Positions 1 to 35,036 of a stretch of 35,036 nt of DNA are shown here, piece after piece. The translations under genes were made by a program, and so were the position numbers. The number at the start of each line of letters is the position of its first letter. The stretch's first letter is position 1. A model generated the notes under the pieces. That model was given only the letters and a program-made list of their open reading frames with translations, ran no database searches and was not told the origin of the DNA. Source of the stretch: an uncultured Armatimonadota bacterium (GTDB lineage Bacteria > Armatimonadota > Armatimonadia > Armatimonadales > Armatimonadaceae); assembly GCA_903881535.1 (NCBI GenBank), contig CAIRTT010000249.1:1-35036 (forward strand), in the 5' to 3' direction.

Positions 1-63
1 ACCTGTTATGGAAAACTCACGCTGGATCGAGAAACATCGACGGCGACCATTAACCCGCAGTAA
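1..63 (+). CDS. C-terminal tail of an upstream gene (partial)
   Basis: Frame 1 is open from the window edge to a TAA at 61-63, giving about 20 residues that end in TINPQ. The stop lies 11 bases before the ATG of the next gene, with the AAGGAAG Shine-Dalgarno of that gene between them. This spacing fits a tightly packed rightward operon. The fragment is too short to assign. Frame 2 is also open here, so the reading frame is uncertain. Confidence 0.3.
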   Translation, partial: TCYGKLTLDRETSTATINPQ

Positions 64-74
64 GGAAGTAAGAC

Positions 75-299
75 ATGGACTACCAAGTGCTATTCAACAT
101 CGCAGTGTGCATCGCAGGATTCTTTGGCGGTTGGACGTTGAACCGCATTTACACTGCTATTGACCGCCTTGATGGGGACGTTAGGAATATGCCAATAAAC
201 TACGTCACAAAAGATGATTACCGGGACGATATCAAGGACATGAATCGCAAACTAGATAAAATCTTTGATCTACTGCAAACCAAAGTAGACAAGGCATAA
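75..299 (+). CDS. Small N-terminally membrane-anchored phage protein with coiled-coil tail
   Basis: This 74-residue protein has one hydrophobic segment near the N-terminus (about residues 6-20, FNIAVCIAGFFGGW). It is followed by a charged, probably helical tail with heptad-like spacing that ends KIFDLLQTKVDKA. An AAGGAAG ribosome site precedes the ATG. It opens a run of four small genes with two further membrane proteins, so a role in the lysis cassette, as a membrane-anchored accessory or spanin-like protein, is the natural inference. I do not recognise a named family with confidence. It shows no lipobox, so a spanin assignment is not supported directly. Confidence 0.75.
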   Translation: MDYQVLFNIAVCIAGFFGGWTLNRIYTAIDRLDGDVRNMPINYVTKDDYRDDIKDMNRKLDKIFDLLQTKVDKA

Positions 300-301
300 A
301 C

Positions 302-541
302 ATGGCTACACCGAGTGAAGTCAAAGGAAAGCTGACGTTTGCCGTAACGCTGATGGTGTCTGCCACGCTGTGCATATCCGTTTTGCTGATGGTCGTCGCG
401 CTCGTGACCGGCTTGTGGTTTCGAGAAATAGACAACGGCGAGATATTTAAGCTCATCAGTCCTGCATTTCAGACCATCGTTGGCGGCTTTATCGGGCTGC
501 TTGCTGGGGTAAAACTCAGCCACGATGATAATTTAAAGTAA
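302..541 (+). CDS. Putative holin-like two-TM membrane protein
   Basis: This 79-residue protein begins two bases after the preceding stop. It contains two hydrophobic stretches, about residues 12-37 and 55-68 (IVGGFIGLLAGVKL), separated by a polar loop containing REIDNGE. Small size, two membrane segments and position in a lysis-type cassette suit a holin or holin regulator. The second segment has a glycine-rich pattern common in small phage membrane proteins. No catalytic motif is visible. Membrane location is well supported; the holin role is inferred from context. Confidence 0.7.
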   Translation: MATPSEVKGKLTFAVTLMVSATLCISVLLMVVALVTGLWFREIDNGEIFKLISPAFQTIVGGFIGLLAGVKLSHDDNLK

Positions 542-550
542 GGTATCAGC

Positions 551-949
551 ATGATCATTTTACACAAGCGCACATATCAGACTGACAAAACCATTGGCGT
601 CATACAAATCGGTGATGAAGTTTTAGGCGTTACGCTCGAAGACATTGGCCGTCCATTTGGTATCAAGATCCCTAAAGAGACTTGCATTCCCGAAGGCGAG
701 TATCAAGTGGCTGTAACAATGTCCACTCGGTTTGGGCGGGAGATGTTGTTGCTCTACTCCAACCCCAAAGACCGCAGCTGCGACCTTGCCGGGTGTACAT
801 ATACAGGTATACGTGTACACAAAGGCACGAAAACTGAACATACGGAAGGCTGCGTACTCTACCAAGGCGACCTACCAGCACTAGAAAAACTAATATCAGA
901 TGCAATTGCTGCCGGTGACAAAGTCACTTGGATTATTGGGAGAGCCTAA
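551..949 (+). CDS. DUF5675-like protein, possible cell-wall-active enzyme
   Basis: The 132-residue protein resembles the DUF5675 family, which is frequent in phage lysis regions. A conserved core IRVHKGTKTEHTEGCVLYQG (about residues 94-113) holds a histidine and a T-E-G-C cysteine. This spacing recalls the histidine...[ST]xGC signature of L,D-transpeptidase (YkuD-like) folds, so a peptidoglycan-related activity is plausible but unproven. It has no signal peptide or TM segment, so it would need a holin to reach the wall. The window has no other recognisable endolysin. Its stop overlaps the ATG of the next gene (TAATG). Confidence 0.75.
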   Translation: MIILHKRTYQTDKTIGVIQIGDEVLGVTLEDIGRPFGIKIPKETCIPEGEYQVAVTMSTRFGREMLLLYSNPKDRSCDLAGCTYTGIRVHKGTKTEHTEGCVLYQGDLPALEKLISDAIAAGDKVTWIIGRA

Positions 950-1362
950 TGGCGCTTGACCCTATTACTGCTGGAATTGGCTTGCTTGATACGTTCATCA
1001 ACAAATTTGTTGCTGACAAAGACCTAGCAGCCAAACTGGCGATTCAAGCCCGCTCCGAAGAGTTCCAAGGCAACATAACCTTGCTGACCGGACAGATGGC
1101 CGTTAATCAAGAGGAAGCCAAAAGCACGAACTGGTTTGTGGCCGGTTGGCGACCTTGGATCGGCTGGATCTGCGGTGCTGGTCTTGCCTATGCTGTGTTG
1201 ATCGAGCCGCTTGCCCGATTCATAGCACAAGTAGGTTTCCACTACACTGGGCCATTCCCGGCCATTGACACCACGCTGACGATGCAGGTTTTAATCGGCA
1301 TGTTGGGCTTGGGGACAATGCGGACATGGGAAAAGACCAAAGATGCTGAAGGCAAACGGTAA
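949..1362 (+). CDS. Holin-like protein of the 3TM / gene-transfer-agent type
   Basis: The ATG at 949 overlaps the upstream TAA and gives a 137-residue protein starting MALDPITAG. The TTG start at 928 in the ORF track is less likely. A soluble helical N-terminal part is followed by NWFVAGWRPWIGWICGAGLA, a second hydrophobic segment, and a third around LIGMLGLGTMRTWEKTK. The WRPWIGW signature and C-terminal G-MRTWEKxK are typical of the three-TM holin family (GTA_holin_3TM-like). It probably forms the membrane lesion that releases phage or lets the muralytic enzyme through. Confidence 0.8.
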   Translation: MALDPITAGIGLLDTFINKFVADKDLAAKLAIQARSEEFQGNITLLTGQMAVNQEEAKSTNWFVAGWRPWIGWICGAGLAYAVLIEPLARFIAQVGFHYTGPFPAIDTTLTMQVLIGMLGLGTMRTWEKTKDAEGKR

Positions 1363-1386
1363 ACTTTAATCAACTAGGACACGACC

Positions 1387-1938
1387 ATGAAAAGAATAAT
1401 CGCTGTGTTTGTTACCCTGTTCAGCATGGCTGTCCATGCCGACCCTAACATCGCTATCTGCCATGGCGAATACGCGCTGTGCGCATCCAGTGCAACCGAA
1501 CCGACTGGTAAAACAATGGTTGTGAACGGCAAAACTTTTGAGGAAGGCCACGCGGTCTGCCCAGTAATCAAAGGCGAGAGCGTTGCCGATTTTAACCTCA
1601 CCAACGGATCCTGTGCCCCGCCTAAAGGCGACCATACCGTGTGGAGTCTGTTCGGCACCCCAAGCACTTACCCGCAATCCCCGACATGGGCGCCGGCCCC
1701 AATGACCGTCCGTACATTCACCACCGCTGTGGGAGCCGGAAACGGGATGAGCAATATGTGGTCATTTCCTTGCGTTGTGCGTCCGAAAAAAGTAAACGGC
1801 GCCACCCTGTCAGATTGTTTTGGCCCCATCAACGAAAGTCCTTGGACTGGTGACCATGTACCGCCCGGCACAAACTCCGGGACTGGCGCTCCGGTTGGTG
1901 CAAGTGACCCGGTTGGTGGCAACTTTCCCGCCAAGTAA
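1387..1938 (+). CDS. Secreted cysteine-containing protein of unknown function
   Basis: The 183-residue product begins with a clear Sec signal peptide: KR, a hydrophobic core IIAVFVTLFSMAV, and an HADP cleavage region near residue 19. The mature part has six cysteines (for example AICHGEYALCASS and GHAVCPV), which suits disulfide bonding in the periplasm. The C-terminus is rich in G, T, P and V (PPGTNSGTGAPVGASDPVGG). It sits between the lysis genes and the head-tail adaptor. Exported phage proteins often act on the envelope, for example in superinfection exclusion or lysis, but nothing here identifies the role. Confidence 0.75.
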   Translation: MKRIIAVFVTLFSMAVHADPNIAICHGEYALCASSATEPTGKTMVVNGKTFEEGHAVCPVIKGESVADFNLTNGSCAPPKGDHTVWSLFGTPSTYPQSPTWAPAPMTVRTFTTAVGAGNGMSNMWSFPCVVRPKKVNGATLSDCFGPINESPWTGDHVPPGTNSGTGAPVGASDPVGGNFPAK

Positions 1939-1951
1939 CCAATTGAATACT

Positions 1952-1975
1952 CGTTATTTCGGGCGTACAATAACG
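1952..1975 (+). other. Inverted repeat in the gap after the secreted-protein gene
   Basis: CGTTATT and AATAACG form a perfect 7-bp inverted repeat around a 10-base loop, just after the stop at 1938. No T-run follows, so it is not a convincing intrinsic terminator. It may be an mRNA-processing or operator structure. Confidence 0.4.
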
Positions 1976-2006
1976 ATTCGCCGCGTGTGCTGAACCAGCA
2001 TCTGAC

Positions 2007-2022
2007 AATACTTTGGAGTATT
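2007..2022 (+). promoter_or_regulatory. Hairpin overlapping the ribosome-binding site of the adaptor gene
   Basis: AATACT-TTGG-AGTATT is a perfect 6-bp inverted repeat. The GGAG Shine-Dalgarno of the ATG at 2024 lies across the loop and 3' arm. A stem here could limit ribosome access. The stem is AT-rich and therefore weak. Confidence 0.35.
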
Positions 2023-2023
2023 T

Positions 2024-2656
2024 ATGAGCTATAGCATGACGTATGACAGTCTGCTGGTTGATGTTCGCCGGTATCTTGAGCGCGGCTTCACACAAGCGTC
2101 AGATCAAATAGTTTACGACCAGCTGCCTCGCCTGATCACTCTGGGCGAGCGTCGAATAGCCCGTGAACTGAAAATCGAAGGGTTCATCCGTCCGGTCACC
2201 ACCCCATTGTCTGTTGGGGTTTCCACGTACATGAAGCCAGACCGCTGGCGCGACACCGTCAGCATGACCATTGACGGCACCCCCATCTTTGCCCGGTCAT
2301 ATGAATACTGCAGATCCTACTGGCCGGCCCCCGCCGAGACTGGCAAGCCCCAGTTCTACGCAGACTACGACTATCAGCACTGGCTGATTACCCCTACCCC
2401 TGACGCTGCCTACAACCTCGAAATCCTGTATTACGAGCAGCCGCCGCTTCTTGGGGACGACCTACAAACCAACTGGCTGACACAATATGCCCCTGACGTT
2501 CTGCTGTATGCGACGCTGTTAGAAGCAACGCCATTCCTGAAGAACGACGAGCGCGTGGGAGTATGGCAGGCCATGTACGACCGTGCGGCCAAAGCCCTGA
2601 GCGGCGAAGATCTTGGCCGTATCATGGATCGTTCAGCAAGCAGGAGTGAAGCGTAA
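2024..2656 (+). CDS. Head-tail adaptor (connector) protein
   Basis: The 210-residue protein begins with a helical segment (YDSLLVDVRRYLERG) followed by LPRLITLGERRIARELKIEG. It then has a beta-rich middle (RDTVSMTIDGTPIFARSYEY...) and a helical tail (LLYATLLEATPFLKNDERV). This layout matches the phage adaptor/connector proteins that dock under the portal. The order adaptor, then fibre-like and stabilisation-like proteins, fits a short-tailed phage. GGAG precedes the ATG. Its stop overlaps the next ATG region. The fold assignment rests on pattern recognition, not an alignment. Confidence 0.65.
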   Translation: MSYSMTYDSLLVDVRRYLERGFTQASDQIVYDQLPRLITLGERRIARELKIEGFIRPVTTPLSVGVSTYMKPDRWRDTVSMTIDGTPIFARSYEYCRSYWPAPAETGKPQFYADYDYQHWLITPTPDAAYNLEILYYEQPPLLGDDLQTNWLTQYAPDVLLYATLLEATPFLKNDERVGVWQAMYDRAAKALSGEDLGRIMDRSASRSEA

Positions 2657-3921
2657 TGCCGATTTATACCGATGTGTTCGGTGGTGCGAACATTTACCCC
2701 AGCGAGATCAGCTACAGCGCGATTGCCCTGTCTGCGGATGTTGTCCTTAGCTGGCCTGAAGAAACCTCCACCAACGACAACCTTGCCACGCGCATCATTG
2801 ACGTTACTGCCTCTGCGGCTGGGTTCAACATTTTCCTGCCCGACGCGGCCAAGAGCGGCACCGGCAACACCATCCTGTTCAATAACCTTGGCGCCTACAC
2901 TTTTACGGTAAAAGACGCCGACGGGGTTCAGGTCGGGACGATTGCTGCCGGCACGTTGTGGCAGATATACCTGACCGACAACACCACAACCGCCGGCACA
3001 TGGCAGTTGCTGCAGTACGGCGCAACTACTTCAGTAGCCAACGCCTCGGCCCTTGCCGGCACTGGCATCGTGGCTGTTGGCACATTGCTTTCCCAGTCTG
3101 TGCCGATCACCTCGTTCAACAGCGACTACTCTGCTGGGGTGAGCGACAGGGCCAAAATGTACAACTGGACTGGCGCTGGCGGCACACTGACATTGCCTGA
3201 CCCGGTCACCACCGGCACCAACTGGTTCATGTACCTGCGCAACTCTGGCACCGGGGCTATTGTTGCCGATGCTCCGGGCACTACCACAATCAACGACACC
3301 AGTTTCCTGAGCTTCCAGCCCGGTGAGTCGGCCATCATCGCAACCGACGGCGCTAACTTCTTCACCATCGGGTTTGGTCAGTCGGCCACATTTGCCTTTG
3401 ACTACACCGTTATCGCTGTTGGCGGTACTGGCAATTACACCCTGAGCGGATCCGAACTGAACCGCGTGTCCTACCGCTTCACCGGAGTCAAGACCGGCAA
3501 CCGCGCCATCATTGTGCCGGCTACAGTACAGCAATACTGGGTCGACAATGAAACCACAGGCTCGTACACGTTCACGGTGAAGACTGCGGCAGGTACAGGC
3601 GTGGTGATTTTTGACGGTGAACGTGCCATCTTGTACAGTGACGGGACAAACGTGCTGCGTGCAGATACTTCCGGTATCTCGTACCCGATTGCGGTGGCAC
3701 AGGGCGGCACAGGGGCCACAACGGCTGGCGCTGCGCTGATTAACCTCGGCGGTACAGCGGTAGGCACTGGCCTGTTCACTGCAGTCGATGAGGCGGCGGC
3801 TTGGGCAGTGTTGGGCGGTACAGCGGTAGGCACCGGCCTGTTCACTGCAGTCGATCAGGCTGCGGCTTGGTCAGTGTTGGGAGCTGCGCCTTCTGGCACG
3901 GTGAATGGTGGCAGCTTCTAA
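2656..3921 (+). CDS. Beta-rich tail fibre / tail appendage-like structural protein
   Basis: This 421-residue protein is rich in G, T, A, N and V, with alternating short beta segments such as GGTLTLPDPVTTGTNWFMYL. Residues around 340-352 contain AQGGTGATTAGAALINLGG, the GGTGATT...A..NLG signature frequent in phage tail fibres. It ends with two near-identical 22-residue repeats. It lies between the adaptor and the stabilisation-like protein and overlaps the latter by a TAATG junction. It is probably a trimeric fibre or head-tail decoration. No enzymatic domain is seen. Confidence 0.65.
   Translation: MPIYTDVFGGANIYPSEISYSAIALSADVVLSWPEETSTNDNLATRIIDVTASAAGFNIFLPDAAKSGTGNTILFNNLGAYTFTVKDADGVQVGTIAAGTLWQIYLTDNTTTAGTWQLLQYGATTSVANASALAGTGIVAVGTLLSQSVPITSFNSDYSAGVSDRAKMYNWTGAGGTLTLPDPVTTGTNWFMYLRNSGTGAIVADAPGTTTINDTSFLSFQPGESAIIATDGANFFTIGFGQSATFAFDYTVIAVGGTGNYTLSGSELNRVSYRFTGVKTGNRAIIVPATVQQYWVDNETTGSYTFTVKTAAGTGVVIFDGERAILYSDGTNVLRADTSGISYPIAVAQGGTGATTAGAALINLGGTAVGTGLFTAVDEAAAWAVLGGTAVGTGLFTAVDQAAAWSVLGAAPSGTVNGGSF
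3748..3879 (+). repeat. Two tandem 66-bp repeats at the 3' end of the fibre-like gene
   Basis: 3748-3813 and 3814-3879 are in-frame direct repeats encoding GGTAVGTGLFTAVDEAAAWA+VL and a copy with Q for E and S for A. A partial third unit precedes and follows. High DNA identity indicates recent slippage or unequal recombination. The period is 22 codons, so the frame is preserved. Confidence 0.9.
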
Positions 3922-5756
3922 TGCCCATCCAGACCACAGTCTTAAAGTCTCTGCCGGGCATCAAACGCGACGGCACAAAGTACGAGGGAGACGCCTACGT
4001 AGACGGTCAGTGGGTAAGATTTCAACGTGGTCTGCCGCGCAAGATTGGTGGTTACAGATCAACACAAAAGTACCTTACGGAAATCAGTCGCGGCTTTACT
4101 ACGTTCACCCAGATGAATTTTGTTTACTGCCATTCTGGCGGGACAAGTACGCTTGAGCGTTTTACGATTGACTCTACTATCAACAGCTCGATTGTTACGA
4201 GCCGAACCCCATTAGCAGCTTACGCTACCGGCACGGTGACGTTGACAAGCGGGGCTGCCGGCCAAGTTACCAACATATCCGTGAACGGCATCAACATCAT
4301 GTCTACGTCGGTAGCATACGCAACCAGCCTGTCGGCCACTGCTACAGCGGTAGCGGCAAACATCACCGCGTACACTTCTACTCCGGATTATTCAGCTGCA
4401 GCCGTAGGCGCAACCATAACCATAACCGCCATCACTGCCGGTTCGGCTACTAACGAATTTGTAGTTGTCGCTACTACAACCACTCTTACGACGACCACTA
4501 CCAACATGACCGGCGGCAACGATGCGTTGTTAGCTGATGTTCTGAACCTCTGGATGTTCGACTACCAGTACGATTCGTCCACCAACGATAATTACTTGAT
4601 AGCACATGTATCGCCTAACGAACGCTGCATTTGCAACGACGCGGGCGGTCAAATATTCTTTGGTGAAGTTTTAGGCACTGCCGCTTTGCAGTCAGTTAAT
4701 TTGCCGCCTAACGCCAACTGTACTGGGGGCATCGTTTCGCTTCACCCCTACATGTTCTACTACGGCACAGACGGGATAGTGGGCTGGTCAGTCGCAGGTG
4801 AGCCGACCAATCTGACCGGGGCAGGCTCTGGCTTGGCGCGAGTGTGGGGCCAAAAAATCATCAAGGGTTTGCCGTTGAGGGCAGGATCCGGAACTGCGCC
4901 AGCCGGATTGTTCTGGGCTTATGACGCAGTTATCCGGGCCACGTTTACTGGCGGGGCAACGGTATTCCAATTTGACACCATAGCAACTGACACCTCTATC
5001 GTATCGCCGTCCGTGGTGATCGATTTTGATGGTGTGTTTTACTGGTGCGGTGTTGACCGCTTTTACATGTTCAACGGCGTAGTGCGAGAAGTGCCGAACG
5101 CAATGAATTTGAATTATTTCTTTGACGGCCTCAACCGTAATGCAGCCACCAAGACATTTGCGTTTAAAGTGCCTCGGTTTGGTGAGATCTGGTGGTGCTA
5201 TCCACGAGGTGACGCAACCGAGTGTACGCATGCCGTCATCTATAATGTCCGTGAAAATACATGGTACGACACCGAACTCCCTAACAGTGGTAGGTCAGCT
5301 GGCCAATATTGCAATTCGTTTTCTGCGCCAATATTGACCGGCGTTGATAACAACGGCAGCGGTTATAACGTCTGGGTGCACGAAAAAGGTGTTGATGAAA
5401 TAAATGGTTCCAACATCAATCCTATTGTGTCTAATTTTGAAACAGGCGATATGTCTACGTTGGTGTCAGGAAAGAGCCAGTATCTGCGAATAACCACAAT
5501 AGAGCCTGATTTTGTGCAGGTTGGGCCTATGACTGTGCAGGTCACAGGTCGGGCAAACGCACGCGCACCCGAAGTGTACAGCACGTTCTTTACGTTCCCA
5601 GAAAGCTCTAACGAGCCATTTGAGCAGATCGTCATGCTTAAAGAGCAGCGTCGTGAGTTGCGGGTGAGATTCCAATCCAACGCTGTCAATGGCGACTATC
5701 AGATGGGCCAGATCATTGGCCATATCTCTGGCGGTGACGGGACGGTGCTCGGTTGA
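3921..5756 (+). CDS. Tail hub / packaged-DNA-stabilisation-like structural protein
   Basis: Starting at the ATG that overlaps the upstream TAA gives 611 residues; the track start at 3801 runs through the previous gene. The N-terminus MPIQTTVLKSLPGIKRDGTK...DGQWVRFQRGLPRKIGGY resembles phage stabilisation/tail-hub proteins that act as propeller-like plugs under the portal (P22 gp10-type position). A threonine- and alanine-rich segment at about residues 95-200 looks like an inserted Ig-like or fibre module. The rest is beta-rich with many aromatic residues. The assignment is by order and N-terminal pattern only. Confidence 0.55.
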   Translation: MPIQTTVLKSLPGIKRDGTKYEGDAYVDGQWVRFQRGLPRKIGGYRSTQKYLTEISRGFTTFTQMNFVYCHSGGTSTLERFTIDSTINSSIVTSRTPLAAYATGTVTLTSGAAGQVTNISVNGINIMSTSVAYATSLSATATAVAANITAYTSTPDYSAAAVGATITITAITAGSATNEFVVVATTTTLTTTTTNMTGGNDALLADVLNLWMFDYQYDSSTNDNYLIAHVSPNERCICNDAGGQIFFGEVLGTAALQSVNLPPNANCTGGIVSLHPYMFYYGTDGIVGWSVAGEPTNLTGAGSGLARVWGQKIIKGLPLRAGSGTAPAGLFWAYDAVIRATFTGGATVFQFDTIATDTSIVSPSVVIDFDGVFYWCGVDRFYMFNGVVREVPNAMNLNYFFDGLNRNAATKTFAFKVPRFGEIWWCYPRGDATECTHAVIYNVRENTWYDTELPNSGRSAGQYCNSFSAPILTGVDNNGSGYNVWVHEKGVDEINGSNINPIVSNFETGDMSTLVSGKSQYLRITTIEPDFVQVGPMTVQVTGRANARAPEVYSTFFTFPESSNEPFEQIVMLKEQRRELRVRFQSNAVNGDYQMGQIIGHISGGDGTVLG

Positions 5757-5986
5757 ACATAACCATCACATTGCCAGTAGGTATGGCGCTGCGAGACTGG
5801 GCAGATCAGATATCTTTGGATCTGGACAAATATGGGGCATTTGGTCGGCTAGACGACGAGACCAAGTGGCAGGATTGGGCTATGCAATTCCTCAACAATA
5901 CATCGTTGAGGAACAACTTCCCAATTCCGTATGATTATCAAAATTGGCAAGAATGGGCGCAGCGATTTTGTCAGGTGGCCCGATGA
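5753..5986 (+). CDS. Small tryptophan-rich phage structural-region protein
   Basis: This 77-residue ORF begins with a TTG that overlaps the upstream TGA (TTGA), giving MNITITLPVGMALRDWADQI. It contains five tryptophans, including WQDWAMQFLNN and NWQEWAQRFCQ, which form a repeated [QE]WA-[MQ][QR]F pattern. It overlaps the next gene by ATGA. Translational coupling on both sides supports a real gene. It could be a small connector or tail accessory protein. The function is not recognised. Confidence 0.65.
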   Translation: MNITITLPVGMALRDWADQISLDLDKYGAFGRLDDETKWQDWAMQFLNNTSLRNNFPIPYDYQNWQEWAQRFCQVAR

Positions 5987-6423
5987 GATTTGTTGGCTTT
6001 CAAAAGGAAGACGCAGCCGAGAAGTGGGCCAGAGACCAACTGGCCGTCAAAGGCGAGCCGGAATTCTTTCGCGCCATGACTGCTGTAGACGACAACGAAG
6101 AGTTTGCGTGCGTGGTGGTGTTCACCAACTTTACGTCACAAAACGTAGACCTGAACATCGCCGCAAAGAAAGACTTTTGGAAATGCCCGAAGTCTGTGAT
6201 CAGCACGTTCAATGGGATATTCAGCTACACGTTTCATACGATTAAGGCTGCGCGAGTTACCGCCCTGATCGCCGACAGTAACAGGAAATCGAAGAAGTTT
6301 GTGGAACATATGGGGTTTACCCTTGAAGGCGTCATGCGCAAGGCATCAAATAATAATGAAGACGTTTGCATATATGGTTTTCTGGCAGACGAATATCATC
6401 AACATAGTTGGTACAGAGGTTAA
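5983..6423 (+). CDS. GNAT-like acetyltransferase in the virion cluster
   Basis: From the ATG at 5983 (ATGA overlap) the product is 146 residues. The pattern resembles Gcn5-related N-acetyltransferases: a beta region FACVVVFTNF, then the helix following the acetyl-CoA site, and a typical late motif ALIADSNRKSKKFVEHMGFTLEG, where NxxSxxFxxxxGFxxEG is characteristic of RimJ/RimL-type members. GNAT-like proteins recur near internal-virion genes of podoviruses. It may modify a host or virion protein, or serve structurally. The substrate cannot be read from the sequence. Confidence 0.7.
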   Translation: MRFVGFQKEDAAEKWARDQLAVKGEPEFFRAMTAVDDNEEFACVVVFTNFTSQNVDLNIAAKKDFWKCPKSVISTFNGIFSYTFHTIKAARVTALIADSNRKSKKFVEHMGFTLEGVMRKASNNNEDVCIYGFLADEYHQHSWYRG

Positions 6424-6426
6424 GTT

Positions 6427-8262
6427 ATGATTCGCGACATGATCATGCAGATGGCAAGCAAAGACCCCTCATTGACTCAGGGCGTCGATGCAATGGAAGC
6501 GCAATTGCAGCGCACCCCTATCGTGCCTGAAGACATGGACGAGGCGATCAAGCTGCTCGAATACGTCATACAAAACCCCGACAAATACAAAGCCATCCGT
6601 GCTGCGGCGATCAAGGACGGGCTGATTGATGAATCTACATTCCCGCCAGAATACGATCAGACCATGATTGTTTCGTTGCTGATTGCAATGTACGGCCTAC
6701 AAGATCGCTTGAAACAGCGCGGGTTCTCACGTGGAGGCCTGTCAGTTGCTGGGCGCCGGCTGATGACTGGTGGCCAAGGCGGCGATACCATGCTGGCCCA
6801 CATCAATCCACGCGAAGCTGAAGTGCTGCGTCGTATGGGCGGCCAAGGATCTATCAACCCGAACACCGGACTCCGAGAATACAAAGGCCTGAAGAAAATC
6901 CTTGGAGCCGTGTTGCCGATTGCATTGATGTTTACACCAATAGGGGCAATGGTTAGTGGATTTCTAACTCCCATGTTTGGTGCAGCCTCCGGAATTGTAG
7001 GCGGCGCTTTAACTGGCGCTGGTACTGCCAAACTGACCGGCGGCAACGTATTGCAGGGCGCCTTGTTAGGTGGTGCGGGCGCAGGGCTTGGCAGCACAAT
7101 TGGCAAAACGCTTGCACCTAGCTTGTCTGGCACCGCTCAGAACATGATTGGTAGCGGCTTAATTGGTGGTGTGGCCGGTGAAGCGACAGGTAAGGGATTT
7201 TTAAAAGGCGCTGCTATGGGCGCTGCAGGTGCAGGCATCAGCGGGGCTGTAAATTCCGCAGATCTTGGCAACGGCGCATTTCAGGCTGGCGTTCAAGGCG
7301 GCGTACAGAACGCAGGCAACATGCTGGCCGCCGGCTACGATCCGAAGTCGGCCCTGACAGGTGGCGCACTGGCTGGCATTGCTACTGGATTAAATTACAA
7401 AGTCCCAAAAACCGGCTTTGAAGATGTTTTGAAAGACCCATCAACATTGAAGCCCGGTGAAAGCGTAGTCAAAAACATTGCAAACCTTAAAGCTACAGGA
7501 TCGGATCCGTGGACTGTAGGGAATGCAGGCACAGGCGCCCCGGTAACTGCCGCAGATCCGTGGGCTGTAGGAAACGCTGGAACTGGAAACGCCAGCGGCG
7601 TTGCATCTCCTGACTTTAATACGCCCTACCAGCTGCCAACAGTTTCAGGTAATTCACCATCGGCAAATATTGCGCCCTCGGCTGGAACGGCGGCTGCGCC
7701 TGCACTGAAAGGCATGGGCGCGCTTGGGTATGCAGGGCTGGCCCTTGCCGGCGCGTCACTGCTGAAGAGCGCCCCGCCTGCCGTGCAAGAAGCTGTTAGC
7801 AGCCTGTCGCCTGCCCAGCAAGAATATTTCAACCGTCCGTCGACCCCGTGGGATTGGAATAGAATCCAGACAGAGGCCAACAACGCCAACGTAAGTCTGG
7901 CTGACTTCATGTCATCGAACTGGAACAAATTGTCGTCTGGGGTCTACAACCAAGCCCCTTCTACCCCCGCCACGCCTACAGTGCAGAAAGCAATGGGCGG
8001 CCCGCTGGGTCAGCTGTCTCGCTTTGCCAAGGGCGCAGGCTCTGGCCGTGCCGACACGATTAACGCCAAGCTGTCCGATGGCGAGTACGTGATGGACGCT
8101 GAGACCGTTGCCATGCTTGGCGATGGGTCGAGCGAAGAAGGCGCCAAGCGTCTGGATCAAATGCGAGCAAATTTACGCGAACACAAAGGCAAAGCATTGG
8201 CCAAGGGAAAGTTCAGCCCTGACGCCAAATCGCCGCTTGCCTACCTGAAAGGAGTTGCATAA
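6427..8262 (+). CDS. Large internal-virion / DNA-ejection-type protein with glycine-zipper region
   Basis: The 611-residue product has an acidic helical N-terminus (EDMDEAIKLLEYVIQNPDKY) and a long hydrophobic Gly/Ala region (about 155-300). That region contains repeated G-x-x-x-G patterns such as GAAMGAAGAGISGA, like membrane-penetrating ejection proteins. A Pro/Ala-rich linker follows. The C-terminal segment RADTINAKLSDGEYVMDAET carries the L-S-x-GEYV motif common in phage virion proteins. Positions 505-560 hold two GNAGTG-type repeats at the DNA level (7510-7590). The likely role is forming the ejection channel in the host envelope. Confidence 0.6.
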   Translation: MIRDMIMQMASKDPSLTQGVDAMEAQLQRTPIVPEDMDEAIKLLEYVIQNPDKYKAIRAAAIKDGLIDESTFPPEYDQTMIVSLLIAMYGLQDRLKQRGFSRGGLSVAGRRLMTGGQGGDTMLAHINPREAEVLRRMGGQGSINPNTGLREYKGLKKILGAVLPIALMFTPIGAMVSGFLTPMFGAASGIVGGALTGAGTAKLTGGNVLQGALLGGAGAGLGSTIGKTLAPSLSGTAQNMIGSGLIGGVAGEATGKGFLKGAAMGAAGAGISGAVNSADLGNGAFQAGVQGGVQNAGNMLAAGYDPKSALTGGALAGIATGLNYKVPKTGFEDVLKDPSTLKPGESVVKNIANLKATGSDPWTVGNAGTGAPVTAADPWAVGNAGTGNASGVASPDFNTPYQLPTVSGNSPSANIAPSAGTAAAPALKGMGALGYAGLALAGASLLKSAPPAVQEAVSSLSPAQQEYFNRPSTPWDWNRIQTEANNANVSLADFMSSNWNKLSSGVYNQAPSTPATPTVQKAMGGPLGQLSRFAKGAGSGRADTINAKLSDGEYVMDAETVAMLGDGSSEEGAKRLDQMRANLREHKGKALAKGKFSPDAKSPLAYLKGVA

Positions 8263-9941
8263 TGACTGACCTGTTTAGCGGCACCCCCCAAACGGCTACG
8301 TCCCATACTTCGACGTCCACTGAAACGCCGACGTGGATGCAAGATGCTATTTTCAATCAGCTCCAAGTTGCAAGAGGCGTAGCGGCTACTCCGTACCAAC
8401 AATACAGCATGCCAACAGTGGCTGATTTCTCAGACACTCAGGTTCAAGCCTTTAACCAGATGCAGGCAAACCAAGGCTCGTATAAACCGGGGATGGACGC
8501 GGCTCAGTCCGGGATGCAGGGTTTTTCTACCAAAGGTACTGCCGGTGATCTGCAGGCAGCGCAAAACCAGTATCTGCGTCAGGGTCTGGTAGACCAAAAT
8601 TTGAATGCCGGCCAGAACTATTTTAACCGAGCTGGCCAGATGGACATTGTCGGCGCTGCGCAGCCGTACATGAACCAAGCAGGTCAGGCCGCCGGCAACA
8701 TCATGGGTGCAGCGCAGCCGTATATGAATCAAGCTGGCGCAACCACAGCAGAGGCTTTGTCAGACCGCGCCCTGAATGCGGCCAATCCTTATCTGCAAGC
8801 AGCTTCGCAATCGTCTGCGGGGAATCTTGGCCAATATATGTCACCGTACCAGTCCAGCGTGATGGACACGATTGCCAAGCAAGGCGCCAGAAACCTATCT
8901 GAAAACCTCCTGCCGCAGGTATCTGACTCGTTTATCAAGGCTGGCCAATTCGGCAGCAAGGGCATGGGCGAGTTCGGCTCACGCGCTGTGAGAGACACGC
9001 AGGAAGCGATCCTCAATCAGCAGTCCCAGCTGGCCAACCAAGGCTACGGCCAAGCCCTGTCGGCCTCTCAGGCAGATCTGGCACGTCAGGCGCAATTGGC
9101 TGGCACCGTCGGAAGCATTTCGGGTGCGGATCTTTCTCGCGTGCTGCAGGGTGGCGCCCAGTATGGCAACCTTGGCCAGACCGCCGGCCAGTTAACCGCG
9201 CAGCAGGCAAGTGCACTAGGCCAGCTCGGCCAGACCGCCGGCCAGTTGACTGGACAACAAATGTCACAATTGGGCAATTTGGGTCAGATGCAAACGACCG
9301 CTGGTCAGGCACAGCAGCAGTTCGGCTTGACCGCCGCACAGGCCGTACAACAGGCGCAGGCTCAAGACTACCAGCGTCAGATGTCAGCCTTGCAAAGCGT
9401 GGCCTCAATGGCCGGGCAGAATCAAACGATGGGCTTTGCCGATACGTCTGCGCTGGAGTCAATGGGTCTTGCGAGACAGAACCAACAGCAGAAAGTTCTT
9501 ACTGCCGCACAGCAACAGTACCTTGACCAGCAGAACTATGCGAAGTCCAATGCTGACTGGCTCAATAACCAGATTCGCGGAATTGCTGGATCGGTGCCAA
9601 CAGTTACAACGGCATCTGGCTCATCTACTGGCGCGACATACTCGCCATCGGTTCTGTCGCAATTGGCTACCGCAGGCGCAACTGGAGCAGGCTTGTATAA
9701 CATGACCACTCAAGGTTCTGACATCAGAATTAAAGAAAACATTGAGCGCGTAGGTGAATTGCCTAATGGTTTGGGTATTTATGATTTTGATTACAAAACT
9801 GAATTTAAAGATCACCCATTGTGCGGTCACGGTCGTTTCCGTGGTGTCATGGCACATGAAGTCGCAAAACTCAACCCTAAAGCGGTTGTGCCAATGGGTA
9901 ATGGTTATAACGCGGTCAAATATGACCTCATTAACGCTTAA
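8262..9941 (+). CDS. Gln-rich internal-virion-type protein with C-terminal S74 chaperone domain
   Basis: The first 485 residues are Gln/Ala-rich and helical with internal repeats (GAAQPYMNQAG twice; LGQTAGQLT twice), typical of ejected virion proteins. The last 75 residues form a peptidase S74 / intramolecular chaperone domain. It starts SDIRIKENIERVGELPNG, where Ser and Lys of the SDxRxK motif are the auto-cleavage dyad. It continues with FRGVMAHEVAKLNPKAV. S74 domains usually terminate trimeric fibres, trimerise and cleave themselves off. Here the domain caps a coiled-coil-like protein, so the mature protein may lack it. Confidence 0.7.
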   Translation: MTDLFSGTPQTATSHTSTSTETPTWMQDAIFNQLQVARGVAATPYQQYSMPTVADFSDTQVQAFNQMQANQGSYKPGMDAAQSGMQGFSTKGTAGDLQAAQNQYLRQGLVDQNLNAGQNYFNRAGQMDIVGAAQPYMNQAGQAAGNIMGAAQPYMNQAGATTAEALSDRALNAANPYLQAASQSSAGNLGQYMSPYQSSVMDTIAKQGARNLSENLLPQVSDSFIKAGQFGSKGMGEFGSRAVRDTQEAILNQQSQLANQGYGQALSASQADLARQAQLAGTVGSISGADLSRVLQGGAQYGNLGQTAGQLTAQQASALGQLGQTAGQLTGQQMSQLGNLGQMQTTAGQAQQQFGLTAAQAVQQAQAQDYQRQMSALQSVASMAGQNQTMGFADTSALESMGLARQNQQQKVLTAAQQQYLDQQNYAKSNADWLNNQIRGIAGSVPTVTTASGSSTGATYSPSVLSQLATAGATGAGLYNMTTQGSDIRIKENIERVGELPNGLGIYDFDYKTEFKDHPLCGHGRFRGVMAHEVAKLNPKAVVPMGNGYNAVKYDLINA

Positions 9942-9955
9942 GCTAAGGAGCAGTT

Positions 9956-12562
9956 ATGGGATTTGAACTCGACAAGTTGATGAAGCAATACGGTGTAAGC
10001 ACGCCGACCGTTGCTACATACACCGGCACTGCTGCCCCGACAACGCCTCCCGTTGCAACCGCTACGCAGGCCGACAAAGACGCCTTCGCCGAACAAACGC
10101 GCAAGTACAACCTCGACCAAAATGCGTACAACCAATACAAGCAGCAGTACCAAGACCGGATGCAAGCCGGGTCACAGTACGGCCCGCCAACCACTGCGGC
10201 CAAGATCGTCAACCCGACCTACGGCGCGGTAGGACTCAATATGCAGGGCATGTCTGACGCAGACCGGCAGGCGTACTACAACAGCCAGCGCAAGCTGGGC
10301 TACACGATCGGAGATTTGAAGGCTAACGCTGAAAAAACATTCGGCGTTGGTTCAGTGGCCGACCCCAACTGGAACGGATGGGAAAGCCAGTACAATCCAA
10401 ATTACGTACCACCTGCTGGCCCAATCGTAGCGACCGGCTATACTCCGCCAGTCACAACAACAACTACGGGCACTACTGGCGCTACGGATACTCCCGACGG
10501 AAGCTATGCCGGACAGTATTTCGATCCCAACGACCCGAACAACCCATACTATCATAACGCACGGGGTGGTTCGATCCACGCGCTGGCCGCCAAATACCGC
10601 AACGGTGGCCCTGTTAAAACTCATTATAAAACTGCTGGGGCGGTCAATCTTGGCAATTATAACTATGACCCGGCCAAAGTGGCAGCAAGCGACTCCCCAT
10701 CATGGTTGAAAGCCGTGATCGCGCAGATCGCGCAGCTGCCGCCGAAGGCCGAACAAACGCCAAATATCACCAGCCCTGCGGGTGACGTTAATGCTGAAAA
10801 AACACCTCGGCAAGTTTCTTCCGCAATAGGATATGACCCTGCCGTTATTATTTCATCCCCAGCCACACCGACTACGGGCACTTATAATGCTCCGGATACT
10901 TTCAACGGGAGTTATGATAGTCAGTATTTCGATCCGAACAACCCAAACTGGGCTTATACCGAACAGTATAACGAACCGAGTAACCCATTCTACGGCCATG
11001 CGCGGCATAATTCGATCCATGCACTGGCCGCCAAGTACCGCAACGGTGGCCCGGTAAAGCGGCATTATGACGATGGCGGCAACGTCGACTTCGGCGCTGA
11101 TAACCCAGCCAACCTGCCTACAATGGCGTCCCCAGTTGCCGGCGTGCCCAGCATGGACGCTATTGCTGCCGCTACAAGGGCGGCCCCGATGCCGCAGGCT
11201 GCGCCTGTTGCACCTGCCGCGGTAGATCCAAATGCCATGCTTGCGTCAGCGGTTCGATCCAGAACGCTTCCGGAAACAACGAAAGCATTTTCAGATTATG
11301 ATGCTGCCCAGAAAGCTGTGATGGATTCACTGCGACAACAGGGCGCAGAAAAAATATCGAATGGCCCAAGCAAAGCCGAAACATACTTCAAACTAGCGGC
11401 AGCCTTTGCGGAACCCGGCAAGACCGGCAGCTTTGGCGAAGGCCTTGGCCGTGCGGCTGGCGTCATGGGCGACTACCAGAAAGCAGCAAGAGAATCTGAT
11501 ATTGCCAATGCTATGGCAAAACGTAGCTTGCAAAATGAAATGCTGAAATATCAGGCCCAATCTGCAGAAAAGGCTCTTGAGCAGCGCGTTAAAATTCAAG
11601 ATACATATGATCAGGCCAATAAAATGCCTGCAAAAATGCAAGACTTTATTGCATACAATTCCATGTCGCCTACTCAGCAAAAAGCATTCCGTGAAATGAA
11701 TAGCAACAACCCAGCATTGCCAGCATTGCTGCAAGAGTTTGATGCATTTAAAAACATGAGTTCGGGAGACCAAGCTCTCTACAAACAGATGAGAAGCACT
11801 GCTGCCGTTGCGCCAGTTCTTTCTGGGAATGCGCTAGATACAGTGGCTGAACAAGTTAGATTGACAGGTAAAATTCCAGCAGGATTTACACGTAATCTTG
11901 CACAAGTTGGCGCTATTTGGAATAGAGCTGCCGAACTAGCAGCTTTGGATGGCGATGATGCAAAATCATTAGCATTAAGACAGCAATCGCTTACATCCGA
12001 TCAAGGATCTTTGAAAGACCTGACAAAGAAAACAGATGCTATAGAAGCGTTTGAAAATACTGCGAAAAAGAACTTAGACATGGTGGTTCGGGCAGCCAAT
12101 GAATTAAATTTTGAGGAGTGGCCTGTTGTAAATGAAAAAATTCTTCAAGGTAAAAAGTTAACTGGCGATTCAAAGGCTGCAAAACTATATGCGGCAATAA
12201 TTCCGTTTGTCGATGAATACGGCAAAATATTAAGCGGAGCCACTGGCGCAGCCGGTGCAACCGATTCCTCAAAGGCAGAAGCTGCATCATTGATAGCGCC
12301 TTATATGACAGCAGAAACGATCAATGAACTTGCGCCTTGGTTTAAAGAAGAAATGGGAAACAGAACAACATCACTTTACGATCAGCTTGATACGATTCAG
12401 GCGCGTATGGGTGGCGGGAAAAGAAGGCCGCCAAAAGAAGCAAACAGCCCGGCAGCAGCCTCACTCCCTGCTGGCATCCCGGCAGGGTCAAAAATAATTG
12501 GCAAAACCCCTGATGGAAAAGATGTTTATCAAGATACAACTGGCAAAAAATGGGTTGAATAA
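9956..12562 (+). CDS. Large internal-virion-type protein with duplicated GxYxxQYFDPN...YRNGGPVK module
   Basis: The 868-residue protein has a low-complexity N-terminal half rich in P, T, Y and N, and a helical charged C-terminal half (about 430-830). A module of about 47-58 residues ending IHALAAKYRNGGPVK occurs twice, followed by HYDDGGNVDFG in the second copy. The same K-Y-x-x-GG motif recurs in the giant ORF at the right end. Its neighbours are other ejection-type proteins in a tight operon, and its stop overlaps the next ATG. It is probably a capsid-internal protein. From about 11.5 kb the gene becomes AT-richer than its first half. Confidence 0.6.
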   Translation: MGFELDKLMKQYGVSTPTVATYTGTAAPTTPPVATATQADKDAFAEQTRKYNLDQNAYNQYKQQYQDRMQAGSQYGPPTTAAKIVNPTYGAVGLNMQGMSDADRQAYYNSQRKLGYTIGDLKANAEKTFGVGSVADPNWNGWESQYNPNYVPPAGPIVATGYTPPVTTTTTGTTGATDTPDGSYAGQYFDPNDPNNPYYHNARGGSIHALAAKYRNGGPVKTHYKTAGAVNLGNYNYDPAKVAASDSPSWLKAVIAQIAQLPPKAEQTPNITSPAGDVNAEKTPRQVSSAIGYDPAVIISSPATPTTGTYNAPDTFNGSYDSQYFDPNNPNWAYTEQYNEPSNPFYGHARHNSIHALAAKYRNGGPVKRHYDDGGNVDFGADNPANLPTMASPVAGVPSMDAIAAATRAAPMPQAAPVAPAAVDPNAMLASAVRSRTLPETTKAFSDYDAAQKAVMDSLRQQGAEKISNGPSKAETYFKLAAAFAEPGKTGSFGEGLGRAAGVMGDYQKAARESDIANAMAKRSLQNEMLKYQAQSAEKALEQRVKIQDTYDQANKMPAKMQDFIAYNSMSPTQQKAFREMNSNNPALPALLQEFDAFKNMSSGDQALYKQMRSTAAVAPVLSGNALDTVAEQVRLTGKIPAGFTRNLAQVGAIWNRAAELAALDGDDAKSLALRQQSLTSDQGSLKDLTKKTDAIEAFENTAKKNLDMVVRAANELNFEEWPVVNEKILQGKKLTGDSKAAKLYAAIIPFVDEYGKILSGATGAAGATDSSKAEAASLIAPYMTAETINELAPWFKEEMGNRTTSLYDQLDTIQARMGGGKRRPPKEANSPAAASLPAGIPAGSKIIGKTPDGKDVYQDTTGKKWVE
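10487..11068 (+). repeat. Direct duplication of a coding module (10487-10627 and 10895-11068)
   Basis: Both units encode D-T-x-x-GSY-x-x-QYFDPN...SIHALAAKYRNGGPVK-x-HY. The second has about 11 extra residues (AYTEQYNEPSN). The DNA is diverged but clearly related, so this is an older in-frame duplication kept by selection. Confidence 0.85.
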
Positions 12563-13797
12563 TGGCTACCGAATATAAAGACGAAGTCATCCCGGTTGCT
12601 CCGCCAACCGCAACAGGATATACCGGCGAAGTTGTGCCGCTTGCTGGATCCAAGAAAGCAGCCGATCCTCGTTTTAACATTGCGCTAGCATTGAAAGAGC
12701 TGGAAGGCGGCATATTCGACCCGTTGTTAAGTATGGGCAGCAACATGGTATTGAAGCCTATCAGCGACGTTGCTGGTCTGGTGGCTTGGCCTGCGCATGC
12801 GATGGGTCTTACTGATATGGATCCGAGGTATCTTCAGCAGTTAATACAGTCTCAGGCCTATGAGCCACGGACTAATGCAGGCAGATCACTCTATAATCCA
12901 TTAAATATTCCGCAGGCTATTGGCAAAGGATTAAATTATTTGCTTCCCGGCGAAGCAAAAGAGCCTAACACTATGTCCGGGATGGCTCAAAATGCGATTA
13001 GGGAAACAGTCCCGCAAGCTCTTTCGTTGTTGGGAATGAAATATGTAGCCCCAGCGGCAAGAGCTGGCGCCGAGTGGGGAGCAGGCAAGTTAATGAGATC
13101 CGCTCTTTCTACTCCGGGGGTTGAAGATGCGGCTGTTCAGTCCATGCTTGACAACGGGTACACCGTATCCGGGAAAAGCCTTGAACAGATAAAGGCAGAC
13201 ATAGCCACACATGGTGAATTACTGTCTAAAATACTTGAATCGCCTGAATATTCGGGAACAAGAATTCCGCAAAGTGAAATTATTGACCATCCTGCCATTG
13301 CAAATTTGCGAGAAAAAATTGGGCCAGAAAATGTTACCAGCGGATATGAAAACGATTTAAAGAAACTTGCAAAGCTTCAGGATAGTTTTGCTAATAACCC
13401 TGTATGGAAAATAAATCCTGAAACCGGAGTCCCAGAAATATCATTGGCTGAAGCCCAAGCCTTAAAAACTGGGACATACGAACGTGCCTACAAAACCAAA
13501 AGAGAAAATAAAGACGTAGTAACACAAACCAGAAAAGCTCAGGCACGCGCTTTGAAAGAAGCATTGGATACAGCGGCGCCTGAAACTGTGCCTATAAACC
13601 AAAAATTAAGTGGAATGATTCCAGCTAAAGTAGCAATAGAAAAGGCATTGAAAAACCCCTCACTTATATCTGGCCTGAGAACATATGGCGAGTCATTGGG
13701 CGCAAAAAGTTTGTATAACTCTGCGTCGCCATTGGAAAAAATATTGCAGGCACAATCACTAATGACGCAGCTATCGCGAGACCAGCCCCAGCCTTAA
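12562..13797 (+). CDS. Internal-virion-type protein, last gene of the virion operon
   Basis: This 411-residue protein starts with a repeated DEVIPVAPPTATGYTGEVVP tail-like segment. It then has a hydrophobic-helical region (GGIFDPLLSMGSNMVLKPISDVAGLVAWP) and a charged helical C-terminus. The middle (ALSLLGMKYVAPAARAGAEWGAG) resembles the region around 31.6-31.9 kb in the giant ORF, which suggests related ejection-protein modules. Its TAA at 13795-13797 is interlocked with the stop of the opposing gene (TTAA). It is probably packaged in the capsid and ejected. The function is inferred from position and composition. Confidence 0.55.
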   Translation: MATEYKDEVIPVAPPTATGYTGEVVPLAGSKKAADPRFNIALALKELEGGIFDPLLSMGSNMVLKPISDVAGLVAWPAHAMGLTDMDPRYLQQLIQSQAYEPRTNAGRSLYNPLNIPQAIGKGLNYLLPGEAKEPNTMSGMAQNAIRETVPQALSLLGMKYVAPAARAGAEWGAGKLMRSALSTPGVEDAAVQSMLDNGYTVSGKSLEQIKADIATHGELLSKILESPEYSGTRIPQSEIIDHPAIANLREKIGPENVTSGYENDLKKLAKLQDSFANNPVWKINPETGVPEISLAEAQALKTGTYERAYKTKRENKDVVTQTRKAQARALKEALDTAAPETVPINQKLSGMIPAKVAIEKALKNPSLISGLRTYGESLGAKSLYNSASPLEKILQAQSLMTQLSRDQPQP

Positions 13798-13991
13798 TTG
13801 GTGGGGCGGTTCTTGTTGTAGAAATCCAGCAAGACAGGCGCGAGTTCGATAGCGTCAAACTCTACGCCCTCGTCACCCTCGACCTTGCCTATCCACAGCG
13901 TGCCTGTGTTGGGGACTTTGCCGGGCGCGATGAACAGCTCGCCGACTTGGATATGCCACGGGCACAGCGGGTAAAACGTCATGTCGGTCAT
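13794..13991 (-). CDS. Small hypothetical protein at the end of the recombination operon
   Basis: The 65-residue product (MTDMTFYPLCPWHIQVGELF...) is the fourth gene of the leftward ERF operon. Its ATG overlaps the upstream stop (ATGA). It is acidic and contains a beta-like middle (TLWIGKVEGDEGVEFD). No family is recognised. Its stop shares TTAA with the converging virion gene. Confidence 0.65.
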   Translation of the reverse strand: MTDMTFYPLCPWHIQVGELFIAPGKVPNTGTLWIGKVEGDEGVEFDAIELAPVLLDFYNKNRPTN

Positions 13992-14518
13992 TTGTGGTTC
14001 GCCTTGAGTTCGGGGATTAGGTCGGCCATTGGATTGAGGAAGCCGATCTGGATTCTCCTCGCGTCAGCGTGTTGTATCAACCCGTCTGCCATCTGGCCCT
14101 GTCTTAAATTATCCGCGTTCTGGGTTGTCCAGAAATCAGCCTTTTTAATCCAGCCGCACAGCCACACATTTCGCTCAGACGCCCGAGCGAATACGTATAT
14201 GTCTGCGTCGAATTTGCTCTGTGAAAGCGTGACGTGGGCCGTGAAATTGGCCCGAGGAACCGAGCTGCAACGCTTGGTCTTGACGTCGATCTTCCTCCAG
14301 TCCACCAAGAAATCGTAGTGCGCCTGCTGCTTGGCAACGTACTTGAACAGGATATCTTTCTCGTTCATCCAGCGGCCAAAGGCCAGCTCACCCATAATGC
14401 CGGTGGTCTGGCCTTGGCCATCTTCAAGGATCGTCTGAGAGTTGAATGCCTGCTTTGTACTGTGCCTATCCGCATACCCGCGCCATTCGTCGCTGATTGT
14501 GTAGGCCCGTGGGATCAT
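13988..14518 (-). CDS. PD-(D/E)XK-like nuclease-fold protein
   Basis: The 176-residue protein contains GIMGELAFGRWM, a helix with a conserved Glu. It is followed by HYDFLVDWRKIDVKTKR, a D-(x)n-[D]-x-K arrangement typical of PD-(D/E)XK nucleases (Asp in YDF, then DVKTK). A later beta-rich part (DIYVFARASERNVWLCGWI) fits the fold core. It is translationally coupled to the YqaJ exonuclease (ATGA overlaps at both ends), so a role in recombination or DNA end processing is likely. Restriction-endonuclease-like or resolvase-like alternatives cannot be separated by eye. Confidence 0.65.
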   Translation of the reverse strand: MIPRAYTISDEWRGYADRHSTKQAFNSQTILEDGQGQTTGIMGELAFGRWMNEKDILFKYVAKQQAHYDFLVDWRKIDVKTKRCSSVPRANFTAHVTLSQSKFDADIYVFARASERNVWLCGWIKKADFWTTQNADNLRQGQMADGLIQHADARRIQIGFLNPMADLIPELKANHK

Positions 14519-15273
14519 CGTCGCAGCTTCGCCTCGGTCTCGGTTACCAGCTGGTCAAACTCCATTAAATCCATTTCCATTTGCTCAATGTAGTTGTCGT
14601 CACGCGCCACCCGCCGGCAGGTGAAATGGCGGTCAACCGTGACAAGGGCGGGGATGTACAGACACATGTCCCACCACTTCCTGCCGGTGATCCACAGGCA
14701 CCCCTGCACCTGATCCATGATGGTTCCCCAGTTATTGTCGATCAAGATAGGCCGTACCATCGTCGGATCGTAAAAGCACTTGTACTCACCGCCACCGTCT
14801 TCGCCCACCAGTGCGTCGGCGCTGCAGCCGAACTTCCGGTCGTCGGTCATGCAGAACCCAGCCAAATCAGACAGGTCGTTCAAGTGGACTTCGTGGGCCT
14901 GCCTGCACGCCTCTTCCAGCTCCTTGCCTCGGCGCATGGCAAATGTCTCGATCTGCTCTGCCAGCGGCTGGCCGGCTATACGTTCACATGCCAGCCTGAA
15001 GGCGTAGTTCTTTGCGGTTTCCGACCACTCTCCAATTCGCTCGCCACGCAGGGCTTTCTGAACGGAGATTGATGTTGGCGTGGATTTATATTCCCCGGCT
15101 AGTTTTGCGTCAGCTTCAGACCCGCCTCTCAAAATCGTATCGACATACATTTTCTGTTGATACGTCAGCAGGCCAACTTTAGCCCGGACGGTGTTGAACA
15201 TCGAGGCGGTGATCACCCCGGCCCGGTCAGCGTACCAGCCACTTGTGCCCTGTTCATATTCGCTGATGATCAT
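14515..15273 (-). CDS. YqaJ-type viral exonuclease (lambda Exo-like)
   Basis: The 252-residue protein opens with QGTSGWYADRAGVITASMF, matching the Q-x-t-x-eW...R-x-G-x-iTAS start of YqaJ/lambda exonucleases. A helix RRGKELEEACR precedes GCSADALVGEDGGGEYKC, where the Asp and the EYK triplet supply the PD-(D/E)XK metal site. The later QVQGCLWITGRKWWD matches the conserved Q-x-q-x-l-ml helix. It would degrade one strand of DNA ends to feed the ERF annealing protein encoded just upstream. Start and stop overlap with ERF by ATGA. Confidence 0.9.
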   Translation of the reverse strand: MIISEYEQGTSGWYADRAGVITASMFNTVRAKVGLLTYQQKMYVDTILRGGSEADAKLAGEYKSTPTSISVQKALRGERIGEWSETAKNYAFRLACERIAGQPLAEQIETFAMRRGKELEEACRQAHEVHLNDLSDLAGFCMTDDRKFGCSADALVGEDGGGEYKCFYDPTMVRPILIDNNWGTIMDQVQGCLWITGRKWWDMCLYIPALVTVDRHFTCRRVARDDNYIEQMEMDLMEFDQLVTETEAKLRR

Positions 15274-15998
15274 ACTGGGTCACCTGCTGGGGCGGCGTCA
15301 GCCTTGGCGGCGATGGTTTTGTAGATCTTTGTCAGTGCGCTCTCGTACCGTTCGGGCTGCAACTGGCCTACCGATGTTATTCGGGCCGACTTGCAGAACT
15401 GCTCTTCGGTCACGTCGGCCTGCAGCAGCAAGCTCTTGATGACGCCGGCCTGAACCACGCTGATGGTTTCAACCGGCTTTGCACCGTCGTTGTCGTCACC
15501 CGTGGAGATGTTGAGCATTGCGCAGATGCCGTACCGCTTGCCGTAGCTGATTGCCGAGCCTACCGCCTGCACGCCAGACTTGCTGCCGCTGGTGTCAGCC
15601 ATCAAGGGGATCGTTGTCTCTTCGCTGTGGCCGTCACGGTGAGACAAGACGACGCGCACATTGATAGCCCCGACCTCGCAAGACACGCGGAACGTCACAG
15701 CGAAACCGTGCTTGTAAAGGATGGGCCGCAGCTGGTCATTGATGTCTTCCAGCAGCGCGTATTTGATTGTGCCGTGGCCCTTGCCGGCTTCGGCGATACG
15801 GGGCAGCTCGACCTGCATTTCGGACAGGCTAGCCGCAAAAGACTGCTGCGCAGATCGTGTAACAACACGCTCCTGCATTTCCAGCAGGGTCTGCAGCTTT
15901 TCGATGGTGACGTCCGGATTCATGATCACCCTTTCGATCATTTCCAGCATGCGTTGACTTTCTGTCAGCGGTGCACTTGTTGCAGGAATGTTACTCAT
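15270..15998 (-). CDS. erf: ERF-family single-strand annealing recombinase
   Basis: The 242-residue protein has the ERF pattern: an N-terminal helix, then RSAQQSFAASLSEMQVELPRI and YALLEDINDQLRPILYKHGF. These are followed by the beta-rich GHSEETTIPLMADTSGSKSGVQ and the hallmark AVGSAISYGKRYG, ending in a D-D-N-D-G loop. ERF proteins anneal complementary single strands made by the partner exonuclease. It is the first gene of the leftward recombination operon and is divergent from the HTH regulator. The acidic C-terminal part is variable, as in the family. Confidence 0.92.
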   Translation of the reverse strand: MSNIPATSAPLTESQRMLEMIERVIMNPDVTIEKLQTLLEMQERVVTRSAQQSFAASLSEMQVELPRIAEAGKGHGTIKYALLEDINDQLRPILYKHGFAVTFRVSCEVGAINVRVVLSHRDGHSEETTIPLMADTSGSKSGVQAVGSAISYGKRYGICAMLNISTGDDNDGAKPVETISVVQAGVIKSLLLQADVTEEQFCKSARITSVGQLQPERYESALTKIYKTIAAKADAAPAGDPV

Positions 15999-16110
15999 AC
16001 GTTGATACCCAGTTGATTAAAGAGCGGGCATCGTAACGGATACGGAACGAACTTGCAATACTTATGATGTGTTGATACACTGCCGGCGCATCAACATTTG
16101 GAGAGCACCA
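15999..16110. promoter_or_regulatory. Divergent control region between erf and the HTH regulator
   Basis: This 112-bp gap must hold promoters in both directions. It contains a perfect 7-bp inverted repeat, TGTTGAT (16070-16076) and ATCAACA (16090-16096), with a 13-base spacer. There are also two further GTTGAT copies at 16001-16006 and 16012-16017. Repeated half-sites next to a gene for an HTH protein suggest operators for that regulator. I cannot place -35/-10 boxes confidently. Confidence 0.55.
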
Positions 16111-16323
16111 ATGGTAGAGACAAGGCAGGAGGTACGAGCGGCACTGACCGAGATCACGGCGCTGACAGGCTGGAGCATGCGCGAGCTGGCACGCAAGGCC
16201 AACATCAGTGTCGCCACAGTGTCGCGCTTAACATCGGCACAGGAAGGCAGTCTGCCTTACCTGACCACCAGAGCCAACATCGAAAAGTTATTGATCAGGA
16301 TCCGCAAAAAGTACGCAGCATAA
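16111..16323 (+). CDS. Small XRE-type helix-turn-helix regulator
   Basis: GGAG eleven to fourteen bases upstream supports the ATG at 16111 rather than the track start at 16069. That gives 70 residues: MVETRQEVRAALTEITALT, then the helix-turn-helix WSMRELARKANISVATVSRL, with the usual A-x-x-x-G/N-S-x-x-T-[IV]-S-R spacing. The basic C-terminus is RIRKKYAA. It lies between divergent operons and next to candidate operators, so it probably represses or switches the erf operon, the replication operon, or both. It is too small to carry a cleavable CI-type C-terminal domain. Confidence 0.8.
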   Translation: MVETRQEVRAALTEITALTGWSMRELARKANISVATVSRLTSAQEGSLPYLTTRANIEKLLIRIRKKYAA

Positions 16324-16350
16324 TTATTATTTACAACCGGGCAGATTGAC

Positions 16351-17823
16351 ATGAGAAAACAATTGCGGCCTCGCCAAGTGCAGGCTTTAAACGAATTGCG
16401 GGCCTCGCTGGGTTCCGGCAAGAAACGTCTAATACTCAAGGCACCTACAGGATTCGGTAAGACCGTACTAGCAGCCGAGATTATTCATCGCGCTCTGGAG
16501 CGGGGAAAGAAGGTGTTGTTTGTTGTGGATGCCATAAGCTTGGTAGATCAAACTGCGCGGTCGTTTTACGAGCAGGGCATCACAGACATCGGGGTAATCC
16601 AAGCCGACCATGAAATGACCAAGCCGGGCGCCGCTGTACAGGTCTGTTCGCAGGCCACGCTGGCACGTCGCCGGTTCCTTCCGGAAGCCGACCTGATCAT
16701 GATTGATGAAGTCCACGTCTTCTATAAGTTTTACCAAAAATGGATGGAGAGGTGGGACGCGATTCCTTTTATCGGATTGAGCGCCACGCCCTACACCACC
16801 GGGCTGGGGAAACACTTCCAGCAGTTGATATGCACGGCTACAACGCAAGAGCTGATCGACGAGGGCGACCTGTGCGACTTCCGCGTGTTTGCGCCGGCCC
16901 AGCCAGACCTCTCCAAAGTAAAAGTGATTGCTGGAGATTACAACGAGGCCGAGTTGGCGTTGGTGATGAACAACGCGGATCTTGTGGCAGGCATCGTCGA
17001 GACTTGGAAAGCAAAAGCGGAAGGGTTGCCCACTCTGGTCTACGCGGTAGACCGTGCCCATGCCAGAGCGATACAGGCCGAGTTCGACAAAGCTTGCATC
17101 AAGTTTGAATACATCGACGCTTTCACCGAGCGTGAAGACCGCGAAGTCATCAAGAAGCAATTTCATAACGGAGAAGTAGCTGGGGTAGTCAGCGTTGGCT
17201 GTTTGACTAAAGGCATCGACTGGGACGTCCGTTGTATCGTTCTCGCTCGGCCCACTAAAAGCGATATGCTGTATCAGCAGATCATCGGTAGGGGCTTGCG
17301 AAACGCACCCGGCAAGGAATATGTGTTGATCCTCGACCACAGCAGCACCACGCTCCGGCTGGGCTTTGTGACCGAGGTCGACGAGCGCCACGGCGCCCTG
17401 AGCATGGGCAAGAAAGGCCAAAGCGTGCGGGAAATAAAAGAACCACAGTCGAAAGAATGTTCGCAGTGCCATTTTGTAAAGCCACCCAAGACTTGGGAGT
17501 GTCCGAACTGTGGCCACAAGCCCGAGCGCCAGCCTGACGTAGTACACATTGCCGGCCAGCTGGAAGAGCTGACCAAGACGCGGAAGCGCAACAACAAATC
17601 ATCAACCGCAGTCGACAAGGCTTTTTTCCTTGGCGAGTGCCTGACCTATGCACTTAAGCGTGGCAGGGCTGAAGGCTGGGCAAAGCATCTATACCGCGCC
17701 AAATATGGGGTCTGGCCCAATAAAATAACCCCGTTCATGCGCACGCCTACGGCAGAAACTTTGACCTACATCACGGCGCAGGCCATCCGTTACGCAAAAG
17801 GAAAAGCCAATGCAAAAGTTTAA
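16351..17823 (+). CDS. SF2 DEAD/DEAH-type helicase with C-terminal zinc ribbon
   Basis: The 490-residue protein has motif I APTGFGKT (about 31-38), motif II DEVH (about 119-122), motif III SATP (about 144) and motif VI QIIGRGLR (about 310-317). Motifs Ia, IV and V are recognisable between them (VSVGCLTKGIDWD). A CxxC...CxxC zinc ribbon (CSQCHFVKPPKTWECPNCG) follows near 370-390. This architecture is typical of phage replication helicases of the RecG/UvsW-like or DEAD-box type. It overlaps the primase gene by 14 bases and probably acts with it at phage forks. Confidence 0.9.
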   Translation: MRKQLRPRQVQALNELRASLGSGKKRLILKAPTGFGKTVLAAEIIHRALERGKKVLFVVDAISLVDQTARSFYEQGITDIGVIQADHEMTKPGAAVQVCSQATLARRRFLPEADLIMIDEVHVFYKFYQKWMERWDAIPFIGLSATPYTTGLGKHFQQLICTATTQELIDEGDLCDFRVFAPAQPDLSKVKVIAGDYNEAELALVMNNADLVAGIVETWKAKAEGLPTLVYAVDRAHARAIQAEFDKACIKFEYIDAFTEREDREVIKKQFHNGEVAGVVSVGCLTKGIDWDVRCIVLARPTKSDMLYQQIIGRGLRNAPGKEYVLILDHSSTTLRLGFVTEVDERHGALSMGKKGQSVREIKEPQSKECSQCHFVKPPKTWECPNCGHKPERQPDVVHIAGQLEELTKTRKRNNKSSTAVDKAFFLGECLTYALKRGRAEGWAKHLYRAKYGVWPNKITPFMRTPTAETLTYITAQAIRYAKGKANAKV

Positions 17824-18715
17824 GCGTTCGACAGCTGGGCGCTGGCTGGGCATTCTCGGTTCCTACGGCGTCGACGAGACTTTCTTCAGAACCGCTCACG
17901 GGCCGTGCCCGCTGTGTGGCGGGAAGGACAGGTACCGCTGGATAGATAAGGGTGGCAACGGGGAGTATTTCTGCAGTGGTTGCGGGCCGGGTGATGGTCT
18001 GGAGCTGCTGTCACGGTACACCGGCAAGAAGAAGGGCGAGCTGATACGCGAAATAAGCCCCAAAGTCGATAAGTACACAGCGATCAAAAAGAACCCAGCG
18101 CCTAATGGTGATGCCCGGATCCGCAAGATCATGAAGGAAAGCAAGCCGGTGTCATCGTTTGCCGGCGGGATCGTCAGGAAGTATCTGAAGTCGCGTGGCT
18201 TAAAAGCATCGGCATTGCTACGTGAGCACCCCGGCCTGCCGTATTACGAGGGCAACAAGGTTCTGGGCGTGTATCCTGCCATGATTGCACTGGTTGAGAC
18301 AGGCACGGCACTGGCCTCTTTGCACGTTACGTACCTGACCCCTGACGGACACAAAGCCCCAGTCCCGTCGCCCAAAAAACTGCTGACCCCGCGTTGCGAT
18401 ATGACAGGCGCATCAATACGCCTCACGAAGCCGTACCCTACCCTTGGAATTGCAGAGGGCATCGAGACAGCGTTGGCGGTGATTACGCTTTACAGCAAGC
18501 CCTGCTGGGCAGCGGCCACCGCCGGGATGCTGGAGAAGTTTGTGCCGCCCGAAGGCACCACCAGCATTATTATCTACGGCGACAATGACGCCAGCTTTAC
18601 CGGGCAAAAATCAGCCTACACGCTGGCCCAGACCCTGACCCAGAAAGGATTCGGCGTGACCGTAGTCATGCCACGTTTAATTGGCGACTTTGCCGACGAG
18701 GTGAAAAATGTCTAG
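17810..18715 (+). CDS. Zinc-binding Toprim primase
   Basis: The 301-residue product carries an N-terminal primase zinc ribbon, GPCPLCGGKDRYRW...FCSGCG (about 31-60). After a helical linker it has a Toprim domain: Glu in LGIAEGIETALAV (about 210-222) and the D-x-D of IIIYGDNDAS (about 253-262). Such short proteins without a helicase domain act as stand-alone primases. A separate SF2 helicase is encoded immediately upstream. It resembles the Toprim_3/DUF7146 type of phage and plasmid primases. The start ATG lies within the helicase 3' end. Confidence 0.88.
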   Translation: MQKFKRSTAGRWLGILGSYGVDETFFRTAHGPCPLCGGKDRYRWIDKGGNGEYFCSGCGPGDGLELLSRYTGKKKGELIREISPKVDKYTAIKKNPAPNGDARIRKIMKESKPVSSFAGGIVRKYLKSRGLKASALLREHPGLPYYEGNKVLGVYPAMIALVETGTALASLHVTYLTPDGHKAPVPSPKKLLTPRCDMTGASIRLTKPYPTLGIAEGIETALAVITLYSKPCWAAATAGMLEKFVPPEGTTSIIIYGDNDASFTGQKSAYTLAQTLTQKGFGVTVVMPRLIGDFADEVKNV

Positions 18716-18890
18716 AAAATTACCGCACCGATACGCTGCTGATTTTATGAAGGCCGGCGCCGACAAAGACGCACAGAAAGCTGCGCTGGCCGGGTGCCCA
18801 GTGCTCTGGCAAGACCAAGTCCGGACGCACATCAAGATTCAGAGGATGTGGGTTGAGCATAAACAGAGGGCGTACAATGGAAATCAGTGA
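18708..18890 (+). CDS. Small hypothetical protein between primase and NinB
   Basis: This 60-residue basic protein (MSRKLPHRYAADFMKAGADKDAQKAAL...) overlaps the primase stop by 8 bases and the NinB start by 14. Coupling on both sides supports expression. The N-terminal part is helix-rich with a repeated K-D-A-Q-K-A-A pattern, and the C-terminus has W and R residues. No domain is recognised. Small replication accessory proteins are common here. Confidence 0.65.
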   Translation: MSRKLPHRYAADFMKAGADKDAQKAALAGCPVLWQDQVRTHIKIQRMWVEHKQRAYNGNQ

Positions 18891-19350
18891 AACAACATTC
18901 ATCGTCAATTCGGAAATATCGTGCGCCGGGTTTGCCAAATGGGCTGCGCAAAAGTGGCGGGATCACAAATACCTGACGTTTACTTTTCGCGTCGGGGAAG
19001 AACGTAGTCTAGATCAGAACGCACTACTTCACCTTTGGTTGACACTGTACGCCGCGCATCTTGCAAAAATAGATCGCAAGGCCGTCAGCGAGGAAATGCT
19101 GGAGTTCATGAAGCAAAAAGCCAAGTATCTGTATTACACCCAGACCGCTGCCGATTGGATGATCAGGAAGATGGTCAATCCAAAAAGCGGGGCAGAGGGC
19201 AAGGTTTACTACCGTAGCAGCGCAGACTATAAAGTGGGCGAGATGTTCCAATTCCTGACGTGGTTGCAGAACACTGCAGCAAATGACGGGCTGTTGCTCG
19301 AATCCAGAGGCCAGTACCAAAAACTCCAAAAACAACACAATGGCGAATAG
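18877..19350 (+). CDS. ninB: NinB-like recombination protein
   Basis: The ATG at 18877, with AGAGGG seven bases upstream, gives 157 residues. The signature RSLDQNALLHLWLTLYAAHL matches the NinB (lambda Orf) family pattern R-s-x-x-QN-x-x-[LH]. The later TSQxLxxxEM-like region is replaced by ADYKVGEMFQFLTWLQ. NinB/Orf promotes phage recombination and can replace RecFOR. NinG follows directly, as in lambdoid nin regions. The overlap with ninG supports one operon. Confidence 0.8.
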   Translation: MEISETTFIVNSEISCAGFAKWAAQKWRDHKYLTFTFRVGEERSLDQNALLHLWLTLYAAHLAKIDRKAVSEEMLEFMKQKAKYLYYTQTAADWMIRKMVNPKSGAEGKVYYRSSADYKVGEMFQFLTWLQNTAANDGLLLESRGQYQKLQKQHNGE

Positions 19351-19945
19351 TAAGCGCAAGTGCGCACTCAAGACTTGTGGACTGCGGTTCAGGCCTGAAG
19401 ACGGCATCGTCAGGGGCTTACAGGCGTGGTGTGGGCAAGAACACCAGATCGAGTGGGCGATGGCCGCGGGTAAGAAGCTGCGAGAGCGCACGGTCAAGCA
19501 GGCGAGGGTACAAGAGGTCAAGCAGTTCAAGGCAGGCGATAGGCCTTTACAGCTCAAGCTCACCCAAACCGAATTTAACCGCATGATCAGGCTTCTGGAC
19601 GCCAAACGGGGTTGCATCAGCTGCGACAAGCCCCCGTCATGGAAGGGCCAGTGGCATGCCGGCCATTTCAAAACTACTGCAGCGGCGCCGGCTCTTAGGT
19701 TTGATGCCCGCAATTGTTTTAAACAATGTTCACAGTGTAACAACTTCACCAGCGGCAACCTGCTGCCCTACAAGCAACGATTGATTGATACCTATGGGAT
19801 AGGGCTGGTCGATTGGCTGGAAGGCCCACACGAGATGGTGAAGCTGTCTGCGCAGGATCTGGCGGCCATGCGCAAGCAGTTCAGCGAAGAGTGCCGCCGG
19901 CTGGAAGCAGGATCGCCGCCAAGCCGTGACTGGCGCCACCTATAA
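19340..19945 (+). CDS. ninG: NinG/Rap-like recombination nuclease
   Basis: From the ATG that overlaps the NinB stop, the product is 201 residues. It starts with a zinc motif (KCALKTCGLRFRP...WCGQEH) and continues with a basic helix. The core is LLDAKRGCISCDKPPSWKGQWHAGHF, then FDARNCFKQCSQCNNFTSGN, an HNH-like zinc fold typical of NinG/Rap (lambda Holliday-junction endonuclease). NinG resolves recombination intermediates made by the annealing system. The stop lies against the converging small-gene operon, with a 6-base overlap. Confidence 0.9.
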   Translation: MANSKRKCALKTCGLRFRPEDGIVRGLQAWCGQEHQIEWAMAAGKKLRERTVKQARVQEVKQFKAGDRPLQLKLTQTEFNRMIRLLDAKRGCISCDKPPSWKGQWHAGHFKTTAAAPALRFDARNCFKQCSQCNNFTSGNLLPYKQRLIDTYGIGLVDWLEGPHEMVKLSAQDLAAMRKQFSEECRRLEAGSPPSRDWRHL

Positions 19946-20164
19946 GGGCTTGGGTATTTTCCGGTAGCTGATCGTAAACGGTCTTGGCGGCTCGGCGCGG
20001 GTAGAATCTATCAGATGCTCGACTTCTATAATTTTCCCGCCTTTAGCCAGAAACTCCGCTATGTGTCCGTCCAGCTCGGCCTGTATTGCTTCGGACGCTG
20101 CACGCTTTGACGTGTCGGTGAGGATGTAGCGCATATCGCTACTTCTGATATTAGGATTTGCCAT
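19940..20164 (-). CDS. Small hypothetical protein, last gene of the leftward accessory operon
   Basis: 74 residues (MANPNIRSSDMRYILTDTSKRAASEAIQAEL...). It has a helical N-terminal half, GGKIIEVEHLIDST, and a Pro-rich basic end. It overlaps the upstream gene by 14 bases and converges on ninG. The pattern KGGKI-x-x-[VI] is seen in small phage DNA-associated proteins. No named family is recognised. Confidence 0.65.
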   Translation of the reverse strand: MANPNIRSSDMRYILTDTSKRAASEAIQAELDGHIAEFLAKGGKIIEVEHLIDSTRAEPPRPFTISYRKIPKPL

Positions 20165-20336
20165 CGGCTTTCTCCTTCTGGGCGATTTTGTAGAACAGGG
20201 CGTCTACGACTTGGATGACAGCGTCGGCGGTGGCGTATTGCGAGTGTGCCAATTGGGCGTTGCTGGCGAGCATGCCCTGCAGGGCCATCATGTACGCCAA
20301 CTGGCGCGGGGTAAGGTCTTCAAATTTATCACTCAT
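20151..20336 (-). CDS. Small helical hypothetical protein
   Basis: 61 residues. It starts MSDKFEDLTPRQLAYMMALQGMLASNAQ and is helix-rich throughout, with Ala/Gln. The start region (MSD preceded by ...GAGCAAAG-CATGAG) is nearly identical to that at 20815, which points to a local duplication. Overlapping start and stop codons show operon membership. The function is unknown. Confidence 0.65.
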   Translation of the reverse strand: MSDKFEDLTPRQLAYMMALQGMLASNAQLAHSQYATADAVIQVVDALFYKIAQKEKADGKS

Positions 20337-20520
20337 GGCTTTGCTCCTCTTCTGCCTTTTCCAATGCCGCCCACGCCAGTCTGGATGCGTTCTGAGCCTT
20401 CACCTCAGCATCCCACGCAGCATCCCACGCCTCTTTCGCATCACGAGTAGCAGCCCACGCCTCGGACAAGGTAGTTAATGCCTTTGCCCATTCTTTTTCC
20501 AGCCTTTCGATCTCAGTCAT
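20329..20520 (-). CDS. Ala/Trp-rich coiled-coil small protein
   Basis: Using the ATG at 20520 that overlaps the upstream stop, the product is 63 residues: LEKEWAKALTTLSEAWAATR...WAALEKAEEEQSHE. It is a continuous amphipathic helix with Trp at repeated spacing. It aligns by eye with the C-terminal tail of the 195-residue HTH fusion at 20978 (LEKEYANAQ...TTWVALQKAREE), so the two are paralogous modules. Oligomerisation is the likely property. Confidence 0.7.
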   Translation of the reverse strand: MTEIERLEKEWAKALTTLSEAWAATRDAKEAWDAAWDAEVKAQNASRLAWAALEKAEEEQSHE

Positions 20521-20630
20521 AGCACCCACCCCCAAGCTCTCGCTACTTCGTAAACACAAAACGCCCAAATCGTTATCAAGTACGCCACGTAAAACCCGCG
20601 CCTTGCGGGGCCGCCAATAAAGTCTTTCAT
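20517..20630 (-). CDS. Tiny single-TM membrane protein
   Basis: 37 residues from the ATG that overlaps the upstream stop (ATGA). It begins MKDFIGGPARRG and then has one hydrophobic segment, FYVAYLITIWAFCVYEVA. It is shorter than the ORF-track version, which starts far upstream inside another gene. The first five residues match the start of the zinc-ribbon gene at 20981 (MKDFI), a duplication remnant. The function is unknown. Confidence 0.5.
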   Translation of the reverse strand: MKDFIGGPARRGFYVAYLITIWAFCVYEVARAWGWVL

Positions 20631-20815
20631 TCTTTTGGCTCCAATTTCTGCCTTGAATAAAAGTTCAAGGTGCATACAATTGTGCATAGGTATTCGACTC
20701 CGCAGGCTCCACAAGTTATGGTAACGGTTCCATTTAGTTGACAACCGAAATAAATATCCCACGCATCTGGTTCCTCATGCTCACAATATGGGCATACCGG
20801 GGTGTCATCACTCAT
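20627..20815 (-). CDS. Small two-CxxC zinc-ribbon protein
   Basis: 62 residues with CPYCEHEEPDAWDIYFG and later CGACGVEYLC, a four-cysteine zinc ribbon followed by YSRQKLEPKE. Small zinc ribbons of this form (CPYC-x-x-E...CG-x-C...Y) are frequent in phage early regions and may bind host RNA polymerase or nucleic acid. It overlaps both neighbours. Confidence 0.75.
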   Translation of the reverse strand: MSDDTPVCPYCEHEEPDAWDIYFGCQLNGTVTITCGACGVEYLCTIVCTLNFYSRQKLEPKE

Positions 20816-20981
20816 GTCTTTGCTCCTCTATATCAATTTGCAAAGCAATGCCAGCACCGTACCCGCAAGTCCCCTCGCACTTTATGAGCGAGTCAACAAT
20901 CTGGACTGGGGAGCCACAACGCGAGCATACCTGCGCCGTGTTATTAACTATCGTTTCAACGGCGTCTATAAAGTCTTTCAT
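20808..20981 (-). CDS. Small zinc-ribbon protein
   Basis: The ATG at 20981 gives 57 residues (MKDFIDAVETIVNN...), with CSRCGSPVQIVDSLIKC and CGYG forming a C4-type metal site. It ends DIEEQRHE, the same tail as the coiled-coil protein at 20329 (EEQSHE). The longer track start overlaps the upstream gene and lacks a ribosome site. It is in an operon with SSB, and nucleic-acid binding is plausible. Confidence 0.65.
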   Translation of the reverse strand: MKDFIDAVETIVNNTAQVCSRCGSPVQIVDSLIKCEGTCGYGAGIALQIDIEEQRHE

Positions 20982-21565
20982 TTTGCTTTTTCTTCTCTTG
21001 CCTTTTGCAGCGCCACCCACGTAGTTGATGCAGCATCGCACGCAGTTGAAAAAGCATCTTGCGCCGCCTGCACATCCTTTCCCGCCGCCTTTACAACAAG
21101 CTGTGCATTGGCATATTCTTTTTCTAATTGCTCAAGCCTAGGTACTTGTTTCTCTTTGGTAAAAGTTTGAGCATTTAATAATTTCAGAATGTCTGACTGG
21201 CGCCAGAAAATTGCCCTAGTACCAAGTTTGACGGGGCTAGGAAATTGGCCATCTTTGACACCTCGCCACCAAGTGGCCCGGCTTATGGGGATTACTGGCT
21301 GGATAGGGGGATTTGAATTAGGATTTCCAATTATTTGATAGAGACGAAGAAGTGGATCAATAATGTTAGCGCCCATAATATCTACCTTCTCTTGTTTTAT
21401 GGTTTCTATAAATTTGTATTGTTCTTTCTTACTTTCCAATCTATACCTTTTAGCCGTTTCATTATGGCAAGGTTTACAGGCGTAAAAATGTCCATCACGG
21501 CTTTTTTTATTATTATAAAATTCTGACTTAGGTTTTATGACTAGGCAATCTCTACATTTCTTCAT
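20978..21565 (-). CDS. Fusion of zinc module, AlpA/MerR-like HTH and coiled-coil tail
   Basis: 195 residues from the ATG at 21565; a TTG overlapping the SSB stop at 21577 is an alternative. The N-terminus CRDCLVIKPKSEFYNNKKSRDG...CKPCHNETAKR is the C4 module often found on phage HNH/endonuclease VII proteins, here without a nuclease. The middle VIPISRATWWRGVKDGQFPSPVKLGTRAIFWRQSDILKLL is a typical AlpA/MerR-like HTH. The Ala-rich C-terminal helix is paralogous to the protein at 20329. It is probably a DNA-binding regulator or excisionase-like factor. The combination is unusual. Confidence 0.8.
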   Translation of the reverse strand: MKKCRDCLVIKPKSEFYNNKKSRDGHFYACKPCHNETAKRYRLESKKEQYKFIETIKQEKVDIMGANIIDPLLRLYQIIGNPNSNPPIQPVIPISRATWWRGVKDGQFPSPVKLGTRAIFWRQSDILKLLNAQTFTKEKQVPRLEQLEKEYANAQLVVKAAGKDVQAAQDAFSTACDAASTTWVALQKAREEKAK

Positions 21566-21573
21566 AAGAGTTC

Positions 21574-21993
21574 TCAAAACGGAATGTCATCATTAAATGA
21601 ATCCAGCGGTGCTGGCCGTTGTGCTGGCGCCTGTGCCGGCTGGGCAGCTGTTGTGCCTTGCGTCTTGCTGTCAAGCATCTGGAAGTCAGACAAACTGATT
21701 TCTGTTATGTATTGTTTGGCGCCGTCTTTTTCAAACGATCGCGTTTTCAATTTGCCTTCGATATAGAGCTTGGATCCTTTCCCACAATACTTGGACAGAT
21801 TCTCGGCCTGTTTACCGAACGCGGATATGCGAACCCATTCTGTTTGCTCAACTTTGTTGCCGGCCTTGTCTTTGTAGTCGTCGCCTACTGCGATCGAGAA
21901 GTTTGCGCAAGCGTTACCGTTGGGAAGATACCGCAACTCAATGTCTTGCCCGATGCGACCGATTGCCATGAATCTATTCAGATCTCTGCTCAT
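21574..21993 (-). CDS. ssb: Single-stranded DNA-binding protein
   Basis: 139 residues with the OB-fold pattern of bacterial SSB: MSRDLNRFMAIGRIGQDIELRYLPNGNACANFSIAV, WVRISAFGKQAENLSKYCGKGS, and LYIEGKLKTRSFEKDG. A Gln/Pro/Ala linker follows, then the acidic tip DSFNDDIPF that recruits partner proteins. It coats single-stranded DNA for replication and for ERF-mediated annealing. It is translationally coupled to the ribbon-helix-helix-like gene upstream (ATGA). Confidence 0.96.
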   Translation of the reverse strand: MSRDLNRFMAIGRIGQDIELRYLPNGNACANFSIAVGDDYKDKAGNKVEQTEWVRISAFGKQAENLSKYCGKGSKLYIEGKLKTRSFEKDGAKQYITEISLSDFQMLDSKTQGTTAAQPAQAPAQRPAPLDSFNDDIPF

Positions 21994-22169
21994 GCTTTTT
22001 TACCTTTTAGTCCGGCCAAGTGCAGGCCAATGATGATGTTTAAAAGCGAGCTAACTGACCGCCTTTCTGAATCCGCAATCGTATGCAAGGCCTTGTATGT
22101 GTCCAAATCAACACGGGCCATCACTGCCTTCAAATTGCTATTTTCTTTTCTAACCTTTTTCATATTCAT
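21990..22169 (-). CDS. Ribbon-helix-helix-like small protein (absent from ORF track)
   Basis: Translating the minus strand from the ATG at 22169 gives 59 residues, just under the track cut-off: NLKAVMARVDLDTYKALHTI then RRSVSSLLNIIIGLHLAG. A short strand (VMARVD) with two helices and the R-R-S-V-S-S-L-L turn is the ribbon-helix-helix pattern of Arc/CopG-type DNA-binding proteins. TGAGGT lies six bases upstream. Its stop overlaps the SSB ATG. It is a candidate regulator of the leftward operon. Confidence 0.75.
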   Translation of the reverse strand: MNMKKVRKENSNLKAVMARVDLDTYKALHTIADSERRSVSSLLNIIIGLHLAGLKGKKA

Positions 22170-22177
22170 ACATTACC

Positions 22178-22273
22178 TCAGAGTGTAAAAACAAATATTG
22201 TAATTGCGTACAGCACGATCAACATAAACGCCGCAGCAAAAACAACCTCAACGATTGCTAAAAAAGTCTTCAT
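22178..22273 (-). CDS. Tiny membrane protein
   Basis: 31 residues from the ATG at 22273 that overlaps the upstream stop (ATGA): MKTFLAIVEVVFAAAFMLIV... and so on to FVFTL. Nearly the whole protein is one membrane span. The 76-residue track version extends into the antisense reading of the neighbouring gene and is not needed. The function is unknown. Confidence 0.5.
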   Translation of the reverse strand: MKTFLAIVEVVFAAAFMLIVLYAITIFVFTL

Positions 22274-22434
22274 CTTCCGATGCTCCGTATTTTTACCATG
22301 TCGTACTCCCGTACCCACTTGCGGAACTTGCCTACCACCTCCGCTTTTGAATAACCGTAAAACGTAAGAGTAGGCTGGTCGTCGGCGCCACTGACAAGCT
22401 GCCACCACTGTGGCTTGATTTCTTTAACCATCAT
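22270..22434 (-). CDS. Small hypothetical protein (absent from ORF track)
   Basis: The minus strand from 22434 encodes 54 residues beginning MMVKEIKPQWWQLVSGAD, with TFYGYSKAEVVGKFRKWVRE in the middle. The S/T-K-A-E-[VA]-x-x-K-F-x-x-W helix looks like a genuine protein segment. The ATG-ATG start overlaps the upstream gene by 11 bases and its stop overlaps the tiny membrane gene (ATGA). It was missed by the track only because of its length. No family is assigned. Confidence 0.65.
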   Translation of the reverse strand: MMVKEIKPQWWQLVSGADDQPTLTFYGYSKAEVVGKFRKWVREYDMVKIRSIGR

Positions 22435-22627
22435 ATTGACTGTCCCGTTCCGGTGAAAAGTTCTTCAGGTACTCGGCCTTGCTGAGTGCCCGCTCGATGT
22501 CAGGTTCTGCCGCAGAGATCCAGAAACCGTTGTCCAACTTGGCGTACATACCGCCGTCACAATCGACGACGGCGTGCCACTGTTGGTCTGCAGATGCGAA
22601 TACCCAATCACCTACGAAGATGATCAT
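22424..22627 (-). CDS. Small hypothetical protein
   Basis: 67 residues (MIIFVGDWVFASADQQWHAVVDCDGGMYAKLDNGFWISAAEPD...). A small beta-rich N-terminal half is followed by a helical tail with SKAEYLKNF. Its ATG overlaps the upstream stop by one base. The pattern W-x-F-x-x-x-D-x-x-W suggests a compact SH3-like or similar beta fold, but that is a guess. Confidence 0.6.
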   Translation of the reverse strand: MIIFVGDWVFASADQQWHAVVDCDGGMYAKLDNGFWISAAEPDIERALSKAEYLKNFSPERDSQYDG

Positions 22628-22938
22628 TACGCCCCCTTACGGGCAGAGACGCGGACAGCAACATAGCTGTCTTGTGCGTGTGTGTGTGCTGCGATCAACT
22701 GACGGCTTGGCGACAGTTTAGCTGCAACTGCTTCCCAATCTGTCTTGGGCGAGCGTTCGCAAATGCTTACTGCTGCGCGGAAAAACTTGCCTTCCAAGGC
22801 TGCGAAACCCGACCCTGTCAGTTGAGCTTTGATTGCGTCTTCACGGCTTTTAAGATCTGCCGCTTGTGCCTTGATGAGGCCCAGCTCATCAACAAGTGCT
22901 ACGAAGTCTATGCTTACTACGTTTGATGCTGTGTTCAT
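22627..22938 (-). CDS. Helical hypothetical protein, first gene behind promoter repeat R1
   Basis: 103 residues. The N-terminal coiled coil is FVALVDELGLIKAQAADLKSREDAIKAQL, followed by a beta-like core (FFRAAVSICERSPKTDWEAVAAKL) and the tail VAVRVSARKGA. The family resembles small phage proteins with L-x-x-x-E-x-x-L-K-x-x-L-x-a-G-x-x-x-x-E-G-x-x-[FY]-R-[AV]-x-[VIL]-S, thought to bind nucleic acid, but I cannot name it. It heads the operon that includes ssb. Confidence 0.7.
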   Translation of the reverse strand: MNTASNVVSIDFVALVDELGLIKAQAADLKSREDAIKAQLTGSGFAALEGKFFRAAVSICERSPKTDWEAVAAKLSPSRQLIAAHTHAQDSYVAVRVSARKGA

Positions 22939-22980
22939 TGCGTTTGCCCCAGTTGTGGCTGGTCGGTACGATCAGCCCAT

Positions 22981-23035
22981 GTGTTGTATATTGCACCACG
23001 ACGAATCGTGATGCAACACTTATTTTCAGTTATTT
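22981..23035 (-). promoter_or_regulatory. Leftward promoter/operator repeat R1 (short form)
   Basis: On the minus strand an A/T-rich UP-like tract (AAATAACTGAAAATAAG) precedes TTGCAT (23016-23011). A 17-bp spacer separates it from CAATAT (22993-22988). The region between the boxes forms a near-perfect dyad, TTGCACCACG / CGTGATGCAA on the plus strand, with one mismatch. It shares the tract, TTGCAT and spacing with R2-R4 but lacks their downstream 30 bp. Confidence 0.65.
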
Positions 23036-23290
23036 GAAATCCATCATCACTGATTGCAGCCATATCTCGTCATGCGAGACAGGCACGCCCTTGCAGGTAT
23101 ACGACACCCGGCGAAAAATGCCTTGGCCGCCCACCCGGTCATTCAGCTCTTGCGGGAAATTCGCAGCTCTGCGAACCCCCATCACCTCACCGCTGTCGGT
23201 CTGCCACGTTGATGGGCTTTGGTCGTACCCCATGTCGCCGGGGTTGGTGGTATAGCGTACCGTGATCTTGCTTCGATTAGTCAGGCTCAT
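23030..23290 (-). CDS. Small beta-rich hypothetical protein
   Basis: 86 residues (MSLTNRSKITVRYTTNPGDMGYDQSPSTW...). It is mostly polar, with two beta-like segments (KITVRYTTN; RRVSYTCKGVPV). It is preceded by GGAGAGAG and a tetraloop hairpin in the leader. No family is recognised. It ends just inside promoter repeat R1. Confidence 0.6.
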   Translation of the reverse strand: MSLTNRSKITVRYTTNPGDMGYDQSPSTWQTDSGEVMGVRRAANFPQELNDRVGGQGIFRRVSYTCKGVPVSHDEIWLQSVMMDFK

Positions 23291-23306
23291 GTTCTCTCTC
23301 CGGTGA

Positions 23307-23320
23307 GGGGCCGAAGCCCC
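23307..23320 (-). other. GGGGC-TTCG-GCCCC leader hairpin
   Basis: The minus strand carries a perfect 5-bp GC stem closed by a TTCG tetraloop, 20 bases before the ATG at 23290. It is not followed by a T-run, so it is a stability or attenuation element rather than a clear terminator. Confidence 0.55.
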
Positions 23321-23330
23321 GGTGGGTTAA

Positions 23331-23732
23331 TTAGAAGCTTGGATCAATGTGGTGGTCGCGTATCCCAAGGATCAAACCGCCCGAGGATTTTTTAAATTTG
23401 CCAGTTTCGCGGTTAATGAAACCGTGTACCCACTTGCCAGCCTTGTCCATGCGGTACAGGTCGGCATAGCCGGCGGGGTTGGGCGTCGTGGCAAACTCTG
23501 CGCTGCCGTCGTGCACGCTGCCGCTGATAACGGTGACATTGTCATGCACCACGCTGATCTCAAATGCCCATTTCTTACTGGCAAATTCAGTGACTTTTGT
23601 AACTGTAGCGGCATGGCGGTCAGTCCATGACAGCGTTGTGGCGCCCATGCCAACTTTAGGGACTGGCGAGCCGTTGACCATGCGGCTGTACAGATGATTG
23701 ACCAAGCTGTTTGTTTGTGTGCCTAAGTTCAT
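23331..23732 (-). CDS. Hypothetical protein with beta-rich core
   Basis: 133 residues (MNLGTQTNSLVNHLYSRMVNGSPVPKVGMGATTLSWTDRHAATV...). The segment VGMGATTLSWTDRHAATVTKV...WAFEIS and the tail GKWVHGFINRETGKFKKSSGG...LGIRDHHIDPSF look like a conserved phage protein. The GATxLxWTDRxAxTV pattern is familiar from small phage early proteins of unknown role. It overlaps the upstream gene by 4 bases. Confidence 0.7.
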   Translation of the reverse strand: MNLGTQTNSLVNHLYSRMVNGSPVPKVGMGATTLSWTDRHAATVTKVTEFASKKWAFEISVVHDNVTVISGSVHDGSAEFATTPNPAGYADLYRMDKAGKWVHGFINRETGKFKKSSGGLILGIRDHHIDPSF

Positions 23733-23926
23733 GCTGCACCTCGTGCGGCGCGGGCTTCCATGATGCGGGCCGCTACTGCTTCAGGGGAACCTACAAATTG
23801 CTGGTAAACTTTGAAATCTTCCTTTTCCAGACCATTCAGAATGGTCAGGTTTCCCACTAATTTTTTTACTTCTGCGTAGTGGGCTTCTAGTGCAATGCTT
23901 TTGGCTGTGGGTGCTGGTGCTCTCAT
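23729..23926 (-). CDS. Small hypothetical protein behind promoter repeat R2
   Basis: 65 residues with a helical, Ala-rich composition (SIALEAHYAEVKKLVGNLTILNG...AVAARIMEARAARGAA). AGGAG precedes the ATG. It is the first gene after R2 and is coupled to the next gene (stop overlapping start). The function is not recognised. Confidence 0.65.
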   Translation of the reverse strand: MRAPAPTAKSIALEAHYAEVKKLVGNLTILNGLEKEDFKVYQQFVGSPEAVAARIMEARAARGAA

Positions 23927-23941
23927 CTTGTATGCTCCTGT

Positions 23942-24023
23942 GACCTAGGCGGGATCGCTTCGGTATGGGTGCATAGTGCATCACCTAGAATCACAATGCA
24001 ACACTTATTTTTAATTATTTTTG
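23942..24023 (-). promoter_or_regulatory. Leftward promoter/operator repeat R2
   Basis: The minus strand reads: A/T-rich tract, TTGCAT (24001-23996), 17 bp, CACTAT (23978-23973), then a common leader containing CCGAAGCGATCCCGCCTAGG. The plus strand core TGCATCACctagaatCACAATGCA is a degraded form of the R3 dyad. It is nearly identical to R3 and R4 over about 80 bp. Gene 23926 starts 16 bases later. Confidence 0.7.
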
Positions 24024-24026
24024 GGT

Positions 24027-24425
24027 TTATTCTCCCGGCGTCCAATAGGTGTTAACGGGTCGGTAGGTGCAGTCCCATTCATCGACCACGTACCCGTCTA
24101 CAATCGACGTTAGGTGGCCGCTGTTGATTACGACAGCAACCCTTGGTGCGCTTGTCCAGTCGCGCAGCTTGATGAGCTTCTTGCCATTGCGTGGCGGTTT
24201 GTTGGGCATCCAGCCCTGTTGCTTGAGATACGTTTTCCAAACAGTGTCGTGGTTGGGGTACGCCCCCAAAGTCAGGCCCAAAGTCATGAGGTCGGTGAAC
24301 ACCTGTTTGTAGGGTCGGCTCAACGCAAAGCTGATGGCGCGGATCACGCAGTCGTGTTTGAAGCTGGGGCAGATCCTGCCACCATCCAGCTTTTGAAATT
24401 TGAGGCTCTTCTCGGTTACTGACAT
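24027..24425 (-). CDS. Papain/C39-like cysteine-protease-fold protein
   Basis: The ATG at 24425, with CCGGAGAGAC upstream, gives 132 residues. DCVIRAISFALSRPYKQVFTDL places a Cys at the start of a long helix. Later come VAVVINSGHLTSIVDGYVVDEWDCT, with a His before a strand and an Asp after. Cys-helix...His-Asx order with the DCVxRAxxxAxxxxYxxV pattern is known in phage small proteins with a papain-like fold. Peptidase activity is an inference. It sits in the small-gene cassette between R2 and R3. Confidence 0.65.
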   Translation of the reverse strand: MSVTEKSLKFQKLDGGRICPSFKHDCVIRAISFALSRPYKQVFTDLMTLGLTLGAYPNHDTVWKTYLKQQGWMPNKPPRNGKKLIKLRDWTSAPRVAVVINSGHLTSIVDGYVVDEWDCTYRPVNTYWTPGE

Positions 24426-24443
24426 TTTGTCTCTCCGGTAAGG

Positions 24444-24457
24444 GGCCATCCTTGGCC
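24444..24457 (-). other. GGCCA-loop-TGGCC leader hairpin
   Basis: A 5-bp inverted repeat with a four-base loop lies in the leader of the gene starting at 24425, in the same relative place as the hairpins at 23307 and 25111. No T-run follows. Confidence 0.45.
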
Positions 24458-24465
24458 TAGGTTGT

Positions 24466-24681
24466 TTAAACACCTTCGCTTCTGGCGTACTCCGAAAATA
24501 CGGGGCGTTGCGGTTTTAGTTCGGCTAGCGCATCGGCTGGATACTCATCAGCCAAAAAGAATATCTTATTGCGGCTTTCGATGTTCAGGCGCAGCTCCTC
24601 TGCTTTGGCTTCTGCCATCGTGTCGAAAGAGCCCATAAATTTGCCGTTGCTTGAAACTACTACAAAGGTTACGTTTTTCAT
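24466..24681 (-). CDS. Small hypothetical protein behind promoter repeat R3
   Basis: 71 residues (MKNVTFVVVSSNGKFMGSFDTMAEAKAEELRLN...). A strand-strand-helix start, with GKFMGSFDTMAEAKAEEL, suggests a compact alpha/beta domain. GGAGAGAC precedes the ATG. It is the first gene of the R3 cassette. No family is known to me. Confidence 0.65.
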   Translation of the reverse strand: MKNVTFVVVSSNGKFMGSFDTMAEAKAEELRLNIESRNKIFFLADEYPADALAELKPQRPVFSEYARSEGV

Positions 24682-24692
24682 CTTGTCTCTCC

Positions 24693-24775
24693 GGGCCTAG
24701 GCGGGATCGCTTCGGTATGGGTGCATAGTGCATCACCTAGAATCGTGATGCAACATTTATTTTCATTTATTTTTA
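24693..24775 (-). promoter_or_regulatory. Leftward promoter/operator repeat R3 with perfect dyad
   Basis: The minus strand has the A/T-rich tract, TTGCAT (24753-24748), a 17-bp spacer and CACTAT (24730-24725). The plus strand holds a perfect 8-bp inverted repeat, TGCATCAC (24729-24736) and GTGATGCA (24745-24752), with an 8-base spacer. It spans the gap between the two boxes, the expected place for a repressor operator. Confidence 0.75.
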
Positions 24776-25090
24776 CAGCTGGTAGGATTCCCAGAACTTG
24801 CCCTCAAGATCGTGGCAGTAATGGCTTGCGATATTGCGGTACTCGCTCAAAACGTATGCCTTCAACGCGGCTGCTGCACCCGGTCTAGACTGAGCCAGAT
24901 CAAGTACCAGATCAGCAAAATGCCGGCTTTGGTCGATGGTTTCCCAGTGGAAATTCTCGTCCTTGGCCAGCTCGGCCCAGACCAGATCGAGCACGTTGTC
25001 TGCCACGTCCATCTCACCGGGCCAGCCGGTGACGCAGTCTGATGAATTTTGCAGCATGATGTCCAAAATAGCGTTTTCTAGTATGTTCAT
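24773..25090 (-). CDS. Acidic helical hypothetical protein
   Basis: 105 residues (MNILENAILDIMLQNSSDCVTGWPGEMDVADNVLDLVWAELAKDENFH...). Mostly helical and strongly acidic, which for a phage early protein can mean a DNA mimic or inhibitor, but there is no direct support for that. TGGAG precedes the ATG and a strong tetraloop hairpin lies in the leader. Confidence 0.65.
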   Translation of the reverse strand: MNILENAILDIMLQNSSDCVTGWPGEMDVADNVLDLVWAELAKDENFHWETIDQSRHFADLVLDLAQSRPGAAAALKAYVLSEYRNIASHYCHDLEGKFWESYQL

Positions 25091-25110
25091 TTTGTTTGCT
25101 CCAGTTGTGT

Positions 25111-25126
25111 GGGGGCTTGCGCCCCC
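25111..25126 (-). other. GGGGGC-GCAA-GCCCCC leader hairpin
   Basis: A perfect 6-bp GC stem with a GCAA (GNRA) tetraloop on the minus strand, between the stop at 25139 and the ATG at 25090. GNRA loops are very stable. The following bases (ACACAACTGGAG) lack a T-run, so intrinsic termination is unlikely. Confidence 0.6.
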
Positions 25127-25138
25127 GTTAGTTATTGG

Positions 25139-25330
25139 TTATTTAGCATCCCTTTTTGCAATCTCGCGCACAATTGCGCCCTTGTCAGAAATCCACCGAG
25201 CGTAGCTTGTACGCTGTATAAATCTGGGGGCTTTTGCTTTCTTTTCATCGACCGCGATCACATAATCGCACAGCTCTTGCGTAGTGAAATTTTTCATGCC
25301 GTCGTAAGTTGCTTTGATTTGCATTTTCAT
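25139..25330 (-). CDS. Small basic hypothetical protein behind promoter repeat R4
   Basis: The ATG at 25330, with CCGGAGATG, gives 63 residues (MKMQIKATYDGMKNFTTQELCDYVIAVDEKKAKAPRF...). The track version begins inside the repeat and is not supported. The basic C-terminal half with RTSYARWISDKGAIVREIAKRDAK suggests nucleic-acid contact. It is the first gene of the whole leftward block. Confidence 0.65.
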   Translation of the reverse strand: MKMQIKATYDGMKNFTTQELCDYVIAVDEKKAKAPRFIQRTSYARWISDKGAIVREIAKRDAK

Positions 25331-25334
25331 CTCC

Positions 25335-25416
25335 GGGCCTAGGCTTGATTGCTTCGGCATGGGTGCATAGTGCATCACCTAGAATCACAATGCAACACTT
25401 ATTTTCATTTATTTTT
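25335..25416 (-). promoter_or_regulatory. Leftward promoter/operator repeat R4
   Basis: The minus strand has an A/T-rich tract, TTGCAT (25395-25390), 17 bp, CACTAT (25372-25367), then a leader ending at the CCGGAGATG ribosome site. The core dyad is imperfect, as in R2. Being the outermost copy, it would start the leftward early block. Confidence 0.7.
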
Positions 25417-25418
25417 CT

Positions 25419-25607
25419 GTGCCGTCAGCAACGTGTTACACCAGACGTAACATCTTAAACGAGGGCACCAAAAAAAACATTATTAGAATCAAAAGGATAC
25501 TAGATGAATTCGGTGCTTTAGCCAGAACCGAATTGGTTTTGTGGCGCCAAGAGCAAGCAAAAATAAATCGCGGAGAGGGTATTGCGGGGGGAGTTGGGCG
25601 GGTGTAA
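25419..25607 (+). CDS. Possible small ORF, weakly supported
   Basis: A GTG-initiated 62-residue ORF contains a plausible helical stretch IIRIKRILDEFGALARTELVLWRQEQAKI. There is no convincing ribosome site before the GTG, and no ATG lies in frame upstream of this stretch. The stop is followed immediately by a strongly structured segment. It may be a real small protein with a different start, or chance. Confidence 0.3.
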   Translation: MPSATCYTRRNILNEGTKKNIIRIKRILDEFGALARTELVLWRQEQAKINRGEGIAGGVGRV

Positions 25608-25680
25608 CCTGCGCTTTCGCTATCCCAGATAGGCGAAACCCCCGACTTGCAACAGTCGAGGGCTTCGAGGGGATAGCAGG
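25608..25680. ncRNA. Strongly structured segment, possible ncRNA or terminator
   Basis: Three nested elements can be drawn. CCTGC...GCAGG (25608-25612 / 25676-25680) is continued by TATCCC / GGGATA. A hairpin TTTCGC-TATC-CCA-GATA-G-GCGAAA covers 25615-25638. A hairpin CCCCCGACT-TGCAAC-AGTCGAGGG covers 25639-25662. The TATCCC arm can pair with either partner, so two folds exclude each other. On the minus strand the last hairpin is followed by TTTCG. Transcription is not demonstrated. Confidence 0.4.
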
Positions 25681-26094
25681 TTGGCACAAACAACCATGCA
25701 GACAGAATTGTCCCACTGGACTCTACTGGATGTCAACGGTCTGTTTCGCCCGCCTTACCACTGTGCGGAGAGATATGTCCGGGTTCACGCCCTCACTCAC
25801 CGGCTGCACAGTACGCGGAAGAAGATAGCCCAGCCGCAGCTGAGTTCTAGAGTCATTACAGGGGCTGGACGGTACGCTTACCGCAAAGATGACGAGCCTG
25901 CACATTGCGTTGCTTGCAGGCTACCCGACGACGCCACGGCTCCATCCGGCATTAGGGTAAACGGACTCAAGGCCTTTCACGGGCTTTGGGGTTCTTTTAC
26001 CCAAAACTCCTCCACTCCACCATCCGGCATTAACTTTAAAGATCTATTCTTAAATAGAATTGAAATCAGCCGGAAGCCGGAAGCCGGAATATTC
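25681..26094. other. Intergenic region without a convincing gene; repeats and hairpins
   Basis: No ORF here resembles a protein (see rejected items). It contains a perfect 7-bp inverted repeat GCCTGCA / TGCAGGC (25896-25902 / 25915-25921). There is a 13-bp direct repeat CCATCCGGCATTA (25942-25954 and 26020-26032). TCTATT-CTTA-AATAGA (26043-26058) is a small palindrome, and TTTGGG...CCCAAA (near 25985-26006) is another. The position just upstream of the terminase genes is where cos or pac sites often lie. Confidence 0.5.
26069..26089 (+). repeat. Three tandem GCCGGAA heptamers
   Basis: GCCGGAA occurs three times without spacing, directly before the TTGACA promoter box. Tandem short repeats here could be a binding site for TerS or a regulator, or simple slippage. 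Confidence 0.8.
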
Positions 26095-26123
26095 TTGACA
26101 TTGCAACACCCTTGCAACAGAAT
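26095..26123 (+). promoter_or_regulatory. Rightward sigma70-like promoter for the packaging operon
   Basis: TTGACA (26095-26100) is a perfect -35 box. After 17 bases comes CAGAAT (26118-26123), matching four of six -10 positions. TTGCAAC is repeated at 26101 and 26112, inside the spacer and 11 bp apart, about one helical turn, as expected for an operator. The first downstream gene starts at 26255. Confidence 0.65.
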
Positions 26124-26254
26124 GGTATCAGTCTCGCTCCCTGAGCATCGTTTACTGCCCAGTTGTCGGTGTGAACTCTGAGCCAGATAGCCGACCCCAA
26201 TACCAAAAGTTGCGGGGTCTGGCGCCTACAAAATCATTCAGTCACTGGAACGCA

Positions 26255-26539
26255 ATGGCTACCAAAGACCCCAGACTAGCAAGAGTCGGCGTACAGGCCT
26301 TTAACCAGCCCAAGCGCACCCCCTCGCATCCGACCAAATCACACGTGGTTGTGGCAAAAGTGGGTGACGAGATCAAGACGATCCGGTTTGGCCAGCAGGG
26401 CGTATCAGGATCCCCCAAGCGCGAAGGCGAGTCAGCCCACGACAAAGCCCGCCGCGAATCGTTCAAAGCCCGCCACGCCACAAACATTGCCAAGGGCAAG
26501 ATGTCAGCAGCGTACTGGGCCAACAAGGAAAAGTGGTAA
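26255..26539 (+). CDS. Small conserved phage protein upstream of terminase
   Basis: The ATG at 26255 gives 94 residues. The C-terminal pattern KTIRFGQQGVSGSP...RESFKARHATNIAKGKMSAAYWANKEKW belongs to a conserved family of phage proteins found next to terminase genes. It is highly basic and Ser/Lys-rich, which suggests DNA association. The GTG start at 26171 would add 28 residues that lack this character. Its stop lies 2 bases before the small terminase ATG. Confidence 0.75.
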   Translation: MATKDPRLARVGVQAFNQPKRTPSHPTKSHVVVAKVGDEIKTIRFGQQGVSGSPKREGESAHDKARRESFKARHATNIAKGKMSAAYWANKEKW

Positions 26540-26541
26540 CC

Positions 26542-27261
26542 ATGGCTGACGACACAGGTAAGAAGCCCCCCAAGGTTAAAGGAGCAAGAATCGCTACCCA
26601 CAACGCTGGGAAGCCCTCCAACCCCCATGAGCTGTCTCCCGTAGAGATAGCAGCCATAACCGAGTTCATGCAGAACGGGGGAAACATGAGCGCGGCAATG
26701 AGGAAAGCGCACCCAAATGCCAAGAACTGGCAAGAAAACACACTGAACGTCAATGCATCGCAGACCTTTGGGCAGACTAAGGTGCGAATTAGAATCGCTC
26801 AACTGAGGGCCGAACAGCAGCAAAGAACGGCGATCACCGCCGATCGTGTTCTGCAAGAGGCCTACAAACTGGCATTCTCGGACGTCCGTCAACTGTTCCA
26901 TGAGGACGGAGAATTGAAGTCTCCCGCCGAGTGGCCGGACGGTGCTGCAGGCGCCATCGCCTCGTTTGAGGTAGTCACCCAGAATCAGGGAGTAGGCCAG
27001 CCGCCCCGGTACATCCACAAGGTGAAGCTCTGGGACAAGAACCCGGCGCTTGAGAAACTGTTCCGGCACATGGGCCTGTTTGAGAAAGACAACAGCCAGA
27101 AGGCCAGCATCTTGGCCCAAGACCTGTCCACAATGCCCCTCCCACTATTGCAGATGATTCAGGACAAGATACGAGCCTATGACGATGGAGCAGCAAGCCG
27201 AGGATCTCTTCCGGATGTTTCTGGCAACGGGCCAGCATCGGGCGATCGCATTAACCATTGA
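26542..27261 (+). CDS. terS: Terminase small subunit
   Basis: 239 residues from the ATG at 26542. A helical DNA-binding N-terminal part (SPVEIAAITEFMQNGGNMSAAMRKAHPNA) resembles the helix-turn-helix of Terminase_2-type small subunits. It is followed by VRIRIAQLRAEQQQRTAITADRVLQEAYKLAFSDVRQLF and a C-terminal region that ends in the large-subunit-interacting tail. It recognises the packaging site and loads TerL. It overlaps terL by 83 bases. Confidence 0.85.
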   Translation: MADDTGKKPPKVKGARIATHNAGKPSNPHELSPVEIAAITEFMQNGGNMSAAMRKAHPNAKNWQENTLNVNASQTFGQTKVRIRIAQLRAEQQQRTAITADRVLQEAYKLAFSDVRQLFHEDGELKSPAEWPDGAAGAIASFEVVTQNQGVGQPPRYIHKVKLWDKNPALEKLFRHMGLFEKDNSQKASILAQDLSTMPLPLLQMIQDKIRAYDDGAASRGSLPDVSGNGPASGDRINH

Positions 27262-29857
27262 TAGCGTCGAAGAGAAGAAGCGCTGCGAGACCAGCCTAGC
27301 CGAGTTTGTGAAGTGTGCTTGGCACGTGGTAGAACCTCCCGGCACAAAGCTGATCTGGAACTGGCACTTGGACGTCATCTGCGCATACATGGAAGCGGTG
27401 TACGCCGGGGGCATCAAACGCCTGATTGTGAATATCCCGCCGGGCACGATGAAGTCGCTGGTGATCATGGTCTTCTACCCCAGCTGGGTCTGGACTCAGC
27501 GTCAGGGCGAGAGATTCCTGTGCGGCACGAACGACGGGACTCTGGCGACACGCGACGCGGTCAGGATGCGGCAGCTGATCACCTCCGAGTGGTACAAGTC
27601 GCACTGGGGTGCCAAGGTGCAGCTCTCGGTCGACCAGCAGGACAAAGGCCTGTTTGCCAACACCTACCGCGGCCACAGGGAGTCCCAGTCGATACTGGGC
27701 AAGGTAACTGGTAAGAGAGGCAGTTGCATTGCCGGCCATGTGTCTATTGAGACTGAGCAAGGCCCGATTGCTATGGAATTGCTGTGCTCTATGCCGTCAC
27801 CGCCCAGAGTATGGACGTTTAATATTGAGACTGGGAGCGCAGAGCTTCAGGCTGTTGTAGCTACGCGCAAATTAACGGCTGTAAAGACGATAGACGTTTG
27901 CACGCTTGCCGGTAACTTGCTAACATGCACGCCAGATCATTTGATCTTTGCGAGCGGAAACTATGCAAAAGCAGAAAGCGTCGCCGGGTGCAGCTTGTCC
28001 ATCATGCAAAGGCCCAACCGGACGGCGCAACGGGCTGCCCATCCGATGCAGCTCATGCGCAAAAGTTCGGTTGCAATGCATAACATGCGGAATTGGTTTT
28101 CAGCGGGATGGCGCGGAAATCGACAAGCATGCCCGCAGGGGATTGAAAGACGGGCCATTTTGCAGCAAGGCCTGCAACAAGCCGATAAGAAATCCCCAGC
28201 CGATCGTAAGGCAGTGCGCACACTGTGGCAGCAACTACCGTCCTCGCTCATTAGATCCATCAAGGAAGTTCTGCAGCAGGGTTTGCTATTGTGCGGCCCC
28301 ATCGCCAATAAAAGTCTTGCAGCCAAAGCCTTGTGCTCAGTGTGGATTGATGATGACAATCACAAGCATACGACGCAAGTATTGCGGAATGTCCTGCAAA
28401 AACAAAGCCCACTCGGTCAGGATGCAAGGTTCTGGCAATTCCCACTTTACAAAAGCAACCAGCCGAGATGGACTGTTCAGGCGCATGGCTTTGATAGTAT
28501 TGGAAAGGGATTGGTATTGTTGCGCAGCTTGTGGAACGCGAAAAGACTTCCGGCGGCTGTCGGTTCACCACATCGACCACGACCCGGATCACAACGAGCC
28601 GTACAATCTAATCAGCCTGTGCAGCTCTTGTCACAACACACACCACAGGTCTATCAATCCGCCTGCTGGATTGAAGACGGAGAAGCTGAAGGGCATGGCT
28701 CATGCCCGGTCGATGTCTATGACATACAAGTTGCAGCAAACAGCAACTTCTTTGCTGGCGGAATATTAGTCCACAATTGTTTGCTGTGGGACGATCCCCA
28801 CGACGCCAACTCGGTCGAGTCTGACGTGCAGCGGCAATCGGTCATCGACGCCTACGACCAAGGCTGGTCAAGCCGACGCAATGATCTGGAAAATTCGCCG
28901 ATCGTCATCGTTATGCAGCGAGTTCACTACGCCGACATCACCGGTCATTTGCTGAAGAAAGGCAACTGGACACGGCTGGCGATCCCCATGCGGTTTGACC
29001 CAGACACGACGTACGACCCGGTCGCTGACCTGAACCGGCCCGACCTGAAGGATCCCCGGACTGAGGCAGGGCAGCTGCTGTTCCCACAGAAGTTCCCCGA
29101 TGTAGCGGTCAAAGAGCTTGAGGCCAACCTAGGCTCCTACGGCACCGCTGGGCAGCTCCAGCAAAACCCCTCGCCGAAGGGTGGCGGTATCCTGCGGTCG
29201 AGCCTGATCAACCTGTGGCCGAACACCAAGCCCCTGCCGATCATGCAGTACATCGTCCAGTCATACGACACGGCCTTTACGGAAGACACCATGAACGACC
29301 CCACTGCCTGCACTGTCTGGGGCGTGTTCTGGCATGAAGGCAAGACCAACATCATGCTGATCGACTGCTGGCAGGAGCACATGGAGTACCCCGCGCTGCG
29401 TCAGAGGGTGATCAAGGAGTGGTCGAGCAAGTACGCCGGCAACCCCAAAGACATCAGCAACCCGGCCCGATCCCCGGACATCGTCCTGATCGAGAAGAAA
29501 GGGTCAGGCCAGTCGCTGCTGCAAGACCTGTCAGCGACCAAGATCCGGATCGCCGGCTACAACCCCGGTCTGGCCGGCAAGGTGGCACGTGCCCACCTGA
29601 TCACCCCGATCATGGACAGCGGCGTCATCTGGATCATTGAGTCCAAGGCTGGCGACTCGTGGCCGACTTGGGCGACGTGGCTGGAAAAGCAGATCGACCG
29701 ATTCCCGAACGACGAGCACGACGATGGGGTAGACACCATGACCCAAGCCCTGCGCTACCTGAAAGACTCCGGCTTCGTGTCCCTGAGCCAGAGCGAACGC
29801 ATCCACGAGAACCGCCCGCTAATCACAAAGGAGAAGGGGAACCCCTATGCCCAGTAA
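27179..29857 (+). CDS. terL: Terminase large subunit, interrupted by an intein
   Basis: The 892-residue precursor comprises a 541-residue terminase in two parts, residues 1-182 and 534-892. The ATPase part has a Walker A-like NIPPGTMKSLVI (about 89-100; non-canonical Met for Gly/Lys spacing) and a Walker B CLLWDDPHD (534-542) right after the intein. The nuclease part has RNase-H-like acidic residues: SYDTAFTED, VLIEKKGSGQS and DEHDDGVDTM. It packages DNA through the portal. Splicing must remove residues 183-533 to restore the Walker B strand, so activity depends on the intein. Confidence 0.92.
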   Translation: MTMEQQAEDLFRMFLATGQHRAIALTIDSVEEKKRCETSLAEFVKCAWHVVEPPGTKLIWNWHLDVICAYMEAVYAGGIKRLIVNIPPGTMKSLVIMVFYPSWVWTQRQGERFLCGTNDGTLATRDAVRMRQLITSEWYKSHWGAKVQLSVDQQDKGLFANTYRGHRESQSILGKVTGKRGSCIAGHVSIETEQGPIAMELLCSMPSPPRVWTFNIETGSAELQAVVATRKLTAVKTIDVCTLAGNLLTCTPDHLIFASGNYAKAESVAGCSLSIMQRPNRTAQRAAHPMQLMRKSSVAMHNMRNWFSAGWRGNRQACPQGIERRAILQQGLQQADKKSPADRKAVRTLWQQLPSSLIRSIKEVLQQGLLLCGPIANKSLAAKALCSVWIDDDNHKHTTQVLRNVLQKQSPLGQDARFWQFPLYKSNQPRWTVQAHGFDSIGKGLVLLRSLWNAKRLPAAVGSPHRPRPGSQRAVQSNQPVQLLSQHTPQVYQSACWIEDGEAEGHGSCPVDVYDIQVAANSNFFAGGILVHNCLLWDDPHDANSVESDVQRQSVIDAYDQGWSSRRNDLENSPIVIVMQRVHYADITGHLLKKGNWTRLAIPMRFDPDTTYDPVADLNRPDLKDPRTEAGQLLFPQKFPDVAVKELEANLGSYGTAGQLQQNPSPKGGGILRSSLINLWPNTKPLPIMQYIVQSYDTAFTEDTMNDPTACTVWGVFWHEGKTNIMLIDCWQEHMEYPALRQRVIKEWSSKYAGNPKDISNPARSPDIVLIEKKGSGQSLLQDLSATKIRIAGYNPGLAGKVARAHLITPIMDSGVIWIIESKAGDSWPTWATWLEKQIDRFPNDEHDDGVDTMTQALRYLKDSGFVSLSQSERIHENRPLITKEKGNPYAQ
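27725..28777 (+). other. Intein in TerL lacking an in-frame endonuclease (351 residues)
   Basis: Block A is CIAGHVSIETEQGPIAMELL, with Cys1 after KRGS. Block B is GNLLTCTPDHLIFASG, with the TxxH motif. Block F is VDVYDIQVAANSNFFAGG and block G is ILVHN followed by Cys+1. These are complete hallmarks of a class 1 splicing domain. The roughly 230 residues between them (about 95-325) have no LAGLIDADG or HNH motif. They are rich in Q, R, L and S, as expected for an out-of-frame reading. The HNH gene lies in the +1 frame of the same DNA. Confidence 0.92.
27963..28769 (+). CDS. HNH homing endonuclease encoded out of frame inside the intein
   Basis: 268 residues from the ATG at 27963; an upstream TTG at 27948 is possible, and a TGA at 27942 closes the frame. 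Four to five CxxC-type zinc knuckles (CPSC, CITC...CSKAC, CAHC...CSRVC, CAQC...CGMSC) precede the catalytic unit VLERDWYCCAACG...LSVHHIDHDPDHNEPYNLIS and CSSCHNTHH. His, Asn and His of the HNH fold are all present. It runs in frame +1 relative to terL and stops 8 bases before the intein ends. The ribosome site (GAGCGGA) is weak. It is the presumed mobility enzyme of the intein. Confidence 0.88.
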   Translation: MQKQKASPGAACPSCKGPTGRRNGLPIRCSSCAKVRLQCITCGIGFQRDGAEIDKHARRGLKDGPFCSKACNKPIRNPQPIVRQCAHCGSNYRPRSLDPSRKFCSRVCYCAAPSPIKVLQPKPCAQCGLMMTITSIRRKYCGMSCKNKAHSVRMQGSGNSHFTKATSRDGLFRRMALIVLERDWYCCAACGTRKDFRRLSVHHIDHDPDHNEPYNLISLCSSCHNTHHRSINPPAGLKTEKLKGMAHARSMSMTYKLQQTATSLLAEY

Positions 29858-30086
29858 GCCGCGAACGAGCGCCCGCTTGGTGCTCAACGGCAGACGATGC
29901 CAGTGCCCGACCTGCAAGGAGTATTTCAGTACGATCACCAACTTCGACAAGCACCGGGTAGGCGACCACGCCACCGGCAAGGTCTGCGTCGACCCGGAGT
30001 CTGTCGGCATGGCCATCGCCACAGCAGGCAGCTCAACCTATTGGATCACCCCCAGCAAAGACGGAAAGTTTTATGACAGCGAGTGA
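29847..30086 (+). CDS. FDXHR-type small zinc-binding protein
   Basis: 79 residues starting inside the terL 3' end. RCQCPTCKEYFSTITNFDKHRVGDH gives two Cys and two His for one zinc, and the FDxHR core is typical of a family of small phage zinc-binding proteins. The rest (VCVDPESVGM...YWITPSKDGKFYD) is also family-like. It overlaps both neighbours. The role is unknown; nucleic-acid binding is likely. Confidence 0.8.
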   Translation: MPSKPRTSARLVLNGRRCQCPTCKEYFSTITNFDKHRVGDHATGKVCVDPESVGMAIATAGSSTYWITPSKDGKFYDSE

Positions 30087-30273
30087 GAAAAGCCAGAGCA
30101 CCCGGATAATGATCAACGCCAAGGGCGTCGTGGCCCAGCTGCGGATGAGGCCGGGTATTTTTGAGGTTGAGTCTGGCCCGAGGTTTGGCGAGAGCGTGGG
30201 CGCCGGCAATCACGTAGACGAGATGGTAGAGATCTTCAAGGCGTGGATAAAAACAGAGCTTGACACTGAGTAG
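30073..30273 (+). CDS. Small hypothetical protein
   Basis: 66 residues (MTASEKSQSTRIMINAKGVVAQLRMRPGIFEVESGPRFGESVG...) beginning 14 bases before the previous stop. It has beta-rich residues 10-40 and an acidic helical end. No family is recognised. It lies between the zinc protein and the giant ORF. Confidence 0.6.
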   Translation: MTASEKSQSTRIMINAKGVVAQLRMRPGIFEVESGPRFGESVGAGNHVDEMVEIFKAWIKTELDTE

Positions 30274-30337
30274 ACAACTGGAACGGTGACACAGAAAGTG
30301 TTAAAGTACGGGGTACTACTCTTTGACGGGGTGAGTT

Positions 30338-33300
30338 ATGCCTAAGAAAACTGCTCCCCAGAACACTGGCCTGTTCAACAAGATGCTTGGCTCGATAGCC
30401 AAAGGCGTCGGCACGGCCACCAGTTCGCACCCGGTTGACTCCCTGCTTGGGTTTGTATCCCCCGACCTGTTAGCTATGAAGCTGGACGCCGAGAAGGCCG
30501 GCAACGCCTACCCAGTTGCAGACCGCTGGAACGGCCCCGGCGACGCCATGCGCCACCTGATGTTCTCTTCCAAGCTGGCCGACCGCTACGGGCAGATCCC
30601 GTCGCAGCTGGAGAGCCTTGCCCACGAGTACCTGCTGAATTTTGGCGAGTCTTCCGCAGAGCGCGAGATGGATCTATACAACGACACGCTGGGACGATCC
30701 ATTGCCGGGCAGACGTCAGACCCAGCCGAGATGCAGCGCCTTGCCCAGAAGTACGTGGATGAGGGCACAGCCAAGACCATCAAGGGCAAAGAGGGCGCAC
30801 CGAGCAACTACGGCGGCGGTGGCGCCGTAATCAAGGCTGCTGAGAGGGCTGCGGCAAGGGCGGTAGAGAAGAGCGCCGCTAAACCTGTGTTACATGCCGC
30901 ACCAAACGTAGTAAACATGAACAACATCCCCGACGAAAAAGAAGGGTATCTGAGGCTGTATCATGGGGGTTCTGAAGAGGGCTTTACAAGTGTCCCGGAT
31001 TCTTCAACAACTGCCGGCTTTTCTTTTGACGGATTATTTGCACACCCTGAAAAGCGAAGTTCATGGGGCGCACATGGCAATGGTTCTAACTATTTTGCCG
31101 ATATAAAAGAACCTGAAATTCTGACCCAAAACGCACTGGATTACCACATTCCTTACGAAAACACGGTGGCTGCACTTAAGAAAGCAATGCCTTGGCTTAA
31201 TGATAATGATGTCGATCTTGCTCACTCTGCTGTAATTGAAGACAAAAATGTTCATGACATGGACGCAAATGATGTTTCTAGAGTTTTCCGCGCAGATGAT
31301 CCCGGCCAAGCATCTTGGGAAGCGCAGCGCCTTCGAGGAAATGTAGCGCGAAATTTGGGATATAAAGCTGTGGAAATGGGCGACGAACATGGCACCAGCT
31401 ATCTCATGATGCCCGGTGTGCCTCTCACGCAAGTAATAGAAACAGACTCATCTGACCTAGGCCATGCCCACGGCGGCCTGATTGGCTTGGCTCAGAAGTA
31501 CGGTGGCGGCGGCCTGATCAGAAAGTACGACGAGGGTGGTGATGTCGCTGTACCAGATACCCAACCTAGTATCATGGGCGCACTGAAAGACCCGCAGTTC
31601 CGCCAAGACGTAGCTAACAACTTCAGGGATGCCGCGTATCGGGGTGCGGTGGCAGGTACGTTGGGTGCTCCGGTAGACATTGCTAACATGTTGGCTAACT
31701 TGGGCACAGCCGGTTACGGCTACCTTGGCAACAAGGCGGGTATGCTCCGTGGTTCCGAGATGCCAGCCACGTACAACGAACCAGTAGGCGGGTCAGAGTG
31801 GATAGGCAACAAGCTGCGGGACTATGGTGTCATCGGTGGCAACCGTAACTTAACCGCAGAAGTGATAGCAGGGTTAGGACTCCCGCTGGTACCAGTTGCT
31901 GCCGAGGCTCGCATACCGCAGATGGATAGAGCGTTGGAACAGATGGCCGCCAACTACGCTGCCAAAGACGATTTAAATGCCGGTGCTTTTGGTCAGCGTG
32001 GGGCCATAAAGCTGAGAGGGGGCAATTGGCTTAAGGGTAGTATAGAAGAGTCGTTGAATGGGTTGAAGGCAAGAACAATGAACGAATTTGAGCTTAAAAA
32101 TTTAGCAGAAAGTCAGGGCGTTGATGTAGCTGAAAGAATGCGCATCAACCAACAACCCGCAGAAGCACTCAACAACTGGGTAGACAAAACCCTTACCAAG
32201 TACGTCAAGAACGACATGGGTACGCCGGAAGACCCGTTGCGGATAATGGCGGATAAGCATGCCGTGGACAAACCTGCCAAGCTAGCTGAGGTGCAAGGGC
32301 GTATTGATGCCTTTGCTGCTAAGATGGAACAGACGGCTAGGGAGCGTGGAGTGCCTGTTGGGGATCTAACCTCTATGCGCCAGCAGATGATCGGTTTGGA
32401 GAAAGAGAAAGCATTGGTGGAAGCTAGACAAGGACTTCATTTTGAACCCCAACAACGCGGTCCTCAAATAATAGAAGATCTGCGTCACAATCGAGAGATG
32501 GAGGGTTTTCCGGGCGCAGGCTTTGGTCAATCGGAACTCGCTCGGAGATGGGAAACCGCTACCGACAAGGTTATACACCCAGAGCAAGCGCGAGACATAC
32601 TACGAGGACCGAATTACGTAAACGCAGCCATTGCCAAGGCACACGTTGACCATTCTTTGGCAAATGATCCGTGGTTGTTAAAAGTGCCTCCGGAAACAAA
32701 AGTGTATGACTTACCAGCTACCATGCGCCCTCCTGAGCACCTCGGCTTTGACCACCTCATCGACGAACTGCGCAACGCTACCAACCCTGAATCTGGCTTG
32801 CCCAAAGAGTTGCTGATTAACCCTAAAGATTTGCCCAAGATAACGATGGAGCAGGCCGTTGACCGCGTAGCTGACATAAATGCGTGGCGTGCTGCCCAGA
32901 AAGTTGAAGCCAATAAAGCAATGGCCAACAACCCTGCTACGTTCACGCACAAAGAGTATCCTGAGCAGGGTATGAAATGGGTGCAGTTGAAACGTCCTGA
33001 AGCTGTTCTTGAAGAAGGGCACGTTCCGGGCGCAGTATCAGGTTATCCAGATTTACATGGCATCATTGACCAACGCACCGGACAAAGCGTGTCACCGGGT
33101 CGGTACAATCCAGAAGAAGCTATGGACTTGTATAAGAGGGAAGAGCGCACCAAGTCTCTAGCCGACGCACTCAAGCACGAAGGCGACACAATGCGCCACT
33201 CTGTTGGAGGGTATGGAGTAAAAGGGGGGTATGGGGCTGGGGGCATAGACGCTATACTTGACGGCAGGGCTAGTATCTTTTCGCTTCGTGATGCCGAAGG

Positions 33301-35036
33301 GCGTTCCTACGCAACGATTGAAGTTCGTAAAGGAAAGCAATTAAATGACCCAACACAAGGGTTAAGTCAATCTATTTCAAACACTATTGACCCAAAACTA
33401 TTGCAAGAATATCACGAGGAATTCGCGCGGTCCGGTGAACATAGTATGTATTTTGCTAAGAACTTCTGGCCATGGCTCAAACAAACCCATCCTGAAACAT
33501 ATGAAGCGATGACTAAAGTGGGTAAGCCCATAATTCAACAAATAAAAGGCGTTGGGAATGCCGCTGTTAAGAAAGAATATTGGCCTTTGGTGCAGGACTT
33601 TGTCAAAAGCGGGTCGTGGTCAGGTGTGAATGACTTGCATAATACAGGGTTGTCAAATGTTGGCGGCAGATATTTCACCGAGCCTGAGCTTGTTGAGGCG
33701 GCTAAAAAGTATGGGCGCATGGGAGTCCAAGACACCACGTGGGAAGTTGCAAAACAACGGCACATCGATGCAGGCATGACAGAAGAGCGGGCTCTGGAAA
33801 ACTGGGTTGAAGGGTTTAGAGAGGGCCGAGGCAGGCTTGATATTCCACCCGAAGGCTTCGCTGCAGGCGGCAGCGTCAGAGCATACGATCCATCCCGGGT
33901 AGACCAGATTATGAACAGTATCAACACCCCGAGCAATTACGCAGCCGGCGGCCTTGCTGAGTTAGCCAACAAGTACGAAGGCGGCCCGTGCTACCAGTTT
34001 AAACATGACGACCATGACGAGCACTTCAACTTTGGTGGTGGTGGTGGGGTTGCCAAGGCTATGCGCGAGTGGCTCAAAGACCACCCAGAGAAGAGCTTGC
34101 AAAAGCTGAAGATGACGGCAGGAGGAGAAGACCCCGCGCAGTTGCTCAAGGCTATGGAAGAGGGCACTGACCCAAATCCTTCGGCACACATGCTTGAGCA
34201 GATGCCAAGCATCAAGGCAAAAGGTGCAATCAACAACTGGATCGACAGCACCCTGAAGAATTACGTCAAGCGCGACTACGGTCAAGAATGGGATCCGTTG
34301 TCCCAGCTGACTCCGGAACAGCGCCATGTTCCTTTGATGGATGAGCAGTACCGCAAAGAACAAATCAATGCCGTCTGGCCACCCAGAAACACAATAAACA
34401 AACGAAACCCGGCGGGGATCACAACGGTTACCCGCGCCCAACTTGAGAACCCACAGCTGAGAGAACAATATCAGAAACCCGACTATTTGGAATCTATCTA
34501 CAAAGAAAACCCGTGGATGCTCAACAAGGGAATGGACGAGCCAATCTCGTCATTTGATTCTTACGGTTTAGGGCTGGAGCATCTGACCGACGAGCTGCAC
34601 AATGCCACCCGCCCGGACTCAGACCTGCCTGATCAGTTGCGCATTAGGCCTGAATCCTTGAGCCGGATGTCGATGTCGCAAGCATCCCAGCTGGTGGGCA
34701 AGATCAATGAATACAGGGCTGCGTTAAAGGCTGCTAACGCGCAAAAGGCACTACTAACCCCTTACAAAGAATACAAATCAGGACACAAATGGGTTGAGTT
34801 GCCGGATGCATCTGATCCACAAGGATTAAAGGCGGTAATGGACACTGGTTGCGAAGGCGGCTGGTGTACTATGGGTGAGGATGAAGCAAGAGGTTATAGC
34901 CGAGCGGCGGACGGAAGGAAGCTCTATGCCTTGATAGATCCAGAAGGAAAGCCGCACGTTCAAGCTTATACTGTAAAAAACAACTTAGATCCTAACAGCC
35001 TGAATTCTGGCTACCACTTAGATCCTAACAGCACCA
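30338..35036 (+). CDS. Giant polyvalent-type protein (partial, runs off the right edge)
   Basis: The frame from the ATG at 30338 (GGGGTGAG upstream) stays open to the window end, at least 1566 residues; the track missed it because no stop is present. The order read is as follows. First a DUF6973-like module (NGPGDAMRHLMF...AHEY...EMDLYNDTLGR, about 64-125). Then an ADP-ribosyltransferase-like module (RLYHGGSEEGF...GYKAVEMGDEHGTSYLMM, about 205-370). Then GGLIRKYDEGG and a segment similar to the virion protein at 12562. It continues with two PcfJ-like modules (MRHSVGGY...IFSLRD...ATIEV and CEGGWC...YALIDPEGKPHVQ). This is like polyvalent proteins ejected with the DNA. Confidence 0.8.
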   Translation, partial: MPKKTAPQNTGLFNKMLGSIAKGVGTATSSHPVDSLLGFVSPDLLAMKLDAEKAGNAYPVADRWNGPGDAMRHLMFSSKLADRYGQIPSQLESLAHEYLLNFGESSAEREMDLYNDTLGRSIAGQTSDPAEMQRLAQKYVDEGTAKTIKGKEGAPSNYGGGGAVIKAAERAAARAVEKSAAKPVLHAAPNVVNMNNIPDEKEGYLRLYHGGSEEGFTSVPDSSTTAGFSFDGLFAHPEKRSSWGAHGNGSNYFADIKEPEILTQNALDYHIPYENTVAALKKAMPWLNDNDVDLAHSAVIEDKNVHDMDANDVSRVFRADDPGQASWEAQRLRGNVARNLGYKAVEMGDEHGTSYLMMPGVPLTQVIETDSSDLGHAHGGLIGLAQKYGGGGLIRKYDEGGDVAVPDTQPSIMGALKDPQFRQDVANNFRDAAYRGAVAGTLGAPVDIANMLANLGTAGYGYLGNKAGMLRGSEMPATYNEPVGGSEWIGNKLRDYGVIGGNRNLTAEVIAGLGLPLVPVAAEARIPQMDRALEQMAANYAAKDDLNAGAFGQRGAIKLRGGNWLKGSIEESLNGLKARTMNEFELKNLAESQGVDVAERMRINQQPAEALNNWVDKTLTKYVKNDMGTPEDPLRIMADKHAVDKPAKLAEVQGRIDAFAAKMEQTARERGVPVGDLTSMRQQMIGLEKEKALVEARQGLHFEPQQRGPQIIEDLRHNREMEGFPGAGFGQSELARRWETATDKVIHPEQARDILRGPNYVNAAIAKAHVDHSLANDPWLLKVPPETKVYDLPATMRPPEHLGFDHLIDELRNATNPESGLPKELLINPKDLPKITMEQAVDRVADINAWRAAQKVEANKAMANNPATFTHKEYPEQGMKWVQLKRPEAVLEEGHVPGAVSGYPDLHGIIDQRTGQSVSPGRYNPEEAMDLYKREERTKSLADALKHEGDTMRHSVGGYGVKGGYGAGGIDAILDGRASIFSLRDAEGRSYATIEVRKGKQLNDPTQGLSQSISNTIDPKLLQEYHEEFARSGEHSMYFAKNFWPWLKQTHPETYEAMTKVGKPIIQQIKGVGNAAVKKEYWPLVQDFVKSGSWSGVNDLHNTGLSNVGGRYFTEPELVEAAKKYGRMGVQDTTWEVAKQRHIDAGMTEERALENWVEGFREGRGRLDIPPEGFAAGGSVRAYDPSRVDQIMNSINTPSNYAAGGLAELANKYEGGPCYQFKHDDHDEHFNFGGGGGVAKAMREWLKDHPEKSLQKLKMTAGGEDPAQLLKAMEEGTDPNPSAHMLEQMPSIKAKGAINNWIDSTLKNYVKRDYGQEWDPLSQLTPEQRHVPLMDEQYRKEQINAVWPPRNTINKRNPAGITTVTRAQLENPQLREQYQKPDYLESIYKENPWMLNKGMDEPISSFDSYGLGLEHLTDELHNATRPDSDLPDQLRIRPESLSRMSMSQASQLVGKINEYRAALKAANAQKALLTPYKEYKSGHKWVELPDASDPQGLKAVMDTGCEGGWCTMGEDEARGYSRAADGRKLYALIDPEGKPHVQAYTVKNNLDPNSLNSGYHLDPNST

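What the first reader, a model, noticed from the sequence alone, without database searches (positions are those of the whole stretch)
28690..28777. Dual-coded C-terminal splicing motifs: the HNH C-terminus overlaps blocks F and G
The HNH reading frame continues through the DNA for DVYDIQVAANSNFFAGGILVHN and stops only 8 bases before the intein end. These bases must satisfy catalytic Asn, penultimate His and block F in one frame and the endonuclease C-terminal tail (LQQTATSLLAEY) in the other. This constrains both proteins and suggests that the endonuclease gene invaded or extended over the splice domain, rather than sitting in a neutral linker.
Basis: seen in the sequence. Interest (0 to 1): 0.75.

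Follow-up and report, generated by a model that had tools for sequence, protein, structure and literature searches.

The report
Endonuclease gene hidden inside terminase intein
In this phage's DNA-packaging gene one stretch of DNA encodes two proteins at once, a self-splicing intein in one reading frame and a probable DNA-cutting homing enzyme in the next, and even the intein's final splicing signal doubles as the enzyme's C-terminal helix, an arrangement conserved in about thirty divergent phage lineages.

Summary
The terminase large subunit gene (27179-29857) holds a class 1 intein (27725-28777). An HNH endonuclease ORF lies inside it in the +1 frame and stops at 28769, 8 bases before the intein ends. 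This is not local: 31 divergent clusters (<60% HNH identity) from phages, prophages and phage-like plasmids share the intein, site and +1 frame. The terminase frame has 0 stops where about 360 are expected. In 24 clusters the HNH tail runs over blocks F and G. There, codon choice preserves HNH residues far beyond what the intein sequence forces (z about 10-17), while exteins, block A and relatives whose HNH stops earlier show no such signal. AlphaFold makes the window's tail a confident helix (pLDDT 92-96). The tail is not universal: 7 of 31 clusters stop at the start of block F. A 95% identical phage has the empty site, so the element is mobile. Most likely the HNH is a separately translated homing enzyme whose frame overprinted the C-terminal splice blocks. 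Hidden out-of-frame HNH genes are published for splice-less methylase insertions (PMC11855218). One unread preprint may cover inteins. No cleavage, splicing or translation was tested.

The parts
27179..29857 (+). Terminase large subunit (TerL) precursor, 892 aa, interrupted by the intein (exteins 27179-27724 and 28778-29857)
   Evidence: PHROG 38 E 3e-69 and TIGR01630 above cut-off; open frame
27725..28777 (+). Class 1 intein, 351 aa in the TerL frame (C1, TPDH, HN, +1 Cys)
   Evidence: TIGR01443 above cut-off; PF14890 below its cut-off; family profile matches solved inteins, E 5e-24; AF2 HINT fold, residues 1-88 and 328-351 pLDDT mostly above 90, Foldseek to DnaX, DnaB and RecA mini-inteins
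27929..27940 (+). Intein block B TPDH
   Evidence: invariant T and H in the 29-sequence alignment
27963..28769 (+). HNH endonuclease, 268 aa, +1 frame, nested in the intein (ATG 27963; alternative TTG 27948; frame closed upstream of 27945); tandem zinc-binding Cys pairs and a C-terminal HNH domain
   Evidence: PF01844 above cut-off; PHROG 1271 E 3e-20; AF2 mean pLDDT 86.9; start inferred
28521..28649 (+). HNH nuclease domain (VHHIDHDPDHNEPYNLISLCSSCHNTHH)
   Evidence: Pfam hit residues 187-229; invariant H, N, C and H columns
28715..28777 (+). Intein blocks F and G, read at the same time in the +1 frame as the HNH C-terminal tail
   Evidence: codon tests; codon-position rates
28725..28763 (+). 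Predicted C-terminal helix of the HNH (residues 255-267), encoded by block F and G codons
   Evidence: AF2, pLDDT 92-96 in the last blocks
28767..28769 (+). HNH stop codon TAG, inside the codons for intein I-L-V
   Evidence: most relatives read on to a TGA 7 bases past the intein end
27724..28778 (+). Insertion junctions; the empty site in L067 reads GKRGS|TLLWDDPHD

Best explanation
A mobile element with two overlapping coding layers. In the TerL frame it is a class 1 intein that should splice itself out of the terminase; its roughly 230-residue middle is only the wrong-frame reading of a nuclease gene, kept free of stops. In the +1 frame it is an HNH endonuclease with tandem zinc-binding modules, probably translated as a separate protein from an internal start, which presumably cuts intein-free terL so that repair copies the element in. 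In most lineages the nuclease frame reads on through splicing blocks F and G, and that reading has become a selected C-terminal helix, so codons there serve catalytic Asn and His and block F in one frame and the nuclease tail in the other. Shown by sequence and statistics: nesting, conservation, dual constraint, intact splice residues, presence/absence polymorphism. Inferred: splicing, separate translation, cleavage of the empty site, and that the tail arose by extension over an older splice domain.
For: 31 clusters with the same intein, TerL site and +1 HNH frame. TerL-frame stops 0 vs 360 expected. Resampling intein-synonymous codons in 24 tail-bearing clusters: positions 0-6 z=17.1, positions 7-20 z=10.2, against block A -4.2, N-extein -0.4, C-extein 1.8 and -1.2, tail-less loci 0.9; also with three other codon-usage nulls. 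Third bases follow the HNH residue: Phe TTT 24/24 vs 7.8 expected (Leu), Ile/Val/Leu ending A or T 24/24 (Tyr or Phe), Ala GCC 0 vs 8.6 (would be Pro in the helix), while Lys/Arg-neutral CAA/CAG varies 18/6. Streptomyces cluster: block F-G difference rates 0.05/0.03/0.05 by codon position vs extein third positions 0.3-0.4, and 0.42 at block F-G third positions in the S-EIVl cluster, whose HNH stops earlier. AF2: HNH ordered, linker disordered, HINT halves ordered. Shine-Dalgarno plus start at intein codons 40-60 in 16 of 31 loci vs 3.9 expected. Empty site in a phage about 95% identical over flanking kilobases, mismatches crowded within 10 bp of the junctions.
Against: No expression, splicing or cleavage data. 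The window's HNH has no good Shine-Dalgarno at 27948 or 27963. Seven of 31 clusters lack the tail. Loci are treated as independent in the resampling, and the tree is poorly resolved. The first 12 C-extein codons give a weak z of 1.8, and with nulls not fitted to exteins the C-extein control is positive (z 4-5), although block A stays null.
Confidence: 0.82

Rival explanations
1. The tail overlap is accidental read-through: the HNH ends functionally near its domain and the frame simply runs to the first stop, so the shared TATSL-like tail is only a shadow of conserved block F.
For: Stop positions vary widely (-95 to +91 nt relative to the intein end), and seven clusters end at the start of block F. 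The window stops one codon short of the SSTT seen in relatives.
Against: Holding the intein protein fixed, +1-frame residues are far more conserved than chance in every one of 24 tail-bearing clusters (p from 0.008 to <0.0001) but in none of five tail-less ones. The tail is predicted as a confident helix.
Confidence: 0.06
2. The extra conservation is at DNA or RNA level (for example a recombination or regulatory element at the 3' end of the intein), not in the HNH protein.
For: Third bases are nearly fixed at several positions in all tail-bearing loci.
Against: Allowed and forbidden bases track HNH amino acids (Tyr/Phe, Lys/Arg and Leu/Gln/Arg allowed, Pro and Ser avoided), and the signal is absent where the HNH stops before the region.
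Confidence: 0.07
3. The HNH is made as a frameshift fusion to the N-terminal half of the TerL-intein, not from its own start.
For: The relative frame is always +1, and in several loci the HNH frame is open far upstream. The window lacks a clear ribosome-binding site.
Against: Shine-Dalgarno plus start is enriched fourfold at intein codons 40-60. A constant frame is expected from common descent, because dual coding locks the frames. In the window the HNH frame is closed just upstream (stop 27942-27944).
Confidence: 0.13
4. Assembly or sequencing artefact, or a decayed in-frame endonuclease domain.
For: Annotation pipelines split the gene in Streptomyces plasmids.
Against: The same architecture occurs in isolate phages Clown and S-EIVl, in plasmids and in dozens of independent contigs, with both frames intact.
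Confidence: 0.01

Closest known systems
ShiLan domain and Pacc40 insertion: hidden out-of-frame HNH in phage DNA methylase genes (Arsenault, Gosselin and Gogarten 2025, PMC11855218)
   Same: An HNH gene nested out of frame in an insertion that is open in the host frame, stopping at the very end of the insertion, with disjunct distribution that suggests homing
   Different: The authors report no splicing motifs there. Here a complete intein is the other coding layer, and catalytic splice motifs themselves are dual-coded. Different host gene, and found far beyond actinophages
Canonical inteins with a homing endonuclease domain (for example VMA inteins, PMC8966425; an HNH intein was described by Dalgaard et al. 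1997, cited there)
   Same: HINT splicing fold, endonuclease between blocks B and F, insertion at a conserved functional motif, presence/absence polymorphism
   Different: There the endonuclease is an in-frame domain of the same polypeptide; here it is a separate ORF in another frame and overlaps blocks F and G
Split inteins with a free-standing endonuclease gene between the halves ('fractured genes', Dassa et al. 2009; recalled, paper not held)
   Same: Endonuclease encoded as a separate protein associated with an intein
   Different: Here the host gene is unbroken and the two coding sequences overlap
Gosselin, Arsenault and Gogarten 2025 preprint 'Actinobacteriophage inteins ... non-canonical architecture' (doi 10.1101/2025.01.02.630785; not held)
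   Same: May include terminase inteins such as that of Gordonia phage Clown
   Different: Contents could not be read, so priority for out-of-frame HNH in inteins is unknown

Membership tests
Class 1 intein | N-terminal Cys/Ser and block B TxxH | tested here: met
   C1 at 27725, TPDH at 27929; C1, T69 and H72 invariant in 29 loci
Class 1 intein | C-terminal His-Asn followed by +1 Cys/Ser/Thr | tested here: met
   VHN|C; N351 invariant, H350 nearly invariant
Class 1 intein | HINT fold | tested here: met
   AF2 and Foldseek to mini-inteins
Class 1 intein | Protein splicing | not testable with these tools
   no experiment
HNH endonuclease | HNH motif with zinc Cys pairs | tested here: met
   PF01844 above cut-off; PHROG 1271
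HNH endonuclease | DNA cleavage | not testable with these tools
   no experiment
Intein with in-frame homing endonuclease domain | Endonuclease in the same reading frame as the intein | tested here: not met
   HNH is in the +1 frame in all 31 clusters
Mobile (homing) intein | Presence/absence at an identical site in close relatives | tested here: met
   L067 empty site, flanks about 93-96% identical
Mobile (homing) intein | Endonuclease cuts the empty allele | not testable with these tools
   no experiment
Hidden out-of-frame HNH insertion (ShiLan kind) | HNH ORF out of frame inside an insertion that is open in the host frame | tested here: met
Hidden out-of-frame HNH insertion (ShiLan kind) | No intein splicing motifs in the host frame | tested here: not met
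   complete intein present

The most novel reading that the evidence does not exclude
A natural case of genetic entanglement. By encoding its nuclease out of frame through the whole intein, including the catalytic splice blocks, a selfish element ties the nuclease to an essential phage gene: most indels in the nuclease would also destroy terminase, which should slow the decay that normally follows homing. The HNH C-terminal helix would be a new protein segment created by overprinting an older intein.
Probability: 0.35. Interest if true: 0.85.

Novelty: new variant of a known kind. Interest (0 to 1): 0.72.

Why it matters
It shows an intein and a probable homing endonuclease sharing DNA in two frames instead of sharing a polypeptide, conserved across phages of very different GC content (34-72% in the terminase exteins), with catalytic splicing motifs that are themselves dual-coded. 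It gives a clean natural system for measuring how far two proteins can constrain each other, for asking whether overlap protects a selfish nuclease from decay, and for how overprinting creates new protein segments. It also explains why annotation pipelines split these terminase genes and overlook the nuclease.

Tried and rejected
Tail conservation as a simple shadow of block F: rejected by synonymous resampling with controls and four codon-usage nulls. DNA-level element: disfavoured by the pattern of allowed bases and by tail-less loci. Tree of the HNH to decide tail gain or loss: unresolved, 6 changes needed, long branches. HNH N-terminal overlap with block B: starts and Shine-Dalgarno are enriched, but cross-lineage residue conservation is weak. 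L011 and L012 turned out to be small matches next to another gene, not members. The single-sequence viral scan found nothing. Foldseek of the HNH gave only partial HNH-domain matches at weak E-values. Other genomes of the same family held only ordinary weak HNH matches. Literature: no held paper describes an out-of-frame endonuclease inside a functional intein; the most relevant preprint and the 2009 fractured-genes paper are not held.

Full report
Observation. The terminase large subunit gene (27179-29857) contains an in-frame intein at 27725-28777 (C1 ... VHN|C, 351 aa). A second ORF in the +1 frame (27948 TTG or 27963 ATG to TAG 28767-28769) encodes a zinc-binding HNH endonuclease and ends 8 bases before the intein does. 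Domain matches: TerL by PHROG 38 and TIGR01630; the intein C-terminus by TIGR01443 above its cut-off, while Pfam's intein model falls below its cut-off for this sequence; HNH by PF01844 above cut-off. The finding's description is correct to the base.

It is a family. tblastn of the HNH hit Gordonia phage Clown, Synechococcus phage S-EIVl and four Streptomyces plasmids, in each case inside a terminase ORF or a split version of one. A scan with the seven-sequence alignment gave about 50 loci with the same arrangement: the HNH always in the +1 frame, the TerL frame open right through, the third frame closed by stops. They fall into 31 clusters below 60% HNH identity, all with intact C1 and Asn|Cys at the same TerL site, before the (L/I)-I-(I/V)-D-D-P motif. 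A second scan added more.

Both layers are real. With HNH protein sequences held fixed and codons drawn from each locus's own TerL usage, the TerL frame should hold about 360 stops over the 31 clusters; it holds none. AlphaFold2 of the window HNH gives mean pLDDT 87. AlphaFold2 of the intein gives two ordered halves (1-88 and 328-351) that match mini-intein structures, and a disordered linker exactly where the nuclease is encoded. A profile of the inteins matches solved inteins at E 5e-24.

The finding itself: blocks F and G. With the intein protein held fixed and its codons resampled, the +1-frame tail is much more conserved than expected in 24 tail-bearing clusters: twelve codons before block F z=20, positions 0-6 z=17, positions 7-20 z=10. 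Controls: N-extein -0.4, block A -4.2, C-extein 1.8 and -1.2. Five clusters whose HNH stops at the start of block F give 0.9 over positions 7-20. The result holds with three other codon-usage nulls; there the C-extein control is no longer null because those nulls do not fit exteins, but block A stays null. Taken one at a time, all 24 tail-bearing clusters are significant (window p=0.006) and none of five tail-less ones is. The bases used fit protein-level selection: the second Phe of block F is TTT in 24 of 24 (HNH Leu), the codon before Leu of LVHN ends in A or T in 24 of 24 (HNH Tyr or Phe) although ATA and GTA are rare, Ala is never GCC (HNH Pro), while Gln CAA/CAG, neutral as Lys/Arg, varies. 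Within the Streptomyces cluster, difference rates in block F-G are 0.05/0.03/0.05 at codon positions 1/2/3, against third positions of 0.3-0.4 in exteins. In the S-EIVl cluster, whose HNH stops in block F, the block F-G third-position rate is 0.42. The overlapping residues are predicted as a helix (255-267, nt 28725-28763) with pLDDT 92-96.

Limits of the finding. Seven of 31 clusters end the HNH within the first codons of block F, after a conserved SMT-like motif, so the helix is not universal. The window stops one codon before the SSTT that most relatives carry to a TGA 7 bases past the intein end. Whether the tail was gained or lost cannot be read from the tree. Free-standing or more distant HNH relatives often end 10-35 residues after the HNH motif, which favours extension over the splice domain, but this is inference.

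Expression and mobility. A Shine-Dalgarno with a start codon lies at intein codons 40-60 in 16 of 31 loci against 3.9 expected, so internal initiation is likely in much of the family. The window's own HNH frame opens only at 27945 and shows no good Shine-Dalgarno. A close relative of this phage (L067; flanks 93-96% identical) has the empty site GKRGS|TLLWDDPHD, with Thr in place of the +1 Cys and mismatches crowded within 10 bp of the junctions, as expected after recent insertion with short co-conversion. L068, more distant, is empty too.

Known and new. Hidden out-of-frame HNH genes are published for methylase insertions in mycobacteriophages, where no splicing domain was found (PMC11855218). 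Standard accounts place the endonuclease of an intein in frame as a domain (PMC8966425). No held paper describes an out-of-frame endonuclease inside a functional intein, but a 2025 preprint on actinobacteriophage inteins with 'non-canonical architecture' could not be read and may overlap. I therefore call it a new variant of a known kind. L127 looks like an independent case in another terminase intein with the HNH in the other frame.

Verdict. Observation confirmed; dual constraint supported; 'extended over the splice domain' likely but not proven; function in homing inferred.

Noticed in passing
L127:2457-2969 (IMG/VR 3300031607_000040): An unrelated HNH gene nested in the +2 frame of an intein in a different terminase clade and site; host-frame stops 0 vs 7 expected. 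It looks like an independent origin of the same trick.
   Followed up: partly
L092:2998-3531, L100:1978-2505, L118:2968-3360: Small HNH genes hidden out of frame inside cytosine-methylase-like genes without an evident intein, like the published ShiLan domain but in other phages; host-frame stops absent where 5-11 are expected.
   Followed up: partly
L004-L007 (Streptomyces plasmids): The terminase gene is annotated as an HNH protein plus a hypothetical protein because of the frame overlap; the N-terminal terminase half is left unannotated.
   Followed up: yes
L054:3008-4861: A copy in which the HNH N-terminal half and C-terminal half lie in different frames (frameshifted or misassembled); a possible decaying member.
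   Followed up: no
L067:3543 and L068: Empty terminase sites with Thr and Gln at the +1 position; insertion in the window goes with a change to Cys.
   Followed up: yes
L004, L006, L007, L018, L020, L023 and others at intein end +5 to +7: The HNH stop is often a TGA formed by the extein codons for Leu-Ile just past the intein; a stop at this codon occurs in 18 of 29 loci vs 10.7 expected.
   Followed up: partly
window 30338-35035: A 1566-aa ORF running off the contig end downstream of the terminase; identity not checked.
   Followed up: no
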